A DNA stretch of 64,000 nucleotides from Porticoccaceae bacterium (GCA_029248755.1 JAQWIR010000020.1:1-64000); one strand, 5' to 3'. Positions 1 through 64,000 are shown, counted from the stretch's first letter. Notes: generated by a model from the letters alone, not told the origin. Numbers and translations: made by a program.

Positions 1-49
1 GATCTATTTACTCTAACTTTTGACATTAACTAATCGTTAGAGTTAATAC

Positions 50-81
50 AAAAAAGCCGAGCTTTTAGCTCGGTTTTTTTT
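50..81. terminator. Rho-independent terminator, probably bidirectional
   Basis: CCGAGCT-TTT-AGCTCGG stem preceded by an A-tract and followed by TTTTTTTT; lies at the 3' end of the minus-strand gene 91..705. Confidence 0.85.
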
Positions 82-90
82 GCTTTAAAA

Positions 91-705
91 TCACTCTGAG
101 CTTAAAGCTAGTATGTATTTTTCCGACTTCCAAGGCTTATAAAGCCTTCGCGAAATAATTTCTGACTTAAGATTTTCTGTACAAATATCTGCTAGCTGCC
201 AAAAAGGGGGTCTTCCAGGATCTGCGATTAGTATTCTCTTTACCCCCGTTTTTATCGCTCTTTGTATAAAATTAAATAGTGGATCAGTCATTTCATCCCA
301 AAAGCAAATATCACTACCAATAATATATTGATAGCTCGCTAACTCATCTTCATTTATGGACTCAAAATTACGTACTTGAAATTCCATTGTACAATTATTA
401 ATTGAGTTTTGAAGATCAAAATAGGGTTGTACACTAGAATCTATATCAATACCTGTGACATTTACATCTTGGTTCTTGGTTAAAAATAGACCAGATAAAC
501 CCCAGCCACAACCAATTTCTAATACTTTTGACTTCGCTTTAAATGGATAGGTTTCAAGATAGTCAATTAAAGCAAAACTTGAGCGCCAAACTTTGTTGCC
601 ATGAGCACTATGCCCTTGCTGTAAGCGTTTTATTTTGCGAACTTCAGGGTGGGTTGATCGTAAAATCTTCAAGCCACAATGATTGATAATATGCTGTTCT
701 GACAC
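91..705 (-). CDS. Class I SAM-dependent methyltransferase (METTL/lysine methyltransferase-like)
   Basis: ORF with SAM motif VLEIGCGWGLSGLFL and downstream GSDICFWDE. Confidence 0.75.
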   Translation of the reverse strand: MSEQHIINHCGLKILRSTHPEVRKIKRLQQGHSAHGNKVWRSSFALIDYLETYPFKAKSKVLEIGCGWGLSGLFLTKNQDVNVTGIDIDSSVQPYFDLQNSINNCTMEFQVRNFESINEDELASYQYIIGSDICFWDEMTDPLFNFIQRAIKTGVKRILIADPGRPPFWQLADICTENLKSEIISRRLYKPWKSEKYILALSSE

Positions 706-838
706 TTTTTTATATCCAAATTATATTGTTGGGGTATTTTATCTTTAATGCTTAGGTCTTTGGAATAGGGTGGTTGCCATAAATATTTTTTTAACGTTAA
801 ATGAACGCCCTCGAAGCTTATGTTAATTAAAGGCAATT

Positions 839-1966
839 ATGACCAATTCTGTTTACCATCCGTATTTAAATGCAATTTATCGAAATACTGATGTGCAATT
901 TTGGTTATTGCAAATTATCGGTTGGTTTGGGCTTTCTTTGATTAGCTTTTTAAGCCTTACTCTGTGGTACGACCAGCAGGGTAGTGGATATATTGGACAT
1001 ACATTACTTCAGTCGGCTCTTGGTGTTTTGGTTTCTTGGCCTCTGCGTTATTTATTTCACTTTTTTTGGAATGATATATTAATATTTCGTATATCATCTG
1101 CCATAGCTGGGATTATCGGTTGTTCTTTAATTTGGACAATCTTAAGAATAAGTACTTTTATGTCAATGACTGGTGAGCAGGATATCTGGTCTGACTTTGG
1201 TGGCTGGCTGTTTGGTTCGATTTTGATTTTTTTATGTTGGGTAGCCTTTTACCATTTTGTTAAATATTACCAATTACTGCAAAATCAACATCAAACATTA
1301 CTAGAGTTGGCCTCAGATACTCAGCAAGAACAATTAAAGCGACTTCAAGCAGAAACCATAGCCCATGAGGCTCAACTTAAAATGTTGCGCTATCAGCTAA
1401 ATCCGCATTTTTTATTTAATACACTGAATGCTATTTCTGCATTAGTGAAAGTTAATGAATCATCTAAAGCCCATGAAATGATCGTCCAGTTAAGTAACTT
1501 CTTACGCTATTCGCTTGATAATGATCCGATTAATAAAGTAAGCCTGAGACAAGAAATTGATGCAGTAAAACAGTATCTAAAGATTGAGCGTACTAGATTT
1601 GGCGAACGCTTAAAGTTACACTTCGATGTGCCCCAAATCTGTGAAAGTATTGATGTTCCAAGCTTGATTCTTCAGCCTTTGGTAGAAAATGCAATTAAAT
1701 TCGGTATTGCACCCTCTGTATCGGGTGGGAAAGTATCTATAGTGGCAATCATTGAGGATTCCTATCTAATTACAAAGGTCATTGATACGGGTCCTGGAAT
1801 GAATCCAATAAAAAGTCCAATTAAGTCAGCAGGTATAGGATTAAAAAATACCGATGAAAGGCTTAGGGAATTTTACAATGACGACTATGAGTTAAATTTA
1901 GATAACACTTCAGATGGTGGTCTTTGTGTAACATTAAAGATTCCAATCGATCATTTGTCGGATTAA
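839..1966 (+). CDS. LytS/AlgZ-type sensor histidine kinase
   Basis: LRYQLNPHFLFNTLNAISALV (His_kinase family) and a C-terminal ATPase region; N-terminal TM segments; followed by a LytTR regulator. Confidence 0.88.
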   Translation: MTNSVYHPYLNAIYRNTDVQFWLLQIIGWFGLSLISFLSLTLWYDQQGSGYIGHTLLQSALGVLVSWPLRYLFHFFWNDILIFRISSAIAGIIGCSLIWTILRISTFMSMTGEQDIWSDFGGWLFGSILIFLCWVAFYHFVKYYQLLQNQHQTLLELASDTQQEQLKRLQAETIAHEAQLKMLRYQLNPHFLFNTLNAISALVKVNESSKAHEMIVQLSNFLRYSLDNDPINKVSLRQEIDAVKQYLKIERTRFGERLKLHFDVPQICESIDVPSLILQPLVENAIKFGIAPSVSGGKVSIVAIIEDSYLITKVIDTGPGMNPIKSPIKSAGIGLKNTDERLREFYNDDYELNLDNTSDGGLCVTLKIPIDHLSD

Positions 1967-1983
1967 ATTTTTAGAAGGGTATT

Positions 1984-2790
1984 ATGCAAAAACTAAGAAC
2001 AGTTATTGTCGATGACGAACCGCTCTCACTTGATTTATTACGCGCTGTGCTTAGTGAAATTAGTGATATTGAAATTGTAGGTGAGTGCAGCAATGGAAAG
2101 CAAGCGGTTGAGGCTGCCATGAAGTTGCAACCAGAATTATTATTCCTTGATATTCAAATGCCGGGCATGAACGGGTTTGACGTAATTCGTTCCCTGCAAA
2201 CAGATATTATGCCTATGGTCGTTTTTATTACTGCTTATGATCAGTATGCAGTTGATGCATTTGATCTTCATGCTGTAGATTATGTCTTGAAGCCATTAGA
2301 CAGCGAAAGAATAGCTCGCTCAGTTGATCGCGCGGTTGATCGCCTTAAGAATGATGTGGATCGCAGTTTTAAAAGCCCTCTTATTGGTGCTATTGAAGAG
2401 ATTTCAGAGCGCGCATCAAAAGAGGAGCAAGCTGAAGAGCCAAAAAGTACTATACCAGACGGTATGAAAAGAAAACTCTTGGTGCGTGATTCAGGTGTGG
2501 TAAAAGTGATCCCATTTGATGATATCGATTGGGTTGATGCTGCAGGTGATTATATGTGTGTCCATGCGGGCGGAGAAACCCATGTCATTCGAAGTACATT
2601 ACGCGATTTAATGACCAAACTAGACGACAACCTGTTTGTTAGAATTCACCGCTCTACCATTGTTAATGTAGAGCGTGTAGTGAGTGTTACACCTCTGCAA
2701 AAGGGGGGGAGTTTATTGCATCTTACTCAGGGCGAATCGTTAAAAGTAAGCCGTAATTACCGAGATTCTATTAGGAAATTCTTTAATTAA
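1984..2790 (+). CDS. LytTR-family response regulator (AlgR/LytR-like)
   Basis: Receiver domain VIVDDEPLSLDLLR...LFLDIQMPGMNGFDV and C-terminal LytTR domain (FVRIHRSTIVNVERV). Confidence 0.9.
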   Translation: MQKLRTVIVDDEPLSLDLLRAVLSEISDIEIVGECSNGKQAVEAAMKLQPELLFLDIQMPGMNGFDVIRSLQTDIMPMVVFITAYDQYAVDAFDLHAVDYVLKPLDSERIARSVDRAVDRLKNDVDRSFKSPLIGAIEEISERASKEEQAEEPKSTIPDGMKRKLLVRDSGVVKVIPFDDIDWVDAAGDYMCVHAGGETHVIRSTLRDLMTKLDDNLFVRIHRSTIVNVERVVSVTPLQKGGSLLHLTQGESLKVSRNYRDSIRKFFN

Positions 2791-3590
2791 ATTTTAAAAA
2801 AATCTTTTGCGTTTGAGCTGGTTTCTTGAGCAATAGTCTCTAGTGTTTCTTCACGAAAGTTAGCAATCTCTCTTAGTACCCATGGTAGAAAGGCTGGTTC
2901 ATTGCGTCTATTTTTTGGTTTTTCTGGTATATTTTGAGGTAACAAATAGGGTGCGTCTGTTTCGATCATTAGCTTATCTAAAGGTATACTAGATACAAGG
3001 CTTTGTAATTGTTTACCTCTCTTTTTATCGCATATCCAACCGGTAACGCCTATATGTAGATCCAGGTCTAAATAGCGGTAAAGTGTTTCCCGATCACCCG
3101 TAAAACAGTGAATCACTCCTTGTGTAAAGTGATCTCTGTATTCATGCAATATTTCGAGTTGACGCTTAGCGGCATCTCTTTCATGCATAAAAAGTGGCAT
3201 ATGTTTATTACTTGCCAGTTCAAGTTGTGCCTCAAAGGCTTTGACTTGGTCAGCTTCTGTAGAAAAATTACGATTAAAATCAAGACCAGTTTCACCAATA
3301 GCCACTACATTTTTGTGAAGGGCTAATTGCTCAAGTTTTTTTAAGACTTGGCTGTTATATTCCTTGGCATGATGCGGGTGAATGCCGACGGTCGCATATA
3401 GCATCTTCGGGAATTGTTGTTCGAACTTTTCACAAATTCTAATCACTTCTTCAGTTTCTAATACTGATGTTCCAGTCAAAATTAACTGGCCTATATTTGC
3501 GTCTTTCGCGCGCTGTAAGGTTTCCTCCAGATCATCATTAAATCGATTATTTGTGAGGTTTACGCCTATATCAATCAGTAATTCAGTCAT
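2787..3590 (-). CDS. tatD: TatD family hydrolase/DNase
   Basis: IDIGVNLTNNRF, VGIHPHHAKE, AIGETGLDFNR, IETDAPYLLP motifs. Confidence 0.9.
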   Translation of the reverse strand: MTELLIDIGVNLTNNRFNDDLEETLQRAKDANIGQLILTGTSVLETEEVIRICEKFEQQFPKMLYATVGIHPHHAKEYNSQVLKKLEQLALHKNVVAIGETGLDFNRNFSTEADQVKAFEAQLELASNKHMPLFMHERDAAKRQLEILHEYRDHFTQGVIHCFTGDRETLYRYLDLDLHIGVTGWICDKKRGKQLQSLVSSIPLDKLMIETDAPYLLPQNIPEKPKNRRNEPAFLPWVLREIANFREETLETIAQETSSNAKDFFKI

Positions 3591-3712
3591 GATCTTTGTA
3601 GAGTTCTTATAATAAAAGCCAAATTCTAACCTAAAGCCTCTATTAAAGTTAATTCTGTTGGCTAAAATCCATCTATTAATGTTTATAATATGAATGTTAT
3701 GCAGTTTTTAAG

Positions 3713-4216
3713 TTGATTTGGAGCGTATCAATGGTTTGGCTATTAATAATCTTTTGTCTGGCAGTTGCCGTATCTCCGCTTATGTGGATGAAAAGCACAC
3801 CGCGCCAACAACAGGTTATGGAAAATCGAAAAAAAGCGCGAAGTCTTACTATTAATGTCAATATTTGCAAACAAGCAGATGCATTGGATTCAGAAAGTCG
3901 CTTGGATGCTATTTTCTATTGGCTTGATTGGCAGCAAGATAATTTAAATGAATCATGGGTTTTACATCGTCGAAGTAAGCGTGGCTGGGAATCTTGCTTT
4001 GATGGATGGCGTTGGATTAATCAAGAAGCCGATAAAGTATGGCTTGAAGTAATCGGTTCCATTATTGATGATCTTCCCTCTGGCGTGAGTGCCATTGTTA
4101 CTAATAAACAGGGTATAGGGGTTGTTTGGGATGAGCGTGGAGATGTGATTGCGGTAGAAAATTTGCACCAATGTTTAATCAAATTATGCAACAAAGGAAA
4201 AGAAATTTGTACTTGA
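3713..4216 (+). CDS. Hypothetical membrane-anchored protein upstream of topA
   Basis: Single N-terminal TM segment; family not recognised; co-directional with topA. Confidence 0.6.
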   Translation: MIWSVSMVWLLIIFCLAVAVSPLMWMKSTPRQQQVMENRKKARSLTINVNICKQADALDSESRLDAIFYWLDWQQDNLNESWVLHRRSKRGWESCFDGWRWINQEADKVWLEVIGSIIDDLPSGVSAIVTNKQGIGVVWDERGDVIAVENLHQCLIKLCNKGKEICT

Positions 4217-4326
4217 GGCTTGACCTAGGGGTACTCTAAGAAGTATTTTTGCGCACCTTTACTTTAATCATTTGCTTATACTTAGCAAATTTAAATCTAA
4301 ATATATAATGTGGAAAGCTCTTTTAA

Positions 4327-6963
4327 ATGGGTAAATCATTAGTAATTGTAGAATCACCAGCCAAGGCTAAAACAATTAATCGTTATCTTGGTGACGACTT
4401 TATCGTTAAATCGAGCGTGGGCCATATTCGCGATTTGCCCACCGGTTCTAGCCGAACGCCCTCGGATCCCAAAGAGCGTGCCAAGCAAGCGGCATTGACC
4501 CGCAAGATGTCTCCTGAAGATAAAGTATTGCATCGTGAGCGCAAAGCTAAAACTCAACTCATTAAAAGTATGGGTATAAATCCGGATAATAATTGGGCCG
4601 CAGAATATGCTACCTTGCCCGGTAAAGAAAAAGTGGTATCTGAGCTTAAAAAGCTAGCTAAGAACGCAGACACTATTTATCTCGCAACTGTTATGGACAG
4701 AGAGGGAGAAGCCATTGCATGGCATCTAACGCAAGTTATTGGTGGCGATGATAGTCGCTACAAGCGAGTTGTATTTAATGAAATTACTAAAAAAGCCATT
4801 CGCCATGCCTTTGAAGACCCAGGCACATTAGACCAGCATAGAGTCGATGCTCAACAAGCCAGACGCTTTTTAGATCGTGTTGTTGGTTTTATGGTGTCCC
4901 CATTGTTATGGGAAAAAGTTGGACGTGGACTTTCCGCTGGACGCGTGCAGTCTGTTGCACTGAAAATGATTGTTGAGAGAGAGCGTGAAATCCGTGCTTT
5001 CTTTCCTGAAGAATACTGGACAGTCCAAGCAGACTTGGAAGCTGGTGATTCGTCGACTGATGGATTGGTTTCAAGATTTGATGTTAAAAAATATCAAGGC
5101 AAAGCATTTCGTCCTAACAACAAAGAACAAACTGATACAGCACTGGCTTATTTACGTGATTCTGATTACTCAGTGTCAAAACGTGAAGATAGAGCCACCA
5201 AATCTAAACCATCTGCGCCCTTTATTACATCAACCCTACAGCAAGCCGCGAGCACCAAGCTGGGCTATGGTGTAAAGAAAACCATGACTATGGCTCAGCG
5301 TTTGTATGAAGGTGGCTACATTACCTATATGCGAACAGATTCTACTAATCTAAGTAATGATGCAGTTGCTAATTGTCGTGATTACATACAACGTCAGCAT
5401 GGGAAAAAGTATCTACCTGAAAAGCCCATCAATTACAGTAGTAAGAGTGGGGCACAAGAAGCGCACGAAGCCATTAGACCCTCAAATATAGATATCACTC
5501 CGGGTAGTCTAAGTGATATGGAGGTTGATGCTCGTCGCTTATATCAATTAATTTGGCAGCAATTTGTAGCTTGTCAAATGACGCCAGCTGAATTTACGTC
5601 TTCAACCTTAACCGTGGTTGCGGGTGATTATGAAATGACCGTTAAGGGTCGTGTTACTAAATTTGACGGTTTCTTGGCAGTTATGCCTGCCAGAGACGAA
5701 GATGCAGAGCTGCCAGACCTTCAAAAGGGAGATGCCCTTAAACTGCTGACGTTATTGCCGCAGCAGCACTTTACCAAGCCACCTGCACGTTATTCTGAAG
5801 CGGCGTTGGTAAAAGAGTTAGAAAAGCGCGGTATTGGGCGACCCTCTACTTATGCTTCAATTATTTCAACGATTCAAGATCGTGGCTATGTCCGCATTGA
5901 AAACAAGCGTATGTTTGCTGAAAAAATTGGCGACATAGTGACGGATCGCTTGAGTGAGAGTTTTACTGATCTGATGGACTATGGTTTTACTGCTACTATG
6001 GAGCGTCAGTTAGATGATATTGCAGCAGGAACATTAAATTGGAAAAAGCTATTAGATAAGTTTTACAGCGAATTTAATCAAAAATTAGCTAATGCCAAGG
6101 ATTCTGATGGCGGCATGCGCCCTAATTCGCCTTCTGAGACCGATATTGAGTGTAACCTATGCGGCAGGCCTATGATGATTAGAACGGCAGGCACAGGTGT
6201 GTTTCTGGGCTGTTCAGGTTATTCTTTGCCACCTAAAGAGCGTTGTAAGAATACAATTAATCTAACCTCTGGCGATGAAGCCATCAATATTGATGAAGAT
6301 GACGAGGCTGAGTCAAAGTCACTCTTAAACAAGCATCGCTGTAAACTATGTAATACATCCATGGACAGCTACCTGCTCGATACTTCTCGAAAACTTCATA
6401 TCTGTGGTAATAACCCTGACTGTGCTGGATATGAAGTGGAGATGGGGCAGTACGTTATTAAGGGCTATGAAGGGCCGACATTAGAGTGCGATAAATGTGG
6501 CAGTGAAATGCAACTCAAAAATGGTCGTTTTGGTAAATATTTTGGTTGTACTAATGATAATTGTAAAAACACTAGAAAACTTTTGAGAAGCGGTGAAGCA
6601 GCGCCGCCAAAAGCCGATCCAATTCCGATGCCAGAATTACAATGTGCCAAAGTTGACGATCATTATGTATTAAGAGACGGAGCTTCCGGTATTTTTCTGG
6701 CAGCTAGTCAGTTTCCAAGACATCGTGAAACCCGAGCACCGCTTGTTTCTGAATTATTACCCTATAAAAAAGAGATTGATAAAAAATATCAATTTTTATT
6801 AGAAGCACCACTGAAAGATTCTGAGGGTAGGGATACCGTTGTTCGCTATAGTCGAAAGACTAAAGAGCAGTATGTCCGCAGTGAAAAGGATGGTAAACCT
6901 ACGGGTTGGAATGCTTTTTACTCCAAAGGTAGCTGGTCTGTATCTGAAAAGTCTGGCAGTTAA
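4327..6963 (+). CDS. topA: DNA topoisomerase I
   Basis: [30 protein letters not shown] active site, C-terminal zinc-finger repeats. Confidence 0.98.
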
Positions 6964-6968
6964 ATACA

Positions 6969-7496
6969 GTGAGCACCTGTTCTTATCTGTCAGCAGTCAA
7001 TCAAAAGCTACTATTTGCCAAGAAGCTTATAAAGCTCATTAAAGCAAATCCTGCTGCGTCTCAAGATAGACATATGCGAGTTTCTTTAGCTCAATCAATC
7101 ACCCTTCATCTTGGGCAAGCTTGGGCTTGGCACCTGCAAGATGTAGCTAGTAACTACAAGGTAAAAGATCCATCAATCATTAAATCAGTTGATGATCTAG
7201 AAGACAGTTTAATGGCTGACGGAAAACAACCTGCAGAATCATCAGAATTAAAACAACTGTTCTACAACAATAACGCTTGGGCAAATGATATGCTCTATGC
7301 CTTTAGCCAGCTTTCATCATTGCCTGTTATTCGCAAAGCCGAAATGGATGCAGATCGTTTGCCCATGCTATCCCTTGATGATGCGGCTAACTCAAAGAGA
7401 AAAGCGGTGGATTGGGATTTGGACCAAGCTATGGACTGGTCTAAACAAATGACTGAACTCGTAGAAAGACATAGAGATATGATGATCGAATTTTGA
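6969..7496 (+). CDS. DUF6586-like conserved hypothetical
   Basis: Position next to topA and similarity to the Pseudomonas PA3010-type protein (recalled). Confidence 0.6.
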   Translation: MSTCSYLSAVNQKLLFAKKLIKLIKANPAASQDRHMRVSLAQSITLHLGQAWAWHLQDVASNYKVKDPSIIKSVDDLEDSLMADGKQPAESSELKQLFYNNNAWANDMLYAFSQLSSLPVIRKAEMDADRLPMLSLDDAANSKRKAVDWDLDQAMDWSKQMTELVERHRDMMIEF

Positions 7497-7526
7497 TCAG
7501 ACGATTAACCTTACTCCCTATTAATA

Positions 7527-7781
7527 TTGAGAAAAAACCTAATGAGTACACCAGCATTTGAGCTAATCATTTTAGAAAATGGCGATATTGGATTACAGCG
7601 TGCCGGTGTCGATGAAACACTTGTACGAGTAAAATTTTCATCTAAGGTAAAAGAATATTTAGGCGATCAGCAGGTCGAAATTGCTAAACAAATGATTGAT
7701 TCTGGTATCCAGGCAGTCATTGAATGGGAGCAGGCTACGGTCGTGGCGCAAGAACAAGAACCTAGCGATACGGTCCATTAA
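7527..7781 (+). CDS. Conserved hypothetical protein (PA3009-like)
   Basis: Short ORF in the topA-lexA interval; syntenic position. Confidence 0.6.
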   Translation: MRKNLMSTPAFELIILENGDIGLQRAGVDETLVRVKFSSKVKEYLGDQQVEIAKQMIDSGIQAVIEWEQATVVAQEQEPSDTVH

Positions 7782-7805
7782 ACTTCTTAGATAGGTACGT
7801 AAGAG

Positions 7806-8171
7806 ATGTCTGACATTGATGTTTTAAAAAAAATTGCTGCTAACCATCATATCTCAAGTCAGCGTCAACACCTTATGTTGTGTACGGCAGGATTATGTAG
7901 CTCCCCGGAGTTGGCTGAAGATTCTTGGAGTTACCTAAAGACACGCATAAAAGCGTTAAAACTGATGGATGTTGACTCAGGAGTGTTACGTTCAAAAGTA
8001 GGCTGTTTAAGAGTATGTAAGCAAGGCCCCATAATGGTGAGTTACCCAGACGGAACCTGGTATCACAGTTGCACGCCTGAGGTAATAGAAATAATACTCC
8101 AAGAGCATGTTATAAAAGGGGTCCCAGTAGAGGAGTATATTTTTGCTAAGGATGATTTAGGGGCTTCTTAA
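7806..8171 (+). CDS. (2Fe-2S) thioredoxin-like ferredoxin domain protein
   Basis: Cys motifs MLCTAGLCSS...VGCLRVCKQGPIMVSYPDGTWYHSCTPE. Confidence 0.8.
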   Translation: MSDIDVLKKIAANHHISSQRQHLMLCTAGLCSSPELAEDSWSYLKTRIKALKLMDVDSGVLRSKVGCLRVCKQGPIMVSYPDGTWYHSCTPEVIEIILQEHVIKGVPVEEYIFAKDDLGAS

Positions 8172-8176
8172 GCGTC

Positions 8177-8782
8177 TTAAATTGCAACCCTTACAACGCC
8201 GACAGCCAGTCCTTCTATGGCAAAATCCTGATGACGCAAATCAACCATAATCGGGGAGTACTGTTGATTTTCAGGTAAAAGCTGTATTTCATGCTTACTT
8301 CTAGTTCTTTTTAACCGTTTTACCGTGACTTCACCATCCACTCTAGCAACTACAATTTGCTGATTTTCTGCAGTAGGTTGCTGATGAACGGCTAATAAAT
8401 CGCCATCCATAATGCCCACATCAACCATACTTTGACCTTGTACTCTTAAAAAGTAATCGGCATGAGGATGAAACGTACTTGAAGGTACTTCTTGATAGTC
8501 TTCGATATTTTGCTCAGCAAGGATAGGCTCCCCGGCAGCAACACGCCCAACAATCGGGATTCCCAATACCTGCTCGGCAATACGAATTCCTCGAGAGGCA
8601 CCAGGAATCATTTCAATCGCTCCCTTGCGAGCGAGTGCTTTTAGGTGGTCTTCTGCAGCATTAGCTGAACGAAAACCGAGCTGTTCAGCAATCTCAGCGC
8701 GGGTAGGCGGGTAACCTGTCTGCTCTAGGTTGTCTTTAATAAGATCAAAGATTTGTTGCTGTCTAGCGGTTAAACGTTCCAT
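8177..8782 (-). CDS. lexA: LexA SOS repressor
   Basis: N-terminal HTH, autoproteolysis region [12 protein letters not shown], catalytic QGQSM...[15 protein letters not shown]. Confidence 0.98.
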
Positions 8783-8806
8783 CTTAGACTCCTGTATATA
8801 TATAGC

Positions 8807-8822
8807 CTGTTATTATATACAG
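8807..8822. promoter_or_regulatory. LexA (SOS) box upstream of lexA
   Basis: CTGTTATTATATACAG matches CTG-N10-CAG; adjacent degenerate half-site CTGTATATATATAGCC at 8792-8807. Confidence 0.85.
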
Positions 8823-8937
8823 TATTAATGGCTATGCAAGCCCTTTCAATTTAAAAAATCATGTTCTGTTTGTTAGCAATACATAGTTATAGGTAGAATG
8901 TGTTTTGTTTTTTTATAACTCTTTGGTGATTGGCAAG

Positions 8938-9969
8938 ATGGAGAATCAGATATACGGACGCCTTATGCTCGATTTAGTGGGCACAGAATTAATGCCCACT
9001 GAGCGCGATCTGCTTAAGAATAAGCATGTTGGTGGAGTAATTTTGTTTGCTCGTAATATCCATAGCAAACAGCAAGTATGTGATTTGGTGGCAGATATTC
9101 GTAGCTGTTCTGAGTATATTTTGATCGCTGTGGATCAAGAGGGTGGTCGTGTTCAGCGTTTTAAGCAGGGGTTTACCTGTTTGCCGTCAATGCAAACTTT
9201 AGGAGATTTGGTTGCATCTAATTCAAAGGAAGGCCTACAACTCGCTAAAAATGTCGGCTGGCTTATGGCCTCAGAAGTTTTAGCCTGTGGTTTAGATATC
9301 AGTTTTGCGCCGGTTTTAGATGTGGACAGACATCACAGCAGTATTATTGGTGATCGGTCTTTTTCCGATTCTGCCGAGCAGGTTATTGTAGCCGCAAACG
9401 CTTTTATTTCAGGAATGAATGAAGCCGGTATGGCCGCTACAGGAAAGCATTTCCCCGGTCATGGTGGCGTAGTAGCCGATAGTCACTTAGAGGCACCGGT
9501 AGATCATAGATCAATGGCCGAGTTAGAAGAAAGAGATTTACAGCCCTTTGTTGCACTAAGCGCAGAATTAGCCGGTATTATGCCAGCGCATATTACATTC
9601 CCTAATATTGATTCATCCTCTGTAGGTTTTTCCAAGTATTGGTTGCAGCAAATACTGCGTTCAAACCTTGGTTTTAAGGGCGTCATTTTTAGTGATGATC
9701 TCAGTATGAAAGGCGCTGATGTTGCTGGCGGCTATATCGAAAAAACGGAGATGGCACTGAGCGCTGGATGCGATATGATACTGGTCTGTAATTGCCCTGA
9801 AGGCGCTAGTGAAGTTTTAGCTTATTTGGAGCGATTAGAGGTGAAAGGTTGTGAAAAAATTGCCACAATGAGAGCTAGTAAGTCCCTTAATTGGGAGCAG
9901 TTAAATAAAGACACGCGTTACCAACAGACAATAAAAACACTTCAGCAGCTGACTGATACAGGAACTTAA
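8938..9969 (+). CDS. nagZ: Beta-N-acetylhexosaminidase NagZ
   Basis: AVDQEGGRVQRF and GKHFPGHGGV..DSH motifs; start refined to MENQIYGRLMLDL. Confidence 0.95.
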   Translation: MENQIYGRLMLDLVGTELMPTERDLLKNKHVGGVILFARNIHSKQQVCDLVADIRSCSEYILIAVDQEGGRVQRFKQGFTCLPSMQTLGDLVASNSKEGLQLAKNVGWLMASEVLACGLDISFAPVLDVDRHHSSIIGDRSFSDSAEQVIVAANAFISGMNEAGMAATGKHFPGHGGVVADSHLEAPVDHRSMAELEERDLQPFVALSAELAGIMPAHITFPNIDSSSVGFSKYWLQQILRSNLGFKGVIFSDDLSMKGADVAGGYIEKTEMALSAGCDMILVCNCPEGASEVLAYLERLEVKGCEKIATMRASKSLNWEQLNKDTRYQQTIKTLQQLTDTGT

Positions 9970-9970
9970 G

Positions 9971-11068
9971 ATGAATGCACTTGAATCTTGGCTAGTAAAT
10001 TTAACCGGTGAAACCTATTTATGGATAGGTGAGCTTTTTTTAATTGTTTTTGCAGCGCTGCTTGCAGGTTATCTTTTAAATAAACTATTTAATCGCCTTC
10101 AACTAAAAGCGGCTGAAACACCGACGGTGTGGGACGATGCTTTTCTAGAAGCCTGCCGTGCGCCGGCTATTTGGTTAGTATGGATACTGGGTATAAATTT
10201 TGCCGTTGGCATAACAGCCCAGCGAATTGACTCACCATTACAGGCGCTTATTGAACCGGCAAATCGCTTAGCATTTATTATTTTAGGCGCATTGTTTATC
10301 AATGGTTTTATTAAACGTGTTGAGCGCAATCTTTTAGATCCTTTGTTTATGACTAAGCCTATGGATCCAACCACAGTAAAGGCAGTATCTAAGCTATTTC
10401 GTGCCGCAGTTCTTATTACCGCTATTTTGGTGATTATGCAGTTTTTAGGTTATAGCATATCTGGATTACTGGCCTTTGGTGGTATAGGCGGTATTGCAGT
10501 GGGTTTTGCAGCTAAAGATCTTTTAGCTAATTTTTTTGGTGGATTAATGATTTATCTAGATCGTCCATTTTCGGTGGGTGATTGGGTGCGTTCTCCAGAT
10601 AAAGAAATTGAAGGTACGGTAGAGGATATTGGCTGGCGTCTAACCCGTATTAGAACCTTTGATAAGCGTCCTTTGTACATACCTAATTCTATATTTGCCA
10701 GTATATCGGTTGAGAATCCCTCCCGAATGACCAATAGAAGAATCTATGAGTCGGTTGGTATTCGCTATGATGATATTTCCTGTATGACGCCAATTATTGA
10801 TCAGGTGAATGCTATGTTGCGAGAGCATAATGAAATAGATTCTGACCAAGTCATAATTGTGAATTTTGATAAGTTTGCACCCAGCTCTTTAGACTTTTTT
10901 GTCTATGCCTACACCAAGACAACCCAATGGGTAAAATTCCATGAGATCAAACAAGATGTTCTGCTTAAAGTGGCGGCGATCATTGAGGAAAACAAAGCAG
11001 AAATAGCGTTCCCAACCTCAACCTTACATATAGCGCCCTCAGGACTTGAGTCGGCATCAGCTAAGTAA
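9971..11068 (+). CDS. MscS-family mechanosensitive channel
   Basis: GGIGGIAVGFAAKDLLANFFGGLMIYLDRPFSVGDWV. Confidence 0.92.
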   Translation: MNALESWLVNLTGETYLWIGELFLIVFAALLAGYLLNKLFNRLQLKAAETPTVWDDAFLEACRAPAIWLVWILGINFAVGITAQRIDSPLQALIEPANRLAFIILGALFINGFIKRVERNLLDPLFMTKPMDPTTVKAVSKLFRAAVLITAILVIMQFLGYSISGLLAFGGIGGIAVGFAAKDLLANFFGGLMIYLDRPFSVGDWVRSPDKEIEGTVEDIGWRLTRIRTFDKRPLYIPNSIFASISVENPSRMTNRRIYESVGIRYDDISCMTPIIDQVNAMLREHNEIDSDQVIIVNFDKFAPSSLDFFVYAYTKTTQWVKFHEIKQDVLLKVAAIIEENKAEIAFPTSTLHIAPSGLESASAK

Positions 11069-11086
11069 TGCAGTGAAAAAGCTGAG

Positions 11087-11611
11087 GTGAGGGTAGGCTT
11101 AATGCGATATGTTCTAATTTTAAGTTGTTTAATGATAACAAGCTGTCTCTCTGTTCCCGATGGTGTTGTGCCGGTTAAAAACTTTGAATTAGATCGCTAT
11201 CTGGGTCAATGGTATGAAATTGCAAGACTTGATCATTCGTTTGAGCGGGGTTTAGAGGCTGTTTCTGCTGATTATTCATTAAAAGATGATGGTGGTATTA
11301 AAGTTATTAATTCTGGGATCAATACGGAAACAGGTTTGCAAGAACAAGCAGAGGGCAGGGCGTATTTTGTTGAAGATTCAACCGTTGGTCATCTTAAAGT
11401 CTCTTTTTTTGGTCCTTTTTTCGGATCTTACGTGATCTTTGAATTAGACCAACAAGACTATCAATATGCCTTTGTTGCTGGCAACACTACCAATTATTTA
11501 TGGCTACTTGCGCGGACGCCTGAAGTCTCAGATGATCTAATGAATCAGTTTAGATCCAGTGCTGAAGAATTAGGCTTTAATTTGGAAGATCTTATTCTGG
11601 TTAAGCACTAG
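11087..11611 (+). CDS. blc: Outer-membrane lipocalin (Blc family)
   Basis: Lipoprotein signal; lipocalin motif YLGQWYEIARLDHSFERG. Confidence 0.88.
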   Translation: MRVGLMRYVLILSCLMITSCLSVPDGVVPVKNFELDRYLGQWYEIARLDHSFERGLEAVSADYSLKDDGGIKVINSGINTETGLQEQAEGRAYFVEDSTVGHLKVSFFGPFFGSYVIFELDQQDYQYAFVAGNTTNYLWLLARTPEVSDDLMNQFRSSAEELGFNLEDLILVKH

Positions 11612-11615
11612 ACTA

Positions 11616-12881
11616 TTAATTTACTATTTCTGACTCAGTTGGTTCTGTTGATAACTCTTCTTGTGGCGGAAGATTAATAGGCAATGGCTCAAAGCTTTTA
11701 ATAGTAACCAGCGCACCCATTTGCGGGTGATCGATGTAATAGACTTCGTCTTCCTGTATCCGCTTTGACTGTCTTATTGGCCATATCTCTTTGATGGGGT
11801 AATGATGGTTAGAATCACTGTTAACTAACTGTTCGGTGACTTCAGGGTTACTATCCAGTAAAGCAATCACAGAATTAAGATTGTAGTTTTCAAGCAAAGC
11901 CTCGACACCCTGTGGTATATCACCTCTCTCTGTAACTGACTGATCATTGGATATTGAAGTATTAGGCACAATAGTTGAAAGTTTATTAGAAAATTTCAAG
12001 GCTTTTAATAGTGCTTTTTGTTCCGAATTTAGAGCCTGTTGAGGAATTTCTGGCAGTACAATTTCCATGTTTTGAGATGGTAAGAAATTAATTCGCCACA
12101 AATTAGTTTCAAAATGTAGGTATCTAGATTTATAAAAGCGCAATGACCCTTCAATGATTTGCCTGTTAGCCAGTTCTTGCTCTGTTTTAACAATTACCCA
12201 AGGACTTTTTTCTTTGGAATCAATTTGAAAGCGCCATGCTTCATGAAAGCGAACACTATACTTTCTTCTTTTTAGAGCTCTTGCAGTATCGTTGAGATCT
12301 CTAAATTTTTTGCTAAGGATTTGATAGGGTTGCTCATACACGGGTACAAAGCCAATCTTGCCAGTGGCAGCCGTAAATTCATCGGTCTCGTCCACTATAT
12401 CCAAATCATCAAACTGAGTGAGTTCAGGTACATTAGGGCTTTCACTTTGGCTATTCTGGTAGGGGATAGACGCTTCGGGAACCAGTGTGGAACCATGGTT
12501 ATAATTGTGAAATTGGTATTGGTTGGTACCTAATAAAACTGATAAGCGCGCGGTTAAGTTATTGTTCTCTGGCTGTGAAATTGATGCAGTGGAGGACGAA
12601 TCAAAAAGAGGGCGACGCATTATGCCGCTATTGGGGTATTGGTCGCTTAACTCAAGCCAATTATTTGGAAAACCAATATCAAGGTCTTTTGGCGCTGATT
12701 CAGTTCCAGTAATGGACTGTTGATCGAATAATATGACTTCTACTTGGTACCAATTTTCTGCTTTGGGGTATTTTTCCTTAAGCTCTTGTTGGGCATAAAG
12801 AGGAGTGGATATAGGCAAAAACCCAACCATAGCAACTAGCAGATATCTGCGTAGAGGCGTTTTATGGTTTAAGAAAAACAT
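11616..12881 (-). CDS. CsiV-like protein
   Basis: Signal peptide; WYQVEVILFDQ N-terminus; downstream of mfd as in related genomes. Confidence 0.7.
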   Translation of the reverse strand: MFFLNHKTPLRRYLLVAMVGFLPISTPLYAQQELKEKYPKAENWYQVEVILFDQQSITGTESAPKDLDIGFPNNWLELSDQYPNSGIMRRPLFDSSSTASISQPENNNLTARLSVLLGTNQYQFHNYNHGSTLVPEASIPYQNSQSESPNVPELTQFDDLDIVDETDEFTAATGKIGFVPVYEQPYQILSKKFRDLNDTARALKRRKYSVRFHEAWRFQIDSKEKSPWVIVKTEQELANRQIIEGSLRFYKSRYLHFETNLWRINFLPSQNMEIVLPEIPQQALNSEQKALLKALKFSNKLSTIVPNTSISNDQSVTERGDIPQGVEALLENYNLNSVIALLDSNPEVTEQLVNSDSNHHYPIKEIWPIRQSKRIQEDEVYYIDHPQMGALVTIKSFEPLPINLPPQEELSTEPTESEIVN

Positions 12882-12903
12882 CCAGAGTCCTTTTGTACTT
12901 TGG

Positions 12904-15900
12904 TTATAGCGTTTCAGTCAGTGAAGACAGCATAGCATAGACTGAACTAAGTCTAAGTTCAGGATTTCCCATAGGCATTGTGAAACTCAATTGGTCATTG
13001 TTCAACAATTTATATTTATTGGGATTTTGCTGGATCAATTTAATAATGGAAATGGGTTCAACTTTGGTATTTTGAAGAAATTTCAAGCGTCCACTGGTAG
13101 GTCCTGCTTCTATTTTTTTAAGCCCAATATGTTCGCCGATTTGTCGAATTTCAGCGATTTGAAAGAGTGCTTTTACCGCTTCAGGGAGAAGTCCAAAGCG
13201 ATCAATCATTTCTACCTGTAATTCGTGTAACTGCTGTTTATCTTGACAGTTTGCTAGGCGCTTATAAAAAGTAAGACGCATATTAACATCGGGTAAATAG
13301 TCAGATGGTATTAACGCTGGAATATGCAGGTTAACCTCAATACCCTGATCAAAATTAATTGCTTTGTTAGGGCTTTCTCCACTTTGGATAGCCTCTACTG
13401 CTTGATCTAGCATTTCTAAGTAGAGCGTAAACCCAATGGACTGTATATGTCCGCTTTGCTCTTCCCCTAGCAACTCACCAGCGCCCCTGATTTCCAAGTC
13501 ATTAGTGGCAAGGGTAAACCCAGAACCCAGATGCTCGGCAGCCGCAATGGCTTCAAGACGTTTGGTAGCATCAGTGGTGAGCTTTTTCTCAGGGTGCGTC
13601 ATAAGATAGGCGTAGGCTTGATGATGGGATCGTCCAACTCTGCCGCGTAACTGATGCAGTTGCGCAAGACCAAATTTGTCGGCACGTTCGATGATAATGG
13701 TATTAGCGCTTGGAATATCAATACCAGTTTCAATTATGGTTGAGCAGACAAGAACATTAAATCGTTGATGGTAAAAATCTGACATGACTTTTTCTAGTTC
13801 TCGCTCACGCATCTGCCCATGGGCAATATTTATGCGGGCCTCAGGAACTAACTCAGCTAATTCGTCAGCAGCCCGTTGTATTGATTTAACATCATTGTGT
13901 AAGTAATAGACTTGCCCTCCGCGCAAAATTTCCCGGAGTATGGCTTCTTTGGCAACGCGCGATTCTTTCTTGCGGATAAATGTTTTGACCGATAGCCTCT
14001 TAGCGGGTGGGGTTGCAATAATCGACAGGTCACGAATGCTATGCATTGACATATTAAGAGTTCGTGGAATGGGTGTTGCTGTCATGGTGAGCATATCCAC
14101 TGAGCTTCTTAGGGCTTTGAGCTGCTCTTTTTGGCGAACACCGAATCTATGCTCTTCATCAATAATCATTAAACCCAGTCGGCTAAAGTCGATATTGGCA
14201 TGCAAAAGTTTATGCGTACTAATAAGAATATCCACTTTGCCCGCTTCAACCTCGTTTATCACTTGCTGTTGTTCTTTAGCAGTTTTAAATCTTGATAGCT
14301 CCTCGACTTGTATAGGCCAGTTGGCAAATCGATCGCGAAAATTATCCAAATGCTGATGTGCTAGTAGGGTGGTTGGGACCAAAATGACTACCTGTTTGTT
14401 ACTTGAAACTACCGTAAAAGCGGCGCGCATAGCTACTTCAGTTTTACCAAAACCAACATCGCCACAAACTAATCTGTCCATTGGCTGTGGGCTTAATAGA
14501 TCTTTTCTTACCGCATCGATAGTGGTCTGCTGATCTGCGGTTTCTTCAAATGGGAATTGACTACAGAATTGACGATATTCTTCTTCATTATCCTCGCAGG
14601 AAAAACCTTTTCGAGCAGCGCGACGTGAATAAATGTCGAGTAGTTCAGCAGCCGTATCTCTTACTTTTTCTGCGGCTTTCTTTTTGGCCTTATCCCATTT
14701 ATCAGATCCTAAGCGATGGAGGGGAGCCATGGTTTCATCACCACTGCCACTAAATCGACTAATCATATGGAGAGACGCAACGGGCACATATAATTTGGCA
14801 TCATCGGCATAGATAAGAGTCAGGAATTCTTGCTCTGACCCATCGACAGATAGCAGTATTAGTCCATTGTAGCGACCTACGCCATGGTCTAAATGAACCA
14901 CTGGTGCGCCAATTTTAAGCTCAGCTAAACTTTTGAAAATATAATCAGGCGACTCAGAGACCGTTGAGCGTCTTCTTCTTTGCATGACCTGTTGGCCAAA
15001 TAACTCACCCTCAGTGATAAGGCATATCTTACGTTGCTTTGAATAAAATCCTTGATCGATAGGGTAGGTACAAATACCCACTACTTCACTGGAAGATCTA
15101 AAGTCTTGCCACGATTCATAAGCCTCGGGTTTGATGTTGTTGGCAGCTAGCAATTCAGTTAAAGCTTCTTTTCGTCCGGCAGACTCTGCGCAAAATAGTA
15201 TGCTGGTATCAGCGGGTATATCTAGAATAAATTTCTCAAGCTGTTCTAGCGGGTTATTTTGTTTGCTATTAACACTTATGTCCGGAATTCCAGACTTAAT
15301 TTCTTCTGGGGTTACAGATGCGTTTTGTTCTTTGTGAATAATGTTGAGCTGTTTAAATTCAGAAAACAGATCTTCAACCGTTATAAATATTTCTTTAGGG
15401 GCTAGAAGGGGTCTTTCAGGATCGACGCCATATTCGGTGTATCGTCGGTTTATATCTTGCCACAAAGTATTAGCTGTGCTGTAAATATCTCCCTGCATAA
15501 ATACCTGTGTTTGCTCGGGAAGATAATCAAATAGGTTGGCAGTTTGGTCGAAAAATAGACTTAGATAATACTCAATACCCTGGGGTGCAATGCCTTGTTT
15601 CACATCCTTATAAACTGGGCAGTTTATGGTTGATGGATCAAAGTGATCATGCCAGTGGTTTAAAAATTGATTAATACCTTCCTTATCTAGTGGAAACTCC
15701 CGAGCAGGTAAAAGTCTTAGACGCTCTACACTGGATAAAGTGCGCTGTGACTCAGGATCAAAAATTCTTAGGGATTCAATATCATTGTCTAATAAATCAA
15801 TTCTAAATGGCGCTTTTTCACCCATAGGAAAGATATCAATGATCGAGCCACGAAAAGCATATTCACCATGCTCATAAACCGTTTCTACCCGATGATATCC

Positions 15901-16329
15901 AGCTCTGGTTAATTGGTTATGCAGCTTGTCTCGATCAAGTGTTTCATCGACTTGATAGTCAAATAACCGCGAAGCCAAAAAATCCGTAGGCGGAAGCTGG
16001 TGTAATAAAGAGGGCAGGGGCAGAACTAGCACAGCCTGAGTGAGTGTCGGTAGCTCACTCAGTATTTGTATGCGATCTGAAATAATATCCTGATGGGGCG
16101 AAAAAATATCATAGGGCAGGGTTTCCCAATCTGGGAAAACCTTGGTTTCTATATTGCTGTCTTGCAGAAAAAAACTTATGGCTCTGCGCAATGTTGAGGC
16201 TTCAGCCGTAGTAGCGGTAATTACTAGAGAAATGCCAGGGTAACTTAAAGCCCTTTCGGCAATGGTCAAAGCTTGTGCTGAAGACCCCTGGGAAGCCCAA
16301 TCAGATTGACTATTTTTAGCTTTGCTCAT
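12904..16329 (-). CDS. mfd: Transcription-repair coupling factor
   Basis: CarD-like domain plus helicase motifs GDVGFGKTEVAMRAAF, IIDEEHRFG. Confidence 0.98.
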   Translation of the reverse strand: MSKAKNSQSDWASQGSSAQALTIAERALSYPGISLVITATTAEASTLRRAISFFLQDSNIETKVFPDWETLPYDIFSPHQDIISDRIQILSELPTLTQAVLVLPLPSLLHQLPPTDFLASRLFDYQVDETLDRDKLHNQLTRAGYHRVETVYEHGEYAFRGSIIDIFPMGEKAPFRIDLLDNDIESLRIFDPESQRTLSSVERLRLLPAREFPLDKEGINQFLNHWHDHFDPSTINCPVYKDVKQGIAPQGIEYYLSLFFDQTANLFDYLPEQTQVFMQGDIYSTANTLWQDINRRYTEYGVDPERPLLAPKEIFITVEDLFSEFKQLNIIHKEQNASVTPEEIKSGIPDISVNSKQNNPLEQLEKFILDIPADTSILFCAESAGRKEALTELLAANNIKPEAYESWQDFRSSSEVVGICTYPIDQGFYSKQRKICLITEGELFGQQVMQRRRRSTVSESPDYIFKSLAELKIGAPVVHLDHGVGRYNGLILLSVDGSEQEFLTLIYADDAKLYVPVASLHMISRFSGSGDETMAPLHRLGSDKWDKAKKKAAEKVRDTAAELLDIYSRRAARKGFSCEDNEEEYRQFCSQFPFEETADQQTTIDAVRKDLLSPQPMDRLVCGDVGFGKTEVAMRAAFTVVSSNKQVVILVPTTLLAHQHLDNFRDRFANWPIQVEELSRFKTAKEQQQVINEVEAGKVDILISTHKLLHANIDFSRLGLMIIDEEHRFGVRQKEQLKALRSSVDMLTMTATPIPRTLNMSMHSIRDLSIIATPPAKRLSVKTFIRKKESRVAKEAILREILRGGQVYYLHNDVKSIQRAADELAELVPEARINIAHGQMRERELEKVMSDFYHQRFNVLVCSTIIETGIDIPSANTIIIERADKFGLAQLHQLRGRVGRSHHQAYAYLMTHPEKKLTTDATKRLEAIAAAEHLGSGFTLATNDLEIRGAGELLGEEQSGHIQSIGFTLYLEMLDQAVEAIQSGESPNKAINFDQGIEVNLHIPALIPSDYLPDVNMRLTFYKRLANCQDKQQLHELQVEMIDRFGLLPEAVKALFQIAEIRQIGEHIGLKKIEAGPTSGRLKFLQNTKVEPISIIKLIQQNPNKYKLLNNDQLSFTMPMGNPELRLSSVYAMLSSLTETL

Positions 16330-16511
16330 GGACTAGATTCTCAAATCTGATGTTAGGATTAATACTTGTATACTGTTGCTTACACATTTTACTCTACTTG
16401 GTGAACCTGTTTGTAAAAAATTATCAATTCGCTGATTAATACTACATATTTTGTCTATAGTTTATAAAGACCCCAGTTTAATAATTATTTCACAATAAAA
16501 GGATTTATAAA

Positions 16512-17978
16512 GTGAATAAAGTAGTACGGCCGTTACCGGAAAATTTCTTTTTAGATTGGAAACAAAGAGAGGCATTAGCGGAGAGTATGATCCCGCTAAT
16601 TGGAAAACTATATAGGGAGTCAAACGTATCGACCTATATGTATGGTAAAAGTATGGTGAACAAATCTGTCACCGATATTATGAAGTCTCATCGATTTGTA
16701 CGGCAAGTTGAACAAAACGAGCTATCTGAATTTGATACAGCCCCAATATTGCAGGCTATAAGTCAGCTTGATTTAGGTCCGGCACATATAGACATTGGCA
16801 AGCTAGTCGTTAAATTCCAGAATAATAAACAATTGGTATCTATCCAAAAATTTGTTGCCACCGAATTGACTGGTTGTATAGGATCCAATTTGAAACCACT
16901 TATTCAGCCACAGGATATCGTTCTTTATGGTTTTGGTCGTATAGGGAGATTGTTGGCAAGACTCTTGATCGACAAGGCTGGTGGTGGAGACGTATTAAGG
17001 CTTCGTGCCATTGTGGTTCGCAAAGGTAATCAATCAGCCAATGACTTAGAGAAGCGTGCCGCATTATTGCGTCAGGATTCAGTTCATGGTTCGTTTAGAG
17101 GTACAATTCGTGTGCTTGATGAGAGCAACACACTGGTTATTAACGGCAACCCTGTCCGGGTTATATATGCCGATAAGCCTGAAGATGTCGATTATTCAAA
17201 ATACCAAATTAGCGATGCTTTAATTGTTGATAATACGGGTTTATGGAGCGATCGAAAAAATCTTCAGCGTCATCTTCGTCCGGGGGCTAAAAAAGTGTTG
17301 CTTACGGCACCGGCAGGAGATGACATACCCAATATTGTTTATGGCGTTAATCATCATCAAATTAACTGCCAAGCTCAGGTTATATCTGCGGCGTCGTGCA
17401 CAACTAATGCCATTGTTCCCGTGCTTAAAACTATCCTTGATAAATATGGCATTGAGCACGGCCATGTAGAGACAGTACATGCTTATACCAATGATCAAAA
17501 TTTGATTGATAATTATCATGCGGGAGATCGCCGAGGGCGAAGCGCGGCTCTTAATATGGTTTTGACCTCTACAGGTGCGGCTAAAGCTGTGGCTAAAGCA
17601 ATTCCAGAACTAGCGGGAAAGTTAACCGGTAATGCTATTAGAGTACCCACACCCAATGTTTCAATGGCAATTCTAAATTTACAGTTGAGCCAACCAGTGA
17701 CAAGAGATCAACTGAATGAATTTTTGCGCCACATGGCGTTACACAGTGAGTATCAACAACAAATTGGATATACAGTGTCTACAGAGGCAGTATCAACGGA
17801 TTTTGTTGGTTCAAGGCAAGCAACGGTGGTCGATTCTGAAGCAACGATTGTTACTGGTAATAATGTAGTGATTTATTGTTGGTACGACAATGAGTTTAGT
17901 TACAGTTGTCAGGTTGTTAGATGCGTCGAAAAGTTTGCAGGTGTTGATTGGCAGCGTTATCCTACTGAGATCGAATAA
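16512..17978 (+). CDS. gap: Glyceraldehyde-3-phosphate dehydrogenase, long form with N-terminal extension
   Basis: SAASCTTNAIVPVLK, GFGRIGRLLARL, C-terminal WYDNEFSYSCQV; about 130-aa N-terminal extension. Confidence 0.92.
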   Translation: MNKVVRPLPENFFLDWKQREALAESMIPLIGKLYRESNVSTYMYGKSMVNKSVTDIMKSHRFVRQVEQNELSEFDTAPILQAISQLDLGPAHIDIGKLVVKFQNNKQLVSIQKFVATELTGCIGSNLKPLIQPQDIVLYGFGRIGRLLARLLIDKAGGGDVLRLRAIVVRKGNQSANDLEKRAALLRQDSVHGSFRGTIRVLDESNTLVINGNPVRVIYADKPEDVDYSKYQISDALIVDNTGLWSDRKNLQRHLRPGAKKVLLTAPAGDDIPNIVYGVNHHQINCQAQVISAASCTTNAIVPVLKTILDKYGIEHGHVETVHAYTNDQNLIDNYHAGDRRGRSAALNMVLTSTGAAKAVAKAIPELAGKLTGNAIRVPTPNVSMAILNLQLSQPVTRDQLNEFLRHMALHSEYQQQIGYTVSTEAVSTDFVGSRQATVVDSEATIVTGNNVVIYCWYDNEFSYSCQVVRCVEKFAGVDWQRYPTEIE

Positions 17979-17999
17979 TCATCTACTGTAGAACGATCT

Positions 18000-18791
18000 A
18001 TGTTAATCGAGCAGATATGGACCAATAATGCTTGGCGTAATTTTAATTATTTAATTGCCTGCCCAAAAAGTAAGCAAGCATTAGCTATTGACCCTTTAAA
18101 TTATCAACAGTGTCTTGATGTAGCGAAAAGTCACGGATGGACGATTACTAAAGTACTAAACACTCATGAACACCATGATCATATTGCAGGTAATAAACCT
18201 TTAATTGAAAAAACTGGGGCCATTTTGCTGGCTCATCATGCAGCACTGGAAGTTATCTCTGGTGTAGATGTTGCGCTGAAGGGCGGAGATGTTGTGGAGG
18301 TTGGTGAAACTGTACGGTTAAGGGTATTAGACACACCGGGCCATACCATGAGTCATATATGTCTATTATCAAACACCCAACCACCTGTACTTTTTAGTGG
18401 TGATACATTATTTAATGCGGGGGTGGGTAACTGTCATAGCGGCGGTCATCCCGAGGCGCTTTTTGCAACGTTTTCTGAGGTTCTTTCGAAACTGCCGGCT
18501 GATACGCAGGTTTATCCAGGGCATGATTATATTGTTAATAACTTGCAGTTTACCCTTGACCGAGAACCTAGTAATAAAGCAGCGTCTAGTCTTCTTGAGC
18601 AGGTTATAAAACAGGACACAAACAATCCTCTAGTAACAACCATCGGGCTTGAAAAGCATATAAATTGTTTTTTGCGATTAAATAATCCAGAAATAATTAG
18701 TCATTTAAAAAATACAATGCCTGAGTTGCCTGACAAACCTAGTGAGAAAGATGTGTTTATTGCTCTGAGAGCTTTGCGCAATAACTGGTAA
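18000..18791 (+). CDS. gloB: Hydroxyacylglutathione hydrolase-like MBL-fold hydrolase
   Basis: NTHEHHDHIAGN, GHTMSHIC, SGDTLF, YPGHDY. Confidence 0.85.
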   Translation: MLIEQIWTNNAWRNFNYLIACPKSKQALAIDPLNYQQCLDVAKSHGWTITKVLNTHEHHDHIAGNKPLIEKTGAILLAHHAALEVISGVDVALKGGDVVEVGETVRLRVLDTPGHTMSHICLLSNTQPPVLFSGDTLFNAGVGNCHSGGHPEALFATFSEVLSKLPADTQVYPGHDYIVNNLQFTLDREPSNKAASSLLEQVIKQDTNNPLVTTIGLEKHINCFLRLNNPEIISHLKNTMPELPDKPSEKDVFIALRALRNNW

Positions 18792-19059
18792 GTTTTGACG
18801 GCAAATTGCGCAAGAGTCCCCGTAAATAAAAAAATAGTCAAAAAAAACATGAATTTTGGCGGTTAAACTGGCATCAAAACCCTAACAAGATTATACTCCC
18901 GCGCGAAATTGTTGACCAAATACACTTCTGAAGTTAGTGCGTATATTGTGTCAGATAATTAGATGGTTTTGAGTGCTAAGTGATTCTTGCCAAGGCAGTT
19001 TGGTTCGTAATCGCAGTTGTGTTCTTAAAATGTTTTTAATCTCGTCAATGGTATTTTCT

Positions 19060-20391
19060 ATGATTAAAATTCGCCGCGGATTGGACCTGCCTATATCAGG
19101 TGCGCCAAAGCAGGAAATTCACGATGGCCCTAAAACCAGTCAAATTGCAATTATTGGCTCTGATTTTCATGGTATGAAACCCACTATGGAAGTAAAGGTT
19201 GGGGACAGTGTTAGTAAAGGGCAGTTGCTCTTTACCGACAAAAAGAATTCAGGTGTGCAATTTACATCCCCGTCCGCTGGTACTGTGGTTGAAATCAACC
19301 GTGGCGAGAGACGCATTTTTCAGTCATTGGTCATCGATGTCGAGGGTGATGAAAAAATTACATTCCCCGCGTTTGGCGCGGATAAGTTATCCAGCCTAAG
19401 TCGCGAGCAGATTGTCGATAATCTGGTTAATTCGGGTCAGTGGGTTAGTTTTAAGACCCGACCTTATTCAAAGGTTCCGGCCATTGATAGCGCGCCAACT
19501 TCTATCTTTGTCAATGCCATGGATACTAATCCCTTAGCAGCTAATCCAGAGGTCATTATTGCAGAGCGTCCGCAGGATTTTGCTAACGGTTTAACTGTTA
19601 TCTCAAAGTTAACAGAGGGCTCAGTCAATCTTTGTGTTGCGAGCAACTCAACTGTCACTGCAGACAATGTAGCTCTTCATAGCTTCTCTGGCCCCCATCC
19701 GGCAGGTCTCTCAGGCACCCATATTCATTACATAGACCCAGTCAGTGCAGATAAAACAGTTTGGACTATTAATTACCAAGACGTTATTGCTATTGGTTCT
19801 TTATTTACCTCTGGCGAAATTGATAACAAACGAGTTGTTGCTTTGGCCGGACCTCAGGTGACAGAACCTCGTCTAATTAAAACAATTTTGGGGGCAAATC
19901 TTAATCAGCTGGTTATTGGTGAGCTTGCAAATGACGAAAACCGTATTATTTCTGGTTCGGTACTGAGCGGTCGAAGTGCTTCGGGAAATTATGCTTTTCT
20001 TGGTAGATACCACAATCAGGTTTCAGTGATCCGTGAAGGGCGAGAGCGAGAATTTCTGCATTATTTACGTCCGGGTATTAACAAGCATTCTGCATTGCCA
20101 ATTTTTGCAGGTCGGATGATGAATAAGTTATTTAATATGACCTCTAGCACTAATGGTAGTGAGCGGGCCATGGTGCCAGTGGGTGGATACGAAAACGTAA
20201 CCGCCTTGGATATGTTGCCAGTTCAGTTGTTGCGATCCTTAATTGTTGGCGATACAGAAATGGCACAAAAGTTGGGTTGCTTAGAACTCGATGAAGATGA
20301 TGTGGGTTTGTATACCTATGTTTGTGTTGGCAAGTATGAATATGGCCCAATTCTTCGGGATAACCTTACTAGAATTGAGCAGGAGGGTTAA
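19060..20391 (+). CDS. nqrA: Na+-translocating NADH-quinone reductase subunit A
   Basis: [23 protein letters not shown]; start moved 87 nt downstream of the ORF-track start. Confidence 0.96.
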
Positions 20392-20396
20392 TCCAT

Positions 20397-21587
20397 ATGC
20401 GTAAATTTCTTGATAAATTAGAGCCTAACTTTAAAAAAGGCGGCAAGTGGGAAGGTTGGTATGCCCTTTATGAAGCGATCGATACTGGTCTTTTCAAGCC
20501 ATCGGATGTTACTAAGAATAGTTCACATGTTAGAGATAACATTGATCTTAAGCGAGTGATGATCACAGTTTGGCTCTGTACTTTTCCAACCATGTTTTTT
20601 GGCATGTGGAATATTGGCTTCCAAGCTAACAATATTATGGCTGATATGGGTATGGCCAGTCAGGAAGGGCTGCGAGGCCTATTTATAGGTCTGCTTGCGG
20701 GTTATGATGCCAACAGCATCTGGGACAATATGATCCATGGTGCGGCATACTTTATTCCAATTTACGCAACTACATTCATTGTGGGTGGTTTTTGGGAAGT
20801 ACTGTTTGCTAGTGTTCGTGGACACGAAGTCAATGAAGGTTTCTTTGTAACCTCTGTCTTGTTTGCTCTTTGCTGTCCACCAGATCTTCCGTTATGGATG
20901 GTTGCTGTAGGTATTAGTTTTGGTATTGTTATTGGCAAAGAGATATTTGGTGGTACCGGCAAAAACTTCCTCAATCCTGCATTAACTGGTCGCGCATTCC
21001 TATACTTCGCCTATCCTGCTTATATGAGTGGTGATATGGTCTGGACGGCTGTAGATGGCTATACAGGGGCTACCATGTTATCTATTGCAGCTGCTGACGG
21101 AGTTGCTGCATTATCTCAAACTGCGACATGGATGGATTCATTTATCGGGACTATTCATGGCTCTATTGGCGAAACATCAACACTTGCTATCCTAATGGGA
21201 GCGGTGGTGCTGATTTTCATGAAGATTGCATCATGGCGCATTATTGGTGGCGTGCTTGTGGGTTCAGCACTTGTGTCCTTGTTATTTAATAGTATTGAAT
21301 CAACCAACCCAATGTTCGCACTACCTTTCTACTGGCACTGGGTTATTGGTGGTTTTGCCTTTGGTGCCATCTTTATGGCAACTGATCCAGTCTCTGCTTC
21401 TATGACAAATACCGGTAAGTACATATACGGACTTTTGATTGGCGTCATGGTTATTCTAATTCGAGTGGTTAATCCGGCCTTCCCAGAGGGTATGATGTTA
21501 GCGATTCTATTTGCTAACTTATTTGCACCGCTGATTGATCATTATGTTGTTGAGTCTAATATCAAGAGGAGATTAGCACGTGGCTAA
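20397..21587 (+). CDS. nqrB: Na+-NQR subunit B
   Basis: NqrB/RnfD family with [16 protein letters not shown] and DGYTGAT; operon position. Confidence 0.97.
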
Positions 21588-22347
21588 TGAATCTGTTACC
21601 AAAACATTCGTAGTTGCACTGACGCTATGTATTGTTTGTGCTGTGGTTGTATCTAGCGCAGCTGTTTTTCTTCGACCTGCTCAAGAGGCCAACAAGCTGC
21701 TTGATCTAAAGACCAATATCCTAGCTTCTGCGGGATTATTGGAAGAGGGTATTGACGTTGAAACTCAGTTCGAAAAAATAAGTGTCAAACTGGTAGATAT
21801 GGAAACTGGCCGCTATACCAATGCCGTTGATTCTGCTACCTATGATCAGCGTAAAGCTTCTTCTGACCCCGCTCTTTCTGTTGCACTAAGTTCATCAGAA
21901 GATATTGCAAAAATTAAGCGGCGCGCTAATTTTTCCAAAGTTTATATTGTGGAAAATGCCCTCGGTCTTGAGAAGGTAATTCTGCCGATTAAAGGTTATG
22001 GGCTATGGTCGACTCTTTATGGCTTTATCGCTCTTGAATCTGATTTAAAAACAGTGGCAGGTATTGGCTTTTACGAGCATACCGAGACGCCCGGTCTTGG
22101 CGGGGAAGTTGACAATCCTAAGTGGAAAGCAAGCTGGGTGGGTAAACGAGCCTATAATGGAGATGTTCTCGCCTTAGAAGTTATCAAAGGTAAGGTTGAT
22201 ACCTCTCGCGATGGTTCAGAGTCGCAAATTGATGGACTGGCTGGTGCCACCCTAACTACAAGGGGTGTCGACAACCTGATTAAGTATTGGTTGGGTGACC
22301 AAGGCTTCAAGTCCTTTATAGAAAATTTAAAAACAGGGGAGGCGTAA
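21580..22347 (+). CDS. nqrC: Na+-NQR subunit C
   Basis: FMN-binding motif [12 protein letters not shown]; operon position. Confidence 0.97.
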
Positions 22348-22350
22348 GAG

Positions 22351-23013
22351 ATGTCAAAGACTAAAGATATCTTATTAGAGCCAATTGCTAGTAATAATCC
22401 GATTGCATTGCAGATACTAGGTATATGCTCAGCATTAGCGGTTACTACAAGTATGAAAGTGGCCTTTGTTATGTGTTTAGCGCTGACAATTGTATCGGCG
22501 TTTTCAAACCTTTTTGTTTCTTTAATACGCCATCATATTCCAAATAGTATTCGAATTATTGTTCAGATGACGATTATTGCATCTTTGGTGATCATGGTTG
22601 ATCAAGTACTCAAAGCTGTTGCCTATGATATTAGTAAACAGCTATCAGTATTTGTCGGGCTTATTATTACAAACTGTATTGTAATGGGTCGTTGTGAAGC
22701 TTTTGCTATGAAAAATTCTCCACTACCGAGTTTCTATGACGGAATTGGTAATGGCCTTGGTTATAGTGTTATTTTGATGCTGCTAGCCTTTATTCGTGAA
22801 TTGTTTGGTGCGGGTAAAATATGGGGTATTCAGGTGTTTCCTGTCAGTACTGAAGGCGGTTGGTATGTTGCCAATGGCATGATGTTAATGCCGCCAAGCG
22901 CGTTCTTTTTAATTGGTCTGTTTATTTGGGCACTTCGTGTTTGGAAAACAGAGCAGGTTGAAAAGCCTGACTTTAAGATTACCGCCAATAGTCGTAAGAG
23001 TGAGGTTGCCTAA
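22351..23013 (+). CDS. nqrD: Na+-NQR subunit D
   Basis: [16 protein letters not shown]; operon position. Confidence 0.97.
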
Positions 23014-23621
23014 TGGAACATTATGTAAGTTTATTAGTTAGATCGATTTTTATCGATAACATTGCTCTTAGTATGTTTTTGGGAATGTGTACGTTTATTG
23101 CGGTGTCAAAAAAGATCAACGCGGCTATTGGTCTTGGAATTGCGGTTATTGTGGTACAAACCATTACGGTTCCCGTAAATTACCTACTAATGAACTACTT
23201 GCTTGCTGATGGAGCACTGGCCTGGGCTGGACTTCCTGATGTCAATCTAAGCTTTCTTGTTTATCTATGCTTTATTGGTGTGATTGCAGCCTTAGTTCAG
23301 ATACTAGAAATGGTATTGGATAAATATGTACCTGCTCTTTACAGTGCGCTGGGCGTTTTCTTGCCACTGATCACTGTAAACTGTGCCATTTTAGGTGGCT
23401 CGCTGCTTATGGCAGAGCGGGGTTATGGTTTCACTGAGAGTGTTGTTTATGGTATTGGCTCTGGTACTTCCTGGGCTTTAGCTATTGCAGTTTTGGCCGG
23501 TATTCGAGAAAAGCTAAAGTACAGCGATATTCCAGAAGGTTTACAGGGTTTGGGTATCGTTTTTATTACCGTAGGTTTGATTTCCTTAGGCTTTATGTCG
23601 TTTGGCGGCATTGACCTATAA
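23013..23621 (+). CDS. nqrE: Na+-NQR subunit E
   Basis: [16 protein letters not shown] and [13 protein letters not shown]; operon position. Confidence 0.97.
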
Positions 23622-23641
23622 AATTGGAGAATTAAAGCAGT

Positions 23642-24865
23642 ATGACGACTGAAATTATCCTAGGCGTAACCATGTTCACAGTTGTGATCTTGGCACTTGT
23701 CGCCTTTATTCTTGCCGCTCGTAGCAAACTGGTTGCTTCAGGTGATGTTAATATCGAAATTAATGGTGAAAAGACGATCACTGTTCCTGCTGGTGATAAG
23801 CTTTTGCAAACACTTTCAAATGCCGGCTTATTCTTGCCCTCTGCCTGTGGTGGCGGTGGAAGTTGCGCGCAGTGCAAATGTGTAGTGTCTGATGGTGGTG
23901 GCTCTATGCTGCCCACCGAAGAAGCACACTTCACTCGCAGAGAAGCTAATGAAGGTTGGAGACTTTCCTGCCAAGCACCGGTTAAACAGGATATGAAAGT
24001 TGAGGTCCCCGAAGAAGTATTTGGGGTAAAGCGCTGGGAATGTACCGTTGAATCAAACCCAAATGTGGCTACCTTTATTAAAGAGTTAACACTTCGTCTT
24101 CCTGAGGGCGAACACGTTGACTTTAAAGCCTGTGGTTATGTCCAGCTTGAATGCCCGCCTCATGTAGTTAACTACTCAGACTTTGATGTAGAAGACGAAT
24201 ATAAAGGTGACTGGGAGCGTTTTGGTCTTTATCAGTATTCATCTGAGGTTAAAGAGCCTCTTATACGAGCCTATTCAATGGCAAACTACCCTGAAGAACA
24301 GGGTGTTGTTAAATTTAACATTCGAATTGCCAGTCCGCCTCCAGGTTCTACCGGTATCCCGCCGGGCAAAATGTCCTCTTATGTGTTTAATCTAAAGGCT
24401 GGTGATAAGATTTCTGTTTATGGGCCATTTGGTGAATTCTTTGCCAAAGAGACCAAGGCTGAGATGGTATTTGTGGGTGGTGGTGCCGGAATGGCGCCAA
24501 TGCGATCGCATATTTTCGACCAACTTAAGCGTATTAATTCTGACCGAAAAATTAGTTTTTGGTACGGTGCTAGATCGCTTAAAGAATGCTTTTATGATGA
24601 TGAATATGATCAGTTGGCCGCAGAAAATGACAATTTTGATTGGCATCTCGCACTCTCTGATCCTCAACCCGAAGATAACTGGGATGGCCTTACAGGCTTT
24701 ATTCACAATGTACTTTTTGAGCAATATCTTAAAAATCATGAGGCCCCTGAAGATTGCGAATTCTATATGTGTGGGCCGCCCATGATGAATGTTGCTGTTA
24801 TTAAGATGTTAGAAGATCTCGGAGTCGAGCCAGAAAATATCATGCTTGATGACTTTGGTGGCTAG
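23642..24865 (+). CDS. nqrF: Na+-NQR subunit F
   Basis: 2Fe-2[13 protein letters not shown] and FAD/NADH reductase domain. Confidence 0.97.
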
Positions 24866-25898
24866 ATATTCTAATGCAAGTGCCACGAGGCAAACTAACC
24901 TGTTTGCCTCGTGTTGTTGGTTAGTTATTTTAGCTAGCCTGTCCATAGTAGGCTGTAGCAGTAAGCCTGAAATTATAGAGATTTCAGGTAGTAAGATGGG
25001 TACCACTTACCATATTACAGTGATTGCTGATCAGTTGCCTCCCAGTGACATAGAGCAGCAAATCGATCAGCTACTTTCTAAGGTTGATCATTCAATGTCG
25101 ACCTACAAAAAAGACTCAGAAATTAGCCGCTTTAACCGATTAACTGTGGGTCAGCAGCTAGAAATTTCCCAAGAATTTGCCGATGTACTTCAGATCAGTC
25201 GCGAAATATGGCAGTTGAGTGAGGGTGCATTTGATCCTACATTAGGGCCATTGGTAGACCTTTGGGGTTTTGGTCCAAAAACGACTGGTGATTTAATCCC
25301 GTCTGACCAAGCTATTACCGCTGCTCTAAAAAATACTGGCTTTGACGGCGTTGTTTTAAAAGGTCTAACCTTAATCAAAAATAAGCCAGTTGCGCTTGAT
25401 TTGTCGGCTGTTGCCAAGGGATACGCGGTTGATCTAGTGTCGAATTATCTTGAGATGAACGCACTTCCAGACTATCTTGTTGAGGTTGGTGGTGAAATAC
25501 GGGTTAGTGGCTTCAATTCAGAAGGTACACCTTGGCGTGTGGCTATTGAGCAGCCTCAGCTATTGGCTTCGGTCAATAAAATTGTTGGTTTGACCGATAT
25601 GTCTATTGCTACATCAGGGGATTACAGAAATTATTTTGAGCGTGATGGTATAAGATATTCTCATACCATTAACCCTAAAACAGGCAAGCCAATTACTCAT
25701 AATCTTGCCTCGGTCACTGTATTAATAGACTCATGCGCTGAAGCGGATGCTTGGGCAACAGCTTTTTCGGTTTTGGGACCTGAGCAAAGTGTTGAATTGG
25801 CAGAAAAATTGGATTTGGCGATGTATATGTTGGTTCGTCAAAATGATCAATTTGTAGCTTCGTCTTCGCGTCTTTTTAAGTCTTATATTGATGAATAG
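24846..25898 (+). CDS. apbE: FAD:protein FMN transferase (lipoprotein)
   Basis: Lipobox [31 protein letters not shown]; overlaps the nqrF 3' end. Confidence 0.93.
24884..24913 (+). promoter_or_regulatory. Perfect 12-bp stem/6-nt loop hairpin at the nqrF-apbE boundary
   Basis: CACGAGGCAAAC-TAACCT-GTTTGCCTCGTG, an exact inverted repeat 19 nt after the nqrF stop. Confidence 0.75.
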
Positions 25899-25920
25899 AT
25901 ACACATAGGTTGACTATCAA

Positions 25921-26166
25921 ATGTTAGATGTTTTATTTGCAGTTGTAGGCTTCGTGATTTTGATTTCAGCAATGGCTGTGGGTGTCCTGCTAGGTCGTAA
26001 ACCTATTTCTGGCTCCTGCGGCGGTGTTGCCGCTGCGCTAGGTGAAAAGGACTATACCTGCGAAATCTGTGGTGATGATCCCAATAAATGTGATGAGATA
26101 TCTTCAGGCTCAAGTAATAGTGAGCAATTTATCGATGCCGCATTAAAAAAAGCTAAAGACCAGTAG
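25921..26166 (+). CDS. nqrM: Na+-NQR maturation protein NqrM
   Basis: SGSCGGVAA...CEICGDDPNKCDE; position after apbE. Confidence 0.92.
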   Translation: MLDVLFAVVGFVILISAMAVGVLLGRKPISGSCGGVAAALGEKDYTCEICGDDPNKCDEISSGSSNSEQFIDAALKKAKDQ

Positions 26167-26191
26167 TGCCAGAGTTGTACCCTTTAAGGGA

Positions 26192-27460
26192 TTGCTGTTT
26201 AATCTGTGCATGAAATCAAATCTCCCATTATATATAGGTATTCGATACGCTCTTAGTAAGCGCAAAGAAGGCTTCTTGTCGTTTATTTCAGGGTTTTCAT
26301 TTTGCGCTATGGCCATTGGCGTAATGACTTTAATCGTTGTACTTTCGGTGATGAATGGTTTTGATCGAGAAATTAAACAGCGGTTGCTTAATGTTATTCC
26401 TCATATTTCCTTAAAGCACGACAACAGTATTAGTCCGCAACAACTAAATCAGTTATCTAAACAGCTTAAAAGCAGCGACCCCAGAATTACCTCAATCATG
26501 CCTATTCTTGAAAACTATGCCATGTTGGCAAATAGTTCTCGTCAGCAGGGGGTATTATTAAAGGGTCTCGATGTTTCATGGGCTTCAGCTAAATTAGTAT
26601 CTGACAATATGTTGATGGGTGATATATCCCAATTACAGCCAAGAAGTTACGGCATCTTACTGGGTAGTCAGGCGGCAAGAAACTTAGGGGTTGGCCTTGG
26701 AGACAGTGTCGAAGTTATATTGCCTAAGCTTTCAGTTACCCCAGTAGGCACCTTTCCGCGATTAAAAATCATGAAAGTTATAGGGTTGTTTGAAGTAGGT
26801 GCACAAGTTGATGCAACGACTGCCTATATCAATGAGCGAGATGCCCGAAAATTGCTTCAGTTAGGCGATAATTACCAAGGTTTGCAGTTGGCATTAGAAG
26901 ATCCTTTTTTAGCTAATGACGTTATTAATTCAATGGCTTCAAATTTATCTAAAGATATGAGTATTGTTAGTTGGAGTGATCAGATGGCGACACTATTTCA
27001 GGCAATGCGAATGGAAAAATTAGTGGTTGGGTTGTTGTTGTCAGTCATTATCGCTGTAGCAGCATTCAATATTATTGCCTGTTTGGTGTTAATGGTTACA
27101 GATAAGCGAAAAGACATTGCTGTCTTAAGAACCTTGGGGGCTACATCACATCAAATTATGAGAATTTTTATTATTCAAGGCTCTGCTATAGGAATAGTTG
27201 GTGTGGCTTTGGGACTTATTCTAGGCTCTGTTATTGCATTGTATGTTGGTGATATTGTGGCTTTTTTTGAGCAGCTTACGGGCACATATATCTTTGACCC
27301 CACCGTCTTTATGATTAGCTCACTTCCCAGTAAACTTTTATTTTCAGATATTCTGCTAGTTGTGGCTGGCGCCTCAATTTTAAGCGTTCTAGCCACTATT
27401 TACCCAGCTTGGCGTGCAGGTCAGGTTCTGCCATCGGAGGCATTGCGGTATGACCGGTAA
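26192..27460 (+). CDS. lolC: Lipoprotein-releasing ABC transporter permease LolC
   Basis: LolC/E family (IGVMTLIVVLSVMNGFDREI; MacB-like C-terminus). Confidence 0.92.
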   Translation: MLFNLCMKSNLPLYIGIRYALSKRKEGFLSFISGFSFCAMAIGVMTLIVVLSVMNGFDREIKQRLLNVIPHISLKHDNSISPQQLNQLSKQLKSSDPRITSIMPILENYAMLANSSRQQGVLLKGLDVSWASAKLVSDNMLMGDISQLQPRSYGILLGSQAARNLGVGLGDSVEVILPKLSVTPVGTFPRLKIMKVIGLFEVGAQVDATTAYINERDARKLLQLGDNYQGLQLALEDPFLANDVINSMASNLSKDMSIVSWSDQMATLFQAMRMEKLVVGLLLSVIIAVAAFNIIACLVLMVTDKRKDIAVLRTLGATSHQIMRIFIIQGSAIGIVGVALGLILGSVIALYVGDIVAFFEQLTGTYIFDPTVFMISSLPSKLLFSDILLVVAGASILSVLATIYPAWRAGQVLPSEALRYDR

Positions 27461-28142
27461 AGTTATTTTAAGGGCAACAAATTTACAGCGCGATTATCAG
27501 CAGGGTAATTCGGGTGCACCATTGAGTGTTATTAAAGGAGTTGACCTCGAGATAATGCAGGGCGAGAAATTGGCCATTATGGGTGTTTCCGGTTCGGGCA
27601 AGTCAACCCTATTAAATTTAATGGGTGGCCTGGATAATCCTACTAGTGGCAGTGTGGTGCTTCAAGAAAAACAATGGAACGATCTTGATGCTACGCAACG
27701 AGCCGCTTGGCGCAATCAGCATATCGGGTTTGTGTATCAATTCCACCATTTGCTGGATGAGTTCAGTGCTCTAGAAAATGTATGTTTACCCGGATTAATA
27801 GGCGGGGGTTCTTCGGGAAGCGAAGAATACGCAAAAGAGTTATTAGCCAAAGTAGGTTTAGCCGATAGATTACATCATCGGCCATCGGAACTATCGGGTG
27901 GCGAATGCCAGCGAGTAGCTATAGCTCGTGCATTGGCCTGTAAGCCATCTTTGGTGCTAATGGATGAGCCTACAGGCAATCTTGACCCGAAGACCGCAGA
28001 ATCGGTTTTAAAGCTGTTAATGACGCTTAATGACGAGCTTAAAATAAGTTTTGTGGTTGTTACCCATGATTCACAGATTGCAAAACAATTAGATCGAACT
28101 ATTTGTTTGGTCAATGGTGTATTGGGGCCAAGCCTTGATTAG
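27450..28142 (+). CDS. lolD: Lipoprotein-releasing ABC transporter ATPase LolD
   Basis: Walker A GVSGSGKSTLLNLMGGLD and signature LSGGECQRVAIARAL; start refined to MTGKVILRA. Confidence 0.94.
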   Translation: MTGKVILRATNLQRDYQQGNSGAPLSVIKGVDLEIMQGEKLAIMGVSGSGKSTLLNLMGGLDNPTSGSVVLQEKQWNDLDATQRAAWRNQHIGFVYQFHHLLDEFSALENVCLPGLIGGGSSGSEEYAKELLAKVGLADRLHHRPSELSGGECQRVAIARALACKPSLVLMDEPTGNLDPKTAESVLKLLMTLNDELKISFVVVTHDSQIAKQLDRTICLVNGVLGPSLD

Positions 28143-29358
28143 AAACTTGCCTCTATTTATAGGCCTAAGGTATTTTTCATCGGGTGGCCGCAATAGCAAA
28201 TTAGTCTCTTTTATATCGCTACTGGCGCTATCAGGCTTATCTCTGGGTGTTGGCTTATTGATTCTAGTTCTGTCGGTTATGAATGGCTTTGATCGAGAGA
28301 TGCGCGAGCACATACTATCTGTTGTACCCCATGTGCAAATTATTAATTCAAATACTATGGGTGACGGGCAGTCCCAGCGTAAACTAATATCTAGCATCCC
28401 CAGTGTGGTGGAGGTTACCCCGTTTAATCAGGTTGAGGGTATTGTTTTTTCTCATAACAACACCAGACCGCTACAGCTTTTGGGTTTAGATCGAAATATT
28501 TTACCTAAGGGTTTAAAAACAGTCCTAGAAGAAGCAAATTTAACTATGCCTGCCGATGGTGAGTTACTGTTAGCTCAGCCAATAGTTGATTCACTTGGTC
28601 TCGCCTCAGGCCAATCGATTAATATTATTTTACCCTCCGATGCTAACCGCCGTGCAAAAATAGTATCACTGGTGCTAACCGGTATTTTTTCGACTCGAAC
28701 AGAAGTTGATCAAATGCTAGGCATTGTCTCGCTCAAACAGGCAGTGCTTATGGCGGGCAATAGGGATGAAATTTATGGTTTTAGAGTGCAGCTGGATGAC
28801 CTTTTTCAGTCGAGGGCTATGGCTCATCGTATTATTAATCAACTTCCCTACGGATTTACTTCAGTTGATTGGACTCAAAGTCATGGAAATCTCTATCAAG
28901 CTATACAATTATCGAGAAATATGGTCGCTCTATTAGTGTTTTTAATTGTAGGCATAGCGGCCTTTAATGTTATCTCAATGTTGATGATGATGGTGCTAAA
29001 TAAGCGCAAAGATATAGCTATTTTGCAAACCATGGGTGCCTCTAAAAAGCAGGTGCTCAATATTTTTCTAACTCAGGGTCTCCTTATAGCGCTTGTAGGT
29101 ATATCTATTGGAGTGATTATGGGCATTATAAGTTGTTATTGGGCGGCTGACTTGGTTCTTGCTGTAGAACATTTTATGGGTGCTCAACTGCTTGATACAT
29201 CAATTTATCCAATCGATTATGTACCTGTTGATCTTCGGTGGCATGATGTGATTTTCGTCTCGCTATCAGCGTTATTTCTTTCATTATTAGCGACTGTATA
29301 TCCTGCGGTAAAGGCTAGTAATACCATTCCTGCTGAGACGCTTAGATTCGAAAGTTAG
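28114..29358 (+). CDS. lolE: Lipoprotein-releasing ABC transporter permease LolE
   Basis: Second LolC/E-family permease in lolCDE; start may be ATG 28114 or TTG 28135. Confidence 0.9.
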   Translation: MVYWGQALIRNLPLFIGLRYFSSGGRNSKLVSFISLLALSGLSLGVGLLILVLSVMNGFDREMREHILSVVPHVQIINSNTMGDGQSQRKLISSIPSVVEVTPFNQVEGIVFSHNNTRPLQLLGLDRNILPKGLKTVLEEANLTMPADGELLLAQPIVDSLGLASGQSINIILPSDANRRAKIVSLVLTGIFSTRTEVDQMLGIVSLKQAVLMAGNRDEIYGFRVQLDDLFQSRAMAHRIINQLPYGFTSVDWTQSHGNLYQAIQLSRNMVALLVFLIVGIAAFNVISMLMMMVLNKRKDIAILQTMGASKKQVLNIFLTQGLLIALVGISIGVIMGIISCYWAADLVLAVEHFMGAQLLDTSIYPIDYVPVDLRWHDVIFVSLSALFLSLLATVYPAVKASNTIPAETLRFES

Positions 29359-29360
29359 GG

Positions 29361-29903
29361 CTACTCTTTGTCGCTTTGAGCGCGTTTTTCTTGTCGTTTC
29401 TGCCAGTTTTTAAGTACCTTCCAACGCCACAGCTGAAAAATAGCAAAGTAACTAATAACAGAAAGAACAATGCCTGATATAAGGCTGCCTAGTAGTAATG
29501 GCTTTAAAACGTCTGAGCCAAGGCTTTTAAACCACTGCCAATCCATTTGAGCTGAAAATTGAACAGACTGCGTATCAAGAATACTTGAACCTAGCTGATA
29601 GGTAAGGAAAAACATAGGTGGGATGGTGACTGGATTGCTTATCCATATCAAAATTACCCCTATAGGTAAATTGGCACCTAGCCAGTAGCATAACGCCACT
29701 GCAATTAATGTTTGCCCTGGCAGTGGTAAGAACGCGCAAAAAATGCCTATGGCAACAGCGAGGGATACTGAATGTCGATTGATGTGAAATAAATTTGGAT
29801 CTTTTGCCAGCGACTTTATCCATCGCAAAGAGCGCACTTCCAATAATTTATTGATATTGGGTAAAAAGCGATGAATTATTTTTTTTGGCATAGTATTGGG
29901 CAA
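29361..29903 (-). CDS. DUF2062 domain protein
   Basis: GIFCAFLPLPGQTLIAVALCYWLGANLPIGVILIWISNPVTIPP. Confidence 0.85.
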   Translation of the reverse strand: MPNTMPKKIIHRFLPNINKLLEVRSLRWIKSLAKDPNLFHINRHSVSLAVAIGIFCAFLPLPGQTLIAVALCYWLGANLPIGVILIWISNPVTIPPMFFLTYQLGSSILDTQSVQFSAQMDWQWFKSLGSDVLKPLLLGSLISGIVLSVISYFAIFQLWRWKVLKNWQKRQEKRAQSDKE

Positions 29904-30037
29904 AATGTTTTGTCTTCAGTAAGTTTATGTCGATTATCGCTGTGAGTCACTATCTTTCGCCCTATAACAGCGGACAGACGATATGAAGCAGGCTACAATA
30001 GACTAGTACTTTAATTATAGACATAGAGAAAAATTAA

Positions 30038-30994
30038 TTGAAAACCTTCGAAAATAACGCGCTACAGATTAAAGGCTTAGCTAAAACCTATGACAATAGC
30101 TTTCAAGCCCTTAAAGGGATAGATCTTGAGGTCTCACAAGGGGATTTTTTTGCGCTATTAGGGCCTAATGGAGCGGGTAAGTCGACTACTATAGGGGTTA
30201 TCTGCTCGCTGGTTCGAAAAACCAGTGGTAGCCTTAAAATATTCGGCATAGATATAGATCAAGATTTTAGTGCTGCCAAGCAATATGTCGGGGTAGTGCC
30301 ACAGGAGTTCAATTTTAATCAGTTTGAGAAGCCTATAGATATTCTGGTAACTCAAGCGGGTTATTATGGCATTCCAGCCCCTGTGGCCACAGAAAGGGCG
30401 TATAAGTACTTAAAGCTGTTAGGGTTATGGGAGAAGCACGATGTGCCTTCTAGAAGCCTATCGGGGGGAATGAAGCGCCGTCTAATGATTGCGCGAGCAC
30501 TTATTCATGAGCCTAAATTATTGGTTTTAGACGAGCCAACCGCCGGTGTTGATATTGAGCTTAGACGATCAATGTGGGGCTTTCTTGAAGACATTAATCG
30601 TCAGGGAACAACTATTATTTTAACCACTCATTATCTTGAGGAAGCTGAGCGCTTATGTCGTAATGTTGCCATTATAGATAAGGGAAAAATTGTCCAAAAT
30701 ACCAGTGTAAAAAACCTAATAAAACAGCTTAATAAAGAAACCTTTATCCTTGATATTAAAGGAGAAATTAACGATATTGATGCCATTGATGGCTATCCTT
30801 TAACCATGGTTGATAACAGTACTTTAGAGGTTGCAATCGATAAAGATAAGTCGCTAAATCAGCTTTTTAACCATCTGACTAATGAGGGTATAGAGATTAT
30901 TAGTATGCGTAATAAAGCCAATCGACTTGAAGAATTGTTTATTGATATGGTGGGAAAAAACCTAACAGCTGATGAGGTTTCTGAGGATGAATAA
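30038..30994 (+). CDS. ABC transporter ATP-binding protein (YadG-like)
   Basis: GPNGAGKSTTIGVI, LSGGMKRRLMIARAL. Confidence 0.92.
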   Translation: MKTFENNALQIKGLAKTYDNSFQALKGIDLEVSQGDFFALLGPNGAGKSTTIGVICSLVRKTSGSLKIFGIDIDQDFSAAKQYVGVVPQEFNFNQFEKPIDILVTQAGYYGIPAPVATERAYKYLKLLGLWEKHDVPSRSLSGGMKRRLMIARALIHEPKLLVLDEPTAGVDIELRRSMWGFLEDINRQGTTIILTTHYLEEAERLCRNVAIIDKGKIVQNTSVKNLIKQLNKETFILDIKGEINDIDAIDGYPLTMVDNSTLEVAIDKDKSLNQLFNHLTNEGIEIISMRNKANRLEELFIDMVGKNLTADEVSEDE

Positions 30995-31760
30995 TCAACA
31001 AAAATGGGTTGCCTTTGAGACCATTGTGCGCCGTGAAATTCGTCGCTTTATGCGAATTTGGCCACAAACACTGGTCCCGCCAGTTATAACCATGGCTTTG
31101 TATTTTGTTATATTTGGTAAATTAGTAGGGTCGCGCATCGGTGAAATGTCATCACTGCCTTATATTCAGTTTGTTGCCCCTGGTTTAATCATGATGTCTG
31201 TTATCACTAACTCTTATTCCAATGTAGTGTCGTCATTTTTTGGCTCAAAATTTCAAAGTAATATTGAAGAACTACTGGTATCACCAACCCCCAATTGGAT
31301 TATTTTAGTGGGTTATATCGTAGGGGGTATGGCTCGTGGCCTTGGCGTAGGGCTAATTGTTACCCTTTTATCTATCTATTTTGCTGACTTTAGTCTTTAC
31401 AGCTTGCCGGTGACTATTGGTATTGTGTTAATGACTTCGTTGATGTTTTCATTGGCGGGTCTTATCAATGCCATATTTGCCACAAGTTTTGATGATATAT
31501 CTATTATTCCGACTTTTGTTTTAACGCCACTTATTTATTTGGGTGGTGTTTTCTATTCTATTGAGCTTTTAACCGGTTTTTGGAAGTCTTTAACGCTATT
31601 AAACCCAATACTTTATATGGTGAATGCCTTTCGATATGGCATGGTTGGCATTACAGACATCAATATCGTTGGCTCATTTGCCATGGTCGGTCTTTTCTCT
31701 GCTCTATTATTCTTTTTGGCCTTGTGGCTGTTGGAAAAAGGCTCGAGGTTAAGAAGTTAA
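30972..31760 (+). CDS. ABC-2 type transporter permease (YadH-like)
   Basis: ABC2 permease hydrophobic profile; overlaps the upstream ATPase. Confidence 0.9.
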   Translation: MRFLRMNNQQKWVAFETIVRREIRRFMRIWPQTLVPPVITMALYFVIFGKLVGSRIGEMSSLPYIQFVAPGLIMMSVITNSYSNVVSSFFGSKFQSNIEELLVSPTPNWIILVGYIVGGMARGLGVGLIVTLLSIYFADFSLYSLPVTIGIVLMTSLMFSLAGLINAIFATSFDDISIIPTFVLTPLIYLGGVFYSIELLTGFWKSLTLLNPILYMVNAFRYGMVGITDINIVGSFAMVGLFSALLFFLALWLLEKGSRLRS

Positions 31761-32584
31761 TGGCTGATTATAGATTTACAGAATTAGGAAAAGACACAAG
31801 GTATAGCGATTCCTATAACCCCAGCTTACTGTGCCCTATACCTCGAGTGAAAGCACGACAAACATCTGATGAGTCGATGACGTTACCCTTTATTGGCGTT
31901 GATGTGTGGACAGCCTATGAGCTGTCTTGGTTGAATCTTGATGGGCTACCCCAAATAGCCATTGTTGAATTTATGGTTCCATGCGACAGTGACTCTATTG
32001 TCGAGTCTAAGTCTTTTAAGCTGTATTTAAATTCCTTTATACAGACTCAATTTGTTTCAATGGAAGCAGTTCAGGCTCAATTGGCCAAAGATTTGTCCGC
32101 TGCTACCGGTGCTGTGGTCGACGTAGTTTTGTATGAGATTTCAGAATATCAAGGTGTACAGCCCATCAGCGAGCCTCAGGGTCTATGTATTGACAGGCAA
32201 CCGTTGGTTATTGACGCTTACAGTCCAGATTCAAGTCTGTTGGCCCTTGAGAGCGACACAGAGGTTAATGAAACCCTTTATTCTCATTTGCTTAAAACAA
32301 ATTGTCCAGTTACAGATCAACCAGATTGGGCATCGGTCTATATTTTTTACAAGGGCCCCAAAATTGCTCGGGCAGGGCTACTAAAATATATAGTGTCATA
32401 CCGTCAACATCAGGATTTCCATGAGCAGTGCGTCGAGCAAATATTTTTAGATATTATGGCATCCTGTGCGCCCACCGAACTATCAGTTTATGCGCGCTAT
32501 ATGCGCAGAGGTGGCCTTGATATCAATCCATTTAGAAGTAACCATTCATCGCGACCGCCATTGTTTAGGCAGGTGCGTCAGTAA
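31760..32584 (+). CDS. queF: NADPH-dependent 7-cyano-7-deazaguanine reductase
   Basis: ESKSFKLYLNSFIQTQF, TNCPVTDQPDWASV; real start at MADYRFTELG. Confidence 0.95.
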   Translation: MADYRFTELGKDTRYSDSYNPSLLCPIPRVKARQTSDESMTLPFIGVDVWTAYELSWLNLDGLPQIAIVEFMVPCDSDSIVESKSFKLYLNSFIQTQFVSMEAVQAQLAKDLSAATGAVVDVVLYEISEYQGVQPISEPQGLCIDRQPLVIDAYSPDSSLLALESDTEVNETLYSHLLKTNCPVTDQPDWASVYIFYKGPKIARAGLLKYIVSYRQHQDFHEQCVEQIFLDIMASCAPTELSVYARYMRRGGLDINPFRSNHSSRPPLFRQVRQ

Positions 32585-33439
32585 TTAGGCAAGACTTGTT
32601 CTTAAAAACTCTGCAAGAAGATCAATAGCTTGGTTTTTAGTATTTTTACGGACGTTTAATAAGCTAATGCCCACAGTACCTAAGTCTGGATAACGCTGAG
32701 AGTGGGGGATGATCTTTAGATTTTCTGGCACTGTACTCTTGGCGAGTACAGTCACACCTAAACCTTCTTGTATTGCATATTGAATCCCGGTTAAATCAGG
32801 GATGTTATAGACAATCTGCCAAGGTTGCTTAATCTTCTTCAGTACCCTTATTGCTCTTTGGCGATAGATGCATCCTTCTGGAGCCACAATAAGAGGCATA
32901 GGCGGGGGTTTTTGGGCGTTATATTCAGGGCCTGACACCCAGACTAAATTATCAGTTTTGACTAGATTCTCTGATTCTTCTAATGGATTATTCTGCAGAG
33001 CTAAAATTAAATCATGAGCCGCTTTTCCCGAGCGGGATAAAAGCGTTTTGCTAAGTTCGCAGTTTACCTCAAGAGTTACATTGGGATAAGCCTTGGCAAA
33101 TCGACCAACAATTTTAGGTAAAAGAATGGTCGCAAACTCACTGGGAATGCCCAGTCGAACCTTACCCATCACAGTGCTTTTAGTGCATTCGCTAACCGCT
33201 AAGTCGTTCAGTGAAAGAATTTGTTTAGCATAATCATAAATAGATTCACCGGTACTTGATAGGCTGAGGTTTTTACCGTCCCTTATCAGTAGTGTTTCAT
33301 CCAGCATACCCTCAAGTCTATTGATCTGAAGGCTTATAGCTGGCTGTGATCTGCCCAATAGATCGCCGGCTTTTGTAAAACTATTAAATTCCACAACAGT
33401 GACAAAGGCGCGCAGTAAATCCATGGGTAAATTTTTCAT
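32585..33439 (-). CDS. LysR-family transcriptional regulator
   Basis: N-terminal HTH DLLRAFVTVVEFNSFTKAGDLLGRSQPAISLQINRLE. Confidence 0.93.
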   Translation of the reverse strand: MKNLPMDLLRAFVTVVEFNSFTKAGDLLGRSQPAISLQINRLEGMLDETLLIRDGKNLSLSSTGESIYDYAKQILSLNDLAVSECTKSTVMGKVRLGIPSEFATILLPKIVGRFAKAYPNVTLEVNCELSKTLLSRSGKAAHDLILALQNNPLEESENLVKTDNLVWVSGPEYNAQKPPPMPLIVAPEGCIYRQRAIRVLKKIKQPWQIVYNIPDLTGIQYAIQEGLGVTVLAKSTVPENLKIIPHSQRYPDLGTVGISLLNVRKNTKNQAIDLLAEFLRTSLA

Positions 33440-33556
33440 TGTTTGGACGCTTTTTAAGTATTTATAATATTAATGGAACCATTATATCTATTAATTTAAC
33501 TTATTTCATATCAAGTTATATTATTGCCTTATTCCATACACAAATTCGTTCTTCTT

Positions 33557-34678
33557 ATGTCGTTAACAGAGCAGCCAAAAAACACGCGTTTTCACGATTA
33601 TCATATCGAGGCTGGCGGCAAAATGGTTCCTTTTGCGGGTTACTCTATGCCCATTAATTATGCCGGTGGAATCATGGAAGAACACCTTCATACCCGCGAT
33701 TCAGCAGGTCTTTTTGATGTTTCCCACATGGGTCAGGTTATCATTCGTGGCACCGAAGTATCTCAACAGTTAGAAAAACTGATGCCTGTTGATTTGCAGC
33801 AACTCGCTGTGAATAGAATGACTTACAGTACGCTGATTAATGCTCAAGGCGGTATTCTTGACGATCTCATTATTACACGTTGGGACGACAAGACCTTTTT
33901 TGTTGTGGTTAATGCGGCATGCAAACAACAAGATATTCAGCACTTTCGTGACAACTTGCTAGATGCAGAAATAATCGAGCTCGAGGATCACGGTTTGTTA
34001 GCGCTTCAAGGACCACTGGCTATAGACGTTCTGGTCAAATTAGCACCTCAGGTAGCTGATTTACACTTTATGCAGGGTTGTGCAATTACTATCAATGGTT
34101 GTTCCTGTTTTGTTACAAGATCGGGCTATACCGGTGAGGATGGATTTGAAATATCAATCAAACCAGAGGATTGTAAAGTCGTAGCAGATGCCTTACTTGC
34201 CAACTCATCAGTTCGTTGGATTGGTCTAGGTGCACGGGATTCACTGCGTCTAGAAGCCGGCTTATGCCTCTATGGTCATGATATGAATCAACAGACCACT
34301 CCAGTAGAAGCAAACCTGCTGTGGAGTATTAGCAAGACTCGTCGAGCGGGTGGAGACAAGCAGGGCGGTTTTTTGGGCTCTGAGACGATACTTAAGCATA
34401 TTGACCAAGGGATCCCCCAGAAACGTGTTGGTTTTATGGTTGAGGGTCGTGCGCCAGTGAGAGAAGGTGCGGATATAGTCGACGAAGCCGGCCAAGTTAT
34501 TGGGTCAATTACCAGTGGCGGTTTTTCACCTAGCCTACAAAAGCCAATTGCTATGGGCTATGTCCCACTTAATTATTCAACACCCGGCACTCAGGTTAAT
34601 GCAATGGTCAGGGGTAAATTGCGTCCGCTTGTTGTTTATTCCATGCCATTTGTACCCCAGCGATATTATCGAGGATAA
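33557..34678 (+). CDS. gcvT: Glycine cleavage system T protein
   Basis: AminomethylTF family: GLFDVSHMGQV, TRSGYTGEDGFEI; start refined to MSLTEQPKNTRF. Confidence 0.96.
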   Translation: MSLTEQPKNTRFHDYHIEAGGKMVPFAGYSMPINYAGGIMEEHLHTRDSAGLFDVSHMGQVIIRGTEVSQQLEKLMPVDLQQLAVNRMTYSTLINAQGGILDDLIITRWDDKTFFVVVNAACKQQDIQHFRDNLLDAEIIELEDHGLLALQGPLAIDVLVKLAPQVADLHFMQGCAITINGCSCFVTRSGYTGEDGFEISIKPEDCKVVADALLANSSVRWIGLGARDSLRLEAGLCLYGHDMNQQTTPVEANLLWSISKTRRAGGDKQGGFLGSETILKHIDQGIPQKRVGFMVEGRAPVREGADIVDEAGQVIGSITSGGFSPSLQKPIAMGYVPLNYSTPGTQVNAMVRGKLRPLVVYSMPFVPQRYYRG

Positions 34679-34693
34679 CTCAGGAGAAGTTAG

Positions 34694-37552
34694 ATGCTTC
34701 AAAAGAAACGTACGCTCAATGATTTGCAAAATGCTGAACAATTTGTCGCCCGTCATGTTGGGCCAAGTGTTGAAGATCAGCAAACAATGCTTAGCTTGCT
34801 CGATTGCAATAACTTACAGCAGCTTATTGAGCAGGTTGTTCCTGAGTCTATTATAAAGAACCAACCACTAGATCTTCTGCCCCAGTGCACAGAATCTCAA
34901 GCGCTCAAAGAACTTCGCCAAATAGCTAATAAGAATAAAATTTTCAAAAGCTTTTTGGGGCAGGGCTATTATGGCACTCTAACCCCCAATGTGATCCTTC
35001 GTAATATATTAGAAAATCCAGCTTGGTATACGGCCTATACCCCTTATCAGCCTGAAATTTCTCAAGGTCGTTTAGAAGCGCTTATTAATTTCCAAACCAT
35101 GGTCACTGACCTTACAGGTTTAGAAATTGCCAATGCCTCTATGCTTGATGAGGGGACTGCCGCGGCAGAGGCGATGACCCTCTCTCGTCGCGTATCCAAG
35201 TCAAAATCCAATCGATTTTTTGTGGATGGAGATTGCCTGCCACAAACTATTGATATTATTGCGACACGAGCAGAGCCACTAGGTATCGAAGTCGAAGTTG
35301 GTAAGCCTGATGAGTGCAATGGTGATGTGTTTGGTATGTTACTTCAGTACCCGGGTGTCAGTGGTGCTATACAAGACCATAGAGAAACTATAACCAAGGT
35401 AAAGGCTCAAAAAGGCATTGTGGTCATGGCGGCCGATATCCTTAGCCTTGTGCTACTTGAATCACCGGGATCCCTAGGCGCTGATATCGCTATAGGCTCA
35501 ACACAGCGCTTTGGAGTGCCTATGGGCTTTGGCGGACCTCATGCTGCTTATATGGCTACCAAAGAAGCCTACAAACGTAATTTACCCGGTCGTATTGTCG
35601 GTCTTTCTCAAGACGCACAGGGCAATCCTGCCTATAGGCTAGCATTGCAAACCAGAGAGCAGCATATTCGCAGAGAAAAGGCCACCTCTAATATCTGTAC
35701 TGCACAGGTCCTATTAGCAGTAATAGCCGGTATGTATGCTGTTTATCATGGGCCCAAAGGTCTATCAGATATTGCCAATCGAGTGCATATGTTAACCACA
35801 GTCTTAGCAAATGGGCTAAATCAGCATAATATCGCTGTAGAAAATTCTAGTTGGTTTGATACTTTAACTATAAATACAGGCGCTAATACCTCTGAAGTAA
35901 TACAAAAAGCTGAAATTAAACATGTTAATTTACGTCAAATTGATCAGAATCATGTGGGTATTTCTCTGGATGAAACATCCAGCGCTAAAGATGTAATACT
36001 TTTATGGGATATTCTTATTGGTCAGCATAGTTTATCTATAGACCAAATAGCCGAACAGTCTGTGCAAAACATACCAGGTAATATGATGCGTACAGAAAGC
36101 TTCCTTGATCATGAGACATTTAACAGTTATCACTCAGAAACAGAAATGCTACGCTATATTCGCAAGCTTTCTGATAAGGACATTGCCCTTGATAGAGCTA
36201 TGATTCCTCTTGGTTCATGTACCATGAAGCTTAATGCAACCGCTGAGATGTTGCCAGTGACTTGGCCTGAGTTTGCTAACATCCATCCCTTTGCACCTTC
36301 AGATCAAACACAGGGCTATCAAACGCTGATTAACCAATTGGAATCTATGCTGTCAGAAATTACTGGCTATGATGGTATTTCACTTCAGCCTAATGCAGGA
36401 TCTCAGGGTGAATATGCCGGTTTATTGGCTATAAAGTCCTATCACGAAAGTCGCGGTGATAGTCATCGTAATATTTGTTTAATACCAAGCTCTGCCCATG
36501 GAACCAACCCAGCATCTGCCCATATGTGTGGCATGAAAGTAGTGGTCGTAGCCTGTGATGAACAAGGTAATGTGGATATTGATGATCTAAACAAAAAGGC
36601 CGCTGAACACAGCGATAATCTATCAGCGATTATGGTCACCTACCCATCTACTCATGGTGTGTTTGAAGAAAATATCACAGAGCTGTGTGATATTGTTCAT
36701 CAAAATGGTGGTCAGGTTTATATCGATGGAGCCAACTTAAATGCCATGGTCGGTGTCTGTCAGCCTGGGAAATTTGGCGGTGATGTATCTCACCTAAATC
36801 TACATAAAACATTTTGTATACCCCATGGTGGCGGCGGGCCGGGTGTTGGGCCTGTCTGTGTAGGTTCACACCTAGCTGAATTCTTACCACAAGATGATTC
36901 TGCAAACCGGCATGGCGGAAGGATATCCGCTGCACCTTATGGAAGTGCCAGTATTCTTCCAATTACTTGGATGTATATTCGAATGATGGGTTATACCGGG
37001 CTAAGACAAGCAACTGAAGTTGCTATACTCAATGCCAATTATATCGCCAAGCGCTTAGAGTCAAAGTACAGTATTTTATTTACCGGTTCCAATAATCGTG
37101 TAGCTCATGAATGTATCGTTGATACCCGAGATATTAAGGAGCAAACGGGTGTTAGTGTTGACGATATTGCCAAGCGATTAATTGATTATGGGTTCCATGC
37201 TCCTACCATGTCCTTTCCTGTGGCGGGTACCTTAATGATAGAGCCTACTGAAAGTGAATCAAAGCGAGAAATAGACCGTTTCTGTGATGCTATGCTGGCA
37301 ATTGCGGATGAAGTAGCTGAAGTTGCCGAAGGCAAGTACACCTTAGAAGACAACCCTCTCGCTGGAGCACCCCATACAGCGGCTGTTGCAACTGCCGATG
37401 AATGGGCCCATGGTTATAGTCGCAGCAAAGCTATCTACCCTTCAGAGTTTAGCCGTGCCAATAAATATTGGCCGCCAGTAGGGCGACTTGATAATGTGTT
37501 TGGCGATCGAAATCTCGTGTGTTCATGTCCGTCAATTAAGGATTACCAATAG
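34694..37552 (+). CDS. gcvP: Glycine dehydrogenase (decarboxylating), P protein
   Basis: PLP lysine region [22 protein letters not shown]; full-length two-domain P protein. Confidence 0.98.
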
Positions 37553-37580
37553 ACTTAAAATTCCTAGCAACCCATCGTCA

Positions 37581-38798
37581 TTATTTAGGTATTTTATGGG
37601 CTGAAAAAAGCCTTAAATCTTTAGATAGCCACTGAAATTTTGTAGATCGTCTCTCTATGCATTTAACTTGGCTTTTTACAAGATTATATGTGGTTTCAGA
37701 TATGAGTATTTCATCTGGTTGTGCGATAGACTCTAAATGGCTAGCTAAATTGACTGAATTACCCACTGCGGTGTAATCTAATTTACTCTCATTGCCAAAA
37801 TTTCCGACTCTGCAATCCCCAGTATTGATACCCATTCTAATGCTTGGCGGATTCTCGATTCCGGTATTTTTCCACTTTGTTTTAAGACGCTCCATAGCCT
37901 CTCTCATGGCAATTGCCATAAACACACAGGCAATGGCATCATTTTTCTTGCCGCGGCTATCAGGGTCACCAAAAAACACCATAATCGAATCACCAATCAC
38001 CTTATCTAGCGTACCGCCAAATTTGAATACTATTTCTGACATCTCACTAAGATAAGAATTCATAAGCCAGGCTAGTTCTTCTGGGTACAATAGTTCGGAA
38101 AGTTGGCTATAACCCTTCATGTCAGAAAAAAATACTGTCAGTGATTTATCCATTGCATCTACATGGACATGATCTCCAGTAATAATAGACTTACTTAATC
38201 TAGGTGATAGGTATTTTGAAAGATTATAAACATGTAATTTTAAAGTTGTATTGGCTTTAAATTGTGATTCAAGTTTTTTATTGAGTGCTTTATCCTGATA
38301 GCCTCTGAAAAGACAAAATAACAAACAAAAAACAGTCATCAAAATCAAAAGAATAATCTCTATTGATTGAGTTACATCAAAGGAGGGAAATGAGCTGAGA
38401 TTTGCAGTAACAATTGTACTAACTACACCCAAAATTGCAGCTAAAGTTAAAAATGAAAGGGTTTCAACGTATACCAATAAAAATAAACCAATAATGCCAA
38501 CTGTAAGGCTATATTGAATTCCACATAACTTTATTAATAGACCTGTAATAATGCCATCAGTAAAGGCTATTAATAGGGTAATTTTGTGATTAGATGCTAG
38601 AGTGATTTTTGCATTCAAAAGTAACGCACATGACTGGTAAAGAATCATAAAGATAAGAATAACCAGCCCTAATAGTTGACTACTATGTTGATGCCATGAA
38701 GAGAGAATTAATACGCTCCCCATTATAAATTGAAGCATTCTATGTATATGGACAAGACTAGTGGGCAGGGAGTTAAAGCTATTGGTAATCATTCTCAT
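37581..38798 (-). CDS. Membrane-bound class III adenylate/guanylate cyclase
   Basis: Several N-terminal TM helices; cyclase domain LTVFFSDMKGYSQLSE...GTLDKVIGDSIMVFFGDP...YTAVGNSVNLASHLE. Confidence 0.88.
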   Translation of the reverse strand: MRMITNSFNSLPTSLVHIHRMLQFIMGSVLILSSWHQHSSQLLGLVILIFMILYQSCALLLNAKITLASNHKITLLIAFTDGIITGLLIKLCGIQYSLTVGIIGLFLLVYVETLSFLTLAAILGVVSTIVTANLSSFPSFDVTQSIEIILLILMTVFCLLFCLFRGYQDKALNKKLESQFKANTTLKLHVYNLSKYLSPRLSKSIITGDHVHVDAMDKSLTVFFSDMKGYSQLSELLYPEELAWLMNSYLSEMSEIVFKFGGTLDKVIGDSIMVFFGDPDSRGKKNDAIACVFMAIAMREAMERLKTKWKNTGIENPPSIRMGINTGDCRVGNFGNESKLDYTAVGNSVNLASHLESIAQPDEILISETTYNLVKSQVKCIERRSTKFQWLSKDLRLFSAHKIPK

Positions 38799-38896
38799 AT
38801 ACTAGCACCTAAAAACTATACCTGCCGTTCGATTAAACAAATTAAATTACATTGCTTTTAAAACATGCATTGTGTAAAGTTCTGCCGCTTCAAAAC

Positions 38897-38987
38897 GGTG
38901 AGGTGTCCGAGTGGCTGAAGGAGCACGCCTGGAAAGTGTGTAAGCGTTTATAGCGTTTCGAGGGTTCGAATCCCTCTCTCACCGCCA
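38897..38987 (+). tRNA. tRNA-Ser (anticodon GGA)
   Basis: GGTGAGGTGTCCGAGTGG...CTGGAAA...GGTTCGAATCC...TCACCGCCA; long variable arm; encoded CCA. Confidence 0.95.
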
Positions 38988-39076
38988 ATTATCAAAACCC
39001 CTCTAGCGGTGCAATCCACCACTATAGATGTTAATCACAAGAATAATTGCAACTATAGCTAATATAGTTCTTATAG

Positions 39077-39682
39077 TTACTCGATTACTTGTGCTTTAGG
39101 TGAAGAGGAGGAGACGTCGGTATTTACTTCGGGAAAATACTGTTCAATATAGAAGATAATATCTGATGCACTTGATCGACTTGCATCTGTTGCCACTACT
39201 CCCTCAGTAAGAGAGTTACCAGTAAGACCAAATAAATATCTAAGTATTAGCAAGGCATCACTATTTGCATCAATTTTGCTATTGCCATCAATATCAAATA
39301 TTGATTCAGCCGCTTGTAATTCAGCCTCTATCTGCGTTGGGTCAAGAGGCGAAGAAGTTGCTATAGCGCCATCAGTTAATTTATTGCCAGTTAGGCCAGA
39401 TATATACCTGAATATTAATAACCCATCAGTTAAAGCATCTACATTACCATCATTATCTATATCAAAGTCTATGGGGCTTTTATGCAAGCTAGTTGTGGAT
39501 CCACTGGGCAAAATTTTTGCGTCAGCACTTTCAGTTTTGTTTGAAAAGGTCGGAGATCAACGAACTTCTAGATTGGGATCTAGGGCATACCCACTAAAAC
39601 TATAGACTACACATATTAGCAGGCATGATTTTTTCAAATAATGTGAAAACTTTATACATGTCTTCAAAGGGGGATAAACCAT
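39077..39682 (-). pseudogene. Small dockerin-like two-repeat secreted protein gene interrupted by an in-frame TGA
   Basis: From ATG 39682, same frame: MVYPPLKTCIKFSHYLKKSCLLICVVYSFSGYALDPNLEVR-stop(TGA 39559..39557)-SPTFSNKTESADAKILPSGSTTSLHKSPIDFDIDNDG..., continuing into the 144-aa ORF-track protein. Confidence 0.7.
39120..39466 (-). repeat. Dockerin-like two-repeat module (copy 1)
   Basis: FDIDNDGNVDALTDGLLIFRYISGLTG / IFDIDGNSKIDANSDALLILRYLFGLTG. Confidence 0.8.
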
Positions 39683-39956
39683 GTTGGATATGCTCTTCGT
39701 CTAATACCTATTAATTTAAGTCATCTAGGTTATTCATAAAATTCATTAGAACAAAGATGACAACATCATTAATATATTAGACCAATTTTCCAAGATTTCT
39801 CCATGAATCCTTTCTTTATAATCTTTAGCTTTACATTTGCTTGCACGATTACAGTGGAAAGTTTTGAAGTGGCAAGGCAACCAACAAGATTTCATAGTGA
39901 TGTTGTTACCAACATCACTGATTCTTAATATCAATATATTCTTTTAATTTGCAAAT

Positions 39957-42900
39957 TTAATTCTCAATAGGAACAAATATTGCTTGAATACTGGCATCCT
40001 GACTCGTGGTCAATACAGCGTTACTGTCAGCTTGATTTACAGCACCTTGCCAGCTTGAAAACTCATAGCCTTCATTTGGAACAGCGGTTAAAGAAACCGG
40101 TATAAAGTCGAAATATTCACCTTCCCAGCTTGAGCTATTTAAAGTCAAAGAATTCAATTGAACTGACCCAGCATCCGTGTTGTTGATACTCACAGTAAGG
40201 TTATACATGCCATTTATTCCAAAATTACTACGAACATGTCCGGCTAGGGAAGGCGATCTGTTATCAGTAAAGTCTCTGATCTTGTCTACTTCGTTTTGCC
40301 ATTCAGAATAAGAAGACAGCATATATTGATTTTGCCAATAGGGTGATCGATTATTCCAGTTACTCCAATGTTCGAAATGTCGGGTAATTTCAGAACTAAT
40401 GGTATCAGTAATGCCGCTTATGTGGGCTTGCAAATTGCTTGCCTTAAAGCGACCATTCATTTCATCGGCAAATTGATTGATGAATTTATTCTTAAACTGA
40501 GTGTTTTCGATTAATTTTCTCATGAGTAAGGTAGACCAAGGGGGGTTTGGCCAGCCAGGTCCATTAGCACTTAAAGCAAACGATAAAGTATCATTTTCAT
40601 AAAAAGGCGGATTTTGCCAAGGGCGGCCAAAGGCAAAGTCAGTATCATATAAAACCCAGCGCCACTTAGTTTCTGGAGAGTTCCAGAATTTAATGTTATT
40701 ACCAGGCCAATCCGTATTATCTAGATAAATTTGCGCAACTTGATAGGTGATTATATTATCAATATCAATCTGGCTGGCTACATAATCGTAATTTGACTGA
40801 ACAGATAAGCTGTTATTTGTTACATAATCAATTAGCTCGTTATAAGACGTATTACTACCCTCAACAACCTCACCATTATTTGTAAGCAAATTGATTTCAC
40901 TTTTGTCTACATTAATCTTATCGTCAAGGAAATGCTCGTTTACTTTTTCGCGAATATTGTAAAAGCCCCAGTATTGTCCATTAAGGTAAACCACAGCTGT
41001 ACGATGGGCTTGATATTCAAGTCCACTACCTTCCATGAGACTAGTGGCTATTACATCTTTAATATTGGTTTTCATCCAGTCATTACCTGAGCTTCGCAAA
41101 ACAATAGATTCAAATTTATCGTAGTCCAAAGAAGGAAAAATTGGATATTTTAACTTGCTAAAACCATAGCGTCCGCGAGCAAAAATAGACATAGATCGCT
41201 GATCATTAGCTCTACTCCAAGCGCCAAATATTTTAACCCCCGCATCAATTGCAACGCCCAGTTCACCTGATGGCTCATAAAAGCTAAAGTGTACATCACG
41301 CTCCCAATCCTGCCAAAAATTCGCACCAAAAAAGGGAAGATTATTTTCATAGTTTTCCGCGGGGCCGTACTCATAAATTCCTTGCTGTTGATCAAAAAAG
41401 TTATAGGGCTCGGAGATTAAAGAAACTATGGGTAAATCATGGGTATTAGAGGTGATATAAGTTCTACTATCCGTTCGGGAGGGAATATAGTTAGTTTTAA
41501 ATATTTTGGCACGAATAACAGTATCCTGACTAATAACAATAGGTGAGTTATAAACATTTGATATTAAGTTCGGAATTGTAGCGTCAAGTGTGTAACGAAT
41601 TTCTTCGCCTTCAGCGGCACCACTCAAAATAACACTTTGTTCGTTAAATTCACCACCCTGATGCGAGAACACAACTTCACTTTCAATTGCCCCTAGAAAG
41701 CCTATGCTGGGGTTTTGCTCGCCAGGCGTTGGATTCTCAAAATACAATATGCTGCCATCTACAGGTGAACGACCCATGCTATTGTCGTTTTCCATAGCAG
41801 TCACGTTCATGTAGTCGACTTGACCGCCATTAAGATCAAATAATGTAAGCTCTTCACCATCTGAAGATATTTTAAAATTTGTATGAAGGCTCGGGTCTTC
41901 AAATCCTAAGATAGTAGGTGGTGATTGGCCATCATTAGTTGAACCTAAGTAAAATGCTGATAAAAATGGTATTAAAGTCATATCAGAAGAGTTTGCATTG
42001 GCATTGTGAACCTGAATGCTTAATATATTTTCACCCTCATTCAGTAATGCTTGTACATCGTTAATAGGGAATCTAACAGGACTGCCACTTTGCCACATTG
42101 TAGCTTCACGATCGGTAATTGTGTAAGTATTAAAACTCGGCCTATCACCTAGTATGTTGGAGCGTGCAATTTCAACACCATTAATATAGGCCACAAACCC
42201 ATCATCAAAGTCGATGTCTAACCAGAGTTTGTCCATTAATTCTAAATCGGCTACTGTGAAAGTTTTTCTTACATATACAGAGCTTGTGCCATTTGGAATT
42301 ATAGTCGAATCATCACCATCAGCATATCCAAAGCCACTAGTGCCTTGTAGCCAGCTACTATCATTGAAGCTTTGGTTGATCCATGAATTACTTGGATTTG
42401 ATGAGGGGATTAGATATCGGAAATTATCACCTTCATTAACAAGCGTTCTATATGTTCCGCCAGCTGTTTTATCTTTGTTTGATGCCCAAATACGCATATA
42501 CGAACCTGGTGCTAATAACGTCTGCGGGAAAACCCACTTATTTGGTTCTAAACTGTCATCAGTTATAGTCCAGCCAGTAAGATCGACAATTGTGTCACCA
42601 TTATTAAATAGCTCTATCCAATCTGGGCTATCGCCATCCTCATCATCAAAAGACGAATTTGACGATGACACTTCATTAATAACTACAGTATTAGGTATTC
42701 CACCAGAATTAGCACCCGGCATATTATCAATTAAATATTGAGTAATGGCTGGAGCAGATGATCTTGAAGCATTATTTGCAACAGCACCATCTATGAGTGG
42801 ATTACCCCTAATACCGAATAGATAGCGCAGAATAATTAAACCGTCTGTCAACGCATCAAATTGACCATTATTGTCAATATCAATAATGGCTTCCATATCA

Positions 42901-43253
42901 TTCATTTGGCTGCCAATTTCAGCAGATGAAAGGATTGCATCACTTGCAATTGCGCCTTGTGTAAGCGCATCACCTCTTATTCCAAATCCATATCTCAAAA
43001 TTAATAGGCCATCAGTTAATGCATCCGCTTTACCGTCTTTATCAATATCCCAGTCAAGAGCATGACCTAATGTGCCAGTGATGGACTGAGACCTCATTGT
43101 TTTAGACGCATTAAAAGATAATTCACTAGGAGAATTTTCATTATAAATATTAATAGAGTTTTCGGCTGATTCTTTGTCTGAGTTGCAGCCAGCCAAGCCA
43201 ATTAAAGCAAGTGACAACGTAAATAAACCAGTTATTTTATTGTTGCTGAACAT
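39957..43253 (-). CDS. Secreted lipoprotein: dockerin-like repeats, lamin-tail domain, chitobiase-like domain, CotH kinase-like domain, InlB-like C-terminal repeat
   Basis: Lipobox ALIGLAGCNSD; VINEVSSSNSSFDDEDGDSPDWIELFNNGD (LTD); GEEIRYTLDATIPN (CHB_HEX_C-like); AGVKIFGAWSRANDQRSMSIFAR (CotH); C-terminal GYEFSSWQGAVNQ...ASIQAIF. Start refined to MFSNNK, preceded by AAAGAGG. Confidence 0.85.
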   Translation of the reverse strand: MFSNNKITGLFTLSLALIGLAGCNSDKESAENSINIYNENSPSELSFNASKTMRSQSITGTLGHALDWDIDKDGKADALTDGLLILRYGFGIRGDALTQGAIASDAILSSAEIGSQMNDMEAIIDIDNNGQFDALTDGLIILRYLFGIRGNPLIDGAVANNASRSSAPAITQYLIDNMPGANSGGIPNTVVINEVSSSNSSFDDEDGDSPDWIELFNNGDTIVDLTGWTITDDSLEPNKWVFPQTLLAPGSYMRIWASNKDKTAGGTYRTLVNEGDNFRYLIPSSNPSNSWINQSFNDSSWLQGTSGFGYADGDDSTIIPNGTSSVYVRKTFTVADLELMDKLWLDIDFDDGFVAYINGVEIARSNILGDRPSFNTYTITDREATMWQSGSPVRFPINDVQALLNEGENILSIQVHNANANSSDMTLIPFLSAFYLGSTNDGQSPPTILGFEDPSLHTNFKISSDGEELTLFDLNGGQVDYMNVTAMENDNSMGRSPVDGSILYFENPTPGEQNPSIGFLGAIESEVVFSHQGGEFNEQSVILSGAAEGEEIRYTLDATIPNLISNVYNSPIVISQDTVIRAKIFKTNYIPSRTDSRTYITSNTHDLPIVSLISEPYNFFDQQQGIYEYGPAENYENNLPFFGANFWQDWERDVHFSFYEPSGELGVAIDAGVKIFGAWSRANDQRSMSIFARGRYGFSKLKYPIFPSLDYDKFESIVLRSSGNDWMKTNIKDVIATSLMEGSGLEYQAHRTAVVYLNGQYWGFYNIREKVNEHFLDDKINVDKSEINLLTNNGEVVEGSNTSYNELIDYVTNNSLSVQSNYDYVASQIDIDNIITYQVAQIYLDNTDWPGNNIKFWNSPETKWRWVLYDTDFAFGRPWQNPPFYENDTLSFALSANGPGWPNPPWSTLLMRKLIENTQFKNKFINQFADEMNGRFKASNLQAHISGITDTISSEITRHFEHWSNWNNRSPYWQNQYMLSSYSEWQNEVDKIRDFTDNRSPSLAGHVRSNFGINGMYNLTVSINNTDAGSVQLNSLTLNSSSWEGEYFDFIPVSLTAVPNEGYEFSSWQGAVNQADSNAVLTTSQDASIQAIFVPIEN
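42714..43052 (-). repeat. Dockerin-like two-repeat module (copy 2)
   Basis: WDIDKDGKADALTDGLLILRYGFGIRG / IIDIDNNGQFDALTDGLIILRYLFGIRG. Confidence 0.85.
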
Positions 43254-43492
43254 GAAAACCTCTTTTTGATATTTTTTTGGTGTTTTATGCATGTTAAATT
43301 ATTTTGCCCAAAAAAATAAACCTTTATTTTATTGATAGCTACTAATATTTGACTGATTGGTCAATTAAACAACAAAATGCTTAAATTCTCTGTGTTTACT
43401 TCTCAGGCATATATCTAACTCCCCATAATTAGAGTGATACAAAAAGAGTGAGATATCGTAAATTCTAGTTATAAATATATAAGGTATCTGTT

Positions 43493-43759
43493 TTGTCAGA
43501 CAAACAAACTTTTTTTTCACAAGAAGCTTTATCTCGTATTATTGAAATGGCCTGGGAGGATAGAACTCCCTTTGAGGCCATTGAGTACAATTATGGTATT
43601 AATGAATCTGCTGTAATCAAGTTGATGCGCGCACAAGTCAAGCCAAGGTCATTCAGGCTTTGGAGAAAAAGAGTTACCAATCGTTACACAAAACATGTTT
43701 CGAAAAGATCTCCCGATGTTATCAGAGGTTACTGCCCGACTCAGTACAAGAATAGATAG
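43493..43759 (+). CDS. TIGR03643/DUF2805 family protein
   Basis: IIEMAWEDRTPFEAIEYNYGINESAVIKLMRAQVKPRSFRLWRKRV; TTG start. Confidence 0.85.
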   Translation: MSDKQTFFSQEALSRIIEMAWEDRTPFEAIEYNYGINESAVIKLMRAQVKPRSFRLWRKRVTNRYTKHVSKRSPDVIRGYCPTQYKNR

Positions 43760-43769
43760 GAATCTTCTT

Positions 43770-44321
43770 ATGCCAAAGATCTTACGGTTTCACTTTTTTT
43801 TACTTAGCTTTTATATGATTGATGTCGGAGCTGAACCAATGATAATTGACGACTTTACTTCAAATGATCAGCCACAATGGAATTATGTAAGCGACCAGGT
43901 AATGGGTGGTATTTCTGAAGGTATCTTAGTTTTTAGAACTGATAAAGAAGAGTCTTATGCTCAACTTACTGGCGAAGTGAGTACCAAAAATAATGGGGGT
44001 TTTATCCAGTTTAGGCGAGATCTTATAATACCAGATACACAGGGTGTTCAGGGCATTTATGCCAAAGTCAAAGGTAACAATCAAAAGTATTTTATCCACA
44101 TACGCACCAGGGGCACCATTATGCCTTGGCAATATTATCAAAGTGAGTTTTTAGCTGGGGACAAATGGCAAAGTATTAAATTACCATTCAATAATTTTGT
44201 CGCGTCTAGTCAATGGATTAAAAAGGAACTTAGAGCTAAGGATGTGCGCAGTATAGGGGTTGTGGCCTTTGGACGGGACCACAAGGCTGATATAAATGTA
44301 TCAGAGATTGGATTTTTTTAA
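43770..44321 (+). CDS. CIA30-like (complex I intermediate-associated protein 30) domain protein, predicted exported
   Basis: MIIDDFTSNDQPQWNYVSDQVMGGISEG and C-terminal VRSIGVVAFGRDHKADINVSEIGFF; start refined to MPKILRFHFF. Confidence 0.82.
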   Translation: MPKILRFHFFLLSFYMIDVGAEPMIIDDFTSNDQPQWNYVSDQVMGGISEGILVFRTDKEESYAQLTGEVSTKNNGGFIQFRRDLIIPDTQGVQGIYAKVKGNNQKYFIHIRTRGTIMPWQYYQSEFLAGDKWQSIKLPFNNFVASSQWIKKELRAKDVRSIGVVAFGRDHKADINVSEIGFF

Positions 44322-44464
44322 CTAGTATTTAATTGTTTGATTAAATACTTCTCAATCATAGAAGGTTGGATAATATATCCTCTTTGACTTGCAATATTAG
44401 CCATGAGAAAAAAAAAGGCATATAGTTAATTAAATAATAAAATAATCATGATTTAACAGTCATC

Positions 44465-47221
44465 ATGTTAATTAGGGGTATTCCAATGTTACCAGTAAAT
44501 AAAATTATAAAATCCATTTTATCTCGAGCTCTACTAACGGTCAGTTTATTTGCTTTTAGTATCCCTCTACTAGCTGAAGATAGCACGATATACGTAAAGT
44601 TGAATACAAACCCATTTAGTTCCCCTTTCTATATTTTTTCCAATGAACCCAATGGTGAGTCCACAACAGTTTCCCTTGAAAAGGGATCTACATACACATT
44701 TATAAGAACAGATAGCGGTCATGCATTTAATATTGGCAATAGCTGGCGAGAAGCTAATACGCAGATTCAAGCTTCAAGTACCGGAAGCGGAGGTATGGTC
44801 GGCGAAGTAGCTTCAATTGTAGCTAATGAACAATTGACTATAACAATTCCGCTCAATTTTACTGGTGATCAATTATCCTATTTTTGTTATCCGCATTCAG
44901 TAATGATAGCTAGCTTTGATGTGGTAGAAAGACAGCAAGCAAGTTGGGATTTTGATGGAAGTGGGGATGTTGATGCTCTAACTGATGGCTTATTATTACT
45001 CCGATATACATTTGGATTGAGAGGTAACAATCTAACGAGCGGTGCGATGGCAACTAACTCTTCGCGTTCTTCTCTTCAAATTGAAGACTATATATCTTCT
45101 GGAGTATCTATTGCAGATATTGATTCTAACGGCCAGGTTGATGCATTAACCGATGGGCTACTATTATTGCGCTACCTTTTTGGCTTGCGTGGTTCTAACT
45201 TAGTGCTTGGCGCAGTATCGGTAGATGCCTCAAGAACTTCTAGCGATGAAGTTGAACAATATATTGCTTCGTTAATGCCCGAACAAATTTTAGCTCAAGC
45301 ATCCGGTTTACTGGTTCCAATGAAAAGTAGTCAAGAATTTACCTCGAAACTTACACAAAGCTACGATAGTGTATTTGGTGAAGTTGCTTCGGCAATTGCC
45401 CTTGATGCGGTCCCAGAAATGGCGATGGATTCTGCAGTTGAAGCCACTGGCGGAGAATCATTTACTACCACTTATACGTTAGAAAAAACGATTGATGAGC
45501 ATGATTTTGTAAAGTATGACGGCGATCATCTTTTTATAGCCCCTAGCTACAGCATGCATGATGATTGTTGTTTTATAATCAATGAGCCTGTAGCTATATT
45601 CGATGATGCTATAGAAGTGGACGAAGAATCCGTTGTTGCGGATGAACCTATCGTTGAAATTCCAGAGTTGCGTTCTATAAAAATCATGTCTACTGATTCT
45701 GATCAAGCCACAGCAGTGCAGGTAGGCAATATTATTGTTGATGAAAATAACACAATTGAAGGACTATACACCAATGATACTCAGTTAGCGGCCATAAATA
45801 GTTCTGGTTGGTGGGGAATGTATGGCGATGTGTTTATGTCACCAACTACATGGCGGGGACAAACCACAGGGCTTGATGTATACGACATTTCAAATACTTC
45901 TGACCCTGAAAAAATTTGGGACTTTGAAATAGAAGCTGGCTTTGTAACTAGTCGCAAAAAGGGTGATATTGTTTATTTAGTTGCTCGTCACACCCCCCAA
46001 ATTACCAACTATGTAGACAATCCTTCAGCCGAACAAAAAGCTGGCAATCAAGAGGCTATCGATGAAACAGCTGTTAATGATTTACTGCCTAAGGCTTACA
46101 TTAATGGTGAGCAAACAGATCTTCTAGCTGCTACCGACTGTCTAATGATTAATGAAGAGCATGATTTGGCACCCAATCAATATGGCTATCCAACTATGAC
46201 TCTTCTGGTTGCAATAGATGTAACGGAAAAAACAGTAGTCAATAGTTCCTGTTATTTAGAATCTACATCGGGCGTTTATGTAAGTCAAAATGCGATCTAT
46301 TTCATCCAGTCAGAAGGTTGGGGCTTAGATTCACGAACATTAATTCATAGATTTAATCTATCGGCGAATTTGGGATACAGCGGCTCAGGTCAAGTAAATG
46401 GTCATTTATTTGGTTCAGGTGAAATTGACTTTCGTATAAATGAACACGATGGCTTTCTAAGAGTAGTAAGTAGTCAATGGACAGGAGATTCAAACGATAA
46501 CAGAGACCATCAGTTAACTGTTCTAAAGCTTTCACCTTCCGATTATTCATTAACAGAGGTTGCGACATTACCAAATGAACAATATCCAAATGAGATTGGC
46601 AAGCCCAATGAAGATCTCTATGGTGTAAGATTTTTTGGTGACACACTTTATCTAGTGACATTTGAGCGCACAGATCCACTTTATGTCCTCGATCTTTCTG
46701 ATCAAGAAAATCCTATTATTGCGGGTGAGCTTGAGGTTACTGGATTTTCAGATTTTCTTCATCCAGTCAATGACGAATTGCTGTTAGGTTTAGGCCAAGA
46801 TGAAGATGGCTTAATTAAATTAGAGTTATTTAATGTTGAATCTATGGATAACCCAGTGTCTTTGTCTTCTTTAAGTGTTGGCCAAGGCTCAAGTTGGATC
46901 CATTCTCCTGCCCGATATAACCGACATGCCTTTACATATCAGCAGATCAATGAAACCCAAGATCGTTTCTCTGTTCCGGTTACATTATCCCAAACATCAA
47001 GCATGAGCTATTCACAAGAAAATCGACTATACATGTTTAACCTTACTAACAAAAATGATCCTGAGAGCGCTTCGATTGTTAGTAATGGCTACTTATCCGG
47101 CGGCACAAACGATTGGTGGAGCAATAACGATCGTCAGCGAGCTTTTTTCCATGACAACTCTGTTTTCTATATAAATGGTGAGAATGTTATTTCAGCGTTT
47201 TGGGAATTTCCGCAAGATTGA
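44465..47221 (+). CDS. Secreted multidomain protein: cupredoxin-like domain, dockerin-like repeats, beta-propeller domain (Beta_propel-like)
   Basis: Signal peptide; GHAFNIG...YFCYPHSVM; two DALTDGLLLLRY repeats; TIDEHDFVKYDGDHLFIAPS...SDQATAVQVGNIIVDE typical of Beta_propel. Confidence 0.82.
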   Translation: MLIRGIPMLPVNKIIKSILSRALLTVSLFAFSIPLLAEDSTIYVKLNTNPFSSPFYIFSNEPNGESTTVSLEKGSTYTFIRTDSGHAFNIGNSWREANTQIQASSTGSGGMVGEVASIVANEQLTITIPLNFTGDQLSYFCYPHSVMIASFDVVERQQASWDFDGSGDVDALTDGLLLLRYTFGLRGNNLTSGAMATNSSRSSLQIEDYISSGVSIADIDSNGQVDALTDGLLLLRYLFGLRGSNLVLGAVSVDASRTSSDEVEQYIASLMPEQILAQASGLLVPMKSSQEFTSKLTQSYDSVFGEVASAIALDAVPEMAMDSAVEATGGESFTTTYTLEKTIDEHDFVKYDGDHLFIAPSYSMHDDCCFIINEPVAIFDDAIEVDEESVVADEPIVEIPELRSIKIMSTDSDQATAVQVGNIIVDENNTIEGLYTNDTQLAAINSSGWWGMYGDVFMSPTTWRGQTTGLDVYDISNTSDPEKIWDFEIEAGFVTSRKKGDIVYLVARHTPQITNYVDNPSAEQKAGNQEAIDETAVNDLLPKAYINGEQTDLLAATDCLMINEEHDLAPNQYGYPTMTLLVAIDVTEKTVVNSSCYLESTSGVYVSQNAIYFIQSEGWGLDSRTLIHRFNLSANLGYSGSGQVNGHLFGSGEIDFRINEHDGFLRVVSSQWTGDSNDNRDHQLTVLKLSPSDYSLTEVATLPNEQYPNEIGKPNEDLYGVRFFGDTLYLVTFERTDPLYVLDLSDQENPIIAGELEVTGFSDFLHPVNDELLLGLGQDEDGLIKLELFNVESMDNPVSLSSLSVGQGSSWIHSPARYNRHAFTYQQINETQDRFSVPVTLSQTSSMSYSQENRLYMFNLTNKNDPESASIVSNGYLSGGTNDWWSNNDRQRAFFHDNSVFYINGENVISAFWEFPQD
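44945..45284 (+). repeat. Dockerin-like two-repeat module (copy 3)
   Basis: WDFDGSGDVDALTDGLLLLRYTFGLRG / IADIDSNGQVDALTDGLLLLRYLFGLRG. Confidence 0.85.
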
Positions 47222-47245
47222 TAAAATGTTAAGTAATTTGTTTTT

Positions 47246-47274
47246 AAAAGTACTCATTTGAGTACTTTTTTTTT
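47246..47274 (+). terminator. Rho-independent terminator
   Basis: AAAAGTACTCA-TT-TGAGTACTTTTTTTTT downstream of the beta-propeller gene. Confidence 0.85.
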
Positions 47275-47410
47275 GTCTAATAAAATTAATTATATTAAGT
47301 TGCGATTTATAAACTTTTGGTCTAATTTTAAAGTAGTGACTGGTTTGCTTTTAGTTGTTGGCTTTCACGAGAAAATGGATTTAAGACGATGAGCGGAGCC
47401 TCAATATACA

Positions 47411-47554
47411 ATGCAAAATTCTTTTATTAACGGCTTTTTAGCCATTTCATCAAGTGCTACAAGTCACCCTTACAGATTATCTTACTTAGCTTATAAGCCA
47501 CTATTATGCTTATTTAATAAAGTAAATAAAGGTACTCCAAAGGGTATTCTGTAA
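47411..47554 (+). CDS. Putative 47-aa small ORF overlapping the next gene (TAATG)
   Basis: MQNSFINGFLAISSSATSHPYRLSYLAYKPLLCLFNKVNKGTPKGIL; stop TAA shares a base with the ATG of 47554. Confidence 0.35.
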   Translation: MQNSFINGFLAISSSATSHPYRLSYLAYKPLLCLFNKVNKGTPKGIL

Positions 47555-47892
47555 TGACAAATTTAAATATACGGCGACAAAAAACCGAAATAAAGTACAT
47601 TTCACCAATAGAGCATAATAGTTTTTTCCAATCTATTGGTGATGTGTTATCAAACCACTGGGATCCATTAGGTATATTTGATTCACATTGGCCACATGAT
47701 AAGTACGACCGATATATACCCGTTGTTTACACACGTGCGTTAAATTCTAACTGCACTAAGGATCTCATTCAGTACTTAACTTACCTGGCTTCTGATGTAT
47801 TAGGTGTAAAGACCAATATGCAAAATGATAAACGAGCAGCTGAACTTATATTGGCTGTTAGAGATTATTACTTTAGGAATGTAAATCAATAA
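47554..47892 (+). CDS. Conserved hypothetical small protein (WDPLG...YDRYIP motif)
   Basis: NHWDPLGIFDSHWPHDKYDRYIPVVY; good RBS AAAGGG; co-directional with moaC. Confidence 0.7.
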   Translation: MTNLNIRRQKTEIKYISPIEHNSFFQSIGDVLSNHWDPLGIFDSHWPHDKYDRYIPVVYTRALNSNCTKDLIQYLTYLASDVLGVKTNMQNDKRAAELILAVRDYYFRNVNQ

Positions 47893-47905
47893 TAGGATTT
47901 AAACA

Positions 47906-48379
47906 ATGCTTCAAATCTCGCATATTAATCAAAATGGCGAAGCAAATATGGTCGATATAAGCCATAAATTAGATACTGAACGCTCAGCAATTGCTTGCGC
48001 TCATATTGTATTAACGCCAAAGATTATTGATTCAATGGTTAATAAAAAAATAGATAAGGGAGATGTTTACTCAACAGCTAGGATAGCAGGAATTCAAGCG
48101 GCTAAAAAATGCGCTGATCTAATCCCCTTGTGCCACCCTTTACCTTTATCAAAGGTATCTATAGATATAAAACATGACAAGACCATATTAACTATTACCG
48201 CTCAATGTAAAACTACGGCTAAAACTGGTGTTGAAATGGAAGCATTGACTGCGGTTTCAGTCGCAGCATTAACTTTGTATGACATGTGTAAGAGTATTGA
48301 TAAAGGAATTATTGTTACAGATATCAGATTACTAGAAAAGCAAGGTGGTAAGTCTGGTTATTGGGCGTCTGATGATTAA
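47906..48379 (+). CDS. moaC: Cyclic pyranopterin monophosphate synthase
   Basis: [40 protein letters not shown]. Confidence 0.97.
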
Positions 48380-48611
48380 ACTTTTATTTTTTGGTCGGTT
48401 ATCGGAATTAGCCTATGACGCACCAGCAATTATTAAGGCAACAAGCATCAATGAGGTCATTGATATGCTTAAAGTGAAGCATCCATTATTAGCAAAAGAA
48501 TTAAATGCGCCTCAGGTTCTTGTAGCGGTAAATCACAAGTTATCCGATTGTAATGTTGTTTTGAAGCCTGGTGATGCGTTGACTTTTATGTCTCCAGTAA
48601 CTGGGGGTTAG
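48375..48611 (+). CDS. moaD: Molybdopterin synthase small subunit
   Basis: [12 protein letters not shown]...FMSPVTGG (C-terminal GG); start refined. Confidence 0.94.
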
Positions 48612-48614
48612 GCT

Positions 48615-49079
48615 ATGCATACAATTTGTCGAATTCAAAATGATGCATTTGATGTTGTAAAACTTCACGATGCTTTATGTGAAAATTCGAAAAATACTGG
48701 AGCAGTAGCTACATTCACTGGACTAGTTAGAGGGTTTGATAAAAGTGGTGAACATCCTGCTATTGATTACATGTATTTGCAGCATTATCCACAGATGACT
48801 GAATCGAGCTTGAAGTTAATTATTGAGCAGGTTAATTCAAGGTTTGATTTATTAGCAGCAACGGTAATTCATAGAATAGGTAAACTCAAACCCGGTGACC
48901 CCATTGTTTTTGTTGGAATTGCTTCAGAGCATAGGCGTGATGGTTTTCAAGCAACTCAATTCATCATGGACTATATTAAAACTCAAGCAGCTATTTGGAA
49001 GCAGGTAAGTTTAAATGATCAAAAGTATTGGGTAGAAGTGAATAAAACTGATTTATTAGCTTTGAAGTACTGGCAATAA
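48615..49079 (+). CDS. moaE: Molybdopterin synthase catalytic subunit
   Basis: GAVATFTGLVRG, VIHRIGKLKPGDPIVFVGIASEHR. Confidence 0.96.
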   Translation: MHTICRIQNDAFDVVKLHDALCENSKNTGAVATFTGLVRGFDKSGEHPAIDYMYLQHYPQMTESSLKLIIEQVNSRFDLLAATVIHRIGKLKPGDPIVFVGIASEHRRDGFQATQFIMDYIKTQAAIWKQVSLNDQKYWVEVNKTDLLALKYWQ

Positions 49080-49826
49080 ATGGCATATGCCCCTTTAAGT
49101 AATGAACAGTTGCTGCGATATAGCCGCCATCTTCTCATGGATGGTGTTGGCCTAGACGGTCAGTCCCAACTTATGAATAGTCATGTGCTTATTGCTGGGC
49201 TAGGTGGTCTTGGTAGCCCTGTATCCTCTTATTTGGCTGCGGCTGGTGTCGGAAGGCTATCGCTTTGTGATCATGATACTGTTGAGTTGTCTAATCTGCA
49301 GCGACAAGTGATTTATACAACAGCTAATATTGGACAGCTTAAAGTAGATTCTGCTAAAGAGACACTGATGCCATTAAATCCAAATATAATTATTGATTGC
49401 TATCCACAAAGTGTCACAAAAGGTATTTTAAATCAGGGTGCAGATGTAGTGGTTGATTGTACTGATAATCTTGATTCTAAATTATTAATGAATAAATTTT
49501 GTTATCAAAACGGAATAGATTACATAAGTGCGTCTGCAATGGGTTGGGAGGGTCAAGTAATTGGTTTTGATTTTAAAAAAAATAGAACTATATGTTATGG
49601 CTGTATTTCTAACTTTGACTCGAAAGATCAAGTATTAACTTGCACTAATTTTGGAGTTTTAGGCCCAATACTTGGTGTGATAGGAAGCCTTCAAGCTTTG
49701 ACTGCGATAAAAATGTTACTTGGTAAGTTTAATTCTCATGGTGAGATGCAATGCTATGACGGTTTAAATAATCGATGGTTAAATTTAACCCTTGAACGAA
49801 GAAAAAAGTGCGACCAGTGCGGCTAA
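49080..49826 (+). CDS. moeB: Molybdopterin-synthase adenylyltransferase
   Basis: RYSRHLLMDGVGLDGQ, GLGGLGSPVSSYLAAAGVG, CxxC motifs. Confidence 0.94.
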   Translation: MAYAPLSNEQLLRYSRHLLMDGVGLDGQSQLMNSHVLIAGLGGLGSPVSSYLAAAGVGRLSLCDHDTVELSNLQRQVIYTTANIGQLKVDSAKETLMPLNPNIIIDCYPQSVTKGILNQGADVVVDCTDNLDSKLLMNKFCYQNGIDYISASAMGWEGQVIGFDFKKNRTICYGCISNFDSKDQVLTCTNFGVLGPILGVIGSLQALTAIKMLLGKFNSHGEMQCYDGLNNRWLNLTLERRKKCDQCG

Positions 49827-49907
49827 GAAATGGCTACATATCTATACGATACTAACAAATTTAATGGGCTTAACTCAATCTAACGAAAAGGATAGGATAC
49901 AAGGATA

Positions 49908-50417
49908 GTGACCAAACAACGTAATCAAAATTTACGAATTGCGATATTAACTATTTCTGATACACGTCACTTGGCAACTGATGAATCAGGTAGATATCTA
50001 AAAAAGGCAATTTCTACTGCAAAACATGTTTTAGCAGATAGAAATTGGGTCAAAGATGATATTTATCAAATGCGTTCCGTTGTCTCAAAATGGATAGCGG
50101 ATCAAAAAATTGATGTCATTATCACAACTGGTGGAACAGGCTTTGCGAAAAGAGACATAACCCCTGAGGCCTTGAGTCCATTATTTGACAAATCCATTGA
50201 TGGTTTTGGCGAGTTATTTAGGAAGTTAACTTACAATGAAATAGCTACATCCACCATACAATCTCGATGTTTGGCAGGTATATCCAATAATACACTAATT
50301 TTTTGTCTTCCAGGATCAACAAACGCCTGTAAAACTGCATGGGAGCAAATATTATTATTTCAGCTTGATGTAAATAATAAACCCTGTAATTTTGTTAAAC
50401 ATACTGTAAATACATAG
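49908..50417 (+). CDS. moaB: MoaB/Mog-family protein
   Basis: IAILTISDTRHLATDESG, ITTGGTGFAKRDITPEA. Confidence 0.92.
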   Translation: MTKQRNQNLRIAILTISDTRHLATDESGRYLKKAISTAKHVLADRNWVKDDIYQMRSVVSKWIADQKIDVIITTGGTGFAKRDITPEALSPLFDKSIDGFGELFRKLTYNEIATSTIQSRCLAGISNNTLIFCLPGSTNACKTAWEQILLFQLDVNNKPCNFVKHTVNT

Positions 50418-50420
50418 CTA

Positions 50421-51617
50421 ATGCTAAGCGTTTCTGATGCCTTAAATATTATGTCAAAGAGTGTGAAAATTCTGGCAAGTACCGAAACTTACTCATTAAA
50501 AACATCATTAGGAAAAGTTTTAGCTGAAGATATATTCGCTTCTTTGGATATCCCTGCAACTGACAATAGTGCTGTAGATGGCTACGCATTATGCTATCGA
50601 GAAGCAAAAAAAAATAAGTTCGAATTACCCCTTAGCCAGAGAATTGTTGCTGGGCAAAAACCAAATACTCTCACTCCAGATACAGCTGCCCGAATATTTA
50701 CAGGAGGGGTATTGCCTAAAGGTGCTGATACGGTTGCATTACAAGAGCATTGTTACGAGCATGCCGGAATGATTTCCTTAGATAAGAAGGTTATACGAGG
50801 AAAGAATATCCGTCAAAAAGGACAGGATATCGGTTGCGGGGAAAAAATATTATCAAAAGGTTTATTGCTAAGACCACAGGACCTCGGTTTATTAGCATCA
50901 CTTGGAATCGATACCGTTAAGACCTATAAACCTCTGACTATAGGATTTTTTACAACAGGTGATGAATTGCTTCAGCCAGGTGATAAATTTAAAGAAGGTA
51001 AAATTTATGACTCTAACAAGGTACTTTTAGGTAATTTAATAAGTCATTTAGGTATGATTTCAGTGGACCTTGGAGTTGCGCCTGACAACTTAAACAAAAC
51101 CATCAATCTCATTAAAAATGTTCCTGATACAGTAGATATAATTATTTCAGCTGGTGGAGTGTCGGTTGGTGATTGTGATTACGTAAAAGCAGCCATTGAC
51201 TATTTGGGTGAAATAAATTTTTGGAGGGTTTCAATTAAACCTGGAAAGCCGTTTCTTTTTGGTCATGCAATGAATAGGCCATTTATGGGTCTTCCAGGGA
51301 ATACGGCATCGGTTTTTGTTACATTTTTGATATTAGTGATGCCTTTTTTGTTTTGGTCTCAAGGCTATCATTCTTTTTTTCATCAGACATTTAAGGCTAC
51401 TTCATTATTTTCGCGAGAAGCTGGAAATAGACAGATATTTCATCGTGCGAAAGTGTCAAAGGATGGAGTTCAGTTACATAAAAATCAAAGTAGTGGGGTT
51501 TTGTCGTCAGCTAGCTGGGGAAATGTACTGGCTATACAGCATCCACATACCACAATTAATGAGGGTGATTTAGTCGATGTTATTCCATTTAATAGTCTTA
51601 CACTAGGCGCAATATAG
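50421..51617 (+). CDS. moeA: Molybdopterin molybdenumtransferase
   Basis: PATDNSAVDGYAL, SAGGVSVGDCDYVK, GLPGNTASVFVTF. Confidence 0.95.
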   Translation: MLSVSDALNIMSKSVKILASTETYSLKTSLGKVLAEDIFASLDIPATDNSAVDGYALCYREAKKNKFELPLSQRIVAGQKPNTLTPDTAARIFTGGVLPKGADTVALQEHCYEHAGMISLDKKVIRGKNIRQKGQDIGCGEKILSKGLLLRPQDLGLLASLGIDTVKTYKPLTIGFFTTGDELLQPGDKFKEGKIYDSNKVLLGNLISHLGMISVDLGVAPDNLNKTINLIKNVPDTVDIIISAGGVSVGDCDYVKAAIDYLGEINFWRVSIKPGKPFLFGHAMNRPFMGLPGNTASVFVTFLILVMPFLFWSQGYHSFFHQTFKATSLFSREAGNRQIFHRAKVSKDGVQLHKNQSSGVLSSASWGNVLAIQHPHTTINEGDLVDVIPFNSLTLGAI

Positions 51618-51624
51618 AGATTAA

Positions 51625-52632
51625 ATGAGTATGGATACTCCTGAAAAAAAAATACTGAAAGATACTTTTGGCCGTGAGGTTAGCTATTTGCGTTTATCGG
51701 TTACAGATCGATGTAATCTTAGATGTAAATACTGTATGCCTGAGAAAATGAAATTTGTGCCTAGAGAGCAAGTTTTAACGCTTGAAGAAATTTACATTCT
51801 AGCGTCTGTTTTTGTTGATTTAGGCGTTAATTCAATTCGTCTTACTGGAGGAGAGCCACTAATAAGAAAAAATATACTATGGCTGGTTAAGGCATTATCC
51901 GAATTAAATTATTTAAAGGAACTGACTTTGACCACCAATGGAATAAAATTACCAATGCTTGCGGGTAGTTTAAAGACAGCAGGTTTGTCTAGGATCAATA
52001 TAAGTCTCGATAGTTTGAGGCCTCAGCGATTTTCCGAAATAACTAGGGTCGGAGAGTTAGAGCAAGTATTAAAGGGCATAGAGGCAGCTATAGATGCAAA
52101 GTTTAATAAAATCAGACTTAATGCGGTTATCCAAAAAGGGTTTAATGATGATGAAGTAAGCGATCTAGTTAATTTTTCGATTGATAAAGGGTTAGATATA
52201 GCCTTTATCGAAGAGATGCCTTTAGGAGATATTTCTTCTCACCAACGAAACAGCACACAAATTACTGGTTTTAGTTTAAGGGAGCAGTTGAGTGAAAAAT
52301 TTAATTTACAATTATCTGATCATAGAACAGCTGGTCCATCTAAGTATTACTCTATTGCTAATTCGGAAACTAAAGTAGGTTTTATTTCCCCCATATCTGA
52401 TAATTTTTGTGGTTCATGTAATAGAGTTAGATTGACATCTGAGGGACGGTTATTACTTTGCTTAGGCAATGAAAATAGCATTGATTTACGTGCAATTATT
52501 CGACAAAATTTCAACAATAAAAGCGCTCTAAAAAAAGCCATTAGAGAAGCGCTGACACTCAAACCCGAACGACATTACTTTGACCCAAATAAAACTGAAA
52601 TTGTTCGATTTATGAATATGACAGGGGGGTAA
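51625..52632 (+). CDS. moaA: GTP 3',8-cyclase
   Basis: Radical SAM LSVTDRCNLRCKYCMPE; C-terminal FCGSCNRVRLTSEGRLLLCL. Confidence 0.97.
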   Translation: MSMDTPEKKILKDTFGREVSYLRLSVTDRCNLRCKYCMPEKMKFVPREQVLTLEEIYILASVFVDLGVNSIRLTGGEPLIRKNILWLVKALSELNYLKELTLTTNGIKLPMLAGSLKTAGLSRINISLDSLRPQRFSEITRVGELEQVLKGIEAAIDAKFNKIRLNAVIQKGFNDDEVSDLVNFSIDKGLDIAFIEEMPLGDISSHQRNSTQITGFSLREQLSEKFNLQLSDHRTAGPSKYYSIANSETKVGFISPISDNFCGSCNRVRLTSEGRLLLCLGNENSIDLRAIIRQNFNNKSALKKAIREALTLKPERHYFDPNKTEIVRFMNMTGG

Positions 52633-52635
52633 ATG

Positions 52636-52660
52636 ATGCCCTGAAAGAATATCAGGGCAT
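52636..52660. terminator. Hairpin between convergent moaA and nhaB
   Basis: ATGCCCTGA-AAGAATA-TCAGGGCAT inverted repeat; weak T-tract. Confidence 0.5.
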
Positions 52661-52663
52661 TTG

Positions 52664-54169
52664 TTAGATCATGTAGAGGACACCAAGAAAGCCAACAACA
52701 GTGAGCACAATAGTATAAGGCAGAGCCATGACTACCATTCGCATGTATGAAAGGCCAATCAATGGCGCCAAAGCTGAGGTAAGTAGGAAAAGAAACGCTG
52801 CCTGACCATTGGGTGTTGCTACGCTTGTCAAATTAGTACCAGTATTAATAGCAATGACTAACTTGTCGAAATGATCGCGATCAATCAAACCAGAGTCGAG
52901 GGCTACACGAACCTCATTAATATAAACTGTAGCAACAAAAACATTATCACTGATTGCAGATAGCAAACCGTTAGCTAGAAAGAAAACACCGGGTTGTGAA
53001 GCAGGGTCCATAGCAAGAACCCAAGTAATCACTGGTGAAAAAAGATGCTGTTCATGAATAACCGCTACAATTGCGAAGAATACAACTAAAAGGGCTGTAA
53101 AGGGCAATGCTTCCTCAAATGCTTTGCCAATTTGATGCTCTTCAGTGACTCCATTAAACGAAGTAAGTAGTACAATAACCATTAACCCTATTAAGCCAAC
53201 TGGTGCCCAGTGAAATGCTAGCGCAAGGGCTAGAATTAAAGCAACAATTGCCTGAGTAATTAATATAGCAACTTGCTCTTTTGTACGATTCTTTTCATCT
53301 TCCTGACTATATTCGGTTAGTACGTGTCGCACATCTTCAGGCAGTTGTTCACCGTAGCCTAATATTTTAGTTTTTTCTAACAGGATGCAGCAAGCTAGAC
53401 CACAGACGAAAACAGGCATAGTGACTGGTGCCATTCGCATGAAAAATTCTATAAATTGCCATCCCGCTTTTTCAGCAATCAGCAAGTTTTGAGGTTCGCC
53501 CACAACGGTAGTAACGCCACCCAAAGCAGTTCCCACAGCGCCATGCATGATTAGGCTGCGAAGAAACGAACGGAAGTTTTCGAGGTTTTCAGCATTTGCA
53601 TCAATTACAGAGCTATTGTCGAGATGATTGTGAGAAGTGTCATTAACAGATTGACCTGAAGCCACACGGTGGTAGACAGAGTAAAACCCAACTGCCACTG
53701 TAATGAGCACTGCTGTGACCGTTAAGGCATCGAGAAAAGCAGATAATACAGCGCCTGAAAAGCAAAACAAAAAAGAAAGGGTAGTCTTTGATCGGACATT
53801 CAAAAGTATTTTTGTAAATGTATAGAGCAACATGTCGCGCATAAAATATATGCCAGCGACCATAAACATTAGTAACAGAATAACTTGAAAATTAGCCACT
53901 GCTTCTTGATACACATTTTCTGGGCTAGCTAATCCAAGTAATATCGCTTCGATAGCTAACAGACCGCCAGGTTGCAGTGGGTAGCACTTAAGAGCCATTG
54001 CAAGAGTCAATATAAATTGAGCAATGAGAATCCAGCCCAGTATAAATGGCGTAGTCACCATCAGTAAGATAGGGTTGATCACTAAAAAGGCAATTATTAG
54101 TTTTTGGTACCAATCTGGGGAATTACCCAAAAAATTGTTTTTAAATGCTTTAGCTAACGTTGCCGTCAT
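52664..54169 (-). CDS. nhaB: Na+/H+ antiporter NhaB
   Basis: [60 protein letters not shown]. Confidence 0.95.
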
Positions 54170-54471
54170 ATTTCTATCCTTTATAACTAAAATTGTACAA
54201 GCAAAATGGAGGCTCTTGAGCAATAACAGCGCTCAGTTATTACTGGGTGTAATCCAGTACTTTGAGAAAGCGCAAACCTTATCCGTACTCCCACTTTTTT
54301 GCAACCAAAAGACCCTGACATAGACGTAAATTTATAAAATAATATAAAGCAAACTCTTGGTGATGCTTATTGTTCAATTATTAATTTGGTCTATAATCCA
54401 TGTCATTGATAATAGTCGTTAGATAATAAATTTATTAAATATTATCTAAAACATAATTTAATACGCAAAAT

Positions 54472-55533
54472 ATGGAGATTGGTTTGGAATTTTTAGCAGA
54501 ATATGGTTTGTTTCTTGCAAAAGTAGTTACAGGGATTATTGGATTTGGCATTTTAGTGGCCATTATAACCAGTGCCAGTCAAAAAAATGGTCAGGGTCAA
54601 GACAAGGGTGAGTTAGAAATCAACCCACTCAATGACCAATATGATGATGTCAGTGAGACTATGTCTATTGCTTTATTGGATCCTGCTGCACAAAAAGCTG
54701 AGGCGAAGAAACTTCGCAAAGAGCAAAAAAAACGGGCTAAAGCTAAAAATTCTGAACTCGATACTAAAACTCAAAAAAGAGTTTTTGTGGTTAAGTTTAA
54801 TGGCAATGTCAGTGCTTCGGCAGTGACAAACCTGCGTGAAGAAGTAACAGCAATACTCACTCAGGCGAAATCTGATGACGAGGTTGTTGTGAAATTAGAG
54901 AGCTCTGGCGGTATGGTTCACAGCTATGGTCTTGCAAGTAGTCAGCTGGATCGACTTCGCAAGCAGGGTATTCCAATTACAATTTGCGTTGATAAGGTAG
55001 CTGCCAGTGGCGGTTATATGATGGCTTGTGTTGCTGACAAAATTCTGGCGGCACCTTTTGCAATTATTGGTTCAATAGGCGTTGTGGCTCAATTGCCTAA
55101 TTTTCACAGATTGTTAAAAAAACATGATATTGATTTTGAATTGTTAACTGCTGGCGAGCATAAAAGAACCTTAACTGTATTTGGTGAAAATACTGAGCAA
55201 GGGCGAGAGAAGTTTATTGAAGACTTACAGGATACCCATCAATTATTTAAAGCTTATGTTGCTGAACGCCGACCCAAAATTGACATAGATAAGGTTGCTA
55301 CGGGTGATGTTTGGTTTGGCTCACGTGCTTTGGAGCTTTCACTGGTAGACGAGCTGATGACAAGCGATGAGTATCTCTCAAGCCAAGCTAAAGAATCTAA
55401 AGTTTACGAAATTAATTATGTTCAGAAAAAGAAATTACCTCAGCGCCTCGGAATTGCTGCCGAGCATAGTGCCGATAGATTGATCACAAAATGGTGGAAT
55501 CGTTTAACAGATAGCTCAAATATCTATAAGTAA
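54472..55533 (+). CDS. sohB: Inner membrane protease SohB (S49)
   Basis: VFVVKFNGNVSASAVTNLREEV, VDKVAASGGYMMACVADKILAAPFAIIGSIGVV. Confidence 0.95.
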   Translation: MEIGLEFLAEYGLFLAKVVTGIIGFGILVAIITSASQKNGQGQDKGELEINPLNDQYDDVSETMSIALLDPAAQKAEAKKLRKEQKKRAKAKNSELDTKTQKRVFVVKFNGNVSASAVTNLREEVTAILTQAKSDDEVVVKLESSGGMVHSYGLASSQLDRLRKQGIPITICVDKVAASGGYMMACVADKILAAPFAIIGSIGVVAQLPNFHRLLKKHDIDFELLTAGEHKRTLTVFGENTEQGREKFIEDLQDTHQLFKAYVAERRPKIDIDKVATGDVWFGSRALELSLVDELMTSDEYLSSQAKESKVYEINYVQKKKLPQRLGIAAEHSADRLITKWWNRLTDSSNIYK

Positions 55534-55535
55534 GA

Positions 55536-56702
55536 CTAATCCCTTCTTAAACGCTCGCTGACGGCAATAGGATTTGGGAAATTGAATACAACTATATAGC
55601 TCGAAATCAAAAAGGTAATGATTGCGGTTGCTTGAATTAAATGTGACGCATCATTACCAATGAGCTGAGTGCTAAATGCCATGTAGGCAATTAATAGTGA
55701 GAATTCACTGTTTTGCCCAAGCCTAAATCCTATGTCCCAAGATAGGCTATTGTTTTCGCTTTGTGAGCGCAATAAATAACGGTATACAATAGGTTTAAGT
55801 GAAAGCATAACCAGTGCTAAAAGAATCGCAGGTATCGCTATTGATGGCAGTAGTGATAAATCGAAGCCACCCCCTAATGAAAAGAAAAATAATATCAAAA
55901 AGAAATCTCTTAAAGGTTTTAAGTTCAAGGCTATATATTGTGCAATAGGGCTGGTAGCTAATGAAATTCCGGCAATAAAGGCACCTATTTCTTTTGATAG
56001 CCCAATCACCTCAGCCAGCTCGGCAATACCGAGACACCAGCCAATAGTTAATAGAAAAATATATTCTCCAATACGATCAAAGCGAGTAAATAATGGCTGG
56101 AGTAGATAGCGCACTAAGAGCATAGAAAAGGCGATAAGTGCTGGTAGGGCAACAATGCTGATCGCTAAACTAGAGATACCATTTTCGCTAGAACTTGCGG
56201 ACAACAACACAAGCAATACGGCAATCGCTAGAAAGTCTTGCATTAACAACATGCCAACCATTAACTCCCCGGAGTGTTTATGGTGAAGCGCAGTTGTGGG
56301 TAAAAGTTTAATACCAATAATAGTGCTTGAGAACATCATAGCGGCACCAATAATGGCACATTCTATAAATGTAAATTTAAAGCCATAAGCAATGCCGAAA
56401 CCAATAAGCCCAAACAGCAGTGAGCTTATCAGGGTAATATGTGCTACTTGTTTGAGAACCTTAAAGAGTGATTGTGGTTGCATATCCAAGCCGAGCAAAA
56501 AAAGCAGAAACACAATCCCTATAGAGGATATTTGAGCGATAAGCTCTAGATCAGATACCCAGCCTAGTCCAAACGGTCCCAAAAGGGCGCCTAAGGCAAT
56601 ATAGGCTACCAGCAGGGGCTGACGCCCAAATAGGGCAAGAGACGCTAAAAGAGCGCCACCTGTGAAGATAAGAAAAAAGATAAAAACAACGTGCTGATCC
56701 AT
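55536..56702 (-). CDS. CPA2-family monovalent cation:proton antiporter (KefB-like membrane domain)
   Basis: Na_H_Exchanger profile; LGPFGLGWVSD, EIGAFIAGISLA; no TrkA-N domain. Confidence 0.85.
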   Translation of the reverse strand: MDQHVVFIFFLIFTGGALLASLALFGRQPLLVAYIALGALLGPFGLGWVSDLELIAQISSIGIVFLLFLLGLDMQPQSLFKVLKQVAHITLISSLLFGLIGFGIAYGFKFTFIECAIIGAAMMFSSTIIGIKLLPTTALHHKHSGELMVGMLLMQDFLAIAVLLVLLSASSSENGISSLAISIVALPALIAFSMLLVRYLLQPLFTRFDRIGEYIFLLTIGWCLGIAELAEVIGLSKEIGAFIAGISLATSPIAQYIALNLKPLRDFFLILFFFSLGGGFDLSLLPSIAIPAILLALVMLSLKPIVYRYLLRSQSENNSLSWDIGFRLGQNSEFSLLIAYMAFSTQLIGNDASHLIQATAIITFLISSYIVVFNFPNPIAVSERLRRD

Positions 56703-56739
56703 TGGTTAAACCTGTTTATTGATAAACTTAAAAGTTTAA

Positions 56740-57225
56740 TTAGCGCCTTCTAAAGAGAGGATTTTTTTGCTCTACACTCACTTGGTAGTTTTCAGAAAAG
56801 TCCTGCAGTGATTTGGCAGACTCAGATAAATCAGTATCATCGGCAAATTTAAAGGCGTTAAATCCACAGCGACTCATTAAATATAGCTGGTCGCGAATAA
56901 AACCACCAACGGCACGTATTTCACCATTATAGTTATAGCGTTCGCGGAGAAGTCTCGCGGTTGAAAAGCCACGACCATCTGCAAATTTAGGAAAATTAAT
57001 CGCTATCAGAGGAAGGTTAAGTAGGGATTCTATAATCTCTTCAATCTCAGCATTACCGTCAATTATAACGCCTACACCGCCATCATGGCGGGTTAGTTGC
57101 TCTGAAAAACCTTGCCATTGATCATAGGTCAGAAGTACATCACCCGAAGGAAGCGTTTCTGAAGACTCTTCTAATGTAATCCAGTCATCATTTTCAACAC
57201 AGTTATCCTTAAGTACTTGGGGCAT
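56740..57225 (-). CDS. DUF934 domain protein (sulfite reductase-associated)
   Basis: INFPKFADGRGFSTARLLRERY, RAVGGFIRDQLYLMSRCGFNAF; adjacent to cysI; start refined to MPQVLKDN. Confidence 0.88.
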   Translation of the reverse strand: MPQVLKDNCVENDDWITLEESSETLPSGDVLLTYDQWQGFSEQLTRHDGGVGVIIDGNAEIEEIIESLLNLPLIAINFPKFADGRGFSTARLLRERYNYNGEIRAVGGFIRDQLYLMSRCGFNAFKFADDTDLSESAKSLQDFSENYQVSVEQKNPLFRRR

Positions 57226-58873
57226 AAACTCTTTCCTTAAATTTTTCAATCCCTATACGCTGATAGGTGCTCAAAAAACTTTCATCTGCGATACGATTTT
57301 CTACATAGACATCTAATAGCTTTTCAATGCCATCAGTAATTTGATCACGTGACAATGAGGGTCCTAGCACCTTGGCAAGTGAGGCATTTCTACTGGCACT
57401 GCCTCCCAATTGAATTTGATACCACTCCTTACCCTTTTTATCCACGCCAAGAATACCAATATGGCCAACATGGTGGTGGCCACAGGCGTTCATACAACCT
57501 GAAATATTTAATTCAAGATCACCCAAATCATACACATAATCTAGGTCAGAAAATTTGCGTTGTATAGCTTCTGCTACAGGGATAGATTTGGCGTTAGCAA
57601 GGGAACAGTAATCACCACCTGGGCAGCAAATCATATCGTTAATAGTTCCAATGGTTGGCGTTGCCAAAGCTGACTCTTTAGCCTGTTGCCAAAGTTCCAT
57701 AAGGTCTGATTCTATAACATCTGTAAGCACTATATTTTGATTGTGAGTAGCTCTTAATTCACCGAACGAAAAACGATCAGCCAAGTCAGCAATAGTTTCA
57801 AGTTGTTTGTCTGTAACATCCCCAGGAGCAACACCTGCAGGCTTTAAAGATAGTGTTACTGACCTATAGCCCGCTTGTTTTTGTGGCTGTGTATTTCTAT
57901 CTAACCAGCGTTTAAATGCAACATTATTGATGGCAGTTTCAGCTAATTTATCGGCTGATTCAGACCCATCGACTTCTGTGTAATCAGGCGAAGGAAAAAA
58001 GCTTTTAACTCTAGAAAACTCACTATCTGTTAGGGTAGAAGGTCCATCCTTTAAATGCTCCCATTCAGCTTCAACTCGTTGAGCGAAAACTGCTGGCGTC
58101 CAAGCTTTAACTAGTATTTTGATGCGCGCTTTATATTTGTTGTCACGATTACCATAGCGATTGTAAACGCGAACGATTGCATCTAAATAAGATAAAAGGT
58201 GTTGTTTAGGTAAAAATTTCCGGATGGATGAGCCGATAATTGGGGTTCGTCCTAAGCCACCACCAACGAACACTTCAAAGCCGAGTTCTCCGCTATCATT
58301 TTTAACTAATTGTAAGCCAATATCATGGAGTAAGAAGGCCGCACGATCTTCAGTTGAACCGCATACAGCAATTTTAAATTTACGCGGTAGAAAAGCGAAC
58401 TCGGGATGAAGTGTTGACCATTGTCGTATAAGTTCACACCACGGGCGAGGATCTTCAATTTCATCTTCAGCAACGCCAGCAAATTGATCAGTGGTTGTGT
58501 TACGAATACAGTTACCACTGGTTTGAATGGCGTGCATCTCAACATCAGCCAGTTCTGCCAAAATATCCGGGACTTCTTCAAGGGCGGGCCAATTGAGCTG
58601 AACATTTTGTCGCGTCGTAATATGGACGTAACCTTTGTCAAAGACACGTGATATATGTGCTAGCCTTCTTACTTGACGACTGGAAAGCATCCCGTAGGGA
58701 ACAGCGATTCTGAGCATAGGAGCTAAACGTTGAACATACAGCCCATTTTGTAGTCGCAAAGGAAGGAACTCTTCGTCGGCAATTTCTCCGGCAAGATAGC
58801 GCTGAGTTTGATCTCTAAATTGCTCAACTCGCTCGTTTACAATTTTATGATCATAATTATCGTATTTATACAT
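57209..58873 (-). CDS. cysI: Nitrite/sulfite reductase (hemoprotein)
   Basis: Siroheme/4Fe-4S Cys motifs CCPGGDYCSLANAKS and NISGCMNACGHHHVGHIG. Confidence 0.93.
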   Translation of the reverse strand: MYKYDNYDHKIVNERVEQFRDQTQRYLAGEIADEEFLPLRLQNGLYVQRLAPMLRIAVPYGMLSSRQVRRLAHISRVFDKGYVHITTRQNVQLNWPALEEVPDILAELADVEMHAIQTSGNCIRNTTTDQFAGVAEDEIEDPRPWCELIRQWSTLHPEFAFLPRKFKIAVCGSTEDRAAFLLHDIGLQLVKNDSGELGFEVFVGGGLGRTPIIGSSIRKFLPKQHLLSYLDAIVRVYNRYGNRDNKYKARIKILVKAWTPAVFAQRVEAEWEHLKDGPSTLTDSEFSRVKSFFPSPDYTEVDGSESADKLAETAINNVAFKRWLDRNTQPQKQAGYRSVTLSLKPAGVAPGDVTDKQLETIADLADRFSFGELRATHNQNIVLTDVIESDLMELWQQAKESALATPTIGTINDMICCPGGDYCSLANAKSIPVAEAIQRKFSDLDYVYDLGDLELNISGCMNACGHHHVGHIGILGVDKKGKEWYQIQLGGSASRNASLAKVLGPSLSRDQITDGIEKLLDVYVENRIADESFLSTYQRIGIEKFKERVYAPST

Positions 58874-59100
58874 CTATTGGCTACGGTGACGTCTTTTATT
58901 ATTGAAAGGTCTAATGATACAGATTGAGAGACTGCTTTTATATTACTATTTCCCTATAAGGGCCAAATTAAAAGGAATAAAGTTAAATTATTAATTAGTA
59001 TTATGTTTTGGCAAGACAGTTTGTAAAATGATTGTTAGAATGCCGCAAATTAAGCTGGAACCTATATAATCTAGGTAAATAACCTTACAGGATAATTTAA

Positions 59101-59214
59101 ATGAGTAGCTCAAATAATCAAGACGATGGCGATGGAATGGCTGATGCATTAGCAGCTGTTGCCGTAGTATTAATCTTAGTAGCTGGCGTTATTTACTGGT
59201 TAACAACCGTATAA
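59101..59214 (+). CDS. 37-aa single-TM small protein
   Basis: MSSSNNQDDGDGMADALAAVAVVLILVAGVIYWLTTV; complete ORF directly upstream of nadA, missing from the ORF track. Confidence 0.6.
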   Translation: MSSSNNQDDGDGMADALAAVAVVLILVAGVIYWLTTV

Positions 59215-59226
59215 GACTCGATTGTT

Positions 59227-60285
59227 ATGCGCCAAAACCAAAATTCAGTCAAAAGCGACGACCTTAGCAGTGTTGTTCAGGAATATCTGAACAGGGTATC
59301 AATTGATGAACCATTACCTGCTGACGAATTAGATATAGTCCGTCATCATATAAAGCAGCTACTCATCGAAAAAAATGCTGTTATCGTCGCTCATTATTAT
59401 ACAGATCCTCTTATTCAGGCATTAGCTGAAGAAACCGGCGGTGTCGTTGCGGATTCATTGGAAATGGCACGTTTTGGTAGCAAGCATAGCGCAGATACGC
59501 TTATTGTCGCGGGCGTTAAATTTATGGGTGAGACGGCAAAAATTCTCACGCCAGACAAAACTGTATTAATGCCAACTTTAGAAGCAACCTGTTCCTTAGA
59601 TGTCGGTTGTCCAGCCGATGAATTTACTACGTTTTGCGATAAGCACCCAGACCGTACGGTGGTGGTCTATGCCAATACCTCGGCCCAAGTGAAAGCGCGT
59701 GCTGACTGGGTTGTTACCTCGAGTATAGCGGTTGATGTTGTTGACCATTTGGATTCTCTTGGAGAAAAAATTATCTGGGCACCAGATAAGTATCTTGGCG
59801 CCTATGTAGAGCAGAAAACCGGTGCAGATATGATAATGTGGAACGGAAGCTGTATTGTTCATGAAGAATTCAAAGCCAAGGGTATCATTGATCTAAAACA
59901 GGTTTATGAAGATTGCGCCGTTTTAGTTCATCCTGAGTCACCCCAGTCTGTTGTCGAAATAGCGGATGTGGTTGGCTCAACATCACAGTTGATATCTGCC
60001 GCTAAAAATTTACCGCATCAGCGTTTAATCGTTGCTACCGATCAAGGCATTTTTTATAAGATGCAGCAGGCAGTCCCAGAAAAAGAATTAATAATAGCCC
60101 CCACAGGAGGAAGTGGTGCTACCTGCAGAAGCTGTGCTAACTGTCCGTGGATGGGAATGAACAGTTTACAAAACCTTTTACAGTGTTTAGAGCAGGGTAG
60201 TGGTGAGGTCATTGTTGATAGTGGCGTGGCTAAACTTGCCACTACTGCGCTTGATCGAATGATGAGATTTACACTTAGCCGCTAG
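59227..60285 (+). CDS. nadA: Quinolinate synthase A
   Basis: [41 protein letters not shown]. Confidence 0.97.
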
Positions 60286-61754
60286 AGTTTTTTAAGATTT
60301 TTTTCCATAGCTACAATGTCAACCATACGCTGCTCCACTATAGCCAATCCTTTAACATCCTTTTGTAGTAGTTTTTTGGCAAAATTCAATTGTCTCTTTG
60401 CATTTTCTAATGCGCCAATCAAAATAAAATATTCTGCTCTAGCTTTGTGAACGCCAGAAATATCGCCAGCAAGACCCCTTACTTCGGCCAGCTGATACCA
60501 AATACTCGGATCTTCAGGGCGCTTTCTGCTCAGTTGAGTTAATACGCTAGCGGAGGCCTGATATTGATGTGATTTCCATAATACATCTGCTTGAAGTACT
60601 TGCAGTGGGTAATTGGTTTCATTAAACGTTAGTTGTAATTTAAGTTTTTTTAATGCGCTCTTATAGTTTCCAGCAGCAATATCTATTTCGATATCAGTGT
60701 ATATATAGGGAGCATAAATAGGCTTTTTCCTTAAAAGTTCAGCTAAGTATTGTGACGCTGCATCATGATTCCCAGCCTTTGAATTAGCGATAGCAAGCCC
60801 ATAGTGGTATGCATCATTATTAAGACTATTTTCTTTTAATTTTTGACCAAAGAATTTTACAGAATAAGTCGCGTTATTTTGATGCAAAACTTGAGTTCTT
60901 GCCCGCATAATATAGAAATCATAATTATCTGGATAATGGCGATTTTGATATTTTAATGTTCTTGATCGGGTGTCAGATACACGTTTCTGGGTAATCGGGT
61001 GCGTGAGTAAAAACTCGGGTAACCGACTGCCGCTATATCTTGTTAAAGCCATCATTTTTTCTAACATATCCGAAGCTGCGCGGGGGTCGCGACCTGCGTT
61101 TCGCATAATCTTTAAACCTTGACGATCTGCCTCTTTTTCATTATTTCTACTATAGCGTAGTTGTTGATCTGCGCTGAGGGCTTGGCTTGCTGTAAGGGCG
61201 GCTATGCCTGCATCACTGCCTGCTTTTGAGCTGAGAATGATTGTCGCTAACAGGCCTGCTAAGTTTATGCTCATCGAACTACGTTGAGCTTCTAACCCAC
61301 GGGCGAAATGTCGTTGGCTTAAATGGGCGAGTTCATGGCTAATAATCGACGCCAGTTGATCCTCATTACCAGCGTGGGTAAAGATACCAGTATGGATGCC
61401 TATTATTCCTCCTGGTACTGCGAAGGCATTAATGGTTGGGTTATTCACTAAAACCAAGGTAAGTCGTGTGTCGTCAAGATCACTATGGGTTACTAGGTCG
61501 AAGGTTAATTGTTCTAAATATGCCTGAATAAGTGGGTCATCATGTTGTTCGACATGCCTTCTAAATGCTTGTAGCCATGCTTTTCCAAGCTTGTATTCTT
61601 GGTTTTTTGATACAATTCCAGAGCTACTATCCCCAAGCATTGGGAGATTGATATCGGCAGCGACACAATTAAAGCTAGCAATCCAAAGCATTATTATAAG
61701 ATGAGCCTTTGCTAACAATAATTGGTTTTGACACTGTGATAATTGCTTTAACAT
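60282..61754 (-). CDS. bepA: M48 metalloprotease with TPR region (BepA/YfgC-like)
   Basis: [26 protein letters not shown]; signal peptide. Confidence 0.9.
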
Positions 61755-61913
61755 AGACTATCTTTTTAAATGCCTCTTTGTTGGTTTAAACGCTTGCTAC
61801 AGACTAAGTTTGACAGAAAAAAAACAGATTGGTTTCATTAGGGATATCTGTATGATCTGCTTATAATATGACATTTTGGCAATATAAACTTCTAATTTAA
61901 TTATGGGGCAGTT

Positions 61914-62975
61914 ATGAAGAAGGTATTACAAAGATGGATGGCGCAATATTTTGGCACTGAAGAGGCTGTTTTATTAAGTATTTTTCTAGTGGCCTCCATT
62001 ATTATTGTTGCTACACTTGGTAATGTTTTAGGCCCAGTCATTGCTGCGTTAATCTTTGCATTTTTATTGCAAGGTGTGGTGAATGCCTTACAAAACTATG
62101 GTCTGTCAAAAATAGTCGCGGTACTTTCAACCTACATACTTTTTTTGGTGACTTTTATCACTGTGTTAGTGGTTTTAATTCCTATAGTGGGAAGGCAAAC
62201 TTCACTGCTTTTAAAAGAATTACCCAATATGGTTGGCCAATTAAAACAATTGTTGAGCTCATTGCCTGAAAGAGCATCAGAGTATATTGGTCCAGAGCAA
62301 ATACAACTTGTTGTAACTCGCGTTTCACAAGAGATAGCAAATCTTGCCGAGCAACTATTAAGCCTTTCAATAAGTAGCTTTCCCAGTTTACTGGCTATTA
62401 TGATTTATCTCTTTCTAGTGCCGCTGCTGGTTTTCTTCATGCTGAAAGATAAAGAAATACTGTTAAATTTTATCTCTAATATGCTTCCAAAAGAGCGTCG
62501 TGTAATGACAGTTATTTGGGATGAGATGGATATTCAATTTGCCAACTATATTCGCGGTAAAGCTATAGAGATCTTAATTGTCGGGTTAGTTTCTTTTATC
62601 ACATTTGTATTTCTAGACCTAAAATATGCCGCACTTCTGGCATCCCTCGTGGGGCTATCTGTACTCATTCCTTATATAGGCGCCACGTTGGTAACTATCC
62701 CAGTGCTGTTGGTAGGGTACCTTCAGTGGGGAGTAACAAATGATTTTTTCTGGCTACTAGGGCTTTATACCATTATTCAAATTATTGACGGTAATGTATT
62801 GGTACCGCTGTTGTTTTCTGAAGTGGTTAATCTTCACCCAGTAGCTATAGTTGTTGCGGTACTTATATTTGGTGGAATATGGGGATTTTGGGGGCTGTTC
62901 TTTGCTATTCCTCTGGCTACCCTGGTCAAGGCCATTTACAACGCTTGGCCAAGAACAATATTAGAGCCAGACTAA
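61914..62975 (+). CDS. AI-2E/PerM family transporter
   Basis: Polytopic; LIPYIGATLVTIPVLLVGYLQWG, QIIDGNVLVPLLFSEVVNLHPVAIVVAVLIFGGIWGFWG. Confidence 0.92.
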   Translation: MKKVLQRWMAQYFGTEEAVLLSIFLVASIIIVATLGNVLGPVIAALIFAFLLQGVVNALQNYGLSKIVAVLSTYILFLVTFITVLVVLIPIVGRQTSLLLKELPNMVGQLKQLLSSLPERASEYIGPEQIQLVVTRVSQEIANLAEQLLSLSISSFPSLLAIMIYLFLVPLLVFFMLKDKEILLNFISNMLPKERRVMTVIWDEMDIQFANYIRGKAIEILIVGLVSFITFVFLDLKYAALLASLVGLSVLIPYIGATLVTIPVLLVGYLQWGVTNDFFWLLGLYTIIQIIDGNVLVPLLFSEVVNLHPVAIVVAVLIFGGIWGFWGLFFAIPLATLVKAIYNAWPRTILEPD

Positions 62976-63007
62976 GATTCAATCACAAACGCCAGTTTAG
63001 GATAGTT

Positions 63008-64000
63008 ATGAATAATAAGGCATTGCGCATATTTTCTTGCCCTAATATATCTGGTGCTTTGGCTTTAATTATAAGTCTAATAGTCTGCGTTTCTTGCACT
63101 CCCAAAGCAGTGATATCCGATCTTGGAATTCAGTCTGATTCAATTGTTAAAAGCGCCAATGATAAACGTCAATATCAGCGTATAAAGCTGCCTAATAATT
63201 TAGATGTATTACTGATCTCTGATCCTGAAACTGAAAAGGCAGCAGCGGCATTAGATCTGTTTGTGGGAAGCTACCAAAATCCTAAAAGGCGACAAGGTTT
63301 GGCGCATTTTTTGGAGCATATGTTATTTCTTGGGACAAAGCAGTTTCCAAAGGCAGATGCCTATCAAACTTTTATCAGTGAGCATGGTGGAAGGCACAAT
63401 GCCAGCACTGGCCTTGAGCATACTAATTACTTTTTTGATGTAAATGCTGAGTACTTGGCAGATGCCTTGGATAGGTTCGCACCATTTTTTACAGACCCAC
63501 TTTTTGATGCCAATTACGTCGAAAGAGAGCGCAATGCCGTTCAATCTGAGTACCAATTAAAATATAAAAATGATGGCAGAAGGCAGTGGGATGTTTTAAG
63601 AGAGATAGCGAACCCCAACCATCCTCTATCAAAATTTAATGTCGGAAGTTTAGAGACATTAAGTGACAATGATCAGTCTAATATTCGCGCTGAATTAATA
63701 GATTTTTACAATAAATACTATTCAGCAAATCTAATGACATTGGCTGTGTTAGGTAAAGAGCCTCTTGACCAATTAGAAAAAATTGTTCGACAAAGATTTT
63801 CATCGATCAAAGATAAGAAAGTGTCTATACAGCCCTATAAGGCCAGTTATGTTGAGCTTTCAGCCCTCCCTATGCAGGTTAATATACAACCTTTAAAAGA
63901 TACTAGAGAGCTTGGATTGTTATTTGAAATCCCTAAGTTAAGTAATTATTGGGAATCAAAACCTGCTCAGTACTTAGCATCAATGATTGGCTATGAGGGC
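63008..64000 (+). CDS. M16 (insulinase/pitrilysin-like) metalloprotease, truncated by window end
   Basis: Translated from ATG 63008: MNNKALRIFSCPNISGALALIISLIVCVSCTPKAVI... with HFLEHMLFLG (HxxEH) and lipoprotein-like signal; open to the window edge. Confidence 0.9.
   Translation, partial: MNNKALRIFSCPNISGALALIISLIVCVSCTPKAVISDLGIQSDSIVKSANDKRQYQRIKLPNNLDVLLISDPETEKAAAALDLFVGSYQNPKRRQGLAHFLEHMLFLGTKQFPKADAYQTFISEHGGRHNASTGLEHTNYFFDVNAEYLADALDRFAPFFTDPLFDANYVERERNAVQSEYQLKYKNDGRRQWDVLREIANPNHPLSKFNVGSLETLSDNDQSNIRAELIDFYNKYYSANLMTLAVLGKEPLDQLEKIVRQRFSSIKDKKVSIQPYKASYVELSALPMQVNIQPLKDTRELGLLFEIPKLSNYWESKPAQYLASMIGYEG

Follow-up and report, generated by a model that had tools for sequence, protein, structure and literature searches.

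A module of two dockerin-like repeats, carried by three neighbouring genes within a 64,000-nucleotide stretch of a Porticoccaceae genome (hereafter the window), is predicted to be a dockerin-type docking tag that belongs to a surface-assembly system of the SAR92 clade, a reading to which we give a probability of roughly 0.6. The system is analogous to the classical cellulosomes and is not a member of them. The reading builds on the module itself, on its loop spacing, terminal placement and copy number, and on the identity of the cohesin domains, their co-occurrence with the tag and the architectures of their anchors.

Results

The first-pass annotation had reported six dockerin-like units in three neighbouring proteins. 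A profile built from these units (A1) placed all six where it had put them, with a spacing of 56-58 aa. Each unit scores 100-106 bits, values which only locate the units as the profile was made from the same six sequences. Positions D1, D3, D9, A10 and D13 are invariant in 6/6 units, with the loop acids at positions 1, 3 and 13 in every one. Another 25 units were picked up by the same profile in other parts of the genome (E 1e-26 to 1e-17) and the pattern is therefore not due to chance. In all, 31 units are found in approximately 16 secreted proteins of the 1.65 Mb genome.

Gene 1 is listed as a pair-only protein of 144 aa with a TTG start (39077-39511, minus strand; ORF list), its units lying at 39305-39475 (102.5 bits) and 39131-39304 (100.6 bits) on the same strand. 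A closer inspection of the region upstream revealed an in-frame TGA (39557-39559, minus strand) between the module and a signal-peptide-like start (TTG AAA AAA ... LKKSCLLICVVYSFSGYALDPNLEVR; 39560-39637, minus strand). This start opens at the TTG at 39637, is in frame with the module and reads LKKSCLLICVVYSFSGYA, and the ORF as listed starts from a TTG just past the stop. With a signal-peptide-like start upstream of an in-frame TGA, this copy of gene 1 is probably broken, or else the sequence contains an error. Gene 2 (39957-43292, minus strand) encodes a lipoprotein-type CotH/LTD protein in which the pair (minus-strand units at 42891-43061, 103.3 bits, and 42717-42887, 105.5 bits) directly follows the lipoprotein signal (LIGLAGC) and is followed by LTD, CHB_HEX_C_1, CotH kinase and InlB-like repeat domains. 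Gene 3 (44465-47221, plus strand) encodes a beta-propeller protein, with a signal peptide, a short N-terminal domain that appears cupredoxin-like by eye, the pair (plus-strand units at 44939-45106, 105.6 bits, and 45110-45283, 101 bits) and a Beta_propel domain (PF09826). An untagged secreted protein with a CIA30 domain (PF08547, 92 bits) is encoded between genes 2 and 3 (43695-44321, plus strand).

Loop length was scored on 222 distinct units from this genome and its relatives, 220 of which were scorable. The last loop acid falls at position 13 in 215/220 units and at position 12, the canonical dockerin spacing, in 0/220, bearing out the claim that the last ligand comes one residue later than in a canonical dockerin (D13 rather than D12). 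The remaining five units were scored at position 15, which is probably a register ambiguity of the DxDxDxD type. Elsewhere in the loop, N, D or S occupies position 5, D is found at position 9 in 198/220 units and T or S at position 12 in 214/220; one further unit carries a longer loop insertion. A class-wide search found distant relatives of the pair in only 3/368 other genomes: one has 12-residue loops (G176, DVDGDGDADANDGLMIQRR), one has a loop of 12 and a loop of 13 residues (G332), and the readable loop of the third has 13 residues (G167). As distant relatives keep 12 residues, the 13-residue loop looks, from these few sequences, like a derived one-residue insertion.

The nearest solved chains in a sequence search of the PDB were dockerins (1ohz, E 0.13 and 0.027), in agreement with the initial description of a dockerin-like two-copy module, and the one-residue gap relative to 1ohz falls just before the helix acid. 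An AlphaFold model of the gene 3 pair, made with 74 natural sequences in the alignment, is confidently all-helical (pLDDT 95.5). Helices 15-26 and 71-82 come after the two loops, each beginning at position 10 of its loop; another helix precedes loop 2, and a matching helix lies at the very end. Two loop-helix repeats thus form a single domain, as in dockerins, an arrangement seen both in the model and in the near-universal occurrence of the units as pairs. The first loop has no preceding helix, and the pair departs from the canonical EF-hand of a 12-residue loop with E and F helices. Foldseek searches of the model gave nothing significant against the PDB, where the best dockerin (6kge_D) ranked 21st with a target-normalised TM of 0.43 and E 8.1, and a fold search of viral libraries was likewise without significant matches. 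The model thus shows the expected loop-helix units, but as a whole it matches no EF-hand or dockerin in the PDB significantly, which counts against a docking tag.

In Pfam, the best score in the window falls below the Dockerin_1 cut-off (gene 1, 19.8 bits against 22.9). A search of the whole genome for Dockerin_1 gave no match at E ≤ 0.001, the best reaching 17.8 bits, below the cut-off. Membership of the canonical family (PF00404) was therefore rejected on both score and loop length, since the bits are under threshold and the loop acid is not at position 12; the tag is dockerin-like by anatomy. A different dockerin family is present in one genus member that lacks the pair (G042), which carries canonical 12-residue Dockerin_1 repeats (YQMIAADVNKDGRVNSADALQILKIAVGL; L176 5372-7363 and 2-5017; L178 2751-8000).

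The tag was found in 32/50 genomes of the genus (SAR92 clade) with our genome included (31/49 of the others), and in 0/45 genomes from other genera of the family and order. Named tag-bearing genomes are nearly all assigned to the SAR92 clade or Porticoccaceae. Contigs bearing the tag also occur in bins labelled Microthrix, Burkholderiales, Euryarchaeota and Rhodospirillaceae (L077, L093, L115, L137), where SAR92 binning contamination is the probable source. In related genomes tagged proteins nearly always have exactly two units, with the pair near the N terminus in 57 cases, at the C terminus in 30 and internal in 8.

The hosts are diverse. Within our genome they include a GH16+CBM6+CotH protein, GH81, a GH128-like enzyme, a di-haem oxidoreductase, LRR_5 proteins, a peptidase-like lipoprotein and several proteins without known domains; across related genomes the pair accompanies 59 Pfam families, including GH3, GH128, S8 and M12 peptidases, CotH, LRR_5 and Beta_propel. 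This variety counts against a tag serving a single-purpose polysaccharide machine, and a purely laminarin-specific machine was rejected on the same grounds. Often the pair follows TSP3 repeats or other Ca2+-rich stalks.

Several further features of the tagged proteins were observed. A locus of three tagged genes, encoding a cohesin-tag protein, a tagged di-haem oxidoreductase and a GH16-cohesin-tag-CotH protein, is conserved between our genome (L022 4102-15070) and genome G036 (L194 5865-16382). A repeated domain of ~120 aa (EAFGGT...FPSGAEAWAGFAN...) with no Pfam match, possibly a carbohydrate-binding module, occurs in several tagged proteins (L022, L025, L026). Proteins with a single unit behind TSP3 repeats (L027 802-9030, L027 1-471, L028 81-575) have near-identical C-terminal ends, and two of them lie at contig edges; either these ends were duplicated recently or they form a repeat on which the assembly breaks.

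The first-pass annotation had recognised no cohesin-like partner. This is true of the window, where we also found none, but the genome holds about 11 cohesin-like domains, and the suggestion drawn from their absence, that the module may not serve a cellulosome-like assembly, is thus left unsupported. The domain concerned, of ~145 aa, sits directly before several C-terminal pairs. A copy from our genome scores 19.7 bits against Pfam Cohesin (PF00963), below the cut-off; among five sister genomes, eight copies pass it with up to 33.1 bits. Its AlphaFold model (pLDDT 92.5) has the cohesin jelly roll: nearly all of the top 31 Foldseek matches are cohesins (E 1e-7 to 1e-5), among them the cohesin-like modules 2jh2 and 2vo8 of Clostridium perfringens. 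The cohesin profile gave no matches to PDB sequences, the structural identification coming by fold. On the profile in sister genomes and on the fold, the domain is a cohesin.

Cohesins were found in 22 genomes of the genus and in none outside, the same limit as that of the tag. Among 47 genomes, tag and cohesin occur together in 21, the cohesin alone in 1, the tag alone in 10 and neither in 15 (Fisher p = 5e-5, with genomes treated as independent, so that kinship makes the p-value overstate the association). The sole cohesin-only genome has a cohesin interrupted by internal stops, and every genome whose cohesin is intact also has the tag (21/21). Four of the ten tag-only genomes (G003, G015, G025, G032) are explained by assembly breaks: each has a JDVT anchor whose N-terminal part falls in an N-gap or past the contig end. 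The other six, with 1-6 units each, yielded neither a cohesin nor a cut anchor, which counts against a docking tag. A broadened cohesin profile returned the same 22 genomes and no additions, so the missing cohesins are not a simple problem of sensitivity within the family.

Three cohesin architectures recur: fusions to the pair, lipoproteins and JDVT-CTERM proteins. The fusions include proteins in which two cohesins occur without any recognised catalytic domain (L021, L081, L094), in the order cohesin-cohesin-tag in L081 and L094. Tandem neighbours of the order cohesin-tag-cohesin are seen in L112, and one frame holds four cohesins (L146). In genomes of our type many cohesins stand directly beside the tag in one chain, separated by a linker of ~5 aa, so that a fused cohesin could be a structural unit instead of a partner, a further point against docking. 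Taken further, this arrangement might mean that the pair and its adjacent cohesin-fold domain form a dyad, comparable with an X-module and type II dockerin, which docks to an unrecognised third receptor. A cohesin-like domain does immediately precede 13/37 C-terminal pairs. However, most pairs have no such domain beside them and many cohesins are found on anchors without a pair, and we regard the dyad as very improbable.

Of the two anchor types, cohesin lipoproteins occur in our genome (C25) and in L142-L144. The C25 gene (L053 2859-5420) lies between Poly_export/SLBB and YjbH genes, as a cohesin lipoprotein gene apparently does in a sister genome (L191 4544-6778), and a link to exopolysaccharide export is possible. 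The JDVT anchors are proteins of ~800-1700 aa with a signal peptide and cohesin at the start and JDVT-CTERM at the end. Cohesin and JDVT-CTERM share one frame in 10 genomes; the protein of L150, for example, scores 31.8 bits against JDVT-CTERM (NF033191; cut-off 27). The gene for MrtJ, the protease of the JDVT system, adjoins the JDVT-CTERM gene in G032, G039 and G040 (94-97 bits, cut-off 75; L180 1058-1543, 1566-6719 and 7035-9884; L159; L166). In G032 the cohesin end of the JDVT-CTERM protein is lost at the contig end, and a tagged gene lies nearby in G039 and G040. Our own genome has no JDVT-CTERM match above cut-off.

These anchors bear on a second alternative, in which the pair would act as a signal for sorting or retention, much as a CTERM tag does, and be recognised by a surface glycan or by machinery for secretion or anchoring, the cohesins serving some other end. 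Its terminal place on many secreted proteins would suit such a signal, as would the setting of the C25 lipoprotein between genes for exopolysaccharide export (Poly_export, YjbH). CTERM tags, however, are strictly C-terminal and have a transmembrane segment and a basic tail, whereas the pair is a domain found at either end, and the true sorting tag, JDVT-CTERM, sits on the cohesin proteins instead. We consider a sorting signal improbable.

Somewhat less improbable, though still unlikely, is that the pair is a partnerless Ca2+-stabilised cap, a folding aid or spacer spread by domain shuffling, and that the cohesin-fold domains are ordinary Ig-like stalks. The diversity of hosts, the Ca2+-rich stalks before the pair, the frequent direct fusion to a cohesin domain and the lack of a dockerin fold match are all consistent with this. 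A mere spacer, on the other hand, would not be expected to occur in a near-constant two copies and mostly at a terminus, nor to co-occur throughout the genus with cohesins on surface anchors. We favour the docking tag.

Discussion

As a docking tag, the pair would act as follows. A helix follows each of its two DxDx[DN]GxxDALTDG loops, and together they would make up a single compact, all-helical domain of ~115 aa, probably folded around a pair of Ca2+ ions. Placed at one end of many secreted proteins, the domain would let them dock onto cohesins of the same cell. These cohesins would be held on outer-membrane-type lipoproteins in the subclade of our genome and, in much of the remaining genus, on JDVT-CTERM proteins sorted by MrtJ, with proteins that combine cohesin and tag in one chain as putative adaptors. 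Glucan hydrolases, proteases, CotH and repeat proteins may in this way be brought together in an assembly on the cell or outside it, and a small planktonic cell would benefit by keeping its enzymes at its surface. Parts of a cellulosome type are present, namely tagged enzymes, proteins with two cohesins and a tag, a frame of four cohesins and anchors; their assembly is putative. More tentatively, at somewhat less than even odds, SAR92 may possess surface-anchored assemblies of cellulosome type that include beta-1,3-glucan (laminarin) hydrolases. Their dockerins would form a derived family with loops of 13 residues and an unsolved fold, their cohesins would be anchored through lipoproteins or the MrtJ/JDVT-CTERM system, and proteins that join cohesin and tag would act as adaptors.

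With type I dockerins (PF00404) and the Clostridial cellulosome the tag shares tandem DxDx[DN]G loop-helix repeats and a D-x-LLL-x-RY helix motif, and the system shares a single terminal copy per enzyme and cohesins on anchors and adaptors. In contrast to type I dockerins, the SAR92 tag has its acid at 13 instead of 12, a period of ~57 aa and an extra helix behind each unit, lacks a significant fold match in the PDB and scores under the Pfam threshold in the window. Unlike in the Clostridial cellulosome, its hosts are mostly not cellulases and its anchors are Gram-negative. Cohesins and dockerins on secreted hydrolases are also known from the non-scaffold X82 and FIVAR-Doc enzymes of C. perfringens. 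Those enzymes are not known to have dedicated anchors, whereas SAR92 has both lipoprotein and JDVT-CTERM anchors.

Non-cellulosomal sets of dockerins and cohesins have been described in ANME archaea, where the dockerins are recognised by public domain libraries and the hosts include ABC-transporter and S-layer proteins (PMC9012536). As in SAR92, many dockerin and cohesin proteins occur there outside cellulose degraders, and some combine several cohesins with a dockerin, but those sets are archaeal (PMC9012536). The mucinolysome of Limousia, a member of the Firmicutes with mostly recognised dockerins, likewise applies a cellulosome-type architecture to another substrate and was likewise first inferred from genomes (PMC12997984); the same 2026 paper notes that no cellulosome system has been described outside Firmicutes. 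In beta- and gammaproteobacteria, MrtJ and a single JDVT-CTERM protein are known to be encoded by two neighbouring genes (PMC11980579). The SAR92 arrangement shares this adjacency (PMC11980579) and differs in that the protein sorted there often carries a cohesin, which seems to be unreported for SAR92 in the literature searched. Laminarin loci of SAR92 have been described and the clade is important in algal bloom turnover (PMC8371827). We found no paper naming both SAR92 and dockerin in a search that mostly excluded subscription journals.

Because the tag falls below the Pfam threshold, standard searches miss it. Here a marine gammaproteobacterial clade with small genomes joins tags, cohesins, adaptors and anchors. 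The SAR92 lineage may therefore build cellulosome-like surface assemblies, a kind described so far only in Firmicutes (PMC12997984). Moreover, the carriage of cohesins by JDVT-CTERM proteins hints at what the enigmatic MrtJ/JDVT-CTERM pair is for in SAR92.
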